64,000 bases of DNA, taken from Megasphaera stantonii. GTDB lineage: Bacteria; Bacillota; Negativicutes; Veillonellales; Megasphaeraceae. Position 1 is the first letter of the stretch. Each line of letters starts with the position of its first letter. The notes beneath the pieces are model-generated. The model had not been told where the DNA came from. It saw only the letters and a list, made by a program, of their open reading frames with translations, and made no database searches. Positions 1-64,000 of the stretch are shown one piece after another. The translations under genes were made by a program, and so were the position numbers. The stretch covers positions 1 to 64,000 of the forward strand of contig NZ_CP029462.1 of NCBI RefSeq assembly GCF_003367905.1, read 5' to 3'.

Positions 1-1077
1 ATGGAACATAACAATAAGTATTCAGAAAAAAACAAAGAACATAAGGAAACGCAGGAAGTACGCAATACAGCTCCGGGCCGCCGAAAACGGCGCGCCGCAG
101 GGGCTGTTCTTTGCGCGCTTCTTTTGTCTGCGGCCTTCGTGGCGGCGGCCTATGGCGCGCCGAATCTTTTCCTGCCGGAAAAACGAGGCTACGTCCATGT
201 TCGCAGCGACATGACGGCGTCGGAGGTAGCCGATATGCTCAGTGAACAGGGCTATATTGCCAGCCCCCTCCTGTTCCGCGCGGCGGCCGTGGCTACGGGG
301 CAGGCCGGCGATATCAAGGAAGGCGAGTACGTCATCGATACGTCTATGAGCGTCCACTCTATCCTGGAAAAGCTGACCAGCGGCAAGTCGGAGGCCCTGC
401 GCCTGGTCGTTCCCGAGGGCTACACGGTGTGGCGCATTGCCAAGGAAGTGGCGGCTATGGGAAAAATTTCCGAAAAGGATTTCCTAGCGGCGGCTAAAAA
501 GGAAGAATATCTCTATCCGTATATGAAGAGCCATCGCGACGTAACCTTCCCGACAGAGGGCTTCCTCTTTCCCGACACGTATTTTATTCCCCTGAACGCG
601 ACGGCCGACGACATCGTCAAGATGATGCTGAAAAACTTCGACGACCACTTGACGGAGGAAATGAAAAAGGGCATCGACGAGGAAAATCTGTCTATTTACC
701 AGTTCGTCACCTTGGCGTCGCTCATTGAAAAGGAAGCGAAGTATGAAAAGGACCGGCCCCTCATCGCCTCGGTATTCCTCAACCGCTTGGACAAGCACAT
801 GAAGCTCCAGTCTGACGCCAGCATTTCCTATGCCATGGGGACCCATAAGGCGGCGTACAGCATCGCCGAGACGCGCTACGATTCGCCTTACAATACGTAC
901 ATGTACGAAGGCCTGCCGCCGGGACCGATCGGCAATCCCGGCATGGACTGCATGAACGCCGTACTGAAAGCGCCTCATACGTCGTATTTGTATTTCGTAG
1001 CCGATGAAGACGGCCACAACTACTTTGCCGCGACGTACGAAGAGCACATGAAAAACGTAGAGGAGCATATGCCATGA
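1..1077 (+). CDS. mltG: Endolytic murein transglycosylase MltG (YceG-like)
   Basis: This 358-residue protein is predicted to cleave nascent peptidoglycan strands at the membrane and so end glycan chain elongation. A basic cytoplasmic N-terminus (residues 1-32, RRKRR) is followed by one transmembrane helix (about 33-53). A LysM-like segment around 60-130 precedes the YceG catalytic domain, which has the family signature LASLIEKEAKYEKDR near residue 237 with the catalytic Glu. The length fits the family. The ATG is the first base of the window, so promoter and Shine-Dalgarno site cannot be seen and a longer upstream start cannot be excluded. It overlaps the next gene by 4 bases (ATGA). Bacillus subtilis has the same order, yrrL-yrrM-yrrN/O, which supports the call. 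Confidence 0.93.
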   Translation: MEHNNKYSEKNKEHKETQEVRNTAPGRRKRRAAGAVLCALLLSAAFVAAAYGAPNLFLPEKRGYVHVRSDMTASEVADMLSEQGYIASPLLFRAAAVATGQAGDIKEGEYVIDTSMSVHSILEKLTSGKSEALRLVVPEGYTVWRIAKEVAAMGKISEKDFLAAAKKEEYLYPYMKSHRDVTFPTEGFLFPDTYFIPLNATADDIVKMMLKNFDDHLTEEMKKGIDEENLSIYQFVTLASLIEKEAKYEKDRPLIASVFLNRLDKHMKLQSDASISYAMGTHKAAYSIAETRYDSPYNTYMYEGLPPGPIGNPGMDCMNAVLKAPHTSYLYFVADEDGHNYFAATYEEHMKNVEEHMP

Positions 1078-1664
1078 CGGAGCTGTGGGATGAGATGAAG
1101 GCCTATGCCAAGATCCATCAGGTTCCGATTCTGCGCGACGCTGAGCTGCCCTTATTCCGCGGCCTGGTGACGGCGGCTCGTCCGTCGTCGGTCTTGGAAA
1201 TCGGAGCGGCTATCGCTTACTCGACCTTGCAGATTGCCTCGTGCCTGGCGGCGGAAAGCCGCATTACGACGATTGAAATCGACGCAGAACGGATTGCCGC
1301 GGCCCGGGATTTTATCGGCCGCTCGCCTTACGGGCCTATGATACGCCTTCTCGAAGGAGACGGCACGGCCCTCCTCGACGGGCTGGACGAGACGTGGGAT
1401 TTCGTCTTCCTCGACGGCCCGAAGGGCCAGTATTCGCGGCAGCTGGCCAAAATCATGCCTAAGCTGCGGCCCGGCGCCGTCGTCGTAGCCGACAATATAA
1501 GCTACCATGATATGTTTTATATCGAAGGGACGGTGCCCCATAAGCACCGCACGGCCGTAGGCCGCCTGCACGAATTTTTGGACATGATCTATGACGATGA
1601 CCGTTTTGAATCGGTATTTTTTGAAAATGGAGACGGCATGACCGTTTCCCGATGGAAAGGATAG
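1074..1664 (+). CDS. trmR: tRNA 5-hydroxyuridine O-methyltransferase (TrmR-like, class I SAM)
   Basis: The 196-residue protein is a class I SAM-dependent O-methyltransferase. Motif I reads VLEIGAAIAYSTLQIA near residue 41, the acidic ribose-binding residue lies in ITTIEIDAER, and FVFLDGPKGQY near 105 is typical of the O-methyltransferase 3 family. In B. subtilis the orthologue YrrM is TrmR, which methylates 5-hydroxyuridine at position 34 of tRNA. It sits between mltG and the U32 peptidase homologue there too, and that identical context is the main reason for preferring tRNA over a small-molecule substrate. The ATG overlaps the mltG stop and has a GAGGAG Shine-Dalgarno 7 bases upstream. Translational coupling with mltG is likely. 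Confidence 0.83.
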   Translation: MTELWDEMKAYAKIHQVPILRDAELPLFRGLVTAARPSSVLEIGAAIAYSTLQIASCLAAESRITTIEIDAERIAAARDFIGRSPYGPMIRLLEGDGTALLDGLDETWDFVFLDGPKGQYSRQLAKIMPKLRPGAVVVADNISYHDMFYIEGTVPHKHRTAVGRLHEFLDMIYDDDRFESVFFENGDGMTVSRWKG

Positions 1665-1673
1665 ATAATACGC

Positions 1674-2906
1674 ATGCAGAAAATGGAGTTGCTGGCTCCG
1701 GCCGGCAATATGGATAAATTGAAAATGGCCCTGTTGTACGGGGCTGACGCCGTGTATTTAGGCGGCAAGTCCTTTGGACTGCGGGCGTTTAGCGACAATT
1801 TTTCCCTAGAGGAAATGGAGGACGCTGTCCGCTACGCCCATGGGCTGGGGAAGAAGGTTCATGTGACCGTTAATATCTTTCCCCACAACGCCGACTTAAA
1901 CGGTTTGCCCGAATACCTGACCAGCCTGCGGGATATTCATGTCGACGCCGTGCTCATCGCCGACCCCGGTATTTTTAGCCTGGCCCGGCAAATCGTACCC
2001 GACTTGCCCGTTCATATTTCGACGCAGGCCAACGTGACCAACTGGGCGTCGGCGAAGTTTTGGCATGATGCCGGCGCAAAGCGCGTCGTCATGGCCCGCG
2101 AGGTCAGCTTAAAGGACGTAAAGGCCATTCACGATAAGGTGCCCGTCGAGCTGGAAGGCTTCGTGCACGGTGCGATGTGCATTTCCTATTCGGGGCGCTG
2201 CCTGCTGAGCAATTACTTTACGGAAAACCGCGATTCCAACCGAGGCCAGTGCGTCCAGTGCTGCCGGTTTAAGTACAACGTCGTCGAAGAAAAGCGGCCG
2301 GGCCAGTATTTCCCGGTCATGGAAGACGAACGGGGCACGTATATCTTCAATTCCAAGGACCTGTGCCTTCTGCCGTATCTGCCCGACTTGTACGACGCCG
2401 GCTTGTGCAGCCTGAAAATCGAGGGGCGCATGAAGAGCGTTCACTACGTCGCGACGGTCGTCAAGGTATACCGTCAGGCCATCGACGCCTATGAACGGGA
2501 CCCGGAACATTTCCGCGTCCTGCCTGAATGGGTAGAAGAATTGGAAAAAATTTCTCACCGCCCCTATACGCGGGGCTTTTCCGTGTCCCGTCCGACGGAA
2601 GCCGATCAGGTGTACAGCCATTCGAGCAATACGCAGACTCATGAATTCATCGGCCTCGTCCGCTCTTATGATGCGGAACGGAAGCTGGCCTTGATCGAGC
2701 AGCGCAACCACTTCAAGGTCGGGCAGACCGTCGAATTTCTCCAGCCCAAGGGGCGTCTGGTACGCTGTGCCGTCCGCCGCATTCTCGATGAAGACGGACA
2801 GGACCTCGACGCGGCCCGCCATGCCCAGCAGGTCGTCGCCGTACCTGTAGACGAGCCGTTGGAGGCCTATTCTATGATGCGCCGGGAGATGAAGAACCAT
2901 GCTTGA
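1674..2906 (+). CDS. Peptidase U32 family protein, tRNA uridine hydroxylation (TrhP-like)
   Basis: The 410-residue protein belongs to the U32 'peptidase' family, whose characterised bacterial members (TrhP/YegQ, YrrN/YrrO, RlhA) carry out prephenate-dependent hydroxylation of RNA uridine or cytidine rather than proteolysis. It opens with MELLAPAGNMDKLKMALLYGADAVYLGG, the family N-terminus. The conserved cysteine cluster is in HGAMCISYSGRCLLSN (about 165-180) and GQCVQCCRF (about 193-201), and these Cys are proposed to hold an Fe-S cluster. The gene lies directly after trmR, which methylates the hydroxylation product, so the two probably act in series on U34. B. subtilis has two subunits (YrrN, YrrO) but only one is present here. 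Exact RNA substrate is inferred. Confidence 0.82.
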   Translation: MQKMELLAPAGNMDKLKMALLYGADAVYLGGKSFGLRAFSDNFSLEEMEDAVRYAHGLGKKVHVTVNIFPHNADLNGLPEYLTSLRDIHVDAVLIADPGIFSLARQIVPDLPVHISTQANVTNWASAKFWHDAGAKRVVMAREVSLKDVKAIHDKVPVELEGFVHGAMCISYSGRCLLSNYFTENRDSNRGQCVQCCRFKYNVVEEKRPGQYFPVMEDERGTYIFNSKDLCLLPYLPDLYDAGLCSLKIEGRMKSVHYVATVVKVYRQAIDAYERDPEHFRVLPEWVEELEKISHRPYTRGFSVSRPTEADQVYSHSSNTQTHEFIGLVRSYDAERKLALIEQRNHFKVGQTVEFLQPKGRLVRCAVRRILDEDGQDLDAARHAQQVVAVPVDEPLEAYSMMRREMKNHA

Positions 2907-3144
2907 GCCGGAATGGGTATACTTCCGCATCCCGCCGCAGGAAATGACATATCTCACGCGGATTCTCGAGGGCTGCGAGTACCTGGGCGTCGTCACGGCC
3001 ATAGACGGAAAAGCCGGCGTCGGCTTCGTCCGGACGACGGCTGATACGGTAGCGGAGACGCAGGACGTTCTGCAGTCCTTGCCCTTTCCTGTCACCTTAC
3101 TTTCGTATGAAGAAGCCTGCCGTTGGCAAATGGGAAAAGGATAA
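2899..3144 (+). CDS. DUF4911 domain protein of unknown function
   Basis: This small 81-residue protein overlaps the end of the U32 gene by 8 bases and has a GGGAG Shine-Dalgarno within it. It resembles the DUF4911 family, with pattern YFRIPPQEMTYLTRILEGCEYLG at the start and a second half rich in V/T beta-strand residues. No catalytic motif or membrane segment is visible. The position as last gene of the mltG-trmR-U32 operon, just before a strong terminator, suggests a role alongside tRNA modification, but that is guilt by association only. Confidence 0.72.
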   Translation: MLEPEWVYFRIPPQEMTYLTRILEGCEYLGVVTAIDGKAGVGFVRTTADTVAETQDVLQSLPFPVTLLSYEEACRWQMGKG

Positions 3145-3186
3145 ATTATTAATTTATAAATATTTATAATATGCGTGAAAGCTTAC

Positions 3187-3221
3187 GAAACCGCTTCTGT
3201 TCGCCAGAGGCGGTTTTTTTG
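3187..3221 (+). terminator. Rho-independent terminator of the mltG-trmR operon
   Basis: An AAACCGCTTCTG / CCAGAGGCGGTTT stem closes around a short TTCG-type loop and is followed by seven T. It lies 43 bases after the DUF4911 stop codon. Confidence 0.9.
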
Positions 3222-3461
3222 TTGCAAAAGGGTAATCTTTCCGTAAAAAGTCAATAATATCTGTGAAAAAGGCGCAATTTGCAGCGTGATTTGCTCTTAA
3301 TTTTCTCGGCAAAATGGTGTATAATTAGCGTATATTATTTAAAATATGCATAGCTATTCGCGGAAGTATATTTACAAAAGAAAATCCTATAGCATATAGA
3401 CATAACGTGTGTATTCGGTGGAGTATTGCTGGGATTTTCTTGATGTGAGGAGGAATTTTAT
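3222..3461 (+). promoter_or_regulatory. Promoter region and structured leader of the glycogen operon
   Basis: This gap is AT-rich and holds no gene. A TATAAT at 3320-3325 is a good -10; the best -35 at 17 bases is a weak TTAATT at 3297-3302. Transcription from about 3332 would give a leader of about 130 nt. AGAAAATCC at 3379-3387 is complementary to GGATTTTCT at 3432-3440, and an identical AGAAAATCC recurs at 3465-3473 as codons 2-4 of glgC. The middle element can pair with either flanking copy but not both. Pairing with the downstream copy would enclose the GAGGAGG Shine-Dalgarno (3447-3453) and occlude the start codon. This may be a translational switch; the pairing is seen, the function is inferred. 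Confidence 0.5.
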
Positions 3462-4613
3462 ATGAGAAAATCCAATTGTCTGGCAATGATTCTGGCGGGC
3501 GGGCGAGGGAGCCGTCTGGGCGTCCTGACGAAGGACCAGGCCAAGCCCGGCCTCTTGTTCGGCGGCAAATACCGCATTATCGACTTTCCGCTCAGTAACT
3601 GCCGCAACTCTGGTATCAACACTGTCGGCATCCTGACCCAGTACCAGCCGCTGGAGCTGAACTGGTATGTCGGCAACGGCAGCTCGTGGGACTTGGACTC
3701 CGACCGGGGCGGCGCGTATATCCTGCCGCCGTATGAAAGCGATGGCGGTTCCAACTGGTACCGTGGCACGGCCGACGCTATTTATCAGAACTTGAATTTC
3801 GTCGAAATGGTCGGAGACGACTACGTCCTCATCTTGTCGGGCGACCATATCTATTCTATGGACTACGCTAAAATGCTGGCCTTCCACAAAAAGCATCAGG
3901 CGAAAGTCACCATTGCGACCATCCGCGTTCCCTGGGACGAAGCCAGCCGCTTCGGCATCATGGTCGCCGATGAAACGATGCGCATTAATAAATTCCAGGA
4001 AAAACCGGCTAAGCCCGAAAGCAACCTGGCTTCCATGGGCATTTATATCTTCGACCGCGACGTATTGGAAAGCTATTTGAAAGCCGACGCAAAGGACGAA
4101 AAATCGGAACATGACTTCGGCAAAAACGTCATTCCCGCTATGCTGAAGGACAAGCTGCCCCTGTACGCCTATCCCTTTGAAGGCTACTGGAAGGACGTCG
4201 GAACGATCGACAGCCTGTGGCAGGCTAATATGGACCTCATCGCTGACGAACCGCCCCTCGACCTGAACAATCCGGCATGGCGCATTTATTCTGCCAGCCA
4301 GAGCATGCCGCCTCATTTCGTAGGTCCCGAAGGCAGCGCCAAGAGCTCTATCGTCGCCGAAGGCTCGGCTATCCTGGGCAACGTCATCAACTCGATCATC
4401 TTCTATGACGTGACGATTGAAAAGGGCGCGAAGGTAAGCAATTCCGTCATCCTGCCGGGCACGGTCATCAAGAAAGGCGCCGTCGTCGACAAGGCGATTA
4501 TCGGCGAACGCTGCGTCATCCATGACGGCGCCGTCGTACAGAACGAAGACGGCTCTATCGCCGTATTGGGCAGAAACGAAGAAAAGCTGGCAGCTAAAAA
4601 AGGGGAGGCATAA
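3462..4613 (+). CDS. glgC: Glucose-1-phosphate adenylyltransferase catalytic subunit GlgC
   Basis: GlgC makes ADP-glucose and PPi from glucose-1-phosphate and ATP, the committed step of glycogen synthesis. The 383-residue protein has the nucleotidyltransferase signature [13 protein letters not shown] near residue 10, the [12 protein letters not shown] segment, a DHIY metal site near 127 and a C-terminal left-handed beta-helix of hexapeptide repeats (about 290-370). The ATG follows GAGGAGG at an 8-base spacing. It is first of a five-gene glg operon. GlgC with a following GlgD is the heterotetrameric arrangement usual in Firmicutes. Its first codons take part in the leader pairing described at 3222-3461. 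Confidence 0.97.
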
Positions 4614-4616
4614 CAT

Positions 4617-5732
4617 ATGAACAGCAACATGATTGCAATAATTAACCTTAGAAACGAAAGCCCGCTCCGCGAGCTCAATGAAAAACGGCCCTTGGCGACC
4701 ATTCCCGTAGGCGGCAAATTCCGCCTCATCGACTTTACGCTGTCCAATCTGGTCAACGCCGGCGTATCGCAGGTCGGACTCTTGTTGTCGGCCCAGTCGC
4801 GCTCCGTATTGGACCACATCCGCTCCGGTAAGGAATGGGGCCTGGCACGCAAAGGCGACGGCCTGTTCTATCTGCCGGAAGAAGTAGAAGATGTCGTTCA
4901 TCCTACAGAAGGCGACGTACCGGCTTACTATAAAAACCTCATGTTCGTCGAACGGGGCAATAAGCCGTACATCTTGCTGACAGGCTGCGACATGGTGCAG
5001 AACATCGACTACGACGAAGTGCTCCATTTCCACCGCCGTCACAACGCCGACGTCACCCTCATTTACCAGAAGCAGAAATACGAATTTAACCGCAGCGGCT
5101 ACGCCCTGAATATCGGCGAAAACGACCGCGTCCTGGACATTGAATCGCGGGAAACGCTGGCAGCCGGCGAAAACCTGTATCAGCGGGGCGTCCTCATCGA
5201 CAGCAAGGTCTTTGAAAGCTGCATCCGCAAGGCCTATACGCAGGGGTACAACTACCTGATTACGGACGTGCTGAAGCGCAATGTAGACCGCTTGCGCATT
5301 TTCGGTTATAATTATCAAGGATATGCGAAGCGGATCGATACCATCGATTCGTACTTCCAGGTCAACATGGATCTGCTCGACGCCAAGACGTGGCACGACT
5401 TGTTCCTCAAGGACAAGCAGCACCACATCTACACGAAGATCAAAGACGAAGCGCCGGCTAAGTACATGGAAGAATCGCATGTCAGCAATTCTCTCGTAGC
5501 AAACGGCTGCATTATCGAAGGCCGCGTCGAAAATTCCATCTTGTTCCGCAAGGTCAAGGTCGGCAAGAACGCCGTCATCCGCAACAGCATCATCATGCAG
5601 CATACGGTCATCGGCGACGATGCCCAGCTCGACTACGTCGTATGCGACAAGAACGCCGTAGTGCAGCCTGAGGCCATTTTGTCCGGCACCAAGGACAAAC
5701 CGCTGTGCATCGGAAAATGCACTGTAATTTAA
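4617..5732 (+). CDS. glgD: Glucose-1-phosphate adenylyltransferase regulatory subunit GlgD
   Basis: The 371-residue GlgC paralogue keeps the overall fold (PVGGKFRLIDFTLSNLVNAG near residue 30, C-terminal hexapeptide helix with NSIIMQHTVIG repeats) but has lost the glycine-rich GGxGxRL nucleotide loop, reading INLRNESPLREL instead. That loss is typical of GlgD, a non-catalytic partner that raises the activity of GlgC. It starts 3 bases after the glgC stop, so the two should be co-translated in a fixed ratio. Confidence 0.95.
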   Translation: MNSNMIAIINLRNESPLRELNEKRPLATIPVGGKFRLIDFTLSNLVNAGVSQVGLLLSAQSRSVLDHIRSGKEWGLARKGDGLFYLPEEVEDVVHPTEGDVPAYYKNLMFVERGNKPYILLTGCDMVQNIDYDEVLHFHRRHNADVTLIYQKQKYEFNRSGYALNIGENDRVLDIESRETLAAGENLYQRGVLIDSKVFESCIRKAYTQGYNYLITDVLKRNVDRLRIFGYNYQGYAKRIDTIDSYFQVNMDLLDAKTWHDLFLKDKQHHIYTKIKDEAPAKYMEESHVSNSLVANGCIIEGRVENSILFRKVKVGKNAVIRNSIIMQHTVIGDDAQLDYVVCDKNAVVQPEAILSGTKDKPLCIGKCTVI

Positions 5733-5751
5733 GAAGAGGTATAGAAGAACA

Positions 5752-8181
5752 ATGAAAAAATGGCAGGATAAGGAAGAATTCAAGAAGATATTTACTGAAA
5801 AGGCGCATGTCTTGTGGGAAAAAGAACTCAGAGATCTGACGCTCAACGAAGTATACCAGACGATTGCCTACATGATACGCGACTTGGTCAGTGAAGATTG
5901 GATTCGTACGAACGAAGTGTACGCCGAGCAAAAGGCGAAACAGGTCTATTATTTCTCGATTGAATTTTTGCTGGGACGCTTGCTCCAGTCCAACCTCATC
6001 GGCATCGGCTTGGAAGATATTTGCCGGCAGGGCTTGGAAGATCTGGGCTGGAAGCTGGAAGACGTCGTTCCGCAGGAACGGGACCCGGGCTTGGGCAACG
6101 GCGGCTTAGGCCGTCTGGCAGCCTGCTTCATCGACTCCCTGGCGGCGCTGCAGCTGCCGGGACACGGATGCAGCATCCGCTACCAGTACGGGCTGTTCAA
6201 CCAGCGCATCGTCGACGGCCAGCAGGTAGAGCTTCCTGACAACTGGCTGGTCAACGGCTATCCCTGGGAAGTCAAGCGAGTAGATAAGGCCGTAAACGTC
6301 CGCTTCGGCGGCAACGCCTACATGCGGCCGACGGAAGACGGAGAGCTCGAATGCGTTCACGAAAATTATTCGTCTGTCCGCGCCGTCCCGTACGACGTTC
6401 CTGTCATTGGCTATCATAACGACACCGTCAATACGCTGCGCCTGTGGCGGGCCGAATACTCCCGGGAAGACTTGTACCGCGAGCTGACCCTCGGCGACCG
6501 CCACCGGGCGTTCCGCTACAAGAACAACGTACAGCTCATTTCCCGCTTCCTCTATCCGGAAGACAGCACGGAAGATGGCCGCCGCCTGCGCCTGATGCAG
6601 GAATACTTCATGGTTTCGGCAGGCCTGCAGAGCATCGTACGTCACTATAAGAGAAAATACAAGGAAAGCATGTACAAGTTCGACCAGTACATCGCCATCC
6701 ACATCAACGACACCCATCCGGCTCTGGTCGTGCCGGAACTGATGCGCATCCTCCTCGACGAGGAAGGCATGGCCTGGGAAGACGCATGGGATATTACGTG
6801 CCGTACCGTGGCCTATACGAACCACACGATTTTGCCGGAAGCCATGGAAAAATGGTCTATCCCCATGTTCCAGTCGCTCCTGCCGCGCATTTATCTCATC
6901 GTCGAAGAAATCAACAACCGCTGGCTCAAGGAAGTGCGCCGCCTCTATCCGGGCGACGAAAACAAAGCCCGCAGCGTAGCCATCCTTTGGGACGGTCAGG
7001 TTCACATGGCTCATTTGTCCGTACTGGGCAGCCACAGCGTCAACGGCGTTGCGGAAATCCACTCGCAGATCCTGAAGGATTCGACGCTCCATCAGTTCTA
7101 CACGATTTTCCCGAACCGTTTCTCCAACAAGACCAACGGCGTTACGCACCGCCGCTGGCTTATCGAAGCCAATCCGCAGCTGTCGGACCTCATCGACGAA
7201 GCGATCGGCGACGAATGGCGTCTTGAACCGTCCAAGCTCATCCGCTTGAAGACCGTTTCCAGCGACAGCGCCTTCCTGGATAAGCTGGCGAAGGTGAAGA
7301 AAGCCCGCAAGGAAATTCTGGCTGACTATATCAAGAAGGAATACGATACGAATATCGCCGTCGATTCGATTTTCGACATTCAGATCAAGCGCATTCATCT
7401 ATACAAACGGCAGCTGTTGAATATCCTCGGCATCCTTCACCTGTACTATACGCTGAAAGCAAATCCGGACCTGCGCGTCCGCCCGCACACGTTCCTGTTC
7501 GGCGGCAAGGCTGCGTCGGGCTACGGCGAAGCTAAGCAGACGATCAAGCTTATCAACGTCGTGGCCAACATGATAAACCGCGACAAGCAGGTGAACAAGC
7601 AGCTGAAGGTACTGTTCCTGGAGAACTACAACGTATCCTTGGGACAGCTCCTGTTCCCGGCGGCCGACGTGAGCGAGCAGATTTCCACGGCCGGCAAGGA
7701 AGCGTCCGGCACGGGCAATATGAAATTCATGATGAACGGGGCCATTACGCTGGGTACGATGGACGGGGCCAACGTAGAAATCTGCCGCGAAGTCGGCATG
7801 GAACACTGCGTCATCTTCGGCCTGCGGGCGGAAGAAGTCATGAATTACTACATGCACGGCGGCTATTCGTCGTGGAACATGTACAGCTCGGACCCGCGTA
7901 TCCGCCAGCTCATGAACTCGCTTGTAGACGGCTCCATCAACGGCGAACATTTCGGCATGCTGTACGAATCGCTGCTGGACCGCAACGACGAATTCTTTGT
8001 CCTCAAGGATTTCGCCGCCTACTGCGAGGCCCATACGGAAATATCCCGCCGCTACGCAAATCAAAAGCAGTGGTTCCATTCCAGCGCCATCAACATCGCC
8101 CATTCGGGCTACTTCTCCAGCGACAGGACGATTCAGCAGTATGCATCTGACATTTGGCGTATTAAACCCGTCAAGGTATAA
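5752..8181 (+). CDS. glgP: Glycogen phosphorylase
   Basis: The 809-residue enzyme releases glucose-1-phosphate from the non-reducing ends of glycogen, using pyridoxal phosphate. The family signatures are clear: GNGGLGRLAACFIDSLA near residue 115, and the PLP-lysine region EASGTGNMKFMMNGAITLGT near 650 with the Schiff-base lysine in NMKF. Length is typical of bacterial GlgP. AAGAGG precedes the ATG. Having the degrading enzyme between glgD and glgB puts synthesis and breakdown under one promoter, so flux control must be mostly at enzyme level. Confidence 0.97.
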   Translation: MKKWQDKEEFKKIFTEKAHVLWEKELRDLTLNEVYQTIAYMIRDLVSEDWIRTNEVYAEQKAKQVYYFSIEFLLGRLLQSNLIGIGLEDICRQGLEDLGWKLEDVVPQERDPGLGNGGLGRLAACFIDSLAALQLPGHGCSIRYQYGLFNQRIVDGQQVELPDNWLVNGYPWEVKRVDKAVNVRFGGNAYMRPTEDGELECVHENYSSVRAVPYDVPVIGYHNDTVNTLRLWRAEYSREDLYRELTLGDRHRAFRYKNNVQLISRFLYPEDSTEDGRRLRLMQEYFMVSAGLQSIVRHYKRKYKESMYKFDQYIAIHINDTHPALVVPELMRILLDEEGMAWEDAWDITCRTVAYTNHTILPEAMEKWSIPMFQSLLPRIYLIVEEINNRWLKEVRRLYPGDENKARSVAILWDGQVHMAHLSVLGSHSVNGVAEIHSQILKDSTLHQFYTIFPNRFSNKTNGVTHRRWLIEANPQLSDLIDEAIGDEWRLEPSKLIRLKTVSSDSAFLDKLAKVKKARKEILADYIKKEYDTNIAVDSIFDIQIKRIHLYKRQLLNILGILHLYYTLKANPDLRVRPHTFLFGGKAASGYGEAKQTIKLINVVANMINRDKQVNKQLKVLFLENYNVSLGQLLFPAADVSEQISTAGKEASGTGNMKFMMNGAITLGTMDGANVEICREVGMEHCVIFGLRAEEVMNYYMHGGYSSWNMYSSDPRIRQLMNSLVDGSINGEHFGMLYESLLDRNDEFFVLKDFAAYCEAHTEISRRYANQKQWFHSSAINIAHSGYFSSDRTIQQYASDIWRIKPVKV

Positions 8182-8202
8182 TCAGTCAGGGGGAATGCTT
8201 AC

Positions 8203-10257
8203 ATGAAACTCAGTGCAATTGACGAATACGGTACGTTTCTGTACCATCAGGGAACAAACTACGCCAGCTACCGTTTGTTCGGCGCTCATTTTACCGTTCT
8301 CCGCCGCAGATCGTGCGTGCGCTTTTCCGTCTGGGCTCCCCATGCCCAGAAGGTAAGCGTCGTCGGCGATTTCAACCAGTGGGACATTGAAGCCAATCCT
8401 ATGGAACGGTGCGGCGCCGGCAACGGCATCTGGGTTACGTATATCGAAGGCCTTCAGGAAGGGGACATTTACAAATACGCCGTCACGACGGCGTCGGGCG
8501 AAGTGCTCATGAAGAGCGATCCCTATGCCTTCTGGTCGGAAGTGCGCCCCAACACGGCCTCTAAGATCACCAAGCTCCGCTATACGTGGAAGGACAAAAA
8601 GTGGCAGAACAGCCGCGAGCAGTACGACTCGTACCGCAAGCCCATGCTGACCTATGAAGTGCATCTCGGCTCGTGGTGCCGCGACGAAGAAGGCAATATG
8701 CTGACATACCGCGAAATCGCCGACAAGCTCGTGGAATACGTCACGTCTATGAACTATACGCACATCGAAATCATGCCCCTGTGCGAATATCCCTTCGACG
8801 GCTCGTGGGGCTATCAGGCGACAGGGTACTTCTCGGCGACGAGCCGCTACGGTGCGCCGGAAGACTTCATGTACCTCGTCGACACATGCCATAAGCACGG
8901 CATCGGCGTCATCCTCGACTGGGTGCCGGGCCATTTCTGCCGCGACGCCCACGGTCTGCGCTATTTCGACGGCGAGCCCTGCTATGAATCGGGGAACCCC
9001 ATGCTGGCAGAAAACAAAGAATGGGATACGATGAATTTCGACTACGGACGGACGGAAGTACAGTCCTTCCTCATTTCCAGCGCCATGTTCTGGCTCAGCC
9101 AGTTCCACATCGACGGCCTGCGCATCGACGCCGTGGCCAACATGCTGTATCTCGACTACGGCCATCCCGATGGAAATTGGCAGCCCAATAAGTACGGCGG
9201 CCGGGAAAACCTCGAAGCCATTGATTTCCTGCGCAATTTGAATAAAGCTGTGTTCAGCGAATTTCCCCATGCCCTCATGATTGCCGAAGAATCGTCGGCC
9301 TGGCCGCTAGTGACCAAGCCTGTCGACGTCGGCGGCCTGGGATTCAACTATAAGTGGAATATGGGCTGGATGAACGACATGCTCCGCTACATGTCCATGG
9401 ACCCGCTGTTCCGCAAGGATAATCACAATCTCGTTACGTTTTCCCTGTGCTACGCCTTTTCGGAAAACTTCATCCTGCCTTTGTCGCACGACGAAGTCGT
9501 CCACGGCAAGCACTCGCTCTTGGACAAGATGCCCGGCGACTACTGGCAGAAATTTGCCGGCCTGCGGGCTTTCTACGGCTACTGGATGTCTCATCCCGGC
9601 AAGAAGCTCCTGTTCATGGGCAGCGACTTCGGCCAGTTCATCGAATGGAAATACGACGACAGCCTCGACTGGCATCTGCTCGAATATCCCATGCACAAGG
9701 CCATGCACGACTACGTCAAGGAGCTGAATACGTATTATGTAGAGCATCCTGAATTCTGGGAAGAAGACTGCGACTGGTCGGGCTTCTCGTGGATCAGCTG
9801 CGACGACCGCGACAACAGCGTCATCGCCTTCTTCCGCAGCGGCCAGGAAACGGATGACATGACCGTCGTCGTATGCAACTTCACGCCTGTCGTCCGCCAT
9901 TCGTACCGCTTCGGCGTGCCGCGCAAGGGGACGTATGTCGAAGTATTCAACAGCGATTCCGAAGCCTTCGGCGGCTCCAACGTCCTCAACGAAGGCGAAT
10001 TTGAAGCGCAGGATATTCCCATGCACGGCATGGAACAGTCTCTGGAGCTGACGCTGCCGCCGCTGGCGACTATATATTTACAGCTCAAGACGTCGGCCGA
10101 TAAAAAAAAATCTCTGAAGGCTGGCAGCAGTACTGCCAAGACGCGGAAGACGACTGGCTCGGCTAAAAAGGCCAAGAGCAGCGAAAAGAAACCGGCTTCC
10201 AAGACGACGAGAAAACGCGCCGTTAAAAAGACGACGAAAAGCGACGCGGCGAAATAA
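8203..10257 (+). CDS. glgB: 1,4-alpha-glucan branching enzyme with lysine-rich C-terminal tail
   Basis: GlgB forms alpha-1,6 branches in glycogen. The 684-residue protein has an N-terminal CBM48 (about 30-135, SVWAPHAQKVSVVGDFNQW) and a GH13 catalytic barrel with HIDGLRIDAVANML (nucleophile Asp, about 310), MIAEESSAWP (acid/base Glu, about 360) and LPLSHDEVVHGK (third Asp). The catalytic part and C-terminal beta-domain end near residue 627. The last 57 residues are almost only Lys, Ala, Thr, Ser and Arg (for example AKKAKSSEKKPASK), like a histone H1 tail, which is not part of normal GlgB. The reading frame is uninterrupted and the stop is clear, so the tail is real coding. AGGGGGAA serves as Shine-Dalgarno. 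Confidence 0.96.
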   Translation: MKLSAIDEYGTFLYHQGTNYASYRLFGAHFTVLRRRSCVRFSVWAPHAQKVSVVGDFNQWDIEANPMERCGAGNGIWVTYIEGLQEGDIYKYAVTTASGEVLMKSDPYAFWSEVRPNTASKITKLRYTWKDKKWQNSREQYDSYRKPMLTYEVHLGSWCRDEEGNMLTYREIADKLVEYVTSMNYTHIEIMPLCEYPFDGSWGYQATGYFSATSRYGAPEDFMYLVDTCHKHGIGVILDWVPGHFCRDAHGLRYFDGEPCYESGNPMLAENKEWDTMNFDYGRTEVQSFLISSAMFWLSQFHIDGLRIDAVANMLYLDYGHPDGNWQPNKYGGRENLEAIDFLRNLNKAVFSEFPHALMIAEESSAWPLVTKPVDVGGLGFNYKWNMGWMNDMLRYMSMDPLFRKDNHNLVTFSLCYAFSENFILPLSHDEVVHGKHSLLDKMPGDYWQKFAGLRAFYGYWMSHPGKKLLFMGSDFGQFIEWKYDDSLDWHLLEYPMHKAMHDYVKELNTYYVEHPEFWEEDCDWSGFSWISCDDRDNSVIAFFRSGQETDDMTVVVCNFTPVVRHSYRFGVPRKGTYVEVFNSDSEAFGGSNVLNEGEFEAQDIPMHGMEQSLELTLPPLATIYLQLKTSADKKKSLKAGSSTAKTRKTTGSAKKAKSSEKKPASKTTRKRAVKKTTKSDAAK

Positions 10258-10297
10258 ATAGTAAACTGCATTCCAAAGGGAAAGTGGGGGAGTTAAG

Positions 10298-11737
10298 ATG
10301 GAAAAAATATTATTCGTGGCGTCAGAAGCCGTGCCTTTTATCAAGACGGGCGGCTTAGCCGACGTCATGGGCGCTTTACCGAAGGAATTGGCCGCCAAGG
10401 GCATGGACGTCCGCCTGGTCATTCCGAAATACAGCCTGATTAAAGACGAAGCAAAGCAGCAGATGAAGCAGGTGACGACGGGGATCGTCAATCTGGCCTG
10501 GCGTCAGCTGTACTACGGCGTCGACGAAATCGATATGGACGGCGTCAAGGTATACTTCATCGACAATGAATGGTACTTCAAGCGCGACCGCCTGTACGGC
10601 TATGCCGACGACGACGAACGGTTCGCCTATTTCTGCCGCGCCGTGCTGACGATGCTGCCGCGCATCGGCTTCCAGCCCGACATCATTCACGGCAACGACT
10701 GGCATACGGGCATGCTGGGCGTCTTCTTGAAGGAAGATTTCTACCATGACGATTTCTACAAAAATATGAAATTCGTCTATACCATTCATAACCTGAAATA
10801 TCAGGGGATTTATCCGGCGTCTATCATGCAGGATATCATCGGCCTGCCGCAGCACTTGTTCGACAACGGCAATCTGGAATGCGACGGCTGCGTCAACTAC
10901 ATGAAATCGGGCATGGTCTACGCCGACTACATCACGACGGTCAGCCCGACGTACGCTCAGGAAATTACCTATCCGTACTTCGGCGAACGGCTGGACGGCT
11001 ATATCCGCAGCAATCAGGACAAAGTCGTCGGCATTATCAACGGCCTCGACGAAGATGCCTATAATCCCGAAACGGACCCCTATATTGCCCAAACGTATAC
11101 GTCGAAGGACGCCCGCGCCGGCAAGCGCGTCAACAAGGACGCCCTGCGCAAGGAATTGGGGCTGCGCATCAAGCGCGGCGTGCCCATGGTCGCCATGGTA
11201 TCGCGCCTCGTCGAAGACAAGGGCATGGATTTGGTAACGCGCATTATGGACGAGCTCGTCGAAGACGACGTACAGCTGGTTATCGTCGGGACCGGCGACT
11301 GGCAGTATGAAGAAGCCTTCCGCGATTTGGCCCGCCGCTATCCGACAAAGGTATCGGCCAACATCATGTTCAACGAAGGCCTGGCGCACCGCGTCTATGC
11401 GGCGGCGGATATCTTCCTCATGCCCTCGCGGTATGAACCGTGCGGACTGAGTCAGCTCATCGCCCTGAGATACGGCGCCGTGCCCGTCGTCCGCGAAACG
11501 GGCGGCCTGCGAGATACCGTCGTTCCCTTTGATAAATACAAAAATCAGGGCAACGGCCTGACGTTCCCGAACTTCAATGCTCATGAACTGTTGTTTACGG
11601 CAAAGACGGCTTTGGGATACTACGAAGATACCGCCTTGTGGGATCACATCGTCAAGAACGCCATGGAAAGCGACTACAGCTGGAAGCGTTCGGCTCAGGC
11701 GTATGCAGACTTGTACAAAAAGGTATTGAACCGATAA
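10298..11737 (+). CDS. glgA: Glycogen synthase GlgA (ADP-glucose)
   Basis: GlgA (GT5, 479 residues) transfers glucose from ADP-glucose to the growing alpha-1,4 chain. The ADP-glucose binding motif KTGGLADV is at residues 15-22, HGNDWHTG near 130 and the C-terminal GT-B motif SRYEPCGLSQLIALRYG near 376 are all intact. GGGGGAG lies 6 bases before the ATG. This is the last gene of the core glg operon, followed at once by a strong hairpin. Confidence 0.97.
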   Translation: MEKILFVASEAVPFIKTGGLADVMGALPKELAAKGMDVRLVIPKYSLIKDEAKQQMKQVTTGIVNLAWRQLYYGVDEIDMDGVKVYFIDNEWYFKRDRLYGYADDDERFAYFCRAVLTMLPRIGFQPDIIHGNDWHTGMLGVFLKEDFYHDDFYKNMKFVYTIHNLKYQGIYPASIMQDIIGLPQHLFDNGNLECDGCVNYMKSGMVYADYITTVSPTYAQEITYPYFGERLDGYIRSNQDKVVGIINGLDEDAYNPETDPYIAQTYTSKDARAGKRVNKDALRKELGLRIKRGVPMVAMVSRLVEDKGMDLVTRIMDELVEDDVQLVIVGTGDWQYEEAFRDLARRYPTKVSANIMFNEGLAHRVYAAADIFLMPSRYEPCGLSQLIALRYGAVPVVRETGGLRDTVVPFDKYKNQGNGLTFPNFNAHELLFTAKTALGYYEDTALWDHIVKNAMESDYSWKRSAQAYADLYKKVLNR

Positions 11738-11750
11738 GAACAATACAGCC

Positions 11751-11788
11751 AAATCCCCCGCCGTACTTGCTCGGCGGGGGATTTTACA
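11751..11788 (+). terminator. Terminator or attenuator after glgA
   Basis: A perfect 13-bp stem AAATCCCCCGCCG / CGGCGGGGGATTT (11751-11763 with 11772-11784) with an 8-nt loop, followed by a short T run. The next start codon is only 16 bases beyond, so it may act as a partial terminator that lowers expression of the downstream glucosidase. Confidence 0.85.
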
Positions 11789-11803
11789 AAAAAAGGAGAT
11801 TTC

Positions 11804-14800
11804 ATGGATTTAGGACTGTATCACAATTCACATGAATTTTATTGCCGCTCTGTTTTCGGCGCCGTTCCCTCGGGTAGCCAGGTCGTCCTGCGCCTGCGGG
11901 CCGACAAAAATATAGAAGAAAACTGGCAGGCCAGCGTGCGCCTGTGGCAGAGCAACGCCGGCGAAACGATCGTTCCCATGACTTGGGAAGGCGAGGCCTT
12001 CAAGGCGACGCTGACCATGCCGGATAAGGGGTGCCTCCTTTGGTACTATTTCATCGTTTCCTACGACGGCAAGACCGTCTATTACGGCAATAACCACGAG
12101 CAGCTCGGCGGCAAGGGCCGCATTACGGCTCAGGAGCCGCCGTCCTATCAGATTACCGTATACGATAAGGACGTCAAGACGCCGGACTGGTTCAAGAATG
12201 CCATCGTCTATCAGATTTTTCCCGACCGGTTCCGCCGTGGCAAGGATACGACGGCGGTGCTTACGGGCAAGAAGGGCGCTGTCATTCACAGTGACTGGGA
12301 CGACATACCGGCCTATTGGAAGAACCCCGATACGGGAGAGATTGCCTTTTACGATTTTTACGGCGGCAACCTGGCGGGTATCCGGGAAAAGTTTTCGTAT
12401 CTGAAAGAATTAGGCGTGACGGCGATTTATCTCAACCCTATTTTTGAAAGCTGCACGAACCATCGCTACAGCACGGCCGATTATCACCGCGTCGATCCCT
12501 TCCTGGGGACGAACGAAGAGTTTGCCGCGTTCTGCCGGGCAGCTAAGGAAGAGGGCATGGCCGTCATCCTGGACGGCGTGTTCAGCCATACGGGGGCCGA
12601 CAGCATTTATTTCAACCGCTTCGGCCATTATGACAGCGTCGGCGCCTACCAGTCCAAGGAATCGCCGTACTATTCGTGGTACCGGTTTAAGGAGTACCCG
12701 AACGACTACGAGTCGTGGTGGGGCGTCATGGACTTGCCCAACGTAGAGGAAACGGAGCCGTCGTATATGGACTTTATCATCCACAACGACGACAGCGTGC
12801 TGCGCTACTGGATGCGCCAGGGCATCAGCGGCTGGCGTCTCGACGTCGTCGACGAGCTGCCGGCGGCGTTTCTCCGCGATTTCTATAAGACGCTGAAGGA
12901 AGAAAATCCCGACGCCGTGCTCATAGGCGAGGTGTGGGAGGACGCGTCGAATAAAATCAGCTACGGCGAACAGCGCGAATACCTGTGCGGCTACGAGCTC
13001 GACAGCGCTATGAACTACGCCTTGCGGACGATTGCCGTCGATTTCATCATGGGCCGCAAGGAAGGCCGGCGCATGCTGGCTGAAATGACGCACCTCATTG
13101 AAAATTATCCGCCGGAGCACTTTTACGCCATGCTTAACCTCATCGGCAGCCACGACATCGAACGCATCTTGACAGTCCTGGCAAAAGACGCCGACTCCAA
13201 TACGCTCTCGGCCGAGGACATTGCCAAGAAGCGCCTGCGCATGCTTCTGACCTGGCAGATGACGATGCCCGGCGCACCCTGTATTTATTACGGCGATGAA
13301 GCCGGCGTGACCGGCGGAAAGGATCCGGACAACCGCCGCACCTATCCGTGGGGGCATGAGGACGAAGAAATCCTGTCGTGGACGAAAGGGCTGACGGGAC
13401 TGCGCCGTAGCAGCGACGCCCTGCGCACGGGCCGTTTCATCCCGCTGTACGCCGACGGCGACGTCTTCGCCTATGCCCGCAGCATCGAAGGCGGCCGGGA
13501 TATATTCGGACAGAAAAAAGAAGACGGCTTCTTTATCATCGCTATGAATAAAAACACTACGTCCCTGCGGACGGTCAGCGTGTACACGAACGGATTGGCC
13601 TACGGCGAGCTGACCAACGCCCTGTATCCCCGCATGAAGCCTATCCGCACGATCAACAGCCGGTTCACCCTGACGCTGCCGCCGCTGAGCGCCGTCGTCC
13701 TGAAAGGGCAGGAAGCCCGCAAAAAACGGGCCGGCGTCTTCCTGCATCCGACGTCGCTGCCTTCGGCCGGCGGGAACGGCGACCTGGGGCCTAACGCCTA
13801 TCGGTTTATCGATTTCCTCAAGACGGCCGGCCAGAGCCTATGGCAGATTCTGCCGCTGACGCCGCCGCTCATGGGCGATTCGCCCTATCTGGCCCGATCG
13901 GCCTTTGCCGGGAACGAACGGCTCATTTCCCTCGACGTGCTCCACGAATGGGGATGGCTGTCTGCCGAAGAACTGTGCGAATATAAGGAAGTCGTCGGGA
14001 ATACGAAATCCTGGGACGAAGCCTGGAAGGTCAAGAAGGACGCGCTCTGGCGTATGTCCCATAAGAAAGACCTGAACGTGCCGTGGTCGCCTTACGCCGA
14101 TTTCTGCAAGGAAAACGCGTACTGGCTCGACGACTACGCCTTGTTCCGTTCTGTCGGCGATTTCTTCGGAGGCAAGGTCTGGACAGAGTGGCCCGACAAT
14201 ATCCGCTGCCACGCTGCCGACGGCATAGCCTATTATAAAAAAGAATTGTCCGGCGCCATATCCCATTATAAATTCTTGCAGTATATTTTCTACTGCCAGT
14301 GGCAGGCTCTTCGGAAATATGCCCATGACAACGGCGTGCAGATCCTCGGTGACATGCCCATGTTTGTCGCCCACAACAGCGCCGACTGCTGGGCTCATCA
14401 GGAGCTGTTCCAGCTGGACGAAGGCGGCAATCCCACGGCCGTCGCCGGCGTGCCGCCCGATTATTTCAGCGCCGATGGCCAGCTGTGGGGCAACCCGCTG
14501 TACGACTATGAGGCCATGGCTGCCGACGGCTATCGCTGGTGGGTAGAGCGGTTCCGCGCGATATACCAGTTTGTAGACGAAGTGCGCATCGACCATTTCC
14601 GCGGCCTCGAATCGTACTGGGCTGTGCCCGCCGAAGCCAAGACGGCCCGCGAAGGCGCCTGGGTCAAAGGGCCGGGCCTCGACCTGTTCCGTGCCGTGTA
14701 TAAAGAGCTCGGTTTCCTGCCCATGGTGGCGGAGGATCTGGGCATCATTACGGACGACGTATGCGCCCTGAAAGACGCCCTGCGCCTGCCAGGCATGAAG

Positions 14801-15202
14801 ATACTCCATTTCCACATGGCAGAACGGGCCGACGGCCGGTATTCCTTTGATACAGAGCCGAACTGTCTCGTCTACACGGGAACGCACGACAACAACACGA
14901 CGCTGGGCTGGTATGAAGAAGACCTGGACGAATCGGAACGGCTACAGCTGCGCCAGGCCTTGGGCCTGCCGGACGACGCTGCGCCGGAAGCTGTCGTCCG
15001 CGCCGTCATCGCCTACGTTTACAGCCGCCGCGCCGAAACGGCCGTCGTACCCCTGCAGGACATACTGGCCCTGCCGGGAAACTGCCGCATGAACGTGCCC
15101 GGAACGGCTGAAGGAAACTGGCAGTGGCAAATGGACGGCGGCATGCTCAAGCTGGACATCGCCAAATGGCTGTCTGAATTATGTAAAGAATACGGACGAT
15201 AA
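11804..15202 (+). CDS. Bifunctional GH13 alpha-glycosidase / GH77 4-alpha-glucanotransferase fusion
   Basis: At 1132 residues this is two enzymes in one chain. Residues 1-125 look like a CBM34-type N-domain. Residues about 130-635 form a neopullulanase-like GH13 domain: VYQIFPDRFRRG, GWRLDVVDELP (nucleophile Asp near 347), LIGEVWED (Glu near 376) and SHDIERIL (Asp near 451). From about 640 a complete MalQ-type GH77 domain follows (GVFLHPTSLPS, VRIDHFRGLESYW with the nucleophile Asp, MVAEDLGIITDDV with the acid/base Glu, GTHDNNTTLGWY). The first half would hydrolyse debranched dextrins and the second disproportionate maltodextrins, complementing GlgP. AAAGGAG precedes the ATG. Both catalytic triads are intact. 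Confidence 0.93.
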   Translation: MDLGLYHNSHEFYCRSVFGAVPSGSQVVLRLRADKNIEENWQASVRLWQSNAGETIVPMTWEGEAFKATLTMPDKGCLLWYYFIVSYDGKTVYYGNNHEQLGGKGRITAQEPPSYQITVYDKDVKTPDWFKNAIVYQIFPDRFRRGKDTTAVLTGKKGAVIHSDWDDIPAYWKNPDTGEIAFYDFYGGNLAGIREKFSYLKELGVTAIYLNPIFESCTNHRYSTADYHRVDPFLGTNEEFAAFCRAAKEEGMAVILDGVFSHTGADSIYFNRFGHYDSVGAYQSKESPYYSWYRFKEYPNDYESWWGVMDLPNVEETEPSYMDFIIHNDDSVLRYWMRQGISGWRLDVVDELPAAFLRDFYKTLKEENPDAVLIGEVWEDASNKISYGEQREYLCGYELDSAMNYALRTIAVDFIMGRKEGRRMLAEMTHLIENYPPEHFYAMLNLIGSHDIERILTVLAKDADSNTLSAEDIAKKRLRMLLTWQMTMPGAPCIYYGDEAGVTGGKDPDNRRTYPWGHEDEEILSWTKGLTGLRRSSDALRTGRFIPLYADGDVFAYARSIEGGRDIFGQKKEDGFFIIAMNKNTTSLRTVSVYTNGLAYGELTNALYPRMKPIRTINSRFTLTLPPLSAVVLKGQEARKKRAGVFLHPTSLPSAGGNGDLGPNAYRFIDFLKTAGQSLWQILPLTPPLMGDSPYLARSAFAGNERLISLDVLHEWGWLSAEELCEYKEVVGNTKSWDEAWKVKKDALWRMSHKKDLNVPWSPYADFCKENAYWLDDYALFRSVGDFFGGKVWTEWPDNIRCHAADGIAYYKKELSGAISHYKFLQYIFYCQWQALRKYAHDNGVQILGDMPMFVAHNSADCWAHQELFQLDEGGNPTAVAGVPPDYFSADGQLWGNPLYDYEAMAADGYRWWVERFRAIYQFVDEVRIDHFRGLESYWAVPAEAKTAREGAWVKGPGLDLFRAVYKELGFLPMVAEDLGIITDDVCALKDALRLPGMKILHFHMAERADGRYSFDTEPNCLVYTGTHDNNTTLGWYEEDLDESERLQLRQALGLPDDAAPEAVVRAVIAYVYSRRAETAVVPLQDILALPGNCRMNVPGTAEGNWQWQMDGGMLKLDIAKWLSELCKEYGR

Positions 15203-15232
15203 TTGCGCCCGTTTCAGAGGGGGAAAAGACGC

Positions 15233-16480
15233 ATGTCTGATATGACAGATAAAAATGAAAAATTTAAACGGGCCTTGGAAGTCCACGCCCAGCTGCACGG
15301 CAAACTAGCCATTCACAGCAAATTGCGGGCCGATTCCAAGGAAGCCCTGTCCATCTTATATACGCCCGGCGTCGCGGCGCCGTGCCTGGAAATCGCCCAG
15401 GATAAAGAGCTGGCCTATACGTATACCGGCAAGGGCAACGACGTGGCCGTCATTACCGACGGCAGCGCCGTCCTGGGGTTGGGGAATATCGGCCCTGATG
15501 CGGCCATGCCGGTCATGGAAGGGAAGTGCCTGCTGTTCAGCGAGTTTGCCGGCATCAACGCCGTGCCCCTGTGCGTAGGCACGCAGGACGTAGACGAATT
15601 TGTCCGCTTCGTCCAGCTGGCCAGCCCGTCCTTTGGCGGGATCAACCTGGAAGATATCAGCAGCCCGCGCTGCTTTGAAATCGAAAAGCGGCTTCGCGAA
15701 ACGCTGAATATCCCCGTGTTCCACGACGATCAGCACGGCACGGCCATCATCGTCCTGGCCGGCGTCATCAACGCGCTGGAGTATTTAGGAAAGTCTGCCG
15801 AAACGGCGTCGGTCGTCATCAACGGCGCCGGCGCAGCCGGCATCAGCATCGCCAATCTGCTGCTGGAATACGGTTTTACAGATGTGACGCTCTGCGACAT
15901 CAACGGCGCCGTCTGTGAAGGCGACGATACGCTCAATCCGGCTCAGGCCGCCATGGCGAAGCGGACGAACCGCCGTCATGCCAAGGGCAGCCTGAAGGAT
16001 GTACTGGCAGGCAAGGACGTGTTTATCGGCGTGTCCCGCGGCGGCCTCGTGTCCCAGGAAATGATTGCCTCGATGGCTGAGAAAAACGTCGTCTTCGCCA
16101 TGGCCAATCCCATCCCGGAAATCTATCCCGACGAAGCGAAGGCTGCCGGCGCGTCCGTCGTCGGCTCGGGCCGGTCCGATTTCCCCAATCAGGTCAACAA
16201 CGTCCTCGTATTTCCTGGAATTTTCCGCGGGGCCATCGACTGCCATGCGTCGGATATCAGCGAGGGCATGAAGCTGGCTGCGGCGAGAGCCATTGCCGAC
16301 GTAGCGAAGCAGGACGGCCTGCGGGAAGACTACATCCTGCCCGACGCCTTTGACCATCGCGTCACCATCGCCGTAGCGGCTGCCGTTGCCGAGGCTGCGG
16401 CAAACGAAGGCATCGCCGGCAATCCCTTGACCTATGAAGAAGAAGCGGCGAAGGCCGAAGCCTTTTTGAACGAAGTATAG
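15233..16480 (+). CDS. NAD(P)-dependent malic enzyme
   Basis: Oxidatively decarboxylates malate to pyruvate. The 415-residue protein is of the short bacterial type without a phosphotransacetylase domain. YTPGVAAPC (about 40), the catalytic FHDDQHGTA region (about 160) and a Rossmann dinucleotide motif VVINGAGAAGISIANLL (about 190) are visible. A TTG-initiated frame starts 30 bases upstream, but the ATG used here has AGAGGGGG at the right distance and the intervening residues (RPFQRGKRR) look like translated leader. No terminator separates it from the glucanotransferase fusion gene, so read-through is possible. Confidence 0.93.
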   Translation: MSDMTDKNEKFKRALEVHAQLHGKLAIHSKLRADSKEALSILYTPGVAAPCLEIAQDKELAYTYTGKGNDVAVITDGSAVLGLGNIGPDAAMPVMEGKCLLFSEFAGINAVPLCVGTQDVDEFVRFVQLASPSFGGINLEDISSPRCFEIEKRLRETLNIPVFHDDQHGTAIIVLAGVINALEYLGKSAETASVVINGAGAAGISIANLLLEYGFTDVTLCDINGAVCEGDDTLNPAQAAMAKRTNRRHAKGSLKDVLAGKDVFIGVSRGGLVSQEMIASMAEKNVVFAMANPIPEIYPDEAKAAGASVVGSGRSDFPNQVNNVLVFPGIFRGAIDCHASDISEGMKLAAARAIADVAKQDGLREDYILPDAFDHRVTIAVAAAVAEAAANEGIAGNPLTYEEEAAKAEAFLNEV

Positions 16481-16493
16481 CAGGATATGAAAG

Positions 16494-16529
16494 CACTGGC
16501 GTCATCTGGCGGTGACGCCAGTGTTTTTT
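16494..16529 (+). terminator. Terminator after malic enzyme gene
   Basis: An 11-bp perfect stem CACTGGCGTCA / TGACGCCAGTG followed by six T. Confidence 0.92.
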
Positions 16530-16626
16530 CGTTTCTGCTCGGGAAAAGCAGGGACGCAAGGCGCCTGCGTCGAATATTATACTATTACGGTATGTTGCGA
16601 ACGGATTCTATACAGGCGGTGATATT

Positions 16627-18276
16627 GTGCATATCCATTACATGCATATTGAAAATTATCGAAATTTGACAGACGTGGAGATGACCTTTCATGAAAAGGC
16701 CAACTATCTCGTCGGCGAAAACGCTATTGGCAAAAGCGGGTTTCTGCGCTTGCTGTCGGTCATGAGCGAAGGCTTCGGCATCAGGGAAGACGATTACGCC
16801 GACCCGGCGCGGCCTATCGTCATTACGCTGGAAATGCACCTGCTTCGGAACCAAAACGAGTATTTCGCCGCGTTTCCCGATGAGCGGCGGGAGACGATGA
16901 AGGTGCGCCTGGAAAAGAGGGTGGAAGAAATCTACCCGCGGCTGTACGATGCAGAGAGAAACGAAGAACTGCCTCTCGACCTGATACGCTGCATCCATTA
17001 TCTGCCCAATTCCGTCGTCGACCCGGAAGAACTCAAAGTGCCGGCAACGGTATACCGCGCGTTGGAACGGCGGCTGTATCAGTGGGAGCATTCCCATGAC
17101 GACGGGCTGGACGAAGATACGCAGGCCTTTATCCATCATGAAGTGCAGGTAGGCAGCCTCGACTCGTCGTATTTTGTCAATATCTTCCTCTTGTCCCGCA
17201 TCCTGAGCCGCCAGGATCGCTCGACAGCCGACAACATGAAGTTTATTTCCCTCGTCGCCCTGCGTATCCTCACGCAGATTTTCATCATGTCCCGAAGCAA
17301 GGCCATGCCCCTGGAGCAGAGCCTGATTATCGACGGCAAGGGGCGGCGCTATTTGCCTCTCGTCGTATCTATCGACGAGCCGGAGGTGCACCTCCATCCA
17401 TACATGCAGCGGTCTATTTTAAATTATTACAAGCAGCTCCTGAGCAACGGCGATTCCCGCTTCTGCGAGCTCCTGAAGGATTTGTTCGGCATCGACGGCC
17501 TGCGGGGGCAGCTGTTCATCGTCACGCACTCGACAGACGCCCTCGTCGACGATTACCGCAATATCGTCCGCCTGTACCGCGGCGACGCCGGTCAGGTCTG
17601 CGCGGCCTGCGGAGCGACCTTTCATTTCAGCGAGGAAATCGAGAAGCACCTGATCATGCATTTCCCCGAAGTGAAGGAGGCCCTGTATTCGCGGAGCGTC
17701 CTCGTCGTCGAAGGGGAAACGGAGTTCGGCTGCTTCCAGCTGTTCGGCACGACGCTGGGGCTGCCCTTTGACTACTACGGCATCTGCCTCATCAACGCCC
17801 GCGGCGAAAGCTCGATTTCAAAGATAAAGAAGCTTCTGGAATACTTCAAGATTCCCACCGTCGCCTTATACGACGCCGACGTAAAGGGCGGCCATAAGGG
17901 CGAGACGGGCGTGTTCTTTACCGACGAAATTTGCTTTGAAATGGATTTGGCCAAGACGATGATCGACATGGGCCGCCGCCGCGAGCTGGACCGCATCATC
18001 AATACCGTAGCCGGCGAGCACGGCCGGGCCACGTCGGACATGATTAAAAAGGCCTGCCGCAAGCTGGACGTCAATTTCCACGACTATCCGCCGCGCATGC
18101 TGGGCAACGTCAACGCCCGCAATATCAAGGCACTGTACATCTATTATTTTGCCTGGCTGTACAGCAACAAGGGCGTCATCCTAGGTCGGCTCCTGGGGCA
18201 GTCCCTGCGCAGCCAGGAAATCCCCAGGGCCTTTGTCAAGGTCATCGAAGAGGCCGGCAAACTGGCAAAAGTATAA
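16627..18276 (+). CDS. OLD-family ATP-dependent endonuclease-like protein (AAA ATPase plus TOPRIM)
   Basis: The 549-residue protein combines an SMC/RecF-like ABC ATPase with a C-terminal TOPRIM nuclease domain, the architecture of overcoming-lysogenisation-defect (OLD) proteins. Walker A is GENAIGKS at residues 30-37, with Walker B VVSIDEPEVHLHP near 245. The TOPRIM glutamate is in VLVVEGETEFG near 360 and the DxD-type motif in ALYDADVKGG near 415. The GTG start is preceded by AGGCGGTGA; an ATG 15 bases inside has no Shine-Dalgarno. No partner reverse transcriptase or helicase (as in retron or Gabija systems) is adjacent; the next gene is topB. OLD proteins act in phage defence or DNA repair, and which applies here is unknown. 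Confidence 0.82.
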   Translation: MHIHYMHIENYRNLTDVEMTFHEKANYLVGENAIGKSGFLRLLSVMSEGFGIREDDYADPARPIVITLEMHLLRNQNEYFAAFPDERRETMKVRLEKRVEEIYPRLYDAERNEELPLDLIRCIHYLPNSVVDPEELKVPATVYRALERRLYQWEHSHDDGLDEDTQAFIHHEVQVGSLDSSYFVNIFLLSRILSRQDRSTADNMKFISLVALRILTQIFIMSRSKAMPLEQSLIIDGKGRRYLPLVVSIDEPEVHLHPYMQRSILNYYKQLLSNGDSRFCELLKDLFGIDGLRGQLFIVTHSTDALVDDYRNIVRLYRGDAGQVCAACGATFHFSEEIEKHLIMHFPEVKEALYSRSVLVVEGETEFGCFQLFGTTLGLPFDYYGICLINARGESSISKIKKLLEYFKIPTVALYDADVKGGHKGETGVFFTDEICFEMDLAKTMIDMGRRRELDRIINTVAGEHGRATSDMIKKACRKLDVNFHDYPPRMLGNVNARNIKALYIYYFAWLYSNKGVILGRLLGQSLRSQEIPRAFVKVIEEAGKLAKV

Positions 18277-18318
18277 GCTGCCTTGCAGCAGACATTAGAG
18301 CAGGAGTTATCGTATAGT

Positions 18319-20457
18319 ATGAAATTGTTTATCGCAGAGAAGCCCAGCATGGCTAGGGAACTGGCAAAATGCCTCCCGCAGCCGCAGCGGCAGGAAAAGG
18401 GCTTTATCCGTACGGGCGGCGGCATCGTCACCTGGGCCTACGGCCACATGCTGCAGCAGGCGGAGCCGCAGGATTATAATCGGCAATACAAGCAGTGGAA
18501 GGACGCCGATTTGCCCATTATTCCAGAGCATTGGAAGCTGCTCGTCAGCCCGAACAGCAGGGAGCAGTTCGACGTCATCTGCCGCCTCATCGGCGACGCC
18601 GACTCCATCGTCCATGCCGGCGACCCTGACAGGGAAGGGCAGCTTCTGATTGACGAAATACTCGATTATGTAGGCAATACGAAGCGCGTCGAGCGCATCC
18701 TTTTAAATGCCCTCGACGAAAAGAGCATCGGTGAAGCCCTTCATGATTTGCGGGATAACGGCGATTTTTCTCATCTCAAGGAATCAGCTTTGGCCCGCAG
18801 CCGTGCCGACTGGCTCATCGGCATGAACCTGTCGCGGGCTTATACGCTGGCCGCCCGCCGGCAGGGACACCGCGTCGTATTTCCCATCGGCCGGGTTAAG
18901 ACGCCGACGCTGGCCTTAGTCGTCCGCCGCCAGCGGGAAATCGACAATTTCAAGCCCGTGACCTATTACGTCGTCAAGGCGCAGTTCAATCATGCCAAGG
19001 GCGTCATTACAGCCCAGTGGCAGCCTGGCGATACGCAGGCCGGCCTCGATTCGGAAGGGCGCTGCATCGATAAAAAGAAAGCTGAAGAAATAGTAGAAAG
19101 GCTGCGCGCTCAGCCCGATGGAACGATTGCCGAAGGGAAGAAGACGAAAAAGAAGGAAGCGCAGCGGCTGCCCTTGTCCTTGTCGTCCCTGCAGGTGCTG
19201 GCAGGTAAGCGCTACGGCTACAGCCCCCAGCAGGTATTGGACGCAGCTCAGCAGCTGTACGAGCGCAAGCTGACGACGTATCCCCGTTCAGACTGCGAGT
19301 ATCTGCCCTTGAATCAGCGAAAGGACGTGCCGGCTATTTTAGCTAATTTAGGCCGCCTTTCAGATAAAACCTTGTCCCAATGGGCCGGGCGGGCCGATGG
19401 CAGCATCAAGAGCCGGGCCTGGAACGACGGCAAGATTACGGCGCACCACGCGATCATCCCGACGACAGTGCCCTGTCCGTACGATAAGCTGACAGCTGTC
19501 CAACGAAATATATATTTCCTCATTGCCCAAGCCTACATGGCGCAGTTTTATCCTGTCCACGAATATATACAGAACCGCATCGTCATCGCCGCCGCCGGCG
19601 AGCAGTTCGTCGCCCACGGCAAAACCGTCGTCGTGTTGGGCTGGAAAGAGCTGTATCAGTCCGATGGAGACGATGATGACGAAAAGGGAGAGTTGCCGCC
19701 GGTCCGCAAGGGCGACGGCGTCCAGTTCCGCCGCGGCAAGGTCGAAGAAAAGGCTACGAAGGCGCCGCCGCGGTTCACCTCGTCGACGCTTCTTCAGGCG
19801 ATGAAGGAAATTTATAAATACGTCAAGGACGATTCGCTGAAGAAAAAGCTTAAAGAAGTGCAGGGCATCGGTACGGAAGCGACGCGGGCCACGATTATCG
19901 GCGAGCTCATCGAGCGGAAATTTTTAGTCGAAGAAGGGAAAAAGAAGTACCTGAAACCGACGGATATGGCCTATCTTCTCGTCGATTCCCTGCCGGACGA
20001 GCTGCTGTATCCCGATGAAACGGCTGTTTGGGAAGAACGGCTGTACCAGATGAGCCTGGGAAAGGACAGCCTAGCCGACTTTCTCAGCGCCCAGGAATTA
20101 TTTTTGCGCAAGCTCATTGCGGCAGCCCGGAACAATGACGGAACGCCGCAGCCAAAGGAAGGGCGCGTATGTCCTCAATGCGGCGGCGCTATGGTACGCC
20201 GCCATGGAAAGTACGGCGATTTCTGGGGCTGTACCAACTATCCCAAATGCCGCCATACGGAGCGCATCGACGCACCGCCTGCGTCGGCGGCAGGCGACGG
20301 GGAATCTTATGTTTGTCCGCGCTGCAAGGAAGGAATCTTTGTCCGCCGCAGCGGCCCATACGGGCCGTTTTGGGCCTGCAGTAAGGAAGGCTGCCGTACG
20401 ACCTGTGCCGACGTAGACGGCGTTCCCAGCATTTATGCTGCCTCGTCCGAAAAATAA
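18319..20457 (+). CDS. topB: DNA topoisomerase III
   Basis: A type IA topoisomerase of 712 residues that decatenates DNA and resolves recombination intermediates. It begins MKLFIAEKPSMARELAK, with the TOPRIM glutamate in IAEKPS and HAGDPDREGQLLIDE as the DxD motif near 105. The active-site tyrosine is in RKLTTYPRSDCEYL near 320. Two C-terminal zinc ribbons follow: CPQCGGAMVRR...C..C and CPRCKEGIFVRR...C...C (about 620-700). The ATG is preferred to a TTG 36 bases upstream because homologues begin at MKLFIAEKPS. It starts 42 bases after the OLD gene and is probably co-transcribed with it. Confidence 0.95.
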   Translation: MKLFIAEKPSMARELAKCLPQPQRQEKGFIRTGGGIVTWAYGHMLQQAEPQDYNRQYKQWKDADLPIIPEHWKLLVSPNSREQFDVICRLIGDADSIVHAGDPDREGQLLIDEILDYVGNTKRVERILLNALDEKSIGEALHDLRDNGDFSHLKESALARSRADWLIGMNLSRAYTLAARRQGHRVVFPIGRVKTPTLALVVRRQREIDNFKPVTYYVVKAQFNHAKGVITAQWQPGDTQAGLDSEGRCIDKKKAEEIVERLRAQPDGTIAEGKKTKKKEAQRLPLSLSSLQVLAGKRYGYSPQQVLDAAQQLYERKLTTYPRSDCEYLPLNQRKDVPAILANLGRLSDKTLSQWAGRADGSIKSRAWNDGKITAHHAIIPTTVPCPYDKLTAVQRNIYFLIAQAYMAQFYPVHEYIQNRIVIAAAGEQFVAHGKTVVVLGWKELYQSDGDDDDEKGELPPVRKGDGVQFRRGKVEEKATKAPPRFTSSTLLQAMKEIYKYVKDDSLKKKLKEVQGIGTEATRATIIGELIERKFLVEEGKKKYLKPTDMAYLLVDSLPDELLYPDETAVWEERLYQMSLGKDSLADFLSAQELFLRKLIAAARNNDGTPQPKEGRVCPQCGGAMVRRHGKYGDFWGCTNYPKCRHTERIDAPPASAAGDGESYVCPRCKEGIFVRRSGPYGPFWACSKEGCRTTCADVDGVPSIYAASSEK

Positions 20458-20528
20458 ACCTGTCGGGGACGGCGTACGGTGTAAGCGTCTGTGCCGTATA
20501 GTACAGCAGAGGAGAGGAGGGGTGAAGG

Positions 20529-21815
20529 ATGGATACAGCGCAGGCCCGGCGTTGGTGCCGCCAGCAGAAATACGACCAGGCAGCGGCTATGTATGCCCGG
20601 CAAATTGCCGCAATGGATGCATGGGGGCCGTGGGACTATTACTACTACGCCTACAGCCTGAGCAAACTGAGAGAGTATGCCGAAGGACGGGAGATTTCCC
20701 GCCGGTGCATCATAGCCTTTCCCGGCTTCACCCAAATCCGGGATGTATACGGCTGGTGCCTGTATCATCTGTACGTGCGTCCTTTTATACCCGGACAGTC
20801 TGACGAAGACGATTTCCGACGGGCCGTTGAGGCCATCGTCAAGTATACCGAGCAAACGGCTCAATCCCCTTATGAACGGGCCGTCTGGAAGATGATCGAC
20901 GTGCTGCGCCGGCAGAAAAAAGCTACCGCTGAAGAGATAGACTCCTGGCTGACTCTCCTTAATCCTAACAGGTTGTCTTTGCAGCCGCAGGAGTACGTCA
21001 AAGACGGCGAATGGCTGAGCGGCGCGTCGTACCGCGAGCGGTGGTATGCTCTGAAGAGCGGCGTATTGGTCAAGAAGGGGGAATATGACGCCTGCATTGC
21101 TGTCTGTGAAGAGGGGCTGCGTATTTTTACGGACTTTCACTATGACAATGATATCTGGTTCAAATATCGCATCGCCCTCTGCCGCCTCCGCCTCGGCGAC
21201 GTAGACGGCGCAGAGCGAGAATTTTCCGCCCTTTTGCAGTATAAGCAGCATTGGATTATATACCGCGGGCTTTTCTACACAGGGCAGGCGCGGAAAAGCC
21301 TGCGGAAGATGAAACAATACGGCGCCGCAGCCCTGCTCCTGCCGGGGGATATGGCTGATAAAGTCCAGTTCCTCGCTGAATTTGCCGATTCCCTGGCGGG
21401 CCAGGAGGACTTGCGGACGGAGCGGGCCCGGCACTATGCCCTGGCCCTGCGCATTCGGCAGGAAAAAGGCTGGTTCGTTCCGGAGGCTCTGCGCAGGCAG
21501 GCCGCGACGTATGAAGGGCAGATTCCCCGTAAGGCGGAGTTGCTCCGCTCGCTGCAGGCATTCTGGATACGGTGCCGGCACGACGGCGAAGAAGAAAAGC
21601 AGGGCTTTATCTCGGCCGTTCTGCCGGGAGGACGGGCCGGGTTTATCAAGGAATACGGCGGGCCGTCCTATTATTTCAAACGCGATGCCCTCCTGGGGCT
21701 GGACGCCGAGGCAGGGACGTACGTCACCTTTTTCGTCGAAGTCGGCCAGGATCGCTTTGGCGGCAAGGCGTCGCGGCGGGCTGTCGATATCCGGAAAAAA
21801 GAAAGCCTGTTCTGA
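20529..21815 (+). CDS. TPR-like protein with C-terminal cold-shock-type domain, function unknown
   Basis: I do not recognise a named family for the whole 428-residue protein. The first 340 residues are helical, with TPR-like spacing of aromatic and small residues (CRQQKYDQAAAMYARQIAAM at the start, KKGEYDACIAVCEEGLRIF near 175, GDVDGAEREFSALLQY near 220). Residues about 355-425 match a cold-shock/OB fold: QGFISAVLPGGRAGFI, SYYFKRDALLGL, GTYVTFFVE and KASRRAVDI stand in the places of the CSD beta-strands and RNP motifs. This suggests an RNA- or ssDNA-binding scaffold. It lies between topB and dcd, with GAGGAGGGG before the ATG. Confidence 0.7.
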   Translation: MDTAQARRWCRQQKYDQAAAMYARQIAAMDAWGPWDYYYYAYSLSKLREYAEGREISRRCIIAFPGFTQIRDVYGWCLYHLYVRPFIPGQSDEDDFRRAVEAIVKYTEQTAQSPYERAVWKMIDVLRRQKKATAEEIDSWLTLLNPNRLSLQPQEYVKDGEWLSGASYRERWYALKSGVLVKKGEYDACIAVCEEGLRIFTDFHYDNDIWFKYRIALCRLRLGDVDGAEREFSALLQYKQHWIIYRGLFYTGQARKSLRKMKQYGAAALLLPGDMADKVQFLAEFADSLAGQEDLRTERARHYALALRIRQEKGWFVPEALRRQAATYEGQIPRKAELLRSLQAFWIRCRHDGEEEKQGFISAVLPGGRAGFIKEYGGPSYYFKRDALLGLDAEAGTYVTFFVEVGQDRFGGKASRRAVDIRKKESLF

Positions 21816-21913
21816 CGATGAATTTTTCGCATATACTATCTCATTTTGTATGGCGACGCGGCCTGTTTTGGTATATAATTTTGGTATACCACATGGAAAG
21901 GTGAAGGCACAAC

Positions 21914-22438
21914 ATGATTTTATCAGGCAAGGAAATCGTAAAGCATTTGGGTAAGGAAATTATCATTACGCCCTTTCATCCCGAACGGGTCAATCCGAAC
22001 AGCTATAATTTATCGTTATATAATCAGCTGATGGTATATGATGACTACGAGCTGGACATGGCCAAGCCCAATCCGGCGTCGATTATCGACATCCCCGAAG
22101 ACGGCTACGTACTGCAGCCGAATAAGCTCTATTTGGGGCGGACAAACGAGTATACGAAGACTGACGGCTATATTCCTATGCTGGAAGGCCGCTCATCTGT
22201 CGGCCGTCTGGGCGTGTTCATCCACGTGACGGCAGGCTTCGGCGACGTTGGCTTTGCTGGCTACTGGACGCTGGAAATCTTCTGCGTCCAGCCGATCCGC
22301 ATCTATCCCAACGTAGAAATCTGCCAGATTTATTACCACGACATCGACGGCGAGTACGACACATATCAGCACGGAAAATACCAGAACAATTCGGGAATTC
22401 AGCCGAGCATGCTGTGGAAGGATTTTCAGAAGAAATGA
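21914..22438 (+). CDS. dcd: dCTP deaminase
   Basis: Dcd converts dCTP to dUTP, supplying dUMP for thymidylate synthesis; some relatives also hydrolyse dUTP to dUMP. The 174-residue protein carries the trimeric dUTPase-fold motifs: EGRSSVGRLGVFIHVTAGFG near residue 95 and the catalytic glutamate in YWTLEI near 119. AAAGGTGAAGG precedes the ATG. A TATAAT at 21874-21879 is a plausible -10 but no good -35 accompanies it. It is GC-rich like the core genome, so the AT-rich restriction island begins only after its stop codon. Confidence 0.9.
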   Translation: MILSGKEIVKHLGKEIIITPFHPERVNPNSYNLSLYNQLMVYDDYELDMAKPNPASIIDIPEDGYVLQPNKLYLGRTNEYTKTDGYIPMLEGRSSVGRLGVFIHVTAGFGDVGFAGYWTLEIFCVQPIRIYPNVEICQIYYHDIDGEYDTYQHGKYQNNSGIQPSMLWKDFQKK

Positions 22439-22459
22439 GAGAAGTAAAGTGAGGAAAAT

Positions 22460-23344
22460 ATGGCTAAACCTTTTTTGAAATGGGCAGGTGGAAAAAGTCA
22501 GCTTTTAAATGAAATAGAGATGTATTATCCTTTTGAAGATAATCAGGTCACGAAATATGCAGAACCTTTTGTAGGCGGCGGTGCTGTTCTTTTTGATGTA
22601 TTAGGGCGTTATAAGGTAAGCGAAGTATACATCAGTGATATTAATGCAGAACTTATTAATACCTATTGCAGCATTCGTGACCATAGCGGTGATATTATAA
22701 ATCTGCTTAAAAAATATCAAGCGGAATACATCCCGCTTGAAGCTGTTGCCCGAAAAGAATATTATAATATACAGCGGATGAAATTTAATAAATTAAAATT
22801 AAATAATGCGGCTTTTGAAAATATTGAGAAAGCTGCATTGATGATATTTTTAAATAAGACTTGCTTTAATGGATTGTATCGAGTTAATAAAAAAGGATTA
22901 TTTAACGTGCCTATGGGCGCATACAAGAATCCCCTCATTTGTGATGAAATGAATTTACGTTCTGCGGCAGAGGCGCTGCAGAACGTAACTATTGTCTGTG
23001 GAGATTATCGGGAAGCGTCTGCGTTTATCGATAGGCATACATTTGTATATTTTGATCCTCCGTATAGACCGTTAACTGGTACCTCAAGTTTTACAGCGTA
23101 TACGGAACAGCTGTTTAATGATGAAGCACAAATTGAGCTTGCAAAATTTGTTGATGCTATGGATTGTAGAGGAGCAAAAATAGTAGTAAGTAATTCGGAT
23201 CCTAAAAATGTGAATAGAGAAGATAACTTTTTTGATTCTATCTATGCGGCTCATAATATTAAAAGAGTTCAGGCAAGTCGCATGATTAATAGTAATAGTA
23301 AGGCAAGAGGAAAAATTAAAGAATTGCTTATATCAAATTTTTAA
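22460..23344 (+). CDS. DNA adenine methyltransferase, DpnM/Dam family (predicted GATC)
   Basis: The 294-residue protein is a D12-class N6-adenine methyltransferase. It begins FLKWAGGKSQLL, has the SAM-binding motif AEPFVGGGAVLFDVL near residue 35 and the catalytic DPPYRPLTGTSSF near 199, the hallmarks of the Dam/M1.DpnII group. With a DpnII-like endonuclease just downstream the target is very likely GATC. It would protect host double-stranded DNA. AT-rich codon use marks it as foreign. GAGGAAAAT precedes the ATG. Confidence 0.92.
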   Translation: MAKPFLKWAGGKSQLLNEIEMYYPFEDNQVTKYAEPFVGGGAVLFDVLGRYKVSEVYISDINAELINTYCSIRDHSGDIINLLKKYQAEYIPLEAVARKEYYNIQRMKFNKLKLNNAAFENIEKAALMIFLNKTCFNGLYRVNKKGLFNVPMGAYKNPLICDEMNLRSAAEALQNVTIVCGDYREASAFIDRHTFVYFDPPYRPLTGTSSFTAYTEQLFNDEAQIELAKFVDAMDCRGAKIVVSNSDPKNVNREDNFFDSIYAAHNIKRVQASRMINSNSKARGKIKELLISNF

Positions 23345-23426
23345 TAAGAAGAAGCCATATTGTAAATGTAGATTTGCAGCCATATATTGGCAATATTGAC
23401 GATGATGATGAGATGAGGTAATTCGC

Positions 23427-24314
23427 ATGTTTAAAAGAAATTTCGATACATGGCTGGATAGTTTTCGAAACAGTATTGCCACTTATGGGTATTATATTGA
23501 TTTTGAAAAAGTTCATCATAACGTGGAAGCGATTAAAGTCGAACTCAATATTTTAAACGCATTGATTGGTTCTGCGAATATCAAAGCTGACTTCGAAGCA
23601 TTGCTGAAGAAATATCCAGAAGTTTTACCGTGTATTCCGTTGCTATTAGCTGTCAGATTGAAAGAAAAGGACTCGAAAATTTATTGTCAAGATGAAAATG
23701 GTGGATATTTATATGAGTTTGATAATAAAAAATTAGATCCTTTAATTTCATTTGAACAGTACTCATATTTTATGGAAAAAACAGGTTTATTTGATTTATT
23801 GCAAAATCATGTGATCCACAATCTTGTTGATTATGTTACGGGAGTTGAAACTGGTTTAGACAGCAACGGTCGTAAAAATCGCGGCGGACATCTTATGGAA
23901 GATTTAGTAGAAGGATTTATCCAGCAAGCCGGTTTTGTCAAAGGTGAGACATATTTTAAAGAAATGTATATTCATGAAATTACTGATACCTGGGGAGTCA
24001 ATTTATCGGCTATTTCTAATCAGGGAAAGATGGAAAAGCGTTTTGATTTTGTTGTCAAAACAGACGTGATGATTTACGGAGTAGAAACTAATTTTTATGG
24101 GAGCAGCGGAAGCAAATTAAATGAGACTGCCCGTAGCTATAAAACACTTGCTTTGGAATCCGATTCGATTCCAGATTTTACATTTGTATGGTTTACGGAT
24201 GGAAAAGGTTGGACCAAAGCTCGCCATAATCTTGAAGAAACTTTTGATGTTATGGAGCATATTTACAATATTGCTGATTTAGAAAATAATATAATTAATG
24301 AGGTTTTCAAATAA
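23427..24314 (+). CDS. Type II restriction endonuclease, DpnII/MboI family (predicted GATC)
   Basis: The 295-residue protein resembles R.DpnII over its whole length: FDTWLDSFRNSIATYGYY at the N-terminus, LLQNHVIHNLVDYVTGVE and SNGRKNRGGHLMEDLV in the middle, and KRFDFVVKTDVMIYGVETNFYGSSGSKLNETARSY near 200-245. That last segment carries the nuclease core (Asp in FDFVV, Glu in VETNF). It is predicted to cut unmethylated GATC. The TAA stop overlaps the ATG of the next gene (TAATG). An 82-base gap separates it from the first methylase. No internal stop or frameshift is seen, so the enzyme is probably active. Confidence 0.93.
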   Translation: MFKRNFDTWLDSFRNSIATYGYYIDFEKVHHNVEAIKVELNILNALIGSANIKADFEALLKKYPEVLPCIPLLLAVRLKEKDSKIYCQDENGGYLYEFDNKKLDPLISFEQYSYFMEKTGLFDLLQNHVIHNLVDYVTGVETGLDSNGRKNRGGHLMEDLVEGFIQQAGFVKGETYFKEMYIHEITDTWGVNLSAISNQGKMEKRFDFVVKTDVMIYGVETNFYGSSGSKLNETARSYKTLALESDSIPDFTFVWFTDGKGWTKARHNLEETFDVMEHIYNIADLENNIINEVFK

Positions 24315-25060
24315 TGGCAAAGAGAATTACAAAATGGGAACCTGAGAATTTTGAATTAGAAATGACGACCCATTGGTCTTTTCCAAAACGTGGAGATTGG
24401 GCTACACATGATGCTAAATGGAGAGGAAACTGGTCTCCGTATATTCCACGCAATATTTTGCTTCGATATTCTCAAGAGGGAGATTTAATCCTTGACCAAT
24501 TTGCGGGAGGAGGCACAACGTTAGTTGAGGCAAAACTACTGAATAGAAATATTATAGGTGTGGATGTGAACGATGCGGCTCTGACGCGGTGTAAGGAAAA
24601 AACGGCGTTTGAGCATGATGGTGCTGATGGCAAAGTGTTTATTCGAAAAGGAGATGCCCGGAATCTTTTTTTTATTCCTGATGAAGGTATTGATTTAATT
24701 TGTACACATCCTCCTTATGCTAATATTATTCAGTATAGCGAAGATATAGCGGAAGATTTGTCCTTATTAAAAGTTAAAGATTTTCTGAAAGAAATAAACA
24801 CGGTAGCTGCTGAATGCCACCGTGTTCTAAAAAAAGATAAGTTTTGTGCAATTTTAATGGGTGATACTCGGCAGAAAGGGCATATGGTTCCAATGTCATT
24901 TGAAGTCATGCGCATTTTTGAAAACACCGGGTTTAAATTAAAAGAAATTATTATAAAAGAACAACATAATTGTCGGGCAACAGGATATTGGAAAACAAAT
25001 AGCATAAAATATAATTTTCTCTTAATTGCACATGAGTATTTATTCATATTTAGAAAATGA
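24314..25060 (+). CDS. Second DNA methyltransferase of the DpnII-like system (N4/N6 type, not DpnA-like)
   Basis: The 248-residue protein has the SAM motif LILDQFAGGGTTLVEA near residue 58, followed by IIGVDVNDAAL, and a catalytic THPPYANIIQYS near 137. The order SAM motif then PPY, and PPY preceded by TH rather than D, are as in N4-cytosine or TRM11-like amino-methyltransferases. The second methylase of the classical DpnII operon, DpnA, instead has DPPY and the reverse order. The ATG overlaps the restriction gene's stop, so the two are translationally coupled. Base modified and target are unknown; GATC is the natural guess. Confidence 0.8.
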   Translation: MAKRITKWEPENFELEMTTHWSFPKRGDWATHDAKWRGNWSPYIPRNILLRYSQEGDLILDQFAGGGTTLVEAKLLNRNIIGVDVNDAALTRCKEKTAFEHDGADGKVFIRKGDARNLFFIPDEGIDLICTHPPYANIIQYSEDIAEDLSLLKVKDFLKEINTVAAECHRVLKKDKFCAILMGDTRQKGHMVPMSFEVMRIFENTGFKLKEIIIKEQHNCRATGYWKTNSIKYNFLLIAHEYLFIFRK

Positions 25061-25171
25061 GGGCAACTTAAAACATAGTCTTAATATATTAAAATGAATT
25101 TTTTGAGGGTATTCTACGACTATTACTTTAAATGCTTAACAGTTACTATTATGTATAAGGGAGAGAATACA

Positions 25172-26155
25172 ATGAAAGAAATTGCATTACAGGATATTCA
25201 GGGATTTCGCATCGGCAGCGCCCAGGATGAGCAGGGCGGTACGGGCTGTACTGTCCTTATATTTCCTGACGGCGCGCCTTGCGGCGTCGATATTCGCGGC
25301 GGTGGGCCGGCCAGCCGGGAATCGGAGCTCCTCAATCCGACGGCGGCGGCGGAAAGAATCCATGCCGTATTGTTAAGCGGCGGCAGCGCCTTCGGTTTGA
25401 ACGCTGCCGGCGGGGTCATGCAGTATCTGGAAGAAAAGGGCATCGGTTTTCCGACGGGCATCTGCAACGTGCCCCTCGTCGTAGCGTCGTGTATTTTTGA
25501 CCTGGGATGCGGCGACAACGTCCGTCCCGATGCAGCCATGGGCTATGCGGCCTGCGTCGAATCGGAGAGAAACGTGATTCGCGAAGGCAATTACGGCGCA
25601 GGAACCGGCGCGACAGTGGGCAAGCTCTGCGGCCCTAAAGGCATGATGAAGTCCGGCCTCGGCGTATACGCCGTCCAGGTCGGCGAGCTGAAGGTCGGCG
25701 CTGTCGTCGTTGTCAACGCCGTCGGCGACGTATTGGACGAACATAATGAAATCATCGCCGGCATGCTGACCGACGACGGAAAGGGTTTTGCCGATACGCG
25801 CCGCGTCATGCTGGAAGAATACGGCATGCACGATACGCTCTTTTCCCTGCGGGCGGCGGCCGGTACGACCAATACGACGATCGGCGCCGTCGTCACGAAC
25901 GGCAAGTTCGACAAAAGTCACATGAAAAAAATCGCCGCCCTGGCCAGCAACGGCTTTGTGCGGACGATCCGGCCGGTCAACACGACGGCTGACGGCGATT
26001 CCTTGTACGCCCTGAGCGTCGGCGACGTAGAAGCCGACGTCAGCACGACGGGAACGATTGCCGCCTACGTCGTAGAACAGGCCGTACGCCGCGCCGTATT
26101 GACGGCAGAACCGGCATACGGCGTTCCGGCGGCTAAAATCTTAACTATCGGCTAA
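25172..26155 (+). CDS. P1 family (S58, DmpA-like) aminopeptidase / autoprocessing N-terminal nucleophile hydrolase
   Basis: The 327-residue protein belongs to the DmpA/P1 family, which includes L-aminopeptidase/D-esterases and NylC nylon-oligomer hydrolase. Members self-cleave to expose an N-terminal Ser or Thr nucleophile. Signatures here are SGGSAFGLNAAGGVMQYLEE near residue 70, GNYGAGTGATVGKL near 140 and GTTNTTIGAVVTN near 235, where cleavage between Asn and Thr is expected. Natural substrate is unknown. The ATG with AAGGGAGAG upstream is chosen over one 78 bases earlier, which lies in AT-rich non-coding sequence. Confidence 0.88.
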   Translation: MKEIALQDIQGFRIGSAQDEQGGTGCTVLIFPDGAPCGVDIRGGGPASRESELLNPTAAAERIHAVLLSGGSAFGLNAAGGVMQYLEEKGIGFPTGICNVPLVVASCIFDLGCGDNVRPDAAMGYAACVESERNVIREGNYGAGTGATVGKLCGPKGMMKSGLGVYAVQVGELKVGAVVVVNAVGDVLDEHNEIIAGMLTDDGKGFADTRRVMLEEYGMHDTLFSLRAAAGTTNTTIGAVVTNGKFDKSHMKKIAALASNGFVRTIRPVNTTADGDSLYALSVGDVEADVSTTGTIAAYVVEQAVRRAVLTAEPAYGVPAAKILTIG

Positions 26156-26158
26156 TAC

Positions 26159-26220
26159 AAAACGGATTTACCATGCAGGCGTCTGATTCGCCAGACTACA
26201 GGTAAATCCGTTTTCTAGTT
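26159..26220. terminator. Bidirectional terminator between convergent genes
   Basis: A perfect 14-bp stem AAAACGGATTTACC / GGTAAATCCGTTTT (26159-26172 with 26201-26214), with an inner GTCTG/CAGAC hairpin. T runs on either strand serve both the P1 peptidase gene and the convergent SMR operon. Confidence 0.9.
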
Positions 26221-26221
26221 T

Positions 26222-26548
26222 TTATACGAGCTTAATCAATACGACGCCGGCAATCATCGTCGCTACGCCGCATATGCCCAGGGGACGTATGCGCAGGCCG
26301 AAGAAGCGGGCGTCTACGGTCGTTGTCAAGATCAGGCCCAGGGCGCCGAACATGGCGTAGGCGATGCTCAGATCCATGATGCGGATGAGATGGGCCAGGC
26401 AGAGGAAGGACAGGACGACGAAGGAAAGAGCGGCTATGCCGTATCGCTTGTGCGTAAAACCATTTGATTTTTTCAGGCAAATATTGGCGCACAGGTCTAA
26501 CCCAACGGCGCCGACGAGGAGCAGTATGCCCAGAAGATTAACCGTCAT
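26222..26548 (-). CDS. SMR family transporter, MdtI-like subunit (essential Glu replaced by Asp)
   Basis: A 108-residue small multidrug resistance protein with four predicted helices and MdtI features (LSIAYAMFGALGLI in the third helix, FTHKRYG after the first). In E. coli MdtI works with MdtJ as a spermidine exporter. The proton- and substrate-coupling glutamate of helix 1 (LEIVANVFLK in MdtI) is aspartate here (LDLCANICLK). The gene overlaps the end of the partner gene by 11 bases and has an AAAAGGAGG Shine-Dalgarno inside it. Function as an obligate heterodimer is inferred from the pairing. Confidence 0.88.
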   Translation of the reverse strand: MTVNLLGILLLVGAVGLDLCANICLKKSNGFTHKRYGIAALSFVVLSFLCLAHLIRIMDLSIAYAMFGALGLILTTTVDARFFGLRIRPLGICGVATMIAGVVLIKLV

Positions 26549-26906
26549 GAGAAACAGCCTCCTTTTCCGGCAGGGACGTGCCCAGTTTAATCATGGCGAG
26601 TCCTGACAAGATGACAAAAAATCCTAAGAGTTTCAGCGGCGGCATGGGTTCGTGAAATACGGACCAGGCGATGCATACCGTGCCGATGAGGCCGACACCT
26701 TCCCATACGGCATAGGCCAGGCTGATGGGGATGCGGACGACAGCTTTACTGAGGGCGAAATAAGAGAATAACATACAGGAAATCATCGTAATATAGCCTT
26801 CGGAACCGCCCTGCATGGTAAAGAACTTCATCGACGACGTGCCCGTCAACTCCAGCATAATCGCTAAAAACAACATAGACCAACAATACGCTGCGGTGTG
26901 CTTCAT
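26538..26906 (-). CDS. SMR family transporter, MdtJ-like subunit
   Basis: The 122-residue four-helix SMR protein matches MdtJ in key places: LELTGTSSMKF in helix 1 with the conserved Glu, ISLAYAVWEGVGLIGT in helix 3, and a hydrophilic C-terminal tail. It is first in the minus-strand operon, with AAAGGATG before the ATG. Together with the MdtI-like protein it probably exports polyamines or cationic drugs. The divergent MerR-type regulator and promoter suggest induction by the exported compound. Confidence 0.9.
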   Translation of the reverse strand: MKHTAAYCWSMLFLAIMLELTGTSSMKFFTMQGGSEGYITMISCMLFSYFALSKAVVRIPISLAYAVWEGVGLIGTVCIAWSVFHEPMPPLKLLGFFVILSGLAMIKLGTSLPEKEAVSHDG

Positions 26907-26963
26907 AGATAAAACATCCTTTCTGCTATCCTGTTGTCTTTTTTAGTTCCATTGGCTATACTA

Positions 26964-26994
26964 AGTATAAAGTATGGTGCAGCACCATAGTCAA
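26964..26994 (-). promoter_or_regulatory. MerR-type promoter with 19-bp spacer and operator for the SMR operon
   Basis: On the minus strand TTGACT (26989-26994) and TATACT (26964-26969) are separated by exactly 19 bases, the over-long spacing that MerR regulators correct by DNA distortion. A perfect inverted repeat TATGGTGC-A-GCACCATA (26973-26989) lies in that spacer. The merR gene starts 18 bases beyond on the other strand. Confidence 0.88.
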
Positions 26995-27006
26995 GAGGTG
27001 AGTTTT

Positions 27007-27825
27007 ATGTCAAAGAAATACCTGAAAACAGGAGAATTTGCCAGCTTGTGCGGTGTGACAAAGGATACGCTGTTTCACTATGATGACATCGGCCTGCTCA
27101 AACCGGCCCGGGTCGGCGAGAACGGCTATCGTCTCTACGGCCTGTACCAGCTGGATACGTTCGATTTAATCAGCGTGCTCAAAGAAGTAGGGCTGACCTT
27201 ACATGAAATCAAAGCGTATATTGAACGGCGAAATACGACGGAGTTTTTGCAGATGCTCAAAGAGCAGGACAAAGCCCTGGCGGCGGAAATTGAACGATTG
27301 AAACGCTTGCGGCGTATTTTAAAAAATACCATAGAGACTACGCAGAAGTCTCTTCATGTTCCTATCGACACTATTCAGTTTGTAGAAAAAGAGGAAGAAT
27401 ACTTTATCATTACGGACGGCCAGCGGAAGCAGGATGAAAAGTCCGTCGTAGAGGCAATCAGCGAACACTTCAAATACTGCAACGCCCACCGTACGTACAA
27501 CACCTTTACAATCGGCGAAATCATCGGGGAACAAGCGATTGCAGATCGGACCTATTACACGCAGTATTATTGCTCTAAAATCGACAAGCCCGTCCGGAGC
27601 AGGCACTGCCACGTCAAGCCGGCCGGCTTGTACGCCGTCAAATACATACAGGACTCGTACGACATGCTGCCCGAGGCGTATCGGCAGTTTGTCAACGAGG
27701 TGCAAGCCTTGGGATACAGGCTGTGCGGCAAGATATATGAAGAGGATATGCTCAATTATTTGACGGAAAAAGACGACGAAAACTATTTGCTGCGAATTGA
27801 AGGGCAGGTAGAGCCTGTGACCTGA
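27007..27825 (+). CDS. MerR family transcriptional regulator (BmrR-like)
   Basis: The 272-residue protein starts with a MerR winged helix-turn-helix (KTGEFASLCGVTKDTLFHYDDIGLLKP, residues 6-32) followed by wing and a long dimerisation helix (about 75-115, rich in Glu, Lys and Leu). Residues about 125-272 resemble a GyrI/BmrR-type effector-binding domain. GAGGTGAG precedes the ATG; an upstream TTG-type start would include operator DNA. It is divergent from the mdtJI-like operon and its operator overlaps the shared promoter region, so it most likely activates the SMR pair on binding a cationic ligand. Confidence 0.9.
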   Translation: MSKKYLKTGEFASLCGVTKDTLFHYDDIGLLKPARVGENGYRLYGLYQLDTFDLISVLKEVGLTLHEIKAYIERRNTTEFLQMLKEQDKALAAEIERLKRLRRILKNTIETTQKSLHVPIDTIQFVEKEEEYFIITDGQRKQDEKSVVEAISEHFKYCNAHRTYNTFTIGEIIGEQAIADRTYYTQYYCSKIDKPVRSRHCHVKPAGLYAVKYIQDSYDMLPEAYRQFVNEVQALGYRLCGKIYEEDMLNYLTEKDDENYLLRIEGQVEPVT

Positions 27826-27867
27826 GCGATGTATACGAAGAAAGCTATTGACTTTTGCAGACAAAAA

Positions 27868-27908
27868 AAGAAAGCATGAGGACGACGATGCGTATCTCAT
27901 GCTTTCTT
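27868..27908 (-). terminator. Terminator of the tRNA cluster (also faces the merR gene)
   Basis: A perfect 13-bp stem AAGAAAGCATGAG / CTCATGCTTTCTT. Read on the minus strand it is followed by seven T, immediately after tRNA-Arg. Confidence 0.92.
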
Positions 27909-27912
27909 ATAT

Positions 27913-27989
27913 TGGTGACCCAGTAGAGATTCGAACTCTAGACCCACAGCTTAGAAGGCTGTTGCTCTATCCAGCTGAGCTACTGAGTC
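27913..27989 (-). tRNA. tRNA-Arg (anticodon TCT)
   Basis: On the minus strand a full 77-nt cloverleaf with encoded CCA: acceptor GACTCAG with CTGGGTC, anticodon stem ACAGC/GCTGT around CTTCTAA (TCT), and GTTCGAATC in the T arm. It reads AGA/AGG codons. Confidence 0.96.
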
Positions 27990-27999
27990 ATAACGAAAA

Positions 28000-28073
28000 T
28001 GGAGCGGGTGATGGGAATCGAACCCACGTAACCAGCTTGGAAGGCTGGCGCTCTACCATTGAGCTACACCCGC
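28000..28073 (-). tRNA. tRNA-Gly (anticodon TCC)
   Basis: 74 nt with encoded CCA. Acceptor GCGGGTG pairs with CACCCGC; the anticodon loop CTTCCAA sits between CCAGC and GCTGG; the T arm is GGTTCGATTCC. Second in the minus-strand tRNA operon. Confidence 0.97.
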
Positions 28074-28084
28074 ATGCTGCGATA

Positions 28085-28161
28085 TGGTCGGAGCAGCAGG
28101 ATTTGAACCTGCGACCCCCTGGTCCCAAGCCAGGTGCGCTACCAAACTGCGCTATGCCCCG
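28085..28161 (-). tRNA. tRNA-Pro (anticodon TGG)
   Basis: 77 nt with encoded CCA. Acceptor CGGGGCA pairs with TGCTCCG; the anticodon loop CTTGGGA sits between CCTGG and CCAGG. It is the first gene of the cluster. Its U34 is a plausible target of the trmR/U32 modification enzymes at the start of the window. Confidence 0.97.
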
Positions 28162-28173
28162 CCAACAAAAAGT

Positions 28174-28202
28174 ATTATATCGTGAATGAGTAATTTTGTC
28201 AA
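28174..28202 (-). promoter_or_regulatory. Consensus sigma-70-type promoter of the tRNA cluster
   Basis: Minus strand TTGACA (28197-28202), a 17-base spacer and TATAAT (28174-28179), both hexamers perfect, 12 bases before tRNA-Pro. Confidence 0.93.
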
Positions 28203-28256
28203 ATTATTTTTTCACAAAGACGAGGACTATCGTATCGGCCCTTATCTATCCCAAAG

Positions 28257-28293
28257 CAATAGCCCGGCGAGGTTGGGCTCGTCGGGCTATATT
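28257..28293. other. GC-rich hairpin between the OYE gene and the tRNA promoter
   Basis: AGCCCGGCGAG pairs with CTCGTCGGGCT with one G.T pair, extended by ATA/TAT, around a 6-nt loop. It lies downstream of the minus-strand oxidoreductase gene and may terminate it, but no T run follows on that strand. Confidence 0.5.
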
Positions 28294-28340
28294 GCTGCGT
28301 GATGAAAGAGCCGGCGTGACGCAGCGGGCGTTTTGTACGT

Positions 28341-29444
28341 TTACAAAATGCGTTCCGGCGCGCGGCTGGAGAGAATTTTAAATGCCAGAGGAGAAATTTT
28401 CAGGATCTCCCTGTCTTCCGGCGCTAGCTTGGTACGGATTGCTTCGTCGTGCCCGTTTAAAAGCTTCGCAGCCCAGTTCGGGTCGATCAGGGCGGAACCG
28501 CCGACGGCGGCGATATCCGAGTGTTCGAGGGCCTGCTGTACGTCGCTGCGGGTCTGGATGTTGCCGACGGAAATGATGGGCAGCCGGCCGCGGACGGTTT
28601 CGTCAATATGCGCGAGAATCGGCTTGCCGCAGTATTCCGGCTCGGTAACCGTGCTGGTAATATGGCTTTGGGAAATATGCAGGTAATCCAGCTTCAAAGA
28701 GGCGAGCTTGTCTACGAGGTACAGCGTATCGCCGAGGGCAATGCCCGGCGTCCATTGCTCGCGCGGAGACAGGCGATAGCCGACGATAAAATCTTTGGCT
28801 CCCATTTCCCGGACTGCGTCTAAGACGGCGTCGGCGACGGCCAGGGGAAAGGCGGCGCGGTTTTCCAGCGAGCCGCCCCAGCAATCGGTCCGATTGTTGG
28901 AATGGGGAGAGAAAAACTGATGGATAAGATAGTTATTGGCCCCGTGGATTTCTACGCCGTCAAAGCCGGCTTTCATCGCGCGGACGGCGGCGCCTTTGAA
29001 ATTTGCAATGACTTCGGCAATTTCTGCATCAGTCAAGGGACGTGGCGTACGGTATCCTTTCAAGGGCGCGGCGACGTCGCCGGCCGATACTAAATCATAG
29101 CCGAAAATAGCATCCTCTTCGGCCATGCGGCCGGCGTGGAAGATCTGCATGATCGCCTTAGTGCCGTTTCGTTTGATTGCGGAAGCCATCTTGGACAGGC
29201 CGGGAATAAATGAATCGTCGTAAATGGCTTCTTCACCGAGCCAGCCGCGGCCGTTCGGCTGGATGTAGGAACAGCCTGTAATGTACAGGCCCACCTCGCC
29301 CGTACGGGAGGCGTAATAGTCGACTTCCTGCGGCGTGACATAGCCGTGGGGGTCGCTGAGGCAGACTGTAAGCGGAGCAATGGCCAAACGGTTTTTCAGC
29401 ACAACGCCGTTGGGCAGCGTCAGTGTATCGTGGAATGAACGCAT
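28341..29444 (-). CDS. NADH:flavin oxidoreductase / old yellow enzyme family
   Basis: The 367-residue protein is a single TIM-barrel FMN enzyme of the old yellow enzyme family. It starts FHDTLTLPNGVVLKNRLAIAPLT, has GFDGVEIHGANNYLIHQFFSPHSNNRTDCWGGSLENR-type FMN and substrate residues (IHGAN and the Arg/Asp pair near 175-195) and ends in the phosphate-binding segment. No C-terminal Fe-S or FAD domain is present, so it is the short YqjM-like type, reducing activated double bonds with NAD(P)H. GAGAGGTG precedes the ATG. It stands alone; physiological substrate unknown. Confidence 0.92.
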   Translation of the reverse strand: MRSFHDTLTLPNGVVLKNRLAIAPLTVCLSDPHGYVTPQEVDYYASRTGEVGLYITGCSYIQPNGRGWLGEEAIYDDSFIPGLSKMASAIKRNGTKAIMQIFHAGRMAEEDAIFGYDLVSAGDVAAPLKGYRTPRPLTDAEIAEVIANFKGAAVRAMKAGFDGVEIHGANNYLIHQFFSPHSNNRTDCWGGSLENRAAFPLAVADAVLDAVREMGAKDFIVGYRLSPREQWTPGIALGDTLYLVDKLASLKLDYLHISQSHITSTVTEPEYCGKPILAHIDETVRGRLPIISVGNIQTRSDVQQALEHSDIAAVGGSALIDPNWAAKLLNGHDEAIRTKLAPEDREILKISPLAFKILSSRAPERIL

Positions 29445-29655
29445 CGTATCACCTCTCTATACCATGTAAGTTGATTAAAAAAGTATAAATTTATAGGGCC
29501 ATTATATCATGAAACAGAGGCGATGCAAAGAGTGCCGATACAGTTCGTCATAAAAGGCACCGTCATTGTCATAGTGAAATCAGAAGCAATCAATGATACA
29601 ATAAGAAGAACACCGAATCTTGTTGTCGTCGGCGAAGGAGGCATAGCTGTACGGT

Positions 29656-32175
29656 ATGGAACAGAATAAACGCGGGGGCGCGGCGCCCGACTGCATTCAG
29701 ATACGGGGCGCGCGAGTCCATAATTTAAAAAATCTCGATATAGACATCCCTTTGGGGAAGTTGGTAGCCATAGCCGGCGTATCCGGCTCAGGGAAATCGT
29801 CGCTGGCCTTGGGCGTATTATATGCCGAAGGGTCGCGGCGGTATTTGGAAGCCTTGTCAGCCTATACGAGGCGGCGCATGACCCAGGCAGCGGAAGCGAA
29901 GATCGACAGCATTGAAAACGTGCCGGCGGCCTTAGCCCTTCATCAGCGGCCGGCTGTGCCGGGTATCCGCAGTACCTTCGGCACGGCGACGGAACTGCTG
30001 AACAGCCTGCGCCTATTGTTTTCCCGTCTCGGCAGCCATCGTTGTCCCAACGGCCACTATTTGGAGCCGTCGGCTGCCGTGGCTATGGGGAAAAGGCTCG
30101 TTTGTCCTGTATGCGGCGTTGCATTTGACGGTCCGGCGGCGGAGGATTTTTCTTTCAACAGCGGCGGAGCCTGCAGGACCTGCGGCGGCACGGGCATCGT
30201 GCGGACTGTCGACGAGGCGTCGCTGGTTCCCGACGAATCCTTGTCCATCGACGAGGGAGCTGTCGCGCCGTGGAATTCTCTCATGTGGTCCCTTATGACC
30301 GACGTGTGCCGGGCTATGGGCGTCCGTACAGACGTGCCCTTTTCGGAACTGACCGATAGGGAACGGGACATCGTCTTTCACGGCCCGGCAGTTAAAAAGC
30401 ACATCTTTTATAAGGCGAAGAGCAGCAACCAGGCCGGCGAACTGGACTTTACCTATTACAATGCCGTGTATACCGTAGAAAATGCATTGGCGAAGGTCAA
30501 GGACGACAAGGGTATGAAGCGCGTAGAAAAATTTTTAAAGCAGGACGTCTGCCCCGACTGCGGCGGCACCCGCCTTAGCGAGCGGGCCCGGTCGACGCGC
30601 CTCTGCGGATTGGATTTGGGTGAGGCCTCGGCGATGACGCTGGATGCCCTTATCCCGTGGGTCCAGGCCGTACCGGCGGCTATGCCCGAATCGCTGCGAG
30701 ACATGGCTGACAGTATAGCGGCTCAATTTCTCCATACGGCGAAGCGCCTTGTGGAATTAGGTCTGGGATACTTGTCTATCGACCGGGCCGGCGCGACGTT
30801 GTCTACCGGCGAGCGTCAGCGCGTCCAGCTGGCCCGGGCTGTTCGGAACCGTACGACAGGCGTGCTGTACGTGCTGGACGAGCCGTCTATCGGTCTTCAT
30901 CCGGCTAACGTCGACGGCCTTCTGGGGATGCTGGGCGATCTGACTGCACATGGAAACTCCGTCGTCCTCGTAGACCACGACGTGCAGGTCCTGAAAGCGG
31001 CGGACTGGCTCATAGAAATGGGCCCTGGAGCCGGAGCGCACGGCGGCCGCCTCGTCTGCGCCGGTACGGTGCAGAATGTAGCTCTGAATCCTTCGTCGCG
31101 TATCGGGCCCTTTCTTGCAGGGAGCGGCTCGCCAGTTGTGCGCCGGCGGGCTGATAAAGAAACGATGTTTGACTATGGAACGATACGCATGGTTTCCGGG
31201 CCGATTCACACGGTTCAGCCGTTAGACGTCGCGCTGCCCAAAGGAAGGCTAGTCGCTGTGACCGGCGTGTCCGGATCAGGCAAGACGACGCTGATTTTGG
31301 AAAGCCTGATACCGGCGCTGCAGCGTCAGGCCGACGGGCAGCCTCTGCCAGGACATGTCCTGGCCATAGAAGGCGGCGGCATACGAAGGGTCCACCTGAT
31401 CGATGCCGCGCCGATCGGCGCAAATGTCCGCTCGACAGTAGCGACGTACAGCAACGTCCTGGACGACCTGCGCCGGGTCTATGCGGCCCTGCCGGCAGCG
31501 AAGGAAAAGGGCTATGGCATGAAGGACTTTTCTTACAATACGGGCTCGCTGCGCTGCCCGGCCTGCGACGGCACGGGACAGATTACGATGGACGTGCAGT
31601 TTTTGCCCGACGTGGCTGTGACTTGCCCGGCCTGCGGCGGCTCGCGTTACGGCAAAGAAGCCGCAGCCATTAGACGTCCGGCAAAGGACGGCGGCCAAGG
31701 GCTGTCTCTGCCGGAATTGATTGCACTGACAGTGGAACAGGCTTTGGAAGCCGTAAAGAACGTGAAAAAAGTCCGCGACCGCTTGCAGACATTAGTGGAT
31801 TTAGGACTAGGGTACTTGACCCTCGGCGAAGCGACGCCGGCCTTATCGGGCGGTGAAGCCCAGCGGCTGAAGCTGGCCGCCGAAATCGGCAGGGGACAGG
31901 ACAAGGCGCTCTTTGTCTTTGACGAGCCGACGATTGGCTTGCATCCCTTGGACGTGCGCAGCCTCATTGCGATTTTTCAGCGCCTCATCGACCAGGGAGC
32001 GACAGTAATCGTCATCGAACACGACCTGGACATGATTGCCAACGCCGACTATATCATCGACATGGGTCCCGGCGGCGGTGCGCAGGGCGGCCGCATTGTA
32101 GCGGCAGGGACGCCAGGAGACATCGCGGCGGCTCCGCAGAGCGCGACTGGACGATATCTTCGCCCTTTGCTATAA
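29656..32175 (+). CDS. Short UvrA paralogue (UvrA2-like excinuclease subunit)
   Basis: At 839 residues it is about 100 shorter than housekeeping UvrA. Both ABC ATPase modules are present: Walker A GVSGSGKSSL near 42 and GVSGSGKTTL near 537, and signature LSTGERQRVQLAR and LSGGEAQRLKLA. The C-terminal zinc module CPACDGTG...CPACGGSR near 634 that contacts DNA is also kept. What is missing is most of the UvrB-interacting insertion: CPNGHYLEPS near 130 runs almost directly to a CPVC/CRTCGGTG zinc site. This matches class II UvrA, found with stress or antibiotic tolerance roles in other bacteria. GGAGG lies 13 bases before the ATG, a long spacing. Confidence 0.9.
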   Translation: MEQNKRGGAAPDCIQIRGARVHNLKNLDIDIPLGKLVAIAGVSGSGKSSLALGVLYAEGSRRYLEALSAYTRRRMTQAAEAKIDSIENVPAALALHQRPAVPGIRSTFGTATELLNSLRLLFSRLGSHRCPNGHYLEPSAAVAMGKRLVCPVCGVAFDGPAAEDFSFNSGGACRTCGGTGIVRTVDEASLVPDESLSIDEGAVAPWNSLMWSLMTDVCRAMGVRTDVPFSELTDRERDIVFHGPAVKKHIFYKAKSSNQAGELDFTYYNAVYTVENALAKVKDDKGMKRVEKFLKQDVCPDCGGTRLSERARSTRLCGLDLGEASAMTLDALIPWVQAVPAAMPESLRDMADSIAAQFLHTAKRLVELGLGYLSIDRAGATLSTGERQRVQLARAVRNRTTGVLYVLDEPSIGLHPANVDGLLGMLGDLTAHGNSVVLVDHDVQVLKAADWLIEMGPGAGAHGGRLVCAGTVQNVALNPSSRIGPFLAGSGSPVVRRRADKETMFDYGTIRMVSGPIHTVQPLDVALPKGRLVAVTGVSGSGKTTLILESLIPALQRQADGQPLPGHVLAIEGGGIRRVHLIDAAPIGANVRSTVATYSNVLDDLRRVYAALPAAKEKGYGMKDFSYNTGSLRCPACDGTGQITMDVQFLPDVAVTCPACGGSRYGKEAAAIRRPAKDGGQGLSLPELIALTVEQALEAVKNVKKVRDRLQTLVDLGLGYLTLGEATPALSGGEAQRLKLAAEIGRGQDKALFVFDEPTIGLHPLDVRSLIAIFQRLIDQGATVIVIEHDLDMIANADYIIDMGPGGGAQGGRIVAAGTPGDIAAAPQSATGRYLRPLL

Positions 32176-32238
32176 TCAGAGCGGCGAATGGTAAGCCGAT
32201 GAAGTTATAGATATGAAATTGGAAAGGAGCATGACGGC

Positions 32239-33768
32239 ATGGCCGAATATATTATGCTGCAGGGGACGAGTTCCCATGTCGGCAAGAGCGTATTAGCCGC
32301 GGCACTATGCCGCATTTTTCTGCAGGAAGGAAAGAGCGTCGTCCCTTTTAAGGCGCAAAACATGGCGCTGAACTCCTATGTGACGGCTGACGGCCGGGAA
32401 ATGGGCCGGGCCCAGGTGGCGCAGGCCGAAGCGGCAGGATTGGAGCCGGCTGTCGATATGAATCCTGTCCTGCTCAAGCCTACGGGAAACTCCTGCTCCC
32501 AGGTTATCATCGACGGCCTGTCCGTAGGCAATATGTCCGCTAAGGAATACCATAATGGATATGCCTTGGAGGCCTTTTCGGCAGTACAGAACGCCTTGTC
32601 GCGCCTGACAAAGGCCTATGACACTCTGGTCATCGAAGGGGCCGGCAGTCCGGCGGAAGTAAATTTGAAACCATACGATATCGTAAATATGCGCGTAGCT
32701 AAATATCTGCATGCGCCGGTCCTTCTCGTAGCCGACGTCGACCGGGGCGGTTCGCTGGCAGCCTTGGTAGGTACGCTCGCATTATTGGAGGAAGACGAAC
32801 GGGATTTGGTCAAGGGGCTCATCGTCAATAAATTCCGCGGCGACGTATCCTTGTTTGCCCCGGCCGTAGACTTTTTGGAGAAGAAGACCGGCAAACCCGT
32901 CTTAGGCGTCATTCCCTATATAGAAAATTTAAACATTGACGACGAGGACTCGGTGTCATTGGAGGATAAGCCGGCAGATAGACAGGAAGGCGACCTGGAT
33001 ATTGCCGTAATCCGCCTGCCGAAGATTTCCAACTTTACCGATTTTGACAGCCTTCAAGGCGAAGGGGACGTATCCCTGCGCTATGTCCGCGAGGCGGCCG
33101 AGCTGGGCCGTCCCGACGTCGTTATCCTCCCGGGAAGCAAGAATACCATTGAAGATATGGCCTGGCTGCGAGACAGCGGCATGGCGTCAGCCCTTTACCG
33201 GGTGCTGTCGGCAGGCGCGCCCGTCGTCGGCATCTGCGGCGGATATCAGATGCTGGGCCGGTATATTTACGACCCGGATCATACGGAGTCGTCGACGGAA
33301 GGCATAGGAGGATTGGATTTGCTGCCCATAGAAACGACCTTTACAGCCGGGAAGACCTTAGCCCAGGTCAAAGGCGAATGCTGCGGCCTGCCGTTTTTAG
33401 GGCAGGCGCTGTCGGCGGAAGGGCTGGAAGGCTATGAAATCCATATGGGGCATACGGCTGATGCCGAAGCAGGGCTGCTTCACCCCATCGTTGTGACGGA
33501 GCGGTCTCAGCAGGCCTGCCATGTCGTGCACGGCACGGCACGACGCGACGGCTTGGTTTGGGGGACGTATATGCACGGTATATTTGACAACGACGCCTTC
33601 CGTCGGGATTTCCTCAACTGCCTGCGGCAGCAGAAGGGACTGCAGCCCTTGGCGGTGCGGCGGAATTTCCGGGCGGAAAAGCAGAAGAGCTACGACCGGC
33701 TGGCTGCCGTCGTCCGCGCGCATTTAAACATGGATATGCTGCGGCGCATCATGGCTGGGAGGGACTGA
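32239..33768 (+). CDS. cobQ: Cobyric acid synthase (adenosylcobyrinate a,c-diamide amidase)
   Basis: Amidates four carboxyl groups of adenosylcobyrinic acid a,c-diamide with glutamine and ATP. The 509-residue protein has the synthetase P-loop QGTSSHVGKSVLAAALCR at the N-terminus, SGGSLAALVGTLALL-type nucleotide region (ADVDRGGSLAA near 165) and a class I glutamine amidotransferase domain with the nucleophile Cys in VGICGGYQMLG (near 335) and the partner His in MHGIFDND (near 450). AAAGGAG is the Shine-Dalgarno. First gene of a four-gene cobalamin operon. Also called CbiP. Confidence 0.96.
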   Translation: MAEYIMLQGTSSHVGKSVLAAALCRIFLQEGKSVVPFKAQNMALNSYVTADGREMGRAQVAQAEAAGLEPAVDMNPVLLKPTGNSCSQVIIDGLSVGNMSAKEYHNGYALEAFSAVQNALSRLTKAYDTLVIEGAGSPAEVNLKPYDIVNMRVAKYLHAPVLLVADVDRGGSLAALVGTLALLEEDERDLVKGLIVNKFRGDVSLFAPAVDFLEKKTGKPVLGVIPYIENLNIDDEDSVSLEDKPADRQEGDLDIAVIRLPKISNFTDFDSLQGEGDVSLRYVREAAELGRPDVVILPGSKNTIEDMAWLRDSGMASALYRVLSAGAPVVGICGGYQMLGRYIYDPDHTESSTEGIGGLDLLPIETTFTAGKTLAQVKGECCGLPFLGQALSAEGLEGYEIHMGHTADAEAGLLHPIVVTERSQQACHVVHGTARRDGLVWGTYMHGIFDNDAFRRDFLNCLRQQKGLQPLAVRRNFRAEKQKSYDRLAAVVRAHLNMDMLRRIMAGRD

Positions 33769-33770
33769 TT

Positions 33771-34715
33771 ATGGCGGTTATCTGGGCGCTGCTGTTCGAC
33801 ACGCTGTTAGGCGACCCGCGCGTCAAAATACATCCTGTGGCACTGATAGGGTCGCTTATCGCTTGGCTGGAACGGATATTTTACCGTTCGGCAGCAGGAA
33901 AAAAGGAGCAGTTCCTTGCCGGCATGGTCTTGTCTATCATTGTTCTGCTGGCCGTATATGATATCGTTTACGCCGTCATGCTGGGGATATCGTATATAGA
34001 CAATGCCTATGTATCCTATGCGGCCGAAGGATTTATCTTGTTCTGGACGATTTGCCCCCGCAGCCTGGCCCAGGCGGCCAACGAAATCCGTCATTATTTG
34101 CTTCATCACCGCCTGCGCATCGCCCGGGCGAAGGTAGGATGGATTGTCGGCAGGGATACGGAGAACCTGAGCGAGGGCGAGGTCGTGCGGGCGACGGTCG
34201 AAACGGTAGCGGAAAATACGATCGACGGTATTTTGTCGCCGCTGTTCTTTTTTGCCCTCGGCGGCGCGCCCCTGGCGGCATGTTACAGAGCGGCGAATAC
34301 CCTCGATTCGATGATTGGCTACAAGAATGACAAATACTTGTATTTCGGCCGGTTTGCTGCCCGGCTGGACGACGTGCTCAATTACATACCAGCCCGCATC
34401 GGCGCATTGCTGTACATCCTGATGGCCGCGTTGCTGCGCTATGACTGGAAGGGAGCGTGGCGCATCGTACGGCGCGACGCGTCCAAGCACCCCAGTCCGA
34501 ACGGGGGCTATGCAGAAGCTGCCGTAGCCGGCGCGCTAGGCATTCGGCTGGGCGGATATAATTCCTATTTCGGCAAGGTTTCCTTCCGGGCCTATATGGG
34601 CGATCCCAGGCACGAGCTGGGGCCCGGCCATATTCGTCAGGCCGTCCATCTCATGTATGCTGTTGCGTTGTCTGCGGCGGCGCTGACGGCGTGGTACTGC
34701 TGGCAGGTGGCGTGA
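33771..34715 (+). CDS. cbiB: Adenosylcobinamide-phosphate synthase CbiB
   Basis: A 314-residue integral membrane protein that joins cobyric acid to aminopropanol phosphate. It starts with AVIWALLFDTLLGDPRVKIHPVALIGSLI, the family signature, and has EVVRATVETVAENTIDGILSPLFF near 140 and HPSPNGGYAEAAVAGALGIRLGG near 240. Several hydrophobic helices are present. It begins 2 bases after cobQ and its stop codon overlaps the next start (TGATG), so expression is coupled. Confidence 0.96.
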   Translation: MAVIWALLFDTLLGDPRVKIHPVALIGSLIAWLERIFYRSAAGKKEQFLAGMVLSIIVLLAVYDIVYAVMLGISYIDNAYVSYAAEGFILFWTICPRSLAQAANEIRHYLLHHRLRIARAKVGWIVGRDTENLSEGEVVRATVETVAENTIDGILSPLFFFALGGAPLAACYRAANTLDSMIGYKNDKYLYFGRFAARLDDVLNYIPARIGALLYILMAALLRYDWKGAWRIVRRDASKHPSPNGGYAEAAVAGALGIRLGGYNSYFGKVSFRAYMGDPRHELGPGHIRQAVHLMYAVALSAAALTAWYCWQVA

Positions 34716-35572
34716 TGGAATTGATCGTGCGCGTTCCTGGTTCGTGCGGCGAGCTGGCGCAGGGCTACGCCAACGGAGAACCTTTTCTCATTACCTGCCC
34801 TATCGACCGCTGCGCCGAGGCCGTTGTCAAAGACGACGGCCTTCGATGTATTGACGCCGGGGAAAAATCGCGGGCCGCTTTGGCAAAAACGCTGCAGTAT
34901 CTGGGCGTCAGCCAGTTTCCGTTCAGCCTGTATGTGACGTCGGAGCTGCCGGCAGGGAAGGGGATGGCGTCGAGTAGCGCCGACATAGGGGCCGTCGCTG
35001 TAGCCGTTGCAGCGGCTTGCGGACGGTCGATAACGGAGCAGGAAATCGCTTCCATCGCCGCGTCTATCGAGCCGACAGACGGCGTATTCTGCCGCGGCAT
35101 CGTGGCAATCAATTATCAAACCGGCAACATACTTCATTCTTTTGGCGTCATGCCGGCCTTGGCTATTGCTATGTTCGATTTGGGCGGGACCGTCGATACG
35201 CTGGCCTTTCATGAACAGTACGATGAAGCCGCCAGGATGTACAGCATTGACGCGGAGCAGATACTGCCGCTGCTGACGCCGCCATATACGGCGGAAAAGC
35301 TGGGAGCTGCCGCGACGTACAGCGCCCTGGCCCATCAACGCGTCGTCTGTAAGCCGCAGCTGCCGGCGCTGCTGGAACTAGGGAAGGCATTCGGAGCTGT
35401 CGGCGTGAATATCGGTCACAGCGGCACGGTTTGCGGGTTGCTGTTTCCAGAACGTTGCTCTTTACAATGGCTTGACGACTGCGTGGGACCATACGCAGCG
35501 GAACGGCTGGCGGCGGACTATATGGGCGCGGCTTCGTTAAGCGGCGGCGGATGGACTATCGAGAGGAGATGA
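34715..35572 (+). CDS. pduX: L-threonine kinase PduX-like (GHMP kinase)
   Basis: This 285-residue GHMP kinase begins ELIVRVPGSCGELAQGY and has the ATP-binding glycine/serine loop PAGKGMASSSADIGA near 83. PduX phosphorylates L-threonine, which CobD then decarboxylates to aminopropanol phosphate for CbiB. The three genes are contiguous here, which strongly supports the substrate. Start ATG overlaps the cbiB stop; a GTG 24 bases upstream would begin inside CbiB and add a hydrophobic stretch absent from the family. Confidence 0.9.
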   Translation: MELIVRVPGSCGELAQGYANGEPFLITCPIDRCAEAVVKDDGLRCIDAGEKSRAALAKTLQYLGVSQFPFSLYVTSELPAGKGMASSSADIGAVAVAVAAACGRSITEQEIASIAASIEPTDGVFCRGIVAINYQTGNILHSFGVMPALAIAMFDLGGTVDTLAFHEQYDEAARMYSIDAEQILPLLTPPYTAEKLGAAATYSALAHQRVVCKPQLPALLELGKAFGAVGVNIGHSGTVCGLLFPERCSLQWLDDCVGPYAAERLAADYMGAASLSGGGWTIERR

Positions 35573-36657
35573 GGGCCTTGCCCGAACGATTTGAACACGG
35601 CGGAAACGTATACATACCTAATGAAGGCAGGAAGTGGCTGGATTTCAGCGCCAACATCAATCCTCTCGGATTGTCGGAATCGGTCCGTACGGCGATTGCG
35701 GCGGAAATCGATACAGTCGTCCACTACCCGGACCCGCAGGGGCGGCGGCTCAAGGAGGTTTTGAGCAGCTATTACGCCGTGCCGGAATCCGCACTCCTGC
35801 TGGGGAACGGCGCGGCTGAACTATTTTACGTGTACATGCACTGTGTTCGGCCGAAGCGCGTTCTCATTCCCGTTCCCTCCTTTAACGAATACGAGCGGGC
35901 GGCGTTGGCGGCGAGGGCAGATGTAATTTATTGCTATATGAAATGTGAAGACGGCTTCGCCATGCCTGTCAACGAATTGCGCCGGCAAGCCGGCAACGCA
36001 GACTGCATCCTGCTTGGCAATCCCAATAACCCGACGGGAACGCTGACGCCGGCAAGCGACATAGAGTCCTTGGTATGGACGGCGCAGAAGGCCGGGACAG
36101 ACGTTGTCGTCGACGAGTCCTTCCTCGATTTCCGCAGCGATAGAGAGCGGTACGCCGCCCGTTCGCTGGTAAAGCAGTATGACAACTTGTTCGTCGTACA
36201 ATCCCTTACGAAATATTACGCTGTTCCCGGCTTGCGCCTGGGCTTTGCCGTCGTGCCGGAGGGGAAACGCAGGTGGCTGGAAATGCACAAGGATGTGTGG
36301 AACGTCAATTGCCTGGCCCAGTCCGCCGGCATCGCCGCCCTGAAAGACAGGGCGTATCAGGAGAAAACGCAACAATACGTGCGGAATGCGGCAATGCGTT
36401 TGTACGAAAAAGTACGAGCCATACCCGGGCTGGAGCCGCTGCCGCCGACGGTTAATTTTATGCTGACCGACGCTGTGGGAACGGGACTGACAGCCTGTCA
36501 TATCGGCGCCGTGCTGCGCAACGAGGGTATACTAATTCGCGATTGTGCTAACTATCCCGGCCTGACGCCCTTTTATTTTCGCCTCGCCGTGCGGACAGAG
36601 GAAGAGAATGAAATGCTTTGCAAAGCCCTTAAAAATGTTGTTTCTATTGAAAGTTAA
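35551..36657 (+). CDS. cobD: Threonine-phosphate decarboxylase CobD
   Basis: A PLP-dependent fold type I enzyme (368 residues) that decarboxylates L-threonine O-3-phosphate to (R)-1-amino-2-propanol phosphate. WLDFSANINPLGLSESV near residue 30, NPNNPTGTLTP near 153 and the PLP-lysine segment VQSLTKYYAVPGLRLGF near 222 are visible. It overlaps pduX by 22 bases. A second ATG 18 bases inside has GAGAGG too close to serve as a ribosome site, so the first is preferred. Confidence 0.93.
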   Translation: MDYREEMRALPERFEHGGNVYIPNEGRKWLDFSANINPLGLSESVRTAIAAEIDTVVHYPDPQGRRLKEVLSSYYAVPESALLLGNGAAELFYVYMHCVRPKRVLIPVPSFNEYERAALAARADVIYCYMKCEDGFAMPVNELRRQAGNADCILLGNPNNPTGTLTPASDIESLVWTAQKAGTDVVVDESFLDFRSDRERYAARSLVKQYDNLFVVQSLTKYYAVPGLRLGFAVVPEGKRRWLEMHKDVWNVNCLAQSAGIAALKDRAYQEKTQQYVRNAAMRLYEKVRAIPGLEPLPPTVNFMLTDAVGTGLTACHIGAVLRNEGILIRDCANYPGLTPFYFRLAVRTEEENEMLCKALKNVVSIES

Positions 36658-36688
36658 AGGACGGTATTTAAATTTTACCGTCTTTTTA
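36657..36688 (+). terminator. Terminator of the cobalamin operon
   Basis: GACGGTA / TACCGTC stem around an AT loop, followed by five T, 3 bases after the cobD stop. Confidence 0.88.
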
Positions 36689-36768
36689 TTGCCCAACATA
36701 AGTTACAAAAATCACATATTTATTAAATTTAAATTAAAATGAAATTAGAAGAACATTAAAAGTAGGGT

Positions 36769-36798
36769 TTGCAAATGATTTTTTTTTGATTTTATGAT
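36769..36798 (+). promoter_or_regulatory. Probable promoter of brnQ
   Basis: TTGCAA (36769-36774), 18 bases, TATGAT (36793-36798) in a strongly AT-rich gap. It gives a leader of about 115 nt, in which I see no recognisable riboswitch. Confidence 0.5.
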
Positions 36799-36920
36799 AC
36801 AATAACATCATAGATTAGATAACGTAATCGCAAAGATTAAATTATTTAATGTATGCTACACTTTATTCCCGTCCTTATTTATATGTAGCGAAAAATTTAA
36901 AAGGGTTAGGAGGAATTCAT

Positions 36921-38249
36921 ATGGGAGAAAAGAAACAAAACAGAACCGTAGCTATCGGGTTAATGCTGTTCGCCTTGTTCTTTGGCGCCGGCAACTTGAT
37001 ATTCCCGGCATCTATGGGGCAGAACGCAGGCGTGAATGTCTGGTGGGCCGTTTTGGGCTTCGTTCTGACAGGCGTTAGCCTTCCGCTGCTGGGCGTACTG
37101 GCTATCGGCTATTCGGGCTGTAAAGACTTGGAGGAGCTGGCAGGCCGCGTGCATCCGAAGTTCGGATTGTTCTTCGCAGTTATTTCATCGCTTACGATCG
37201 GGCCTTGCTTTGCTACGCCGAGAACGGGCAGCGTTTCCTATGAAATCGCCGTTCGTCCGTTCTTGTCTGACGGCGGCAGCGACATGGTTATGACCATATT
37301 CCTGGTCGTTTTCTTCGTCGTTTCGTGGTGGCTGTCCGTATCGCCGAGCAAGCTCGTTGACCGTATCGGCAAGATTCTGACGCCGACCTTGCTGTTTGTC
37401 ATTTTAGTTCTTATCGTTAAGTCGTTCATTACGCCGCTCGGCACGCCTCTTGAAGCGACGGAAAAATACGCGACGCCTATGCTGGCGACCGTACAGGGCT
37501 TCATCGACGGCTACGGCACGATGGACGCCATCGCATCGCTTATCTTCGCTATCTTGGTCGTAGAATTCGTCGTAGAAGACGGCACGTCTACGCCGGAAGA
37601 AGTGACGAAGGAAGTATTTAAGGCCGGCATCATCGCCGTCGGCTGCCTGGCTTTCGTCTACATCTTTATTTCCAAGATCGGCGCCGACAGCGTTATGGCA
37701 TTCGGCATTCAGGACACGGGCGCGCCGGTACTTTCCAAGAGCGCTATGATCCTCTTCGGCGACGTAGGGGCTATCATCCTGGCTATCATCGTATTGCTGG
37801 CCTGCTTGTCCACGGCTATCGGCCTGATTTCGTCCTGTGCGAGATACTTCAACCGCTTGATTCCGAAGATCAGCTATAAAGGCTGGGTAACGATTTTCTC
37901 CGTTTGGTCCTTCGGCGTCGCTATGTTCGGTTTGAAGACCATCATCGTTGCGGCTATTCCCGTTTTGATGTTCATTTATCCGCAGGTTGTCGCGATCGTA
38001 TTCCTGACGTTCCTGCACAAGTCCTTCGGCGGCCGTCAGTGCGTATACGCTTGGACGATGGGCCTGACGATTATTCCGTCCCTCATCGCTGGTACGCAGA
38101 CTGCCGGTATTTCCCTCGGCGGCATCGATACATTCTTCAATACGATGGTTCCGTTCCATTCCATTGGTATGGGCTGGATTTCCTTTGCCATCGCCGGGTT
38201 TATCATCGGCCTGATTTGGAAGGGCGCAGTAAAATCTAAAGCAAGTTAA
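36921..38249 (+). CDS. brnQ: Branched-chain amino acid transport system II carrier protein BrnQ
   Basis: The 442-residue LIVCS-family carrier imports Leu, Ile and Val with Na+ or H+. It begins KKQNRTVAIGLMLFALFFGAGNLIFPASMGQNAG, the family signature, and has about 12 hydrophobic helices. FATPRTGSVSYEIAVRPFL near 95 is also characteristic. The ATG is preceded by TTAGGAGG; an ATG 72 bases upstream lies in AT-rich leader and lacks a ribosome site. Confidence 0.95.
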   Translation: MGEKKQNRTVAIGLMLFALFFGAGNLIFPASMGQNAGVNVWWAVLGFVLTGVSLPLLGVLAIGYSGCKDLEELAGRVHPKFGLFFAVISSLTIGPCFATPRTGSVSYEIAVRPFLSDGGSDMVMTIFLVVFFVVSWWLSVSPSKLVDRIGKILTPTLLFVILVLIVKSFITPLGTPLEATEKYATPMLATVQGFIDGYGTMDAIASLIFAILVVEFVVEDGTSTPEEVTKEVFKAGIIAVGCLAFVYIFISKIGADSVMAFGIQDTGAPVLSKSAMILFGDVGAIILAIIVLLACLSTAIGLISSCARYFNRLIPKISYKGWVTIFSVWSFGVAMFGLKTIIVAAIPVLMFIYPQVVAIVFLTFLHKSFGGRQCVYAWTMGLTIIPSLIAGTQTAGISLGGIDTFFNTMVPFHSIGMGWISFAIAGFIIGLIWKGAVKSKAS

Positions 38250-38259
38250 GAAAATTTTG

Positions 38260-38288
38260 TTGTCAACTGCCAAGTGACATGATATACT
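38260..38288 (+). promoter_or_regulatory. Promoter of the APC permease gene
   Basis: TTGTCA (38260-38265), 17-base spacer, TATACT (38283-38288), just after the brnQ stop. Transcription would begin near 38295, upstream of the hairpin at 38305-38344. Confidence 0.75.
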
Positions 38289-38304
38289 CTTAGGCAAGCA
38301 TAAT

Positions 38305-38346
38305 AAAACAGCTCTTAGGAATCCTAATTCTTAGGAGCTGTTTTGT
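38305..38346 (+). terminator. Hairpin: brnQ terminator and possible leader attenuator of the permease gene
   Basis: AAAACAGCTCTTAG pairs with TTAGGAGCTGTTTT (one G.T), ending in TTTTG. It lies downstream of a good promoter and upstream of the permease start, so it would be transcribed as leader RNA. CTCTTAGG occurs both at 38287-38294 and 38312-38319, allowing alternative pairings with CCTAA at 38323-38327. Confidence 0.65.
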
Positions 38347-38384
38347 TCATTACGCTGAATTTGTAGTGTAAAGGGGAAAAAAGC

Positions 38385-39761
38385 ATGAACATTTTGCGCC
38401 GTAAATCCTTCGAAGATTTGATGGAGACTACGGAAGAAAAAAAATTGACGAAAGCCTTGGGAGCGTTCGACATCACCCTCATGGGGTTGGGAATCATCAT
38501 CGGGACGGGGATTTTCGTCCTGACCGGCATTGGCGCGGCTAAATATGCCGGCCCTGGCCTGATGCTGTCCTTCGTGCTGGCAGCCGTTACCTGTACCTTC
38601 GTTTGCCTGGCGTATTCGGAGTTGGCCTCGTTCCTTCCTGTATCAGGGAGCTCGTATACCTATGCCTATGCGTCGCTGGGTGAAGTATTCGGCTGGTGGG
38701 TAGGCTGGAGCCTGATTTTGGAATATTCCGTTGGAGCCAGCGCCGTCGCCGGCGGCTGGTCGGCATACTTTGTCGGTATTCTTCATTCGTGCGGCATCGA
38801 TTTGCCTAAAGCGCTTACGGCCGTGCCGGCTGAAGGCGGACTCATCAATCTGCCGGCAGCCTTTATCGTCCTCGTCACGACGGCGCTGCTGGTCATCGGC
38901 GTAAAGGAAAGTACCCGTGTAAACCGGATTCTCGTGTACATCAAAATCGGCACGATTTTCGTATTCCTGTTTTTAGCAGCTCCCCATATTGAACCGGCGA
39001 ATTGGCAGCCCTTCCTGCCGTACGGCATTCACGGCGTCGCCGCCGGCACGGCTGTGCTGTTCTTTGCTTACCTTGGTTTCGATGCCTTGTCCACAGCGGC
39101 GGAAGAAACGAAAAATCCGAAACGGGATATGCCTATCGGCATCATCGCCGCCTTGGCTATCTGTACGATTTTGTACATCGCCGTATGCGCCGCTATGACC
39201 GGCGTCGTGCCGTATCCCCTTCTTGATACGGCTGCTCCGGCATCGTTTGTATTGGAATACATCGGCCTTCATTTAGGCTCGGCTGTCGTCGGCACCGGCG
39301 CATTCTGCGGGTTATCGACAGTTGTACTGTGCATGCTCTATGCCCAGAGCCGGGCCCTCTATTCCATGAGCCGCGACGGCCTGATGCCCATGAGCTTGTA
39401 TAAGGTCCATCCGAAATTCCACACGCCGTATATTATTCAGATTGTCGTCGGCATTCTCGTTGCGTGCATCGCCGGTTTCACGCCGATTCACATCGTCGCC
39501 GAAACGTGCAGTGCCGGTACGATTTTCGCTTTCCTGTGCTCGTGCGTCGGCATTCTCGTTCTGCGCCGCAAATACCCGGACAAGCCGAGAGGTTTCCGCT
39601 GCCCGGCAGTACACGTCATTGCTCCCTTAGGGTTTATATTCTGCGCCTTTGTCTTTTCCCAGCTGTCGTGGCATACGCTCGTGCTGTTTGCCATCTGGTC
39701 GGTTTTGGGCTTGGTCATTTACTTGGCTTACGGCTATGGCCACAGTACGTTAAACAAGTAA
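38385..39761 (+). CDS. APC superfamily amino acid permease
   Basis: The 458-residue, 12-helix transporter is of the cationic amino acid transporter (YfnA/CAT) type: an amphipathic N-terminus (RRKSFEDLMETTEEKKLTKAL), LMGLGIIIGTGIFVLTGIGAAKYAGP near 30 as the unwound helix-1 substrate site, SGSSYTYAYASLGE near 88 and FFAYLGFDALSTAAEETKNP near 227. The substrate cannot be told from sequence. It may share regulation with brnQ, being 135 bases downstream, but has its own promoter. Confidence 0.9.
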   Translation: MNILRRKSFEDLMETTEEKKLTKALGAFDITLMGLGIIIGTGIFVLTGIGAAKYAGPGLMLSFVLAAVTCTFVCLAYSELASFLPVSGSSYTYAYASLGEVFGWWVGWSLILEYSVGASAVAGGWSAYFVGILHSCGIDLPKALTAVPAEGGLINLPAAFIVLVTTALLVIGVKESTRVNRILVYIKIGTIFVFLFLAAPHIEPANWQPFLPYGIHGVAAGTAVLFFAYLGFDALSTAAEETKNPKRDMPIGIIAALAICTILYIAVCAAMTGVVPYPLLDTAAPASFVLEYIGLHLGSAVVGTGAFCGLSTVVLCMLYAQSRALYSMSRDGLMPMSLYKVHPKFHTPYIIQIVVGILVACIAGFTPIHIVAETCSAGTIFAFLCSCVGILVLRRKYPDKPRGFRCPAVHVIAPLGFIFCAFVFSQLSWHTLVLFAIWSVLGLVIYLAYGYGHSTLNK

Positions 39762-40088
39762 AGCCGTTGGAAAAGGCAGAAGAAACTGCATTTCAAGGGA
39801 TATATCTGTAAAACTGAAAACACCGCATCCTGCAGTTGTCCTGTGCGATGCGGTGTTTTTGGCTAAGTAAGACCACTAGCCTTGAAACCTTGTGCAGCCC
39901 GTTTAGAGCAGCTGTACCTTTCAAAGGATTATCTTTGCAGGTAATGGTATCGTTTTCTTTTTCTCCTGTTTTCAAGCGTTTGATCTATTGTGAGGCTATG
40001 AAATGACGTTTTTGCTAAGGGAATGGCAGGAAAATTAAAAATAGGACTTGTAAAACTCCATGAATCTTGTATAATAAATACATGTCAT
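39762..40088. other. Intergenic region with terminator and tRNA promoter
   Basis: This 327-base stretch has no convincing gene. It holds the permease terminator (39817-39861), an imperfect hairpin ACCTTTCAAAG / CTTTGCAGGT around 39915-39942, and the tRNA-Ala promoter: TTGTAA (40048-40053) and TATAAT (40070-40075), 16 bases apart. The remaining 100 or so bases show nothing I recognise; a small RNA is possible but unsupported. Confidence 0.5.
39817..39861 (+). terminator. Terminator after APC permease
   Basis: A perfect 13-bp stem AAAACACCGCATC / GATGCGGTGTTTT with a 17-nt loop. Confidence 0.88.
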
Positions 40089-40164
40089 GGGGATGTAGCT
40101 CAGCTGGGAGAGCGTACGGTTCGCATCCGTGAGGTCGAGGGTTCAAGCCCCTTCATCTCCACCA
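40089..40164 (+). tRNA. tRNA-Ala (anticodon CGC)
   Basis: 76 nt with encoded CCA. Acceptor GGGGATG pairs with CATCTCC and includes the G3.U70 pair that is the alanine identity element. The anticodon loop TTCGCAT gives CGC, reading GCG. The D arm AGCTCAGCTGGGAGAGC and T arm GGTTCAAGCC are normal. Confidence 0.96.
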
Positions 40165-40167
40165 TGA

Positions 40168-40197
40168 AAAAGACCCTGAGCGGGGTCTTTTTTTTTG
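40168..40197 (+). terminator. Terminator of tRNA-Ala
   Basis: AGACCC / GGGTCT stem flanked by A and T runs, with nine T following. Confidence 0.9.
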
Positions 40198-40292
40198 TGA
40201 AAAAATTGAATGCAGCTAGTAGCATTCTGCCGTGCGGCATGCTATAATACAGTAGCTTACTAGAAATCATTGCAGGGAGGAAGACAAGCCGA

Positions 40293-41462
40293 ATGAAAGT
40301 ACAACAGCGAGTACGAGTTGCCATGTCGGTTTCCGTACCGGGAATAGCCGCGCTGAAGCGGATAGAATTATATATGCGGCAAAATCCGGATTTGACGATA
40401 GCTTCGTTGTTTGCCTTAGCGACGACGATTGCCGTTCCCGTTTCGCCGGAGCAGCTGGTCGGGAGCATCAACGCGCCGCTGCTGGCGACGTTGTTCTGCC
40501 TGATGGCGATTATTGCCGGCTTTCGCCGCGGCGGCGTCTTGACCTATGCCTACGGGCGATTGTTTTCCGGAGCCGTATCGGCGCGCCGTCTCGTGCAGTT
40601 TTTCGTATTCAGCTGCTTCTTTTTCTCCATGGCCGTGACGAACGACGTGTCGCTCATCATCTTTGTGCCCCTGGCCATTGCCGTACTTTCGGCGGCAGGC
40701 ATGGAAGACCAGCTATTGTTTGTCCTGACCTTTCAGACGATTGCGGCGAATATGGGCAGTATTCTAACGCCTATCGGCAATCCGCAGAACCTGTTTATCT
40801 ATTCCTATTATCAGATGAATTTAGCCGAATTTCTTCGTATTACGGGGCCGCTGACGGCGTTCAGCGGGCTGCTGCTGTGGGCTGTTACGTATTATATTCC
40901 CAAGACGGCTGTCTCCGTGCCCGACGGCGAGGCGCCGACGATGGGGCGGCGAAAAGGGCTGGTCTTTGCCCTGTTGTTTGGGGTGTGTATCTTAGCAGTC
41001 CTGCGCCTGATCACGCCGCTGGTGATGTTTCTCATCGTCTGCCCGGCCTTGGTTTTGGCGGACAGGCGGGTATTTCGCGACGTCGATTACAAGCTGCTCT
41101 TGTTGTTCATCTTTCTATTTATCGGCGTAGGCAATATCGGCCGTCTGCCGATTATGACGGCAGGCCCGGCTCAGCTGCTGCAGGGCCATGAGTTTATGCT
41201 GTCCCTTCTGCTCAGCCAGGTTCTGAGCAACGTGCCGACTGTCGTTCTCCTCGCTCCCTATACGGATGCAGCGCGGGAACTGCTGCTGGGCGTCAACGTC
41301 GGCGGCTTGGGTACGATTATCGCTTCTATGGCCAGCATCATCTCTTTTAAGGCCTACTTGGGAACGGCTCATTGCCGTCCTCTGCGGTATTTGGCCTTTT
41401 TTACGGCGGCAAACGTCGTGTTTTTAGCCGCTGTCTTGGCAATGGAAAGCGTTTTTATCTAA
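40293..41462 (+). CDS. Anion/ion permease of the ArsB/SLC13 (IT) superfamily
   Basis: A 389-residue membrane protein with about ten helices. FFSMAVTNDVSLIIFVPLAIAVL near 110 and NMGSILTPIGNPQNLFIYSYYQM near 150 are the helical-hairpin substrate motifs of the ion transporter superfamily (CitM, ArsB, NhaD, DASS), the latter containing the GNPQN/ NP motif; a second hairpin VLSNVPTVVLLAPY is near 310. Substrate (dicarboxylate, citrate, arsenite or Na+/H+) cannot be decided. GGGAGGAAG lies about 11 bases before the ATG. It stands alone with its own short upstream region. Confidence 0.8.
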   Translation: MKVQQRVRVAMSVSVPGIAALKRIELYMRQNPDLTIASLFALATTIAVPVSPEQLVGSINAPLLATLFCLMAIIAGFRRGGVLTYAYGRLFSGAVSARRLVQFFVFSCFFFSMAVTNDVSLIIFVPLAIAVLSAAGMEDQLLFVLTFQTIAANMGSILTPIGNPQNLFIYSYYQMNLAEFLRITGPLTAFSGLLLWAVTYYIPKTAVSVPDGEAPTMGRRKGLVFALLFGVCILAVLRLITPLVMFLIVCPALVLADRRVFRDVDYKLLLLFIFLFIGVGNIGRLPIMTAGPAQLLQGHEFMLSLLLSQVLSNVPTVVLLAPYTDAARELLLGVNVGGLGTIIASMASIISFKAYLGTAHCRPLRYLAFFTAANVVFLAAVLAMESVFI

Positions 41463-41520
41463 TTCCATACGAATCTACTAAAAGTCATCTGTGGACTTTT
41501 CCGGACATTGTCATCTTTTA

Positions 41521-41558
41521 GCCACACGATTGTCGTCATGCAGTCGTGCGGCTTTTTT
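41521..41558 (+). terminator. Terminator between the permease and MATE genes
   Basis: GCCACACGATTG / CAGTCGTGCGGC, 12 positions with one A.C mismatch and one G.T pair, followed by six T. The MATE ribosome site lies just beyond. Confidence 0.82.
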
Positions 41559-41577
41559 GCGTGTAGGAGGTAATTGT

Positions 41578-42927
41578 ATGAACGAAACCTTTATGAAAGA
41601 GAAACCGATATTGCCGCTCATCGCGTCTATGTCGCTGCCGGCTGTCGTATCGATGATCGTCAATTCATTATATAACATTATCGACAGCTTTTTTGTCGCC
41701 ATGATCAGCGAAGATGCCCTGACTGCCGTATCACTCGTATTTCCCATGCAGAACTTCGTCAACGCCGTGAGCATAGGCTTCGGCGTCGGCCTGAACGCGG
41801 TCATTTCCATCTGCCTGGGAGCTAAGCAGAACGATACAGCCCATACGGCGGCGACGCACGGCATGGTACTATCCGTTGTCCACGGCGTCGTGCTGACAGC
41901 CGTGACCTTCGCCCTGATTCCGTCTTTCCTGCGCATGTTTACCGACGACGAGGCTGTCGTATCCATGGGGCTAACCTATGCCTATATTGTTTTTGGGTTT
42001 TCTACGATATTGACCATCGGCCTGGCCTATGAAAAGATGTTTCAAGCCGTCGGCAGGATGAATGTGACGATGATAGCCCTTATCTGCGGATGTCTGACGA
42101 ATATCGTCGGCGATCCCATTTTGATTTTCGGCTTCGGCCCCATTCCGGCTATGGGGATCGCCGGCGCGGCCTGGGCGACGGGACTGGGGCAGACCGTGTC
42201 GCTGGCCGTATACCTTGCCGTATGCCGGTATAAGCCTCTGCAGGTACGTATTTCGTCGGCCTATCTGGTATGGAATCCCCTGCTGGATAAGCGCCTATAC
42301 GGCATCGGCATTCCCGCCGTGCTCAATATGGGCCTGCCGTCGCTGCTCGTATCGGCTCTCAACGGCATGCTGGCGCCCTTTTCGCCGATATACGTCGTCA
42401 TCCTCGGCATCTACTATAAACTCCAGACCTTTTTGTATATGCCGTCCAACGGCATCATTCAGGGCGTGCGGCCTCTTATCGGCTATAACTTCGGCGCAGG
42501 GGAATACGGCCGCGTCGGCGCGTTGTATAGGACGACGTTAGGGCTGAACAGCCTCATCATGATCGGCGGAACCGTTGTCTGCTTTGCTGTTCCAGATGTA
42601 CTCATAGGTTGGTTTACGGAAAATCCCGAAACGATACGCCTCGGAGCGTCGGCCCTGCGCATTATCAGCTGCGGCTTTATCGTGTCGGCCCTATCCGTTA
42701 CGGCGTCGGGAGCTCTTGAAGGACTGGGGAAGGGCGTACCGTCCCTGCTGATTTCCCTCCTGCGCTACGTCGTCGTCATCATTCCGGCAGCGTTTGTCTG
42801 TGTCAGCCTGTGGGGCCCCGACGGCATTTGGCACTGCTTTTGGATAGCGGAAGGCGTTGCGGCATTGCTGGCCTTCTTCATCTACAGGAGAACGGCGTCG
42901 GCTGCCATGGGGAAGGCAGGTAAATAG
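41578..42927 (+). CDS. MATE family multidrug efflux transporter
   Basis: The 449-residue protein has about 12 helices in two repeats and the DinF/MepA-like start ILPLIASMSLPAVVSMIVNSLYNIIDSFFVA. It exports cationic drugs by Na+ or H+ antiport. The ATG with GTAGGAGG upstream is chosen; the longer frame would run back through the terminator hairpin. No adjacent regulator gene is seen. Confidence 0.92.
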   Translation: MNETFMKEKPILPLIASMSLPAVVSMIVNSLYNIIDSFFVAMISEDALTAVSLVFPMQNFVNAVSIGFGVGLNAVISICLGAKQNDTAHTAATHGMVLSVVHGVVLTAVTFALIPSFLRMFTDDEAVVSMGLTYAYIVFGFSTILTIGLAYEKMFQAVGRMNVTMIALICGCLTNIVGDPILIFGFGPIPAMGIAGAAWATGLGQTVSLAVYLAVCRYKPLQVRISSAYLVWNPLLDKRLYGIGIPAVLNMGLPSLLVSALNGMLAPFSPIYVVILGIYYKLQTFLYMPSNGIIQGVRPLIGYNFGAGEYGRVGALYRTTLGLNSLIMIGGTVVCFAVPDVLIGWFTENPETIRLGASALRIISCGFIVSALSVTASGALEGLGKGVPSLLISLLRYVVVIIPAAFVCVSLWGPDGIWHCFWIAEGVAALLAFFIYRRTASAAMGKAGK

Positions 42928-42997
42928 CTGGTTTTTTCAGGTATTTTTCTGTATAATGGTAACGATGTCACTTGTATGTCAGCAAGGAGGAACTGCG

Positions 42998-43825
42998 ATG
43001 CTGCAAGAAAAAAACGGTATTTTTTATATTACCTTTGATATATTTAAAGCGCTGTCTAATGTGACCGCCGCCGTATCGGCGCGGAAGGGCGGCGTGAGCG
43101 GCGCTCCCTTTGCATCTCTCAACATGAGCTTTTCCAGCGGCGACGATCCGCGGCATGTCCTGGAAAACCGCCGCCGCTATTTGTCGGCCCTGCACGTCGT
43201 GCCGGAACACATCATCTGCTGCAATCAGGTACACGGCGTCAACGTCGTTCAGGCCGGACGAGCCGACTGGGGACGGGGGGCCTTGGAGCGGGAGAGCGCA
43301 ATTCCGTCGTGCGACGGCCTGATGACCGATGAAGCCGGCGTGCCGCTGACGATGAATTTCGCCGATTGCACGCCCTTGTTGTTCTGCGATCCCGTGCACC
43401 ATGCTGTCGCCGTAAGTCACGGCGGCTGGCGGGGAACGGCGGGAAACATCGCGGCAGAGACGCTGCGGCGCATGGGCGAGGCCTACGGCACGAAGCCGGA
43501 TGACGTGCTGGCTGCCATAGGGCCGGCTATCGGGCCCTGCTGCTTTGAAGTAGGGCAGGAAGTCGTCGATGCATTTGCCAAGCTGTTTTCTCCCCTGGAG
43601 ATGGAAGAACTGACCCGGCCGGCAGGAAATAAATACTATTTCGATTTGCCGAAGGCGAATCGGCTGCTTTTGCTGCGCGCCGGCATTCGGGCGGAGCATT
43701 TGGAAGATGCAGGCCTTTGCACCTATTGCCGCGACGACCTCTTTTTCTCGTACCGAAAAGCCAGCAAGGCCGGCGAACAGACGGGTCGCCATATGGCGGT
43801 TATCATGTGGAACGAAGGAGACTGA
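42998..43825 (+). CDS. pgeF: Purine nucleoside phosphorylase / laccase-domain protein (PgeF, YfiH family)
   Basis: The 275-residue protein belongs to the YfiH/DUF152 family, whose members have purine nucleoside phosphorylase and adenosine deaminase activity and, in E. coli, peptidoglycan editing activity. Metal ligands are in QVHGVNV near 78, ADCTPLLFCD near 128 and SHGGWRGTAGNI near 143. AAGGAGGA precedes the ATG. It sits 4 bases before the activator gene, probably one operon with metH, as is common near cobalamin genes only by chance. Confidence 0.9.
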   Translation: MLQEKNGIFYITFDIFKALSNVTAAVSARKGGVSGAPFASLNMSFSSGDDPRHVLENRRRYLSALHVVPEHIICCNQVHGVNVVQAGRADWGRGALERESAIPSCDGLMTDEAGVPLTMNFADCTPLLFCDPVHHAVAVSHGGWRGTAGNIAAETLRRMGEAYGTKPDDVLAAIGPAIGPCCFEVGQEVVDAFAKLFSPLEMEELTRPAGNKYYFDLPKANRLLLLRAGIRAEHLEDAGLCTYCRDDLFFSYRKASKAGEQTGRHMAVIMWNEGD

Positions 43826-43829
43826 GGCC

Positions 43830-45962
43830 GTGAAGGATATTCGCATCATTGCAGGACGAGATATTCGGCCTGACGCCGCGGCATCCCTGGCTTTGGCCGG
43901 ATATGGAAAGGACGAGGCCAGTCAGGCCCAGGGCAAGGCCTTATTTGCCGAGCTGGAGCGCCCCGTCCGTCAGGTTGTCCGGCCGAAAGCCGCCCTGGCC
44001 TTTGCCGACGACGGACAGGGGCGTATGGGATTGTACGCCGTCCTGACTATAGGGGCTGCCGTGAGCCGGCAGAGTGCTATGTACGTCGCCCGCAAGGAGT
44101 ATTCGGAGGCCGTCCTGTTCAGCGCCATGGCGGACAGCTGTCTGTTTTCTTTCGAACGGCAGCTGGGCGAAGCGATACGGGGCCTTTGCCGTGAAAAGGG
44201 CTGCGGCATTGCCAGTCGGCATGAGGCCGGCGTGGACTGCGGCTTTTCCCTGCAGGAACAGGCGGTGCAGGCCGTCGAAGCCGGACGTACCTTAGGCGTG
44301 ACCCTGACGGAGCATCATATGCTGCAGCCCGAGAAATCCATGGCAATTTTATATGAATTGACAGACGACCCGGACGTATTTCATATAGAACACGATTGCC
44401 GGCGCTGCGGCAATGCGTCCTGCGCCTTGCGGAAGGAAGAGACGCAGGAAGAGTATATTCGTTGTCCCAAGGGCATGCGTATCAGCCGATGGCTGCGGCA
44501 GCAGGGATATATGGACAGCTTTCCCTGCGGCGAAACGGGCCGGTGCGGAAAATGCCGCGTCCGCGTCGCAGAAGGGACGGTCGCCGCATCGCCGGAGGAC
44601 CGCGAACTGTTTACGCCTGCCGATTTAGCTGCCGGCTGGCGGCTGGCCTGTAAAGCCGTACCGTCAGAAGATGTGCAGATTGTGATTCCCAAGGGGAACC
44701 GCGGCGTTCTGGCGGTCCTTGGCCAAGATGGCGACGCCCATGAAGCAGACGCCGGGCATTCGTACGGCCTGGCCGTCGATATCGGCACGACGACGCTGGC
44801 TCTTTCCTTGGTAGATACGACGACTGGCCGCACGGTTCATACGATTACGGCGGCTAACAGCCAGAGGGCCTTTGGAGCCGACGTCGTAAGCCGCATACAG
44901 GCAGCGAAGGGCGGCAAGGGGCCGCAGCTTCGCAAGGCTGTCTGCCATGATTTGCAGCAGATGTTTCACCAGATGTGGGATACATATCCGCAGGCTAAGG
45001 AACGATGCCTGAAGGCTGCCGTTGCCGGCAACACGACAATGCTCCATTTGCTGATGGGCTGGGACTGCGGCGGGTTGGGTTCCTGGCCCTTTTATCCTGT
45101 CTCCTTAGGCGGAGATTGGTACTTGTGGAAGGATGTATTCGGCAAGTCCGATGGGTTTTCCAGTCAGCCCGTCGCCTTGCTTCCAAGCATCAGCACCTAC
45201 GTAGGGGCTGATATAACGGCCGGCATTTGGGCCTGCGGCCTCATGAAGCCGGAAGAAACGACGCTTCTGATCGATTTAGGGACGAACGGCGAAATGGTTC
45301 TGCGCAGCGAAGCAGGCCTTCTGACGACGGCGACGGCTGCCGGTCCGGCATTGGAAGGAGGCAGCCTGCAATGGGGAACGGCCAGCGTATCCGGAGCCAT
45401 CTGCGCCGTGACGATGAACGGCGTCCGGCCGAAGGTACGGACCATTGACAGCGCGCCGCCTGTCGGCATCTGCGGTACCGGCGTTATCGAGGCTCTGGCG
45501 GGCCTCGTCGAGACAGGTCTTGTCGATACGACGGGAAAGCTGAAGGAACCGTATTTTCGACGGGGTTTTCCCTTGGCGACGACGCTGGACTGCGAGCAGA
45601 TCGTCATGACGCAGAAGGATATCCGCGAGGTTCAGTTAGCAAAGAGCGCCATCCGTGCCGGTATTGAGACCCTTCTCTACGAAGAACGGATGACCTGCGA
45701 AGATATAGACCGCGTGTATGTTGCCGGAGGGTTCGGCTATTATTTGCAGCCGGCCAAGGCCGCGGCCATTGGATTGCTGCCGCCGCAGCTGGTTTATAAG
45801 ACGGCAGCGGCCGGCAATACGTCTCTGGCTGGAGCTGCCGCCGTACTGGCCGACGAAGCTGTTTTGGATGATATGAAGAATATCTGCCGTCATGCCGATG
45901 AGGTCATACTGGCCAATAACGACTTTTTTCAGTCGGCATACATCGAATACATGAATTTTTAA
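43830..45962 (+). CDS. Fused MetH-activation-like / [2Fe-2S] / ASKHA ATPase (RACo-like corrinoid activator)
   Basis: The 710-residue protein has three parts. Residues 1-205 resemble the stand-alone MetH activation-domain proteins of Clostridia (LALAGYGKDEASQ start, a TLGAxV-like TIGAAVSR, and the C-terminal cysteine motif CRRCGNASC near 190). The expected SAM-binding GYGDFP stretch is altered to AGVDCGFSLQEQ. Residues about 210-290 form a plant-type [2Fe-2S] ferredoxin (CGETGRCGKC, C233/C239/C242, and a fourth Cys near 274). Residues 310-710 are a DUF4445/ASKHA domain with AVDIGTTTLALSLVD and LLIDLGTNGEMVL, as in RACo, the ATP-driven reductive activator of corrinoid proteins. The GTG start has GAAGGAG upstream. 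Immediately followed by a MetH lacking its activation domain, its probable target. Confidence 0.85.
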   Translation: MKDIRIIAGRDIRPDAAASLALAGYGKDEASQAQGKALFAELERPVRQVVRPKAALAFADDGQGRMGLYAVLTIGAAVSRQSAMYVARKEYSEAVLFSAMADSCLFSFERQLGEAIRGLCREKGCGIASRHEAGVDCGFSLQEQAVQAVEAGRTLGVTLTEHHMLQPEKSMAILYELTDDPDVFHIEHDCRRCGNASCALRKEETQEEYIRCPKGMRISRWLRQQGYMDSFPCGETGRCGKCRVRVAEGTVAASPEDRELFTPADLAAGWRLACKAVPSEDVQIVIPKGNRGVLAVLGQDGDAHEADAGHSYGLAVDIGTTTLALSLVDTTTGRTVHTITAANSQRAFGADVVSRIQAAKGGKGPQLRKAVCHDLQQMFHQMWDTYPQAKERCLKAAVAGNTTMLHLLMGWDCGGLGSWPFYPVSLGGDWYLWKDVFGKSDGFSSQPVALLPSISTYVGADITAGIWACGLMKPEETTLLIDLGTNGEMVLRSEAGLLTTATAAGPALEGGSLQWGTASVSGAICAVTMNGVRPKVRTIDSAPPVGICGTGVIEALAGLVETGLVDTTGKLKEPYFRRGFPLATTLDCEQIVMTQKDIREVQLAKSAIRAGIETLLYEERMTCEDIDRVYVAGGFGYYLQPAKAAAIGLLPPQLVYKTAAAGNTSLAGAAAVLADEAVLDDMKNICRHADEVILANNDFFQSAYIEYMNF

Positions 45963-45992
45963 CGCTGCGGCGTTATATATAAGGGGTAATGG

Positions 45993-48455
45993 ATGATGAC
46001 ACGAGAAGAATTTCGCTGCCTGCTGGAGCAGGGAATCGTAGTCCTGGACGGGGCGACGGGGACGAATTTGCAGCAAGCCGGCATGCCTGTCGGCGTATGC
46101 CCGGAGCAGTGGATATTGGAACATAAGGAAGCCCTGCTGGATTTGCAGCGCCGCTTCGTGGAGGCAGGGACGCAGATCCTCTATGCGCCGACCTTTACGG
46201 GAAACCGGCTGAAGCTGGCCGAATATGGTCTGGAAGACAAGCTGACGCAGATAAACGGAGAACTCGTCGCCCTCTGCAAGGAAGCGGCCCAGGGCAAGGC
46301 CTATGTTGCCGGCGACATGACGATGACGGGGCAGCAGCTCTATCCGATGGGCGAGCTGACGTTTGACGAATTAGTATCTATCTATAAAGAGCAGGCGAAG
46401 GCCTTGTATGACGGCGGCGTCGACTTGTTTATTGTCGAAACGATGATGAGTCTCCAGGAGACGCGGGCCTGCGTGCTGGCCATTAAAGAAATCTGCGATT
46501 TGCCGATTATGGCCAGCCTGACCTTTGAAAAAGACGGCCGCACCCTGTACGGTACGCCGCCGGAAGCAGCCGTCGTCGTGCTCCAGTCTCTCGGCGTCGA
46601 CGCCGTCGGGGTGAACTGCTCGACGGGACCGGAAGACATGGCAGCTATGATTCGGACGATGTACGATTACGCTGATATTCCCTTGCTGGCCAAGCCTAAC
46701 GCTGGATTGCCGGAATTGGAAGACGGCCGGACAGTGTATCGCATGACGCCGGAAGAATTTGGCCGCGACGGCAAACTTCTCGTCGAAGCGGGGGCCCGCA
46801 TCGTCGGCGGCTGCTGCGGCACGACGCCGGAACACATCAAGGCTTTGAGCGGCGCCGTGCGGGATATGCCGCCCCGACCGATTCGGGCCGTACGCCGCCG
46901 TGTACTGGCCTCGGAACGGCAGGTGACGGAAATTTCCTTATCCGGGCCCTTTCAGATTATTGGCGAACGCATCAATCCGACGGGGAAGAAGGCCCTGCAG
47001 GCGGAACTGCGCCAAGGGAAGCTGTCGTTAGTCCGCCAAATGGCCCGGGAACAGGAACAGAACGGCGCGGCGATTCTCGACGTCAACATGGGCACGAACG
47101 GCATCGACGAAAAGGCTATGATGGTCAAGGCTATTTATGAAATCACGGCCGTATCGGGATTACCTCTGAGCATCGACTCGAGCTATCCTGAGGTCATTGA
47201 AGCAGCGCTGCGCATATATCCCGGCCGTGCCCTGATCAATTCTATTTCCTTTGAACGGGAAAAGATAGACAAGCTCCTGCCGATCGCCAAAAAATACGGG
47301 GCCATGTTTATCGCCTTGCCCTTGTCGGACGAAGGCATTCCCGCTTCGCTAGAAGAAAAGCATGCCGTATTGGATGCCCTGTTGGCCGAGGCCTACGCCC
47401 AGGGTTTTACGAAAGAAGATATCGTCGTCGACGGCTTAGTCGCCACTGTCGGCGCAGCGCCGTCAGCGGCTCTCGACTGCCTGGCAACGTTTATCCACTG
47501 CAAGCACGGCCTGGCCCTGCCGACGGTATGCGGCTTGTCCAATATTTCCTTTGGCCTGCCTGGCCGGGCTTATGTCAACATGACCTTTTTGGCTATGGCT
47601 ATTGCCAGCGGCCTGACCATGGCTATTGCCAATCCGTCGCAGGACATGCTCATGAACGTCGCCGCGGCGTCGAATATGCTTATGAACAAAGAGGGCGGCG
47701 ATATGGCGTATATCAAGCGGATGCAGTATTTTACCGCAAAGGAAGAAGAACGAAAGCGGCAGGAAGCGGAAACGGCACAGCGCTCTCAGGCAACTGGAGG
47801 GCAAACTGCTATCCTATCTTCCGATAAAGCGGCTGCCGATCCGGTATATCAAGCCGTCCTCGATGGGGAACGCGACGCCGCTGTCCGCTATGCTGAAGAA
47901 GCCGTAGCTCGGGGCATGTCGCCGGAGCAGGTTATCGACGAGCTCCTGATTCCGGCCATTAACCGCGTCGGAGAGCTGTACAACCAGCAAGTGTATTTCC
48001 TGCCCCAGCTCATCGCCAGTGCCAGCGCTATGGAACGGGCTATTGCCCTGCTCGAGCCGCTTATTGAAAGGAAAGGCCAGAAAGAATCGGCTACGGTCGT
48101 CATCGCGACGGTAGAAGGCGACGTCCACGACATCGGCAAGAACCTCGTCGGCCTGATGCTGCGCAACTACGGCTACCGCGTCGTTGATTTGGGAAAAGAC
48201 GTGCCCGCTTCGGCCATCGTTGCCGCGGCGCTGGAAGAAAAGGCTTCGATTATCGGTTTATCGGCCTTGATGACGACGACGATGATGCGCATGAAGGACG
48301 TCATCGCCGAAGCGGCGGCGAAGGGCTACGGCGGCAAGATCATCATCGGCGGAGCCGCCGTAACGGCCAGCTTTTCCGATGAAATCGGCGCCGACGGCTA
48401 TTCGAAGGATGCGGCGGACTGCGTCAAGCTCGTGTCGGATTTGTTGTCCTGCTAG
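45993..48455 (+). CDS. metH: Cobalamin-dependent methionine synthase without activation domain
   Basis: The 820-residue enzyme transfers a methyl group from 5-methyltetrahydrofolate to homocysteine via cobalamin. An N-terminal homocysteine/zinc domain (VNCSTGP near 207 and GGCCGTTPEHI near 273) is followed by a pterin-binding domain (about 315-560, with IIGERINPTGKK) and a cobalamin cap and Rossmann domain with DVHDIGKNLVGLML near 710, whose His is the lower cobalt ligand. E. coli MetH is about 1,227 residues; the C-terminal SAM-dependent reactivation domain is wholly absent here. AAGGGG precedes the ATG. The preceding gene supplies a candidate reactivator in trans. Confidence 0.95.
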   Translation: MMTREEFRCLLEQGIVVLDGATGTNLQQAGMPVGVCPEQWILEHKEALLDLQRRFVEAGTQILYAPTFTGNRLKLAEYGLEDKLTQINGELVALCKEAAQGKAYVAGDMTMTGQQLYPMGELTFDELVSIYKEQAKALYDGGVDLFIVETMMSLQETRACVLAIKEICDLPIMASLTFEKDGRTLYGTPPEAAVVVLQSLGVDAVGVNCSTGPEDMAAMIRTMYDYADIPLLAKPNAGLPELEDGRTVYRMTPEEFGRDGKLLVEAGARIVGGCCGTTPEHIKALSGAVRDMPPRPIRAVRRRVLASERQVTEISLSGPFQIIGERINPTGKKALQAELRQGKLSLVRQMAREQEQNGAAILDVNMGTNGIDEKAMMVKAIYEITAVSGLPLSIDSSYPEVIEAALRIYPGRALINSISFEREKIDKLLPIAKKYGAMFIALPLSDEGIPASLEEKHAVLDALLAEAYAQGFTKEDIVVDGLVATVGAAPSAALDCLATFIHCKHGLALPTVCGLSNISFGLPGRAYVNMTFLAMAIASGLTMAIANPSQDMLMNVAAASNMLMNKEGGDMAYIKRMQYFTAKEEERKRQEAETAQRSQATGGQTAILSSDKAAADPVYQAVLDGERDAAVRYAEEAVARGMSPEQVIDELLIPAINRVGELYNQQVYFLPQLIASASAMERAIALLEPLIERKGQKESATVVIATVEGDVHDIGKNLVGLMLRNYGYRVVDLGKDVPASAIVAAALEEKASIIGLSALMTTTMMRMKDVIAEAAAKGYGGKIIIGGAAVTASFSDEIGADGYSKDAADCVKLVSDLLSC

Positions 48456-48467
48456 GAGGAAACGCCT

Positions 48468-49289
48468 GTGAAGCTGCGAATATTAGTAGACAATTATACC
48501 TTTATCGACCAGTACTACGTCGGCGAGCCCGGCCTTTCCTACTATCTGGAAGAAGACGGCAAGACATGGCTGTTTGACGCCGGCTATTCAGATATATTCC
48601 TGAAAAATGCCTTTTCCATGAATCTGCCGATGCATGCCCTCGACGGCGTCGTCATTTCTCACGGCCATAACGACCACACGCGGGGCCTGCTGTATCTGCA
48701 CGAATGGTATGAGAAGCTGGGACGCTACGGCGTGCCCCTGCTGGCCCATCCGGCGGCCTTTGCTCCCAAACGCGTCGGAACGCTGGACATCGGCTCGCCA
48801 ATGACGGCTGAAGCCCTTTCAGGCGTTTTCGCCCTGCGCTTGGAAAAGCAGCCCTTATGGCTCAGCCCTAAGCTGGCGTATTTGGGAGAAATCGAAAAGA
48901 CCAATTCTTTTGAAGGCCATCGTCCTATCGGCAAGACGAAGGTCGGCGGCCAGTGGGAAAGCGATTTCGTTTGCGACGACACGGCGCTGTCCTATCGGTC
49001 GGAAGATGGGCTGGTCGTCATTGCCGGCTGCTCTCATGCCGGTATCTGCAATATTATCGAGCAGGCCAAGCGCGTCTGCCGGGACGAGCGGATTGCCGCC
49101 GTCGTCGGCGGATTCCACTTGATGAATCCGGATCCAGATGTATTGGAGCAGACCGTTGCCTATTTTAAGGCCCTTCAGCCCGGCGTCGTCTACGCTGCCC
49201 ACTGCTGTGATTTCCCGTCGAAGCGCGCCTTAGCCGACGTCGTGCCGGTCAGGGAAGCCGGCGTAAATTTGGAGTTGGAATGGGTATAG
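48468..49289 (+). CDS. MBL-fold metallo-hydrolase
   Basis: The 273-residue protein has the metallo-beta-lactamase motif VISHGHNDHTRGL near residue 63, a further ligand in GCSHAGICN near 187 and GGFHLM near 215. It resembles the 7,8-dihydropterin-6-yl-methyl aminobenzene phosphate synthase-like clade. The GTG start has AGGAGG 7 bases upstream and lies 12 bases after metH. The pterin link of that clade to the folate cofactor of MetH is suggestive but not proof. Confidence 0.85.
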   Translation: MKLRILVDNYTFIDQYYVGEPGLSYYLEEDGKTWLFDAGYSDIFLKNAFSMNLPMHALDGVVISHGHNDHTRGLLYLHEWYEKLGRYGVPLLAHPAAFAPKRVGTLDIGSPMTAEALSGVFALRLEKQPLWLSPKLAYLGEIEKTNSFEGHRPIGKTKVGGQWESDFVCDDTALSYRSEDGLVVIAGCSHAGICNIIEQAKRVCRDERIAAVVGGFHLMNPDPDVLEQTVAYFKALQPGVVYAAHCCDFPSKRALADVVPVREAGVNLELEWV

Positions 49290-49298
49290 GAGGTCGTT

Positions 49299-50279
49299 AT
49301 GAATCAACTGCGGTATAACTGGGCGATAATCGGCTGCGGTACTATTGCCCATGAATTTGCCCAAGGTGCGGAACGCCTCGGCGGCCGCATATATGGCGTA
49401 GGGAACCGGACCCGGGAGAAGGCCGTAGCCTTTGCCCGGCAGTACGGCATAGAAACAGTGTACGACCGGCCGGAAGACGCGGCGCACGATCCCAACGTAG
49501 ACATCGTCTATATCGCCACGCCCCATAATCGTCATATCGAATACATCCTGCCGGCGCTGCAAGCGGGAAAGCACGTCTTATGTGAAAAGGCCATTACCCT
49601 CAACAGCGGCGAGCTGAACCAGGCCATGGAAGCGGCACAGGAAAATGGCTGCATTTTAGCCGAAGGCATGACATTATATCACATGCCTTTGTATGAAGAA
49701 CTGCGGAAGCGCTTCGAAGGGGGAGCGTTAGGCCGGCTGCGCCTGGTGCAGGCCAGCTTCGGCAGCTATAAGCCGTACGATATGACCAATCGCTTTTTCA
49801 GTAAGGAACTGGCTGGCGGCGCGCTCCTCGACATCGGCGTGTACGCCTTATCCTTTGCCCGCTGGTTTTTATCGTCCAAGGCGACGCAGGTCCTTTCGCA
49901 AGTCTCCTTAGCGCCGAGTGGCGTAGACGAGCAGTCCGGTATCCTCCTGCAGAATGAAGCGGGAGAAATGGCCGTGTTATCTTTATCCCTTCACGCCAAG
50001 CAGCCTAAGCGGGGCACGGCCGTTTTCGACAGGGGATATATAGAAATCTATGATTATCCCCGCGGCAGTAAGGCTGTCGTTACGTATACAGATAACGGCC
50101 GCCAGGAAATCATAGAAGCCGGCCATACGGATATGGCTTTATGCTATGAAATCCTGCACATGGAGCAAGCAGCAGCAGGCGAAGGCAACGCCATGTATTT
50201 GCAGTATACGGCCGACGTGATGGAAACCATGACGACGCTGCGGCGGCAATGGGGATTGACTTATCCCGAAGAAGTATAA
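49299..50279 (+). CDS. Gfo/Idh/MocA family oxidoreductase
   Basis: A 326-residue NAD(P)-dependent oxidoreductase. The Rossmann motif NWAIIGCGTIAHEFAQGAERL is at the N-terminus and the catalytic lysine lies in the conserved VLCEKAITLN near 96. The second alpha/beta domain has SFGSYKPYDMTNRFF. Substrate probably a sugar or polyol derivative, not determinable. AGGAGG precedes the ATG. It ends the operon begun at pgeF. Confidence 0.9.
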   Translation: MNQLRYNWAIIGCGTIAHEFAQGAERLGGRIYGVGNRTREKAVAFARQYGIETVYDRPEDAAHDPNVDIVYIATPHNRHIEYILPALQAGKHVLCEKAITLNSGELNQAMEAAQENGCILAEGMTLYHMPLYEELRKRFEGGALGRLRLVQASFGSYKPYDMTNRFFSKELAGGALLDIGVYALSFARWFLSSKATQVLSQVSLAPSGVDEQSGILLQNEAGEMAVLSLSLHAKQPKRGTAVFDRGYIEIYDYPRGSKAVVTYTDNGRQEIIEAGHTDMALCYEILHMEQAAAGEGNAMYLQYTADVMETMTTLRRQWGLTYPEEV

Positions 50280-50289
50280 CGATATTCAT

Positions 50290-50319
50290 GAAAAAGGCTC
50301 TGATCAGGGCCTTTTTTTG
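50290..50319 (+). terminator. Terminator after the Gfo/Idh gene
   Basis: AAAGGCTCTG / CAGGGCCTTT stem (one G.T) closes on an AT turn, followed by seven T. Confidence 0.88.
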
Positions 50320-50484
50320 TATGCTTTTTGGCAGCAAAAACAAAAAATATGGGGATGTCTAAGTGATTTGACAGAAAAAACGCAATCTGTCCTATTTACT
50401 ATGGCGTTTTATTGTAATAAAATAAGGTACAGATTAAAGAACATCGTCTTGTGCCGGCGTCGAGACCGAAAGGAAGGATGCGTT

Positions 50485-51021
50485 ATGTATTCGCACACAG
50501 CAAGAAGACAACAACCTGTTTCGACAAAATCACTTTGCATGACTGCCGTTTGTATGGCTGTCGTATTTATGATGACGTTTATGCCGCGTATTCCCATTCC
50601 CTTTGGCTATGCGCACTTAGGCGACGCCGTTATTTTTCTGCTGATCCTGTTTCTTCCGCGCCGTCAGGCTGGATTCGCCGCATCTATCGGCTCGGCATTT
50701 TCTGACTTGTTAGGCGGATTCCCCATATGGATTCTTCCGACGCTGGTTATCAAATGGGTCATGGTAGAGATAGTTTTCCGTATGGCTGCGATACCCGCAG
50801 CGGGAGAACGGCCCTCGGTCTTGTCCATGCGGATGCTGCTGGCCTTTTCTGTATCGGCGCTGTGGATGGTCATTGCCTATGCCGGGGCAGGCGCCTTGTT
50901 ATACGGCAGCACCGGAGCCGGCTTGCTCATGACGCCGGGACTGATCGGTGAAGGAGTGATTAACGTCGCAGCGGCTATGGCCGTCGGAGCGGCATTGCAG
51001 AAGGCAGCGGAGTGTTTTTAG
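50485..51021 (+). CDS. ECF transporter S component, probably vitamin B6
   Basis: The 178-residue protein has about six hydrophobic helices and a substrate-binding region with FGYAHLGDAVIFLLILFLPRRQAGFAASIGSAFSDLLGG near 35-75, typical of energy-coupling-factor S subunits. ECF S components such as PdxU/PdxU2 have been linked to pyridoxine by neighbourhood with pyridoxal kinase, which is the next gene here. No T or A components are in this window, so it presumably uses a shared module. The ATG has AGGAAGGA upstream; an earlier frame opens within the terminator. Confidence 0.75.
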   Translation: MYSHTARRQQPVSTKSLCMTAVCMAVVFMMTFMPRIPIPFGYAHLGDAVIFLLILFLPRRQAGFAASIGSAFSDLLGGFPIWILPTLVIKWVMVEIVFRMAAIPAAGERPSVLSMRMLLAFSVSALWMVIAYAGAGALLYGSTGAGLLMTPGLIGEGVINVAAAMAVGAALQKAAECF

Positions 51022-51037
51022 GGAAACGAGGTAGCGT

Positions 51038-51865
51038 ATGAAGCATCAGAAAAAAATTGCCTTGATCAACGACGTGACAGGATACGGACGCTGTTCCGTC
51101 GCCGTAGAACTGCCGATTATTTCGGCGCTGAAAATACAGGCCTGCGTATTGCCGACGGCGATCTTGTCGGTTCATACGGGATTTCCGACGTACTATATTG
51201 ACGATTATACGGACCGAATGAAGCCGTACATGGAAAATTGGAAGGAAAACAATTTGACCTTTGACGGCATATCGACGGGATTTCTCGGTTCGGTGCAGCA
51301 AATCGAGCTGGTGCTGGACTTTTTGCGGACCTTTAAGAAAGAGGGCACGACGGTCATCGTCGATCCTGTCATGGGAGATTACGGCAAGCTCTATTCCTCG
51401 TATACGGAGGAACTGTGCCGCGGCATGCGGCATCTGCTGCCCTATGCCGATGTCATCACGCCGAACCTGACCGAAGCGTGCCGACTTTTACGGATTCCTT
51501 ATCCTGAAGATGGCCGTACCACGCTGGCAGAGCTGCGCGATATGGCTGGAGCATTATCGGGGTTAGGGCCGGAAAAACTGGTCATTACGGGAATTCACTG
51601 CGGGGAAGACATCGGCAATTATATTTATGAACGCGGCGCAGAGCCGCAGCTGCTGAAGACAAAGAAAATCGGCAGCGACCGATCGGGAACGGGCGACGTT
51701 TTCGCCGGCATCGTGTCAGGCATCGTCGTTCAGGGCCGTCCGCTGATAGAAGCCGTCTGTACGGCCGCCGATTTCATCACTAAGACCATGATATACACGG
51801 AAGAATTAGACTTGCCGCACAACTGCGGCTTGGCTTTTGAAGAATTTTTGACAGAATTGAAGTAG
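51038..51865 (+). CDS. Pyridoxamine/pyridoxal kinase (ribokinase family)
   Basis: The 275-residue kinase makes pyridoxal or pyridoxamine 5'-phosphate. It opens with KKIALINDVTGYGRCSVAVELPIISAL and holds the ATP/anion-hole motif DRSGTGDVFAGIV near 215 with the catalytic Asp. It starts 16 bases after the ECF S component, consistent with a vitamin B6 uptake-and-trap pair. PLP made here would serve GlgP and CobD of this window. Confidence 0.9.
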   Translation: MKHQKKIALINDVTGYGRCSVAVELPIISALKIQACVLPTAILSVHTGFPTYYIDDYTDRMKPYMENWKENNLTFDGISTGFLGSVQQIELVLDFLRTFKKEGTTVIVDPVMGDYGKLYSSYTEELCRGMRHLLPYADVITPNLTEACRLLRIPYPEDGRTTLAELRDMAGALSGLGPEKLVITGIHCGEDIGNYIYERGAEPQLLKTKKIGSDRSGTGDVFAGIVSGIVVQGRPLIEAVCTAADFITKTMIYTEELDLPHNCGLAFEEFLTELK

Positions 51866-51878
51866 GGAGGAAATACTC

Positions 51879-52535
51879 ATGATAGTGTATGCTTATGACA
51901 AGGGAGAATATATCACTCTCGAAGAAAGCTTAAAACGCCAGCCTGAAGGAAAACGCGCCATATACGTGAACCTGACCAACCGCTGCACTTGTTCGTGCAC
52001 CTTTTGTCTGCGCAGCATGAAGAAGATGGCCGAAGAAACGACGCTGTGGCTTAAAAAAGAACCAACTGTCGCCGAAGTACAGGCCTTGCTCGACGCTGCG
52101 CCGTGGGACTACGTGGGCGAAGTCGTATTCTGCGGATTCGGCGAACCGACAGAACGGCTGGAAGATTTAAAGAATTTGCTGGCTTATGTAAAGCAGACCC
52201 ATTCCGATGTGCTGACGCGGCTGAATACGAACGGCCTGTCCGACCTGTCCTATGGCCGCGATACGGCGCCGGATTTTAAGGGCCTTCTCGATACCATTTC
52301 TATCAGTCTGAACGCATCCAATAAGGAACGCTATTTGGAATTGACCCGCAGCCGCTTCGGCATACAGTCCTATGACGCCATGCTGCAGTTCGCCCAGCGA
52401 TGCAAGCAATACGTGCCGAACGTCGTCCTAACCGTCGTCGATCACGTTGAAGACAGCGAAGAAATCGCCAAGTGCCGGGCCATATGCCAGGAACGAGGCC
52501 TGACGCTGCGCGTGCGTGTCTATGAAGACTCGTAA
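51879..52535 (+). CDS. Radical SAM protein (TatD-nuclease-associated type)
   Basis: The 218-residue protein has an unusual CTCSCTFC cluster near residue 34, which fits the Cx3Cx2C radical SAM motif, followed by GEVVFCGFGEPTERLEDL and RLNTNGLSDL. The short form with NLTNRCTCSCTFCLRS is that of radical SAM proteins found beside TatD nucleases; no tatD gene is present here. The substrate is unknown. GGGAGGAAAT precedes the ATG. It is in line with the pyridoxal kinase, 13 bases away. Confidence 0.83.
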   Translation: MIVYAYDKGEYITLEESLKRQPEGKRAIYVNLTNRCTCSCTFCLRSMKKMAEETTLWLKKEPTVAEVQALLDAAPWDYVGEVVFCGFGEPTERLEDLKNLLAYVKQTHSDVLTRLNTNGLSDLSYGRDTAPDFKGLLDTISISLNASNKERYLELTRSRFGIQSYDAMLQFAQRCKQYVPNVVLTVVDHVEDSEEIAKCRAICQERGLTLRVRVYEDS

Positions 52536-52573
52536 AACGTTGTCGCATTCACAACTGCATATCGCCGACTCAT

Positions 52574-52607
52574 ATACTGTTCAGCTTAACCTGGACAGTA
52601 TTTTTTA
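52574..52607 (+). terminator. Terminator after the radical SAM gene
   Basis: ATACTGTTCAG / CTGGACAGTAT stem, 11 pairs with one wobble, 6-nt loop, followed by six T. Confidence 0.9.
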
Positions 52608-52649
52608 TGGCAATTATTATTTTGCTGAAAGATATAGTTAGCATAGAGC

Positions 52650-52693
52650 GCAATGATAATCGTTTGACAATCAGAAATATGATATGCTATTCT
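52650..52693 (+). promoter_or_regulatory. Probable promoter with Fur-box-like site upstream of the phosphatase gene
   Basis: TTGACA (52664-52669), 18 bases, then extended -10 TGCTATTCT (52685-52693). The sequence AATGATAATCGTTT just before and over the -35 contains one exact TGATAAT Fur half-site and a partly matching opposite half. The promoter is likely; Fur control is a guess. Confidence 0.5.
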
Positions 52694-52772
52694 CAATACA
52701 TGCAGCAGGTTACAGTGACGGCTCAATGTTTTTTATCAAGTATAATATGTTGACTTCAGGAGGAGATCATAG

Positions 52773-53231
52773 ATGATAAAGGTGCTTTTTGTCTGCCACG
52801 GCAATATTTGCAGATCTACCATGGCGGAGTTTGTCATGAAGGAATTGGTGCGGCAGCGGGGGATTGCTGATTTGTTTTATATTGCTTCAGCGGCGACGAG
52901 CCGGGAAGAGATTGGCAACGATACTCATTGGGGAACGAAGGAGAAGCTGCGCGAGCAGGGGATTCCTTTTACGAAGCGCAAGGCCGTGCAGATTACCAAG
53001 GCCGATTACGAGGCGTACGATTATATTGTCGGCTTTGACCGGGAAAACGATTATGAAATTCGCCGCATTTGCGGGCCGGACGATGACGGCAAGGTATACT
53101 CTCTCTTGTCCTTTGCCGGACTTGACCGCGAAGTAGCCGACCCGTGGTATACGGGGAATTTTGATAAGACCTATGAAGATGTCGATATGGGCTGCCGGGC
53201 GTTATTAGCGTATATATTGCAGAATAAGTAG
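52773..53231 (+). CDS. Low-molecular-weight protein-tyrosine phosphatase
   Basis: A 152-residue LMW-PTP. The catalytic loop FVCHGNICRST at residues 6-16 provides the nucleophile Cys and the phosphate-binding Arg (C-x5-R), and ADPWYTG near 120 the general-acid Asp. Bacterial members act on tyrosine kinases of capsule synthesis or are cytosolic housekeeping phosphatases; no kinase gene is nearby. AGGAGGAGA precedes the ATG. Confidence 0.93.
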   Translation: MIKVLFVCHGNICRSTMAEFVMKELVRQRGIADLFYIASAATSREEIGNDTHWGTKEKLREQGIPFTKRKAVQITKADYEAYDYIVGFDRENDYEIRRICGPDDDGKVYSLLSFAGLDREVADPWYTGNFDKTYEDVDMGCRALLAYILQNK

Positions 53232-53285
53232 GTGGAAACTGTGAGACGATGGTGAAGCTGATGTTTTCATGAGGGAGGGAAGAAG

Positions 53286-54005
53286 ATGCGGGAGGTAAGC
53301 TGTTGGGACGGCTTGTGTGTCGGCATCAGCGGGACGACGCTGAAATGGCTGGCCTTGATTTCCATGACCATCGATCATATAGGCGTGTTTTTCTTTCCCG
53401 GATGCATGGAGCTGCGTATGATTGGCAGGGCAGCGTATCCTATCTTTGCCTATATGGTAGCCGAAGGCTGCGCTCATACGCGTCGTAAGCAGCGATACTT
53501 TCTTTCTGTTTTGGGAGTAGGACTGCTGTGCTCTGTCGTCAGTTATATAGCCGATGGTAATTTGTACCAATCTATTTTCATTACCTTTGCCTGTTCGATT
53601 GCCCTTATTTTCGGATTATCTTATGTGACGCAGTACCGTCAGGTCCGACGGAGCGCTTGCCTGGCGATGTTTGGAACGGCAGGAGGCCTCGTTTTCTTAT
53701 ATGTTCTGTGTCATGCTTCCTTTGTGCCGGGCTTTGCTATAGATTATGGGTTTTGCGGCGCCGTTACGCCCGTCATGATTTGGCTAGGAACGACGAGGAC
53801 GCAGAAACTGGCTGTTCTGACGTTCGGGCTGTGCTGTATTTCTCTGGAGCTGGGCGGCGTTCAGGCCTTTTCCTTAGCGGCACTGCCTCTTTTAATGTTA
53901 TATAACGGCCGGCGCGGAACGAACGGCGGGAAATATATATTTTACCTGTATTATCCGGCTCACTTAGCCATTTTGTACGGCATTGTCCAAAGGCTTCGGC
54001 TATGA
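53286..54005 (+). CDS. TraX family membrane protein
   Basis: A 239-residue protein with roughly seven to eight hydrophobic helices, starting GTTLKWLALISMTIDHIGVFFFPGC after a short polar N-terminus. This DHIG motif and the following RMIGRAAYPIFAYMVAEG are the TraX signature. TraX acetylates F-pilin N-termini on F plasmids, but chromosomal Firmicute members have no known pilin and are better regarded as putative membrane acyltransferases. GAGGGAGG precedes the ATG. Confidence 0.85.
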   Translation: MREVSCWDGLCVGISGTTLKWLALISMTIDHIGVFFFPGCMELRMIGRAAYPIFAYMVAEGCAHTRRKQRYFLSVLGVGLLCSVVSYIADGNLYQSIFITFACSIALIFGLSYVTQYRQVRRSACLAMFGTAGGLVFLYVLCHASFVPGFAIDYGFCGAVTPVMIWLGTTRTQKLAVLTFGLCCISLELGGVQAFSLAALPLLMLYNGRRGTNGGKYIFYLYYPAHLAILYGIVQRLRL

Positions 54006-54062
54006 TACCGGGATTGGCTGTTGTATAATATGCGTAAATTGTCTTTTGTCTCTTTTATGATG

Positions 54063-54071
54063 TGGTATAAT
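54063..54071 (+). promoter_or_regulatory. Extended -10 promoter for the small conserved protein
   Basis: TGGTATAAT is an extended -10 with perfect TATAAT at 54066-54071; the -35 is weak (TTTTGT about 16 bases upstream). Confidence 0.55.
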
Positions 54072-54114
54072 ATGTATATGTAAGGATATTCCGTTATAGA
54101 AAGAGGTGCCGTAT

Positions 54115-54471
54115 ATGGATAAGCAAATATTGGATTTTGTAGTAGAACAGACGCATGCGCTTATGGCCGCCCCGTCATGCAGCCAGGAAGCGAAAGCCGC
54201 GGCCCAGGCTTGGCTTGATGCCGTTGGGACAGACCGGGAAGCGGAAGAAACGAAGAAGTATATTGCCGAGCTGGAAGGGGATATCATGCCGATCGACATG
54301 CTGATCCAGTTTGCTGAATCAGACGGCGGCGTCCAGGTTTTCGGCGAAGAAACGGCGAAAGCTATTGCAGCCCATGCCAGAGATATTCAGTCTAAGGGCG
54401 CTGTATATTGTGATTGTCCGGCCTGTTCGGCGGCTGCTGCAATTTTGGAAAAGAAAGACAGCCTGTTATAA
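54115..54471 (+). CDS. Small conserved cytosolic protein, often mislabelled as Hsp90 chaperone
   Basis: I recognise this 118-residue family only by pattern: such proteins of Negativicutes have been labelled molecular chaperone Hsp90 but share nothing with Hsp90. It is mostly helical, very rich in Ala and Glu, with no signal or membrane segment. The conserved tail YCDCPACSAAAAILEKKDSLL holds a CxCxxC cysteine cluster that could bind metal. AAGAGG precedes the ATG; an in-frame GTG lies 9 bases upstream. Function unknown. Confidence 0.75.
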   Translation: MDKQILDFVVEQTHALMAAPSCSQEAKAAAQAWLDAVGTDREAEETKKYIAELEGDIMPIDMLIQFAESDGGVQVFGEETAKAIAAHARDIQSKGAVYCDCPACSAAAAILEKKDSLL

Positions 54472-54487
54472 TTCAATATAGTTTTCT

Positions 54488-54515
54488 AAATGACACCTAT
54501 CTACGGTGTCATTTT
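54488..54515 (+). terminator. Terminator after the small conserved protein
   Basis: AAATGACACC / GGTGTCATTT, 10 pairs around a 7-nt loop, then TT. Confidence 0.82.
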
Positions 54516-54562
54516 AGTATTCAGATATAAATTGATATATGAGATTGGAAGGATGGTACATA

Positions 54563-55471
54563 GTGGAAACATGGCTTGATTTGCATATGCATACGAAATA
54601 CAGCATGGATGGGGAGTTTGAGCCGGCTGATTTGATGCGGCAGTGCGCTGGCGCCGGTCTGCGGGCGGCAGCCGTTACGGATCACGACGCCGTAGGCGCT
54701 CTGGACGAGGCAAAAGCCGCGGCGTCAGCCTTGCAGCTATCCTTTATTCCGGGAATCGAAATCAGCTGTCAGCATAAGGGCAAGAATTTCCATTTGCTGG
54801 GATATGGCATTCGCTATCAGGCTCCGGTCTTTGCCGAATTGGAACAGGACCTGCACGCCCAGCGGCTGGCTATTTCTGAAAAGGTCCTCGATGCCGTCGA
54901 AGGGTTAGGCATCTATCTGGATCGGCAGGCCATATGGGACATGGCTTCCAGCGGCGTCGTCGCTTCGGTCAATATTGCTAAAACGGCGTTAGAAGACCCG
55001 CGTAACGACGGGAATCCCCTGCTGGCCCCCTACCGGCCCGGCGGCGCTCGCAGCAATGCACCGTATGTCAATTTCGGCTGGGATTTCTGCGGCCAGGGAG
55101 GGCCGGCCTTCGTTTCCATGGTCCTCATGCCGTTCTCCCAAGCCGTCCGCATCATACAGGAACACGGCGGCGCTGCCGTGCTGGCCCATCCGGGAGCGAA
55201 TATGAAGCAAAATCGGGACATAGCGGAAGACTTAATCGCTCAAGGCATAGACGGCATCGAAGCGTACTGCAGCTATCACGACGACGATACGGCGGCTTTT
55301 TATGCAGCTATCGCTAACGAGCACGATTTGCTTGTTACGATTGGCAGCGATTATCACGGGCGGGCTAAGCCGCATATTCGCTTGGGGCAATACGGTCATC
55401 CTGCGCCGCAGGCTACGTTCGACGCGCTGTGCCGCATCATTCAGGACAGAGACGGGGACGTATGCCTATGA
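54563..55471 (+). CDS. PHP-domain phosphoesterase (RNase AM/YciV-like)
   Basis: The 302-residue PHP protein has the metal motifs DLHMHTKYSMD at the start, AVTDHDAVGALDEA near 40 and VLAHPGANMKQN near 208, and a DYHGRAKPH near 265. Its architecture matches YciV/TrpH, a 5'-3' exoribonuclease (RNase AM) that degrades short RNAs in some bacteria. A GTG with GGAAGGA upstream is chosen over an ATG 24 bases earlier that lacks a ribosome site. Its TGA overlaps the ATG of the amidase gene. Confidence 0.87.
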   Translation: METWLDLHMHTKYSMDGEFEPADLMRQCAGAGLRAAAVTDHDAVGALDEAKAAASALQLSFIPGIEISCQHKGKNFHLLGYGIRYQAPVFAELEQDLHAQRLAISEKVLDAVEGLGIYLDRQAIWDMASSGVVASVNIAKTALEDPRNDGNPLLAPYRPGGARSNAPYVNFGWDFCGQGGPAFVSMVLMPFSQAVRIIQEHGGAAVLAHPGANMKQNRDIAEDLIAQGIDGIEAYCSYHDDDTAAFYAAIANEHDLLVTIGSDYHGRAKPHIRLGQYGHPAPQATFDALCRIIQDRDGDVCL

Positions 55472-56214
55472 GCCAGATGAAATTTTATATACACGCGCTG
55501 GTTTGCTGTATCTGCTGGCTGGGAGTTTTAACTGTCGCCGGGGCTGAGGCGAAGCCGGCAGATGCAGCTGCCGTACAGACAGAGGCAGTACAAGCCATTC
55601 CGGACAAGGGAAAGTTGCCGTCTGCTAGCGGAAAAGAAGAAATGCGCCGATATGATCCCGCTGCTGACAGAAGCCCAGCTGAAGACATTCCCGTTGTCGA
55701 GACGAATTTTTCCTTTGCCGAACCGCTTCTGGTGCGGCCTGATACGAAAGGGATCGTCATTCATCATGTAGGCATGCCGTCCGGCGACACGTCGGCAGAG
55801 GCTATTCACAAGGCTCATTTGGCGAAGGGCTGGGCCGGTATCGGCTATCATTACGTCATCCGAAAGGACGGTACGATTGAACGAGGCCGTCCATTGGCTG
55901 CTGTAGGAGCCCATGCTCAGGGCCATAATTTCGACACAGTCGGCATCAACGTAACGGGGAACTTCGATACGGAACGGCCGACGGCTGAACAGCTTGCCTC
56001 GCTGGAGCGGCTTCTGGTGTTTCTGTGCCGCATATACGATATCGAGGCGGGCGTTACGACGATCGAAGGCCATCGCGACATGAACGCGACGGATTGCCCC
56101 GGCGACAACTTATACCGTCTGCTGCCGCAGATACGCCGCGACGTCAAGGTGCAGACGGCAGAAAAAGAGCTGGAAGACGCCGATATATGGGAGCTTCTCA
56201 AGAAAGACCGGTAA
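55468..56214 (+). CDS. Secreted N-acetylmuramoyl-L-alanine amidase (Amidase_2 / PGRP type)
   Basis: The 248-residue protein starts with a signal-like segment (FYIHALVCCICWLGVLTVAGAEA) containing two Cys before AGA. A low-complexity linker (about 28-90) leads to the amidase_2 zinc domain. Zinc ligands are expected in VIHHVG near 101, HAQGHNFDTVG near 150 and GHRDMNATDCPG near 202, the last supplying His and Cys. It cleaves the MurNAc-L-Ala bond of peptidoglycan, probably in the periplasm. The coding overlap with the PHP gene suggests translational coupling. Confidence 0.9.
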   Translation: MSQMKFYIHALVCCICWLGVLTVAGAEAKPADAAAVQTEAVQAIPDKGKLPSASGKEEMRRYDPAADRSPAEDIPVVETNFSFAEPLLVRPDTKGIVIHHVGMPSGDTSAEAIHKAHLAKGWAGIGYHYVIRKDGTIERGRPLAAVGAHAQGHNFDTVGINVTGNFDTERPTAEQLASLERLLVFLCRIYDIEAGVTTIEGHRDMNATDCPGDNLYRLLPQIRRDVKVQTAEKELEDADIWELLKKDR

Positions 56215-56252
56215 TCCCGGCAAGTCATGCCTATGCGTTTAGCAGGAAAATA

Positions 56253-56261
56253 TGATATAAT
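56253..56261 (+). promoter_or_regulatory. Extended -10 promoter of mfd
   Basis: TGATATAAT is an extended -10 (TATAAT at 56256-56261) with no clear -35. It is followed by an untranslated leader of about 80 nt. Confidence 0.6.
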
Positions 56262-56304
56262 ACAAACCGTGTATATAGTAAGACAACGTAAAACATTACT
56301 AAAT

Positions 56305-56338
56305 AGGGCTTTAGCGTACTGTCTAAAGCCCCATTTTC
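56305..56338 (+). terminator. Hairpin in the mfd leader
   Basis: GGGCTTTAG / CTAAAGCCC (56306-56314 with 56323-56331) plus CATTTTC. It lies between the promoter and the mfd start and may be a terminator of the amidase gene, an attenuator, or both. Confidence 0.75.
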
Positions 56339-56352
56339 TATGAGGTCAAGCA

Positions 56353-59300
56353 ATGAATCAAGTATTTCAATGGATGAATGACGATGAAAATATTAAAAAG
56401 GCAGCGGAGCAGTTTCAGCTGCCCGGGCGGCACAGCATTTACGGACTGGGAGGCTCGGCCAAAAGCGCCTTCGCAGGGAATGCGCTGGCTGAAATAAAGG
56501 GGCCGGCGCTGATCGTCGTGCCGGGAAAAGAGCAGGCTGCGGCCTGGCAGACCGATTTGCAGTTCTGGCTGCCTAATATGCCGGTTTTGGATTTTCCTTT
56601 CGTCGACAAAGCCGTCTTTACGACGACGGCGAAAAGCATCGAGCGGTCGGCGCAGCAGATGCGCGTTCTCGGTTTTCTGCGTGAAGGCCGGCCCGGCGTC
56701 ATATTGGCGACAGCGGAGGAGGCTTTTCAATATGTATTGCCGCCGCAGCGCATTGACGACGGCGCCGTCGATATAAAAGCCGGCGCGGAGTACGAACGGG
56801 ATATGCTCCTGCAGCATCTTGTAGAAGGCGGATACGAACGAGTCGATCTCGTTGAGCGGCGCGGCCATTTTTCCGTTCGCGGCGACATTATTGATATATA
56901 TGCAGTCAATCAGCAGGACCCGCTGCGCGTCGAGTTTTTCGGCGATGATATAGACAGCCTGCGCTTTTTCGACGTCAACAGCCAAAAATCGAAGGAAGCG
57001 GTACGGCAGGTCCGCCTGCTGCCGATTTCCCTGGAAGAAGAGCAGGACGAACGGGCTTGTACAGTCCTCGATTACATCGGCGACGGCATCATTATCTGGG
57101 ACGAGCCCAACCGGATACGGGAAAGCCTGAAAAAGCTTTTGAAGGAGTCCGACGATTATAAAGGCCGCCTCTGTCCTTGGCAGAAGGCCGTGACAGCAGA
57201 ACGGGTTGCTAGTCAAATCATGCTGTCCCTTATGGCCCAATCCGTGCCGGACATGCCGGCTGACTCTTCGTCGAGCTTCGCCGCAAAGATGATGGCAAGC
57301 TTTCAAAAGCAGTTTACCCTGCTGAAGGATGAGCTGAGCCACTGGCAGAAAAACGGCAATACGGTTCTCTTCGTATTGGGCAGCCGCGAGCGGACGGCGT
57401 CTTTGACAGCTTGGCTCCGTCAGCAGGACGTGGAGCCGCAGTTGTATGCCGCAGACAAACCCTTGCAGAAAGGGGCCGTGTACACAGCAGACGGCGAAAT
57501 CCGCAGCGGCTTCGAGCTTCCCTACGCCAAGCTCGTCGTTTTGGCCGAGCGGGACGTATACGGCATGCAAAAGCGCCGCCTCCGCCATCATGCGGCCAAG
57601 GGACAGGAAATCAACGTATTTACGGACCTGAAGCCCGGCGACTACGTCGTCCACGAGTCCCACGGCATCGGCCGGTACGAAGGCATTAAGACCATCGAGC
57701 TGGACGGCGTGCATAAGGACTATTTGGAAATCCATTATGCCGGCCAGGATATCCTGTACGTGCCGACAGATCAGCTGAAACTGCTGCAGCGCTATATCGG
57801 AAATGAAGGGACGACTCCGAAGCTGCACCGAATGGGCGGCAACGAATGGCAGAAGGTGCGGAAAAAGGCCCAGAAATCGATTACTGATTTGGCGGAAAAG
57901 CTCGTCGCTTTGTACGCTAAGCGGGAAATCGTTCCGGGATATGCTTTTCCGGCCGACACGTCCTATCAGAAGGAGTTTGAAGACGCCTTTCCCTATGAAG
58001 AAACGGACGACCAGCTGCGGGCTGTCCAGACGATCAAGAAGAGCATGGAAAAGCCCTTTCCCATGGATTGCCTCGTCTGCGGCGACGTAGGCTTCGGCAA
58101 GACCGAGGTCGCCATGCGGGCCATTTTCAAGGCCGTCATGGGGGGCAAGCAAGTCGCCGTCCTCGTGCCGACGACCGTATTAGCCCAGCAGCACTTTCAG
58201 ACCTTCAGCGAACGGTTCGGCCCCTTCGGCGTAGCCTGCGACGTACTGAACCGTTTCCGCTCGTATAAAGAAAAGAAGGACATCTTGGCCCGTACGCTCC
58301 GCGGCGACGTCGACGTCCTCATCGGCACGCACAGCCTGCTGAACAAAAAGGTAAAATTTAAAGACTTAGGCCTGCTCGTCGTCGACGAAGAGCAGCGTTT
58401 CGGCGTGGCCCAGAAGGAAAAATGGAAGGCCTGGGCCGCCAATATCGACGTGCTGACCTTGAGCGCGACGCCGATTCCCCGGACGCTGCACATGTCCTTG
58501 GTCAACCTGCGGGAAATGTGCATTATCGAGACGCCGCCGACAGACCGCCTGCCGGTGCAGACCTATGTGACGGAGTACAACGCCCGTATCGTCCGCGACG
58601 CAGTCATGCGTGAAAAGCGGCGGGGCGGACAAGTATTTTTCGTCTACAACCGCGTCGAATCCATCGAGACGATGAAGGACGAGCTGCAGGCCCTGCTGCC
58701 GGATATTACCATCGGCATCGCCCACGGCCAGATGGCAGGGACGCTGCTGGAGCAGATCATGTTTGATTTTTACGAAGGAAGATACGACGTGCTCCTGTGC
58801 TCCAGTCTGGTAGAGAATGGGCTGGACGTGGCTAACGCCAATACGATTATCGTGTACGATGCCGACCATTTCGGCTTGTCCCAGCTGTACCAGATGCGCG
58901 GACGCGTCGGCCGGAGCCATCGCATGGCTTACGCCTACTTCCTGTATCGCCGCGATAAGGTGCTGTCGGAAGTTGCGGAAAAACGGCTGCAGGCTATTAA
59001 AGAATTTACAGAGTTGGGATCAGGCTTTAAGATTGCCATGCGGGATTTGGAAATCCGCGGCGCCGGCAACCTGCTGGGCCGGGAACAGCACGGCAACATT
59101 GCCAGCGTCGGGTTCGCCATGTACTGCCATATGCTGGAAGAGGCTATTGCCAAGGCCCAGTCCGGCAAGCCCGCCGAGCCGGAACGGCAGGATACGGTCA
59201 TGGAAATCCATGTCGACGCGTTTATTGACGACGAGTATATCAGCAACGGCGGCCAGAAAATCGAAATGTACCAGCGCATGGCCCTGCTGCGGACTGAAGA

Positions 59301-59643
59301 GGAACTCAACGCCCTGGCGGCAGAGCTGGAAGACCGGTACGGCAAGCCGACGAAGCCCGTGCAGACGCTGCTGCAGGCGACGAAGCTGCGCTTGCAGGCC
59401 CAGGATCAGCACATCGTGTTGATTTCGCAGAAGAGGGACGTGCTGGAACTAAAATGGCAGTATCCCAACCTGCTTCCCAAAGCGAACCAGCTGGATATAT
59501 CCCTGCGCCGCCGCGTGCGGCCCGTGCCGGGTAATCCGCTGATGCTGCGCGTGTCCCTGGCTAATACGCCGGATATACTGACGCTGCTCTCCGAGCTGCT
59601 GACTACGTTTTCGAAGCTGAGAAAGGGGAATCCCCTTGAGTAA
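56353..59643 (+). CDS. mfd: Transcription-repair coupling factor
   Basis: The 1096-residue ATPase removes stalled RNA polymerase at lesions and recruits UvrA. A UvrB-like N-terminal module is followed by the RNA polymerase interacting domain (YVVHESHGIGRYEGI near 445). The RecG-like helicase core has Walker A GDVGFGKTEVAMRA near 577, DEEQRFG near 680 and the RecG-like motif RGRVGRSHRMAYAY near 850. The C-terminal TRCF domain completes it. Length is slightly below E. coli (1,148). GAGG lies before the ATG. Confidence 0.97.
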   Translation: MNQVFQWMNDDENIKKAAEQFQLPGRHSIYGLGGSAKSAFAGNALAEIKGPALIVVPGKEQAAAWQTDLQFWLPNMPVLDFPFVDKAVFTTTAKSIERSAQQMRVLGFLREGRPGVILATAEEAFQYVLPPQRIDDGAVDIKAGAEYERDMLLQHLVEGGYERVDLVERRGHFSVRGDIIDIYAVNQQDPLRVEFFGDDIDSLRFFDVNSQKSKEAVRQVRLLPISLEEEQDERACTVLDYIGDGIIIWDEPNRIRESLKKLLKESDDYKGRLCPWQKAVTAERVASQIMLSLMAQSVPDMPADSSSSFAAKMMASFQKQFTLLKDELSHWQKNGNTVLFVLGSRERTASLTAWLRQQDVEPQLYAADKPLQKGAVYTADGEIRSGFELPYAKLVVLAERDVYGMQKRRLRHHAAKGQEINVFTDLKPGDYVVHESHGIGRYEGIKTIELDGVHKDYLEIHYAGQDILYVPTDQLKLLQRYIGNEGTTPKLHRMGGNEWQKVRKKAQKSITDLAEKLVALYAKREIVPGYAFPADTSYQKEFEDAFPYEETDDQLRAVQTIKKSMEKPFPMDCLVCGDVGFGKTEVAMRAIFKAVMGGKQVAVLVPTTVLAQQHFQTFSERFGPFGVACDVLNRFRSYKEKKDILARTLRGDVDVLIGTHSLLNKKVKFKDLGLLVVDEEQRFGVAQKEKWKAWAANIDVLTLSATPIPRTLHMSLVNLREMCIIETPPTDRLPVQTYVTEYNARIVRDAVMREKRRGGQVFFVYNRVESIETMKDELQALLPDITIGIAHGQMAGTLLEQIMFDFYEGRYDVLLCSSLVENGLDVANANTIIVYDADHFGLSQLYQMRGRVGRSHRMAYAYFLYRRDKVLSEVAEKRLQAIKEFTELGSGFKIAMRDLEIRGAGNLLGREQHGNIASVGFAMYCHMLEEAIAKAQSGKPAEPERQDTVMEIHVDAFIDDEYISNGGQKIEMYQRMALLRTEEELNALAAELEDRYGKPTKPVQTLLQATKLRLQAQDQHIVLISQKRDVLELKWQYPNLLPKANQLDISLRRRVRPVPGNPLMLRVSLANTPDILTLLSELLTTFSKLRKGNPLE

Positions 59644-61219
59644 AACTTCTTTTTTGCAAGGCGCTATGGTTCTGACCGTCGCCGGTATCGTCGTAAAGAT
59701 ACTCGGCGGCGCGAACCGCATCCTGTTGTCCCGGCTGTTGGAAGGCGAAGGCATCGGCTTATATCAGATGGCCTATCCCTTGTATATCTTATTTCTCAGC
59801 ATTGCCGGCGCGGGTATACCGATTGCCGTCTCCATCATGGTAGCCGAACAGACGGCTAAAGGGAACTACAGCGGCGCCAAGCGTATTTTCCATATTACCC
59901 TGGCCGTCATGACCTTGGCAGCCTTAGGCTGCGGCGTCGCCATGGCTTTTGGGGCGAAGGCCCTGATTGCCTACGGACTGGTCCGCGATGACCGGGCGTA
60001 CCTGCCCCTGCTGGTGCTCGCGCCGGCCCTGACAATTTCCATCGTAACGTGCTGTTTCCGCGGCTACTTCCAGGGGCTGCAGCTCATGACGCCGACGGCA
60101 GTGTCGCAGATGGTCGATCAGTTTGTCCGCGTGTGCACGATGCTCGCCCTGGCCTGGCTGTTGTTTCCGTACGGATTGGAAATCGCGGCGGCCGGTGCGA
60201 CCTTCGGCGCCGTGCCGGGGGCGGCGGCCGGGTTGGCTGTCATAGCCTTCTTGTATTATCGTCACAGCCGCGTGCCCTTGCCGGCTGACGAGGGGCAGTT
60301 TGCGCCCTGCCGGGCCGTTTCGGTTATCCGGCGGCTTGCCGTCCTGGCCGTCCCCGTCGCAGCGGCGAACATGCTGCTGCCGGCCGTAGCGAGCATCGAC
60401 CTGTTTATCGTGCCGCAGCGGCTGGAGGCGGCCGGATATACGATACACGAGGCGACGACGCTGTTTGGCTATCTCACCGGCATGGCCAACGGCCTCGTCC
60501 AGCTGCCGACGATATTGACGATTTCCCTGGCGACGAGCCTGGTGCCGGCCGTTTCGGCAGCCTATTCCAAGGGACAGACTGATCTGGTCTTGAAGCGGGC
60601 CCATACGGCTATGCGCATCGCCAACATCATCACGGTGCCGAGCTGCTGCGGCCTGGCCGTATTGGCCGTGCCGATTTCGCAGATGCTCTACGCGACGCCT
60701 GAAGCCGGCCCGGCTATCTGCGTGCTGTCCATATCCGTCTTTTTTATCGGCGTGCAGCAGATTACGAGCGGCCTGCTCCAAGGCATGGGGCATACGGCCA
60801 TTCCTTTGCTCAACATGGCCGTTGCCGCTGTATTTAAAATCTTATTCAGCTGGCATTTGACGGCGATTCCCTGGCTGGGGGAAGTCGGTGCGGCCTGGGC
60901 TACGAATATTGACTTAGCCGTGGCGACGATTTTAAATTTGTATTTTGCCCATCGGCTCATTGCGTACCACGTGCAGTGGGGATATGTTGCCCGCTTGTTC
61001 CTGTCGGCTGCGGCTATGGCCGGGACGGCCTGGTTTGCATATCACGGATTATTGCTGTTTTTGGGCAATACGGGGGCAACGCTCGCCGCGATCAGCTCGG
61101 CCGGGGCCGTATACCTCCTCTGTCTGTTCTTATTCCGTGCCGTCGCCGCCGACGATCTTCGCCGCGTGCCTGTCGTAGGCGCGAAGGTGTCATCGCTGCT
61201 CGGCAGGCTGGAAAAATAA
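59636..61219 (+). CDS. Polysaccharide/lipid flippase of the MurJ/SpoVB (MVF) family
   Basis: A 527-residue protein with about 14 helices. SFLQGAMVLTVAGIVVKILGGANRILLSRLLEGEGIGLYQMAYPLY at the N-terminus is characteristic of the SpoVB/YabM branch. It probably flips lipid-linked cell-wall precursors. The TTG start overlaps the end of mfd by 8 bases, with GAAAGGGGAA as Shine-Dalgarno, an unusual but well-supported start. The mfd-flippase-mazG order mirrors B. subtilis mfd-(spoVT)-yabM-yabN, with spoVT missing. Confidence 0.9.
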   Translation: MSKTSFLQGAMVLTVAGIVVKILGGANRILLSRLLEGEGIGLYQMAYPLYILFLSIAGAGIPIAVSIMVAEQTAKGNYSGAKRIFHITLAVMTLAALGCGVAMAFGAKALIAYGLVRDDRAYLPLLVLAPALTISIVTCCFRGYFQGLQLMTPTAVSQMVDQFVRVCTMLALAWLLFPYGLEIAAAGATFGAVPGAAAGLAVIAFLYYRHSRVPLPADEGQFAPCRAVSVIRRLAVLAVPVAAANMLLPAVASIDLFIVPQRLEAAGYTIHEATTLFGYLTGMANGLVQLPTILTISLATSLVPAVSAAYSKGQTDLVLKRAHTAMRIANIITVPSCCGLAVLAVPISQMLYATPEAGPAICVLSISVFFIGVQQITSGLLQGMGHTAIPLLNMAVAAVFKILFSWHLTAIPWLGEVGAAWATNIDLAVATILNLYFAHRLIAYHVQWGYVARLFLSAAAMAGTAWFAYHGLLLFLGNTGATLAAISSAGAVYLLCLFLFRAVAADDLRRVPVVGAKVSSLLGRLEK

Positions 61220-61249
61220 CTTGGAAAAAGCCTGAAAGGGGGATACGTC

Positions 61250-62257
61250 ATGGGAACTATTGAAATCATTCCGTTAGGGAAGGATGCGGCTGGCTGGGAG
61301 CGTTCGTTTGAAGAAACGTACCGGCCTGTCGTGGACTATTTAGTCAAGACGTCGTATGTGAGAGATGTCGTGCATACCGTGCCGGGCGGACCGGCTATGG
61401 CCGAAAAAGTCCGCCAGATGATCGATGACGCGCTGAAGGAGGAAGCGGCGCAGGGGCACATGCCCTTCGATATGATGCCTATCGTAGACGTCATGGCCAG
61501 GCTGCGCGGCCCGAATGGCTGCCCGTGGGATATTGCCCAGACCCATCGGACGCTGCGCCGGTTCCTGCTGGAAGAAGTATACGAAATGCTCGACGCCATC
61601 GACCAGGGCGACGACGCGGGAATGCGGGAAGAACTGGGCGACGTGCTGTATCAGGTCGTCATTCACTCCCGCATTGGCGAAGAAGAAGGGCTTTTCTCTG
61701 CCCAGGATATCGTCCGCGATATTACGGAAAAGATGATTCGCCGCCATCCCCACGTTTTTAGCGAAAAAAGCCTTGAAAACAAGGGTGAGAGTGTGTTAAA
61801 CTGGGATAGATTAAAGCAGGGCGAAAAGCGCCAGCATCATGACCAGATGCTGGACGGCGTCGTCAAAGGACTTCCGTCTCTGCTGCAGGCCTATAAGCTT
61901 CAGGAAAAAGCGGCCAAGGTCGGCTTCGACTGGGATAAGGACGAAGACGTGCTGGCTAAGCTGGACGAAGAATGGCAGGAGTTTCAGGAAGCCCTGCAGG
62001 AGCAGGACGGAGACCACGCGGAAGAAGAAGCGGGCGACGTGCTATTTGTCTTTGCAAATGTATGCCGGCATTTTCATATCGAGCCGGAATGCGCGTTACA
62101 TCGAGCGAACAGCAAGTTTCGCCGCCGTTTTTCTCACGTCGAGCAGCGCGTTAAGGAATCGGGCCGTTCGTGGAACGAGTTTTCCTTAGACGAACTGGAT
62201 TCCTTTTGGAAGGAAGCCAAGGACTTGGAACGGCGCGGCTGCGGCGACGGGGAATAG
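61250..62257 (+). CDS. mazG: Nucleoside triphosphate pyrophosphohydrolase MazG with N-terminal extension
   Basis: MazG hydrolyses canonical and aberrant NTPs to NMP and PPi. The 335-residue protein has two MazG domains. The first has CPWDIAQTHRTLRRFLLEEVYEMLDAID and EELGDVLYQVV (EExxE and ExxD metal motifs); the second has EEWQEFQEAL and EEEAGDVLF. Canonical MazG is about 260 residues. Here about 75 residues (MGTIEIIPLG to QGHMPFDMMP) precede the first domain. In Bacillus YabN a tetrapyrrole methylase domain sits in this place; the piece here is much too short for that and may be a vestige. GGGGGATA precedes the ATG. Confidence 0.92.
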   Translation: MGTIEIIPLGKDAAGWERSFEETYRPVVDYLVKTSYVRDVVHTVPGGPAMAEKVRQMIDDALKEEAAQGHMPFDMMPIVDVMARLRGPNGCPWDIAQTHRTLRRFLLEEVYEMLDAIDQGDDAGMREELGDVLYQVVIHSRIGEEEGLFSAQDIVRDITEKMIRRHPHVFSEKSLENKGESVLNWDRLKQGEKRQHHDQMLDGVVKGLPSLLQAYKLQEKAAKVGFDWDKDEDVLAKLDEEWQEFQEALQEQDGDHAEEEAGDVLFVFANVCRHFHIEPECALHRANSKFRRRFSHVEQRVKESGRSWNEFSLDELDSFWKEAKDLERRGCGDGE

Positions 62258-62301
62258 GTTGGCTGTGAAGATAGATGTAACCAAATAAAGGAGGACTTGT
62301 A

Positions 62302-62580
62302 ATGAACAAAACAGAATTAATTGCGAGTGTCGCACAGAAATCCGATCTGACGAAAAAAGATGCTGAAAAAGCGGTAAAGGCTGTATTTGAAGCCATCAGC
62401 GAAAGCTTGATCGAAGGCGATAAAGTACAGATTATCGGTTTCGGCACTTTTGAAGTTCGCCAGCGCAAAGCCCGTGAAGGCCGCAATCCGCGCAACAACG
62501 AACCGATTCAGATCGAAGCTTCCAAGACACCGGCATTTAAAGCTGGCAAACAGTTAAAAGACTTGGTCAACAATAAATAA
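62302..62580 (+). CDS. hup: HU family DNA-binding protein
   Basis: The 92-residue histone-like protein begins [25 protein letters not shown] and has the DNA-binding arm [27 protein letters not shown] with the intercalating Pro. It dimerises and bends DNA. AAAGGAGGA precedes the ATG. It lies after mazG, as in other Firmicutes. Confidence 0.97.
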
Positions 62581-62591
62581 TGTCGTAAAAC

Positions 62592-62619
62592 GAGGGCCGC
62601 ATAGTACACGGCCCTTTTC
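62592..62619 (+). terminator. Terminator after the HU gene
   Basis: AGGGCCG / CGGCCCT stem with 9-nt loop, followed by four T. Confidence 0.88.
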
Positions 62620-62690
62620 TTTACTTGATTTTTGTCGTAACATAGAGATAGTAAGGTAATCGTATCTTCTACCCAAAAGAAGGGATTTGT

Positions 62691-63851
62691 ATGACGAAGA
62701 AAAAAGTCCTGATCATGTCGGCGTCGATCGGCACAGGACATACGCAGGCAGCGCGCGCAATAGAAGAATATGTGAAAACGATTCCTGCCGACTGGGAGGT
62801 AGAGCACGTCGATTTTCTTTCTAACGACGTCTTGTCTATCGATAATATCGTCAAGGAGACGTATATCAAAATCCTGGACTTATTCCCTTTATTATACGAT
62901 TTGATGTACTACTCTTCTCAGGGCTATAAGAAGGGCATGGCAGTTAAGACGCTCATTTCTTGGGGGCTGAAGCGCCGCATGCTGCGCGTTTTAGCCGACA
63001 AGAAGCCGGACGTCCTCGTCTTCACCCATCCGTTTCCGGCCGGCGCGGCGGCTCTGCTCAAGCGTCAGCGCCGCTTAACGATTCCCCTCGTCGGCATCAT
63101 TACGGATTTTGCCATTCATCAGCTGTGGGTATACCCGCAGATCGACGCGTATTTTGTTGCCGCGTCTCCCCTGAAAAAGCTGCTGACCGAGCAGGGCATC
63201 GACGGCCGGAAGATTACCGTGTCGGGAATTCCCGTCCGCAGCGCCTTTAAGCAGGGCACGTGGCGCTGGGATGAAGACCATCAGCGCAACAAAAACGTCC
63301 TCATCATGGGCGGCGGATTGGGCATGGGGTCTATCCGCCAGTCTCTGGTACGCCTTGACAAGCTGGACGATGTCGATAGCTTTACTGTCGTTACGGGATA
63401 TAACGCCGATTTATACGATGAAATTTATCAGCTTCGCCGCGAACTGCGCCATCCCGTCAAGGTACTGGGGTATACGAACCGCATTGCCGAGCTCATGGCG
63501 AAGGCGGCCCTCCTGGTCACGAAGCCGGGAGCGCTGACGTGCACGGAAGCGGCGACGGTTCAGGTGCCGATGGTGTTGTACAGCCCCATTCCCGGACAGG
63601 AAGAGGCGAACGCCATGTACATGCAGGAGAAGGGCTGCGCCCGCTGGGCGAAGGGACAGGAAAATCTGGCCGTCATTACGGCAGATTTGCTGCGGCACCC
63701 GGAAAAACTGCAGGCTATGTCGGAGGCCAGCGTGTCGTGCCACCGCGACGGAGCGCGTATTATTGCGACTCACATTCGTCAGATTGTATTTCCGGACGAT
63801 GAGGAATCCCTGTCGGTCTGCGGCAGCGAATATTCTCACGAATCAATATAA
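62691..63851 (+). CDS. Diacylglycerol glucosyltransferase / MGDG synthase family glycosyltransferase
   Basis: The 386-residue GT-B enzyme begins KKVLIMSASIGTGHTQAARAIEEY, the MGDG synthase/UgtP (GT28) signature with the GTGH acceptor-binding loop. Its C-terminal nucleotide-sugar site includes IPVRSAFKQG, MGGGLGMGS near 205 and LVTKPGALTCTEA near 265. It should add a sugar to diacylglycerol or a related lipid at the membrane. GAAGGGA lies before the ATG. It sits alone between two terminators. Confidence 0.88.
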   Translation: MTKKKVLIMSASIGTGHTQAARAIEEYVKTIPADWEVEHVDFLSNDVLSIDNIVKETYIKILDLFPLLYDLMYYSSQGYKKGMAVKTLISWGLKRRMLRVLADKKPDVLVFTHPFPAGAAALLKRQRRLTIPLVGIITDFAIHQLWVYPQIDAYFVAASPLKKLLTEQGIDGRKITVSGIPVRSAFKQGTWRWDEDHQRNKNVLIMGGGLGMGSIRQSLVRLDKLDDVDSFTVVTGYNADLYDEIYQLRRELRHPVKVLGYTNRIAELMAKAALLVTKPGALTCTEAATVQVPMVLYSPIPGQEEANAMYMQEKGCARWAKGQENLAVITADLLRHPEKLQAMSEASVSCHRDGARIIATHIRQIVFPDDEESLSVCGSEYSHESI

Positions 63852-63854
63852 CTA

Positions 63855-63906
63855 AGCCGGATGGCCCATAGTCTTCACTATGGAAGCAGCATCCGGCTCT
63901 TTTTAT
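63855..63906 (+). terminator. Terminator after the glycosyltransferase gene
   Basis: AGCCGGATG / CATCCGGCT (63855-63863 with 63890-63898) encloses a second hairpin CCATAG / CTATGG, followed by five T. Confidence 0.9.
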
Positions 63907-63920
63907 AGGAGGAATGGCAA

Positions 63921-64000
63921 GTGAAAAAGACTACTACACGGCGGCCCCGCCAGACCAGACAGCCGCGTCGTCCCAAGGGCTCGTCATCACGGCCGTGGGT
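63921..64000 (+). CDS. Start of an unidentified protein with a very basic N-terminus (cut by the window end)
   Basis: A GTG lies 8 bases after a perfect AGGAGG and opens a frame that runs off the window. The first residues (KKTTTRRPRQTRQPRRPKG) are extremely basic, as in membrane or cell-wall proteins with a cytoplasmic anchor. An overlapping ATG at 63914 is also open but is only one base after AGGAGG, too close. The product cannot be named from 27 residues. Confidence 0.5.
   Translation, partial: MKKTTTRRPRQTRQPRRPKGSSSRPW

Follow-up and report, generated by a model that had tools for sequence, protein, structure and literature searches.

The question raised by the glgC leader of Megasphaera stantonii is whether three short matching strands around the ribosome site form a switch or a chance arrangement. 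A sequence-only reading of the window (the whole stretch analysed, 64,000 nucleotides) had described a central element that can pair with only one of two partners at a time, and had likened the layout to a translational riboswitch or an RNA thermometer. The window's genome (G000; other G numbers denote compared genomes) consists of a single contig of 2.65 Mb, and glgC comes first in the operon order glgC-glgD-glgP-glgB-glgA, the unit upstream of it ending at a terminator-like hairpin at 3187-3217. Beside the glg genes, positions 11804-15202 of the window (+) encode a 1132-aa protein that joins an amylase-like portion to a 4-alpha-glucanotransferase portion (TIGR00217 above cut-off). The start of the operon carries the following features:

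3320..3325, + strand: probable -10 box TATAAT (9/9 aligned leaders; the transcript start is guessed at about 3332-3333)
3447..3453, + strand: Shine-Dalgarno (SD) sequence GAGGAGG, read from the sequence
3462..3464, + strand: glgC start codon (GlgC N-terminus conserved in 10 aligned proteins)
3462..4613, + strand: glgC, glucose-1-phosphate adenylyltransferase (NCBIfam TIGR02091, 443.8 bits against a cut-off of 424.9; open reading frames)

The TATAAT is not among the promoters listed by a simple promoter scan; in all nine aligned glgC leaders it lies at a matching position upstream of all arms, which fits the earlier proposal of a probable promoter near 3320 ahead of the three elements. The relatives compared here were gathered via GlgC and are Megasphaera. 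A glgC match at E 1e-100 or better occurs in 12/17 genomes of the family and 12/61 of the order; five of the 15 genus genomes, all of 1.6-1.9 Mb (G003, G005, G008, G009 and G012), have no match at 1e-100.

The letters and coordinates given for the three elements are correct: AGAAAATCC at 3379-3387, GGATTTTCT at 3432-3440 and AGAAAATCC again at 3465-3473 as codons 2-4, with the ATG at 3462. Constrained folding and comparison extend them to two alternative structures, called ON and OFF below, which are built from these parts:

3344..3371, + strand: 5'-proximal leader hairpin of the ON fold, 6 bp, weak here (computed folds; a covarying hairpin at the same place in five other Megasphaera leaders)
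3378..3387, + strand: strand A, putative anti-sequestor, AAGAAAATCC (sequence, constrained fold, comparison of relatives)
3388..3431, + strand: A-B spacer, 44 nt, would-be aptamer, no clear conservation
3432..3441, + strand: strand B, putative switching strand, GGATTTTCTT, pairing with A or C (shuffles, control starts, relatives)
3465..3473, + strand: strand C, AGAAAATCC, made up of glgC codons 2-4, pairing with B in the OFF fold (sequence, constrained fold)
3481..3494, + strand: glgC codons 7-11, forming with 3419-3431 the lower part of the OFF hairpin (constrained fold)

The upstream pairing had been put at 10-12 bp, and 11 bp form in the constrained fold (3378-3388 with 3431-3441). The further statement that it leaves GAGGAGG free goes too far, because the same fold contains pairs between 3444-3448 and 3372-3376 and between 3452-3454 and 3471-3473. 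The downstream pairing exists as well but is larger than the 9 bp first read: 10 bp (3432-3441 with 3464-3473) are followed by eight pairs (3443-3450 with 3456-3463) that engage the AUG together with four GAGGAGG bases out of seven, and then by 7 and 6 further pairs reaching out to glgC codon 11.

The rarity of this arrangement was judged by a three-way score, for which the best strand B has to pair both upstream and with the start region and the weaker energy counts; dinucleotide shuffles were applied to the upstream leader only, with the start region kept fixed. The G000 score of -11.8 was reached by none of 3000 shuffles, and the same count of zero was obtained for two relatives, G001 and G013; a second run gave 0, 0 and 1 of 4000 shuffles for G000, G001 and G013. 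Set against 180 control gene starts drawn by script from 464 kb of the same genome, glgC itself not among them, the glgC z of -6.36 lies far outside the controls (mean 0.14, sd 1.08, lowest -3.36); these starts, like the 160-start set used below, were given a fixed 129-nt leader, so that some are surely misplaced and many lie within operons. Raw duplex energies were rejected as a test, since they track G+C content, and z against a leader's own shuffles was used; the raw score without composition correction is not extreme, with 16 of 249 starts reaching -11.8 and G+C-rich starts frequent among the highest scorers. In ordinary folding the leader is no more than mildly unusual (z of -1.29 for 3332-3500 and -2.21 for 3370-3490). 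The pattern AAGAAAATCC-N(30-60)-GGATTTTCTT has a single site in each of G000 and G001, at glgC in either case, and none in the 13 other genus genomes. The three-element pairing in G000 is beyond chance.

Comparison of the two states by energy, as had been suggested, places them close together: in the free ensemble ON and OFF lie within 2 kcal/mol in G000. With 12, 21 and 30 coding bases ON is favoured by 1.8, 0.5 and 0.2 kcal/mol, and with 45, 60 and 90 coding bases OFF is favoured by 1.5, 0.8 and 0.5 kcal/mol. Over this range the computed opening of the AUG goes from 0.88 (12 coding bases) to 0.14 (45) and 0.33 (90), while that of the SD stays at 0.39-0.52 and hardly differs with coding length; it is the AUG, rather than the SD, that changes in the computed ensemble. 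The balance differs among species, G001 being predicted to prefer OFF by 3.4-5.6 kcal/mol and G013 to prefer ON by 2.3-7.3 kcal/mol. The predicted cost of opening positions -14..+6, for the full leader and for one cut at -45, is 4.2 and 11.4 kcal/mol in G000, 4.0 and 7.8 in G001, 4.5 and 6.3 in G013, 5.4 and 8.9 in G004, and 5.9 and 9.7 in G016. The cut has little effect in G002 (4.9 and 5.7), G011 (5.5 and 5.5) and G014 (6.4 and 6.3), and acts in reverse in G010 (8.8 and 5.9). In silico, then, removal of the 5' part adds 7.2 kcal/mol in G000, more than at any of 160 control starts given the same cut (mean change -0.73, largest +4.97 kcal/mol; three reach +3.5).

Two folds of similar energy could be read as an RNA thermometer, and the computed AUG opening in G000 does rise with temperature, with values of 0.06, 0.27 and 0.62 at 30, 42 and 50 C. 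This rise is modest, and in the two relatives the opening hardly changes between 15 and 50 C (0.24-0.35 in G001, 0.71-0.81 in G013), which disfavours the thermometer named in the earlier description and makes it scarcely credible as an explanation of the locus.

Conservation and covariation in relatives had been proposed as a check, and the outcome is divided: three-way pairing is kept in G001 and G013, some other relatives do not have it, and the covariation is suggestive. The arms of G001 are identical to those of G000 (10/10 letters each) and enclose a different loop. Strand B of G013 departs from the G000 sequence at two letters; A matches both with full pairs, and in C one is met by a full pair through a synonymous change of codon 4 from TCC to TCA and the other by a wobble. 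The first base of B, changed from G to U, is accompanied by a C-to-A change in A and another in codon 4. Across the trio every cell pairs, 30/30 in A:B and 27/27 in B:C, and changes on both sides affect two pairs of A:B and one of B:C; when the partner is slid by one to three columns, pairing is at most 70% for A:B and 74% for B:C. The rows are arms joined by hand; a gapped reading of the G013 arm was dropped, and the gap-free register, set by eye, was confirmed by MAFFT on the joined arms. Covariation of both helices is thus suggestive and not proof, because there are three rows and shuffled letters reach the covariation measures in 60/500 (A:B) and 174/500 (B:C) cases. The trio is not independent either, being homologous: GlgC is 83-85% identical among its members, and the GlgC tree, which leaves the order of G000, G001, G013, G004 and G014 open, neither shows nor refutes the trio as a clade. 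The loop between A and B is at best slightly similar; 37 of 1000 shuffles do as well for G000-G001, 293 for G000-G013 and 910 for G001-G013. Shuffles, control starts and the two relatives together support the modelled, mutually exclusive pairing over the glgC start in the likely transcript.

In the G001 leader (L003) strand A lies within ATGCAAAGAAAATCCAAC, which resembles the glgC start ATGAGAAAATCCAAT. Strand A may have originated through copying of the glgC start.

The main rival is a plain leader hairpin, in which A:B is constitutive and clears the start or protects the 5' region of the mRNA, and B:C is an inherited accident without regulation. In 8/9 leaders, with differing letters, there is indeed a significant long-range stem that ends directly ahead of the ribosome site and has a 3' strand starting between -30 and -36, the counts per 2000 shuffles being 16 (G000), 5 (G001), 0 (G013), 7 (G004), 5 (G002), 79 (G011), 26 (G010) and 36 (G016), with G014 as the miss at 318 (Fisher 1.2e-5 over G004, G014, G002, G011 and G016). 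An earlier run of 200 shuffles gave p of 0.05 or less for A:B in 8/12 leaders. In the first form of the three-way test, on the other hand, B:C is strong only in the trio: outside it the counts per 3000 shuffles are 257 (G004; 304 of 4000 in the second run), 1295 (G014), 64 (G002), 249 (G011) and 281 (G016), with Fisher values over these five of 0.0077 for the three-way test and 0.033 for B:C alone. Near copies of G002, G011 and G016 (G006, G007 and G015) were omitted from the main shuffle, stem and widened-C tests; their three-way p was 0.035, 0.438 and 0.109 in the 200-shuffle run, whose values for G013 (0.015) and G004 (0.045) are superseded by the 3000- and 4000-shuffle runs. The preference of G013 for A:B, noted above, also suits a plain hairpin. 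Against it, B:C alone is rare by chance in the trio (2, 0 and 26 of 2000 shuffles in G000, G001 and G013), it is kept in G013 by the matched change in codon 4, and a separate triple is found in G002. With C allowed to reach +36, G002 has B at -34 and C as GCCUGGCC in codons 6-8, a score reached by 0/2000 shuffles (z -5.1, against a lowest control z of -2.77 among 160 starts), with other letters and other codons than the trio. A stem at +17..+24 falls at the edge of the ribosome footprint. G014 gives a moderate triple under the same rule (43/2000), and G004, G011, G010 and G016 are unremarkable (564, 276, 172 and 417 of 2000); these widened-C results are exploratory, because the widening was chosen after the folds had been seen. 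On this evidence we regard the plain hairpin as unlikely, though a rival to be taken seriously.

Five leaders (G002, G006, G011, G007 and G010; L004, L006, L007, L008 and L009) carry a common 5'-proximal hairpin that is well supported by covariation, with seven pairs changed on both sides. Outgroup leaders (Acidaminococcaceae, Schwartzia), judged by eye, look unlike those of Megasphaera. Succiniclasticum and other Acidaminococcaceae (L048-L053) have short glgC leaders with a near-fixed GTGGATAAATCTGTGCGTAAGGGG, or a sequence close to it, before the start, and Acidaminococcus (L054, L055) has long unrelated leaders without an Rfam match and a glgC that starts with TTG.

What the leader might respond to can be narrowed by the known classes of control. 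A metabolite riboswitch of a new class, with the A-B stretch as its aptamer, would be in keeping with the service of glgC to central storage metabolism and with the layout, strand exchange between exclusive helices being a standard riboswitch platform (PMC10907184, excerpt). Exclusive helices of which one closes the start site are found here in computed folds only, and a conserved ligand-binding aptamer was not found in the A-B stretch compared across the trio, where slight similarity is limited to one pair. Rfam 15 gave four matches in the whole window, all tRNA, and none in 13 related loci, and with E up to 5 the region 3290-3520 has two matches far below the gathering score. The lack of a match at gathering score agrees with the earlier remark that no known ligand class is recognisable; together with the lack of a shared A-B sequence it also speaks against the label of riboswitch, which we hold to be very improbable.

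A trans-acting RNA or an RNA-binding protein could free or capture B, and CsrA does act on the glgC leader of E. coli (PMC7652899, excerpt). A search of G000 for two binders, CsrA (PF02599) and Hfq (PF17209), which was positive in 3/14 and 5/14 control genomes, respectively, detected neither of them, and control by either was dropped; a trans-acting factor as the main explanation is in our judgement improbable. The G000 genome, in which neither was detected, is 99.95% complete. A leader-peptide attenuator was likewise dropped, there being no SD-led upstream ORF in the trio: an SD-like motif before an upstream start is absent from 9/12 leaders, trio included (some are present in G014, G015 and G016), and the 17-codon ORF that spans strand A (3347-3400) has no SD.

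We therefore consider it probable that the glgC leader is a cis-acting three-strand translational switch with A as its anti-sequestor. In the ON fold A:B would be a long-range stem immediately 5' of the ribosome site, with the AUG open; in the OFF fold B would pair with codons 2-4 in a long hairpin over the AUG and part of the SD sequence, so that B acts as sequestor and C as the start. Since B is transcribed before C, the ON fold should form first, and would then equilibrate with OFF as more of glgC is transcribed; with a ribosome on C, B would stay paired with A. What computation shows directly is that the strands can pair, that such pairing is rare, that two relatives retain it and that the two folds are nearly balanced in G000. 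We infer that the helices form in the cell, set GlgC output and fold in this order. With no conserved aptamer, CsrA or Hfq detected, no SD-led upstream ORF in the trio and a nearly flat computed temperature response in two of three species, we lean towards an RNA that folds ON during synthesis and is kept there by translation, or towards a trans factor that tips the balance. A bolder version, which we think rather doubtful, is a switch without a sensor whose logic and not sequence is selected: the nascent leader would fold ON, ribosomes on the first codons would keep it ON by leaving B to A, and untranslated mRNA would refold to OFF. Glycogen synthesis would in this way be informed of translation or energy state, and the design would have been built anew, with different letters and codons, in a second Megasphaera lineage.

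If real, such a switch would control bacterial glycogen synthesis post-transcriptionally by a route other than CsrA, in a genome without detected CsrA or Hfq, and would be a case of a two-fold logic that outlives its sequence inside one genus, a kind of case that covariance-model catalogues would miss. Megasphaera elsdenii is listed as a glycogen storer in an excerpt of a review that names CsrA as the post-transcriptional regulator of glycogen synthesis (PMC10395257), and the excerpt of a review of prokaryotic alpha-glucan enzymes counts CsrA among glycogen control factors and does not mention a riboswitch (PMC11046441). No report of a glgC leader switch in Megasphaera was among the literature matches listed.

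In erm-type translational attenuators, leader segments pair alternatively over a ribosome site. The glgC leader shares the alternative pairing and differs in having no SD-preceded upstream start. The cspA leader and other two-state RNA thermometers hold two folds of similar energy without a ligand; the glgC leader likewise has two near-equal computed folds, and differs in a computed temperature response that is nearly flat in 2/3 species. Like strand-exchange translational riboswitches (PMC10907184, excerpt), it has one switching strand predicted to form either of two exclusive helices, one of them closing the ribosome site; unlike them, it has no detected conserved aptamer, its sequestor pairs with early codons, and the letters of its arms vary within the genus. 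In E. coli glgC is repressed by CsrA, whose binding sites are the SD and a hairpin immediately 5' of it (PMC7652899, excerpt). The Megasphaera candidate, in which CsrA was not found, is a pairing switch and not a protein over the SD, but it has in common with that leader the same gene, control beside the SD and a hairpin just upstream of it.
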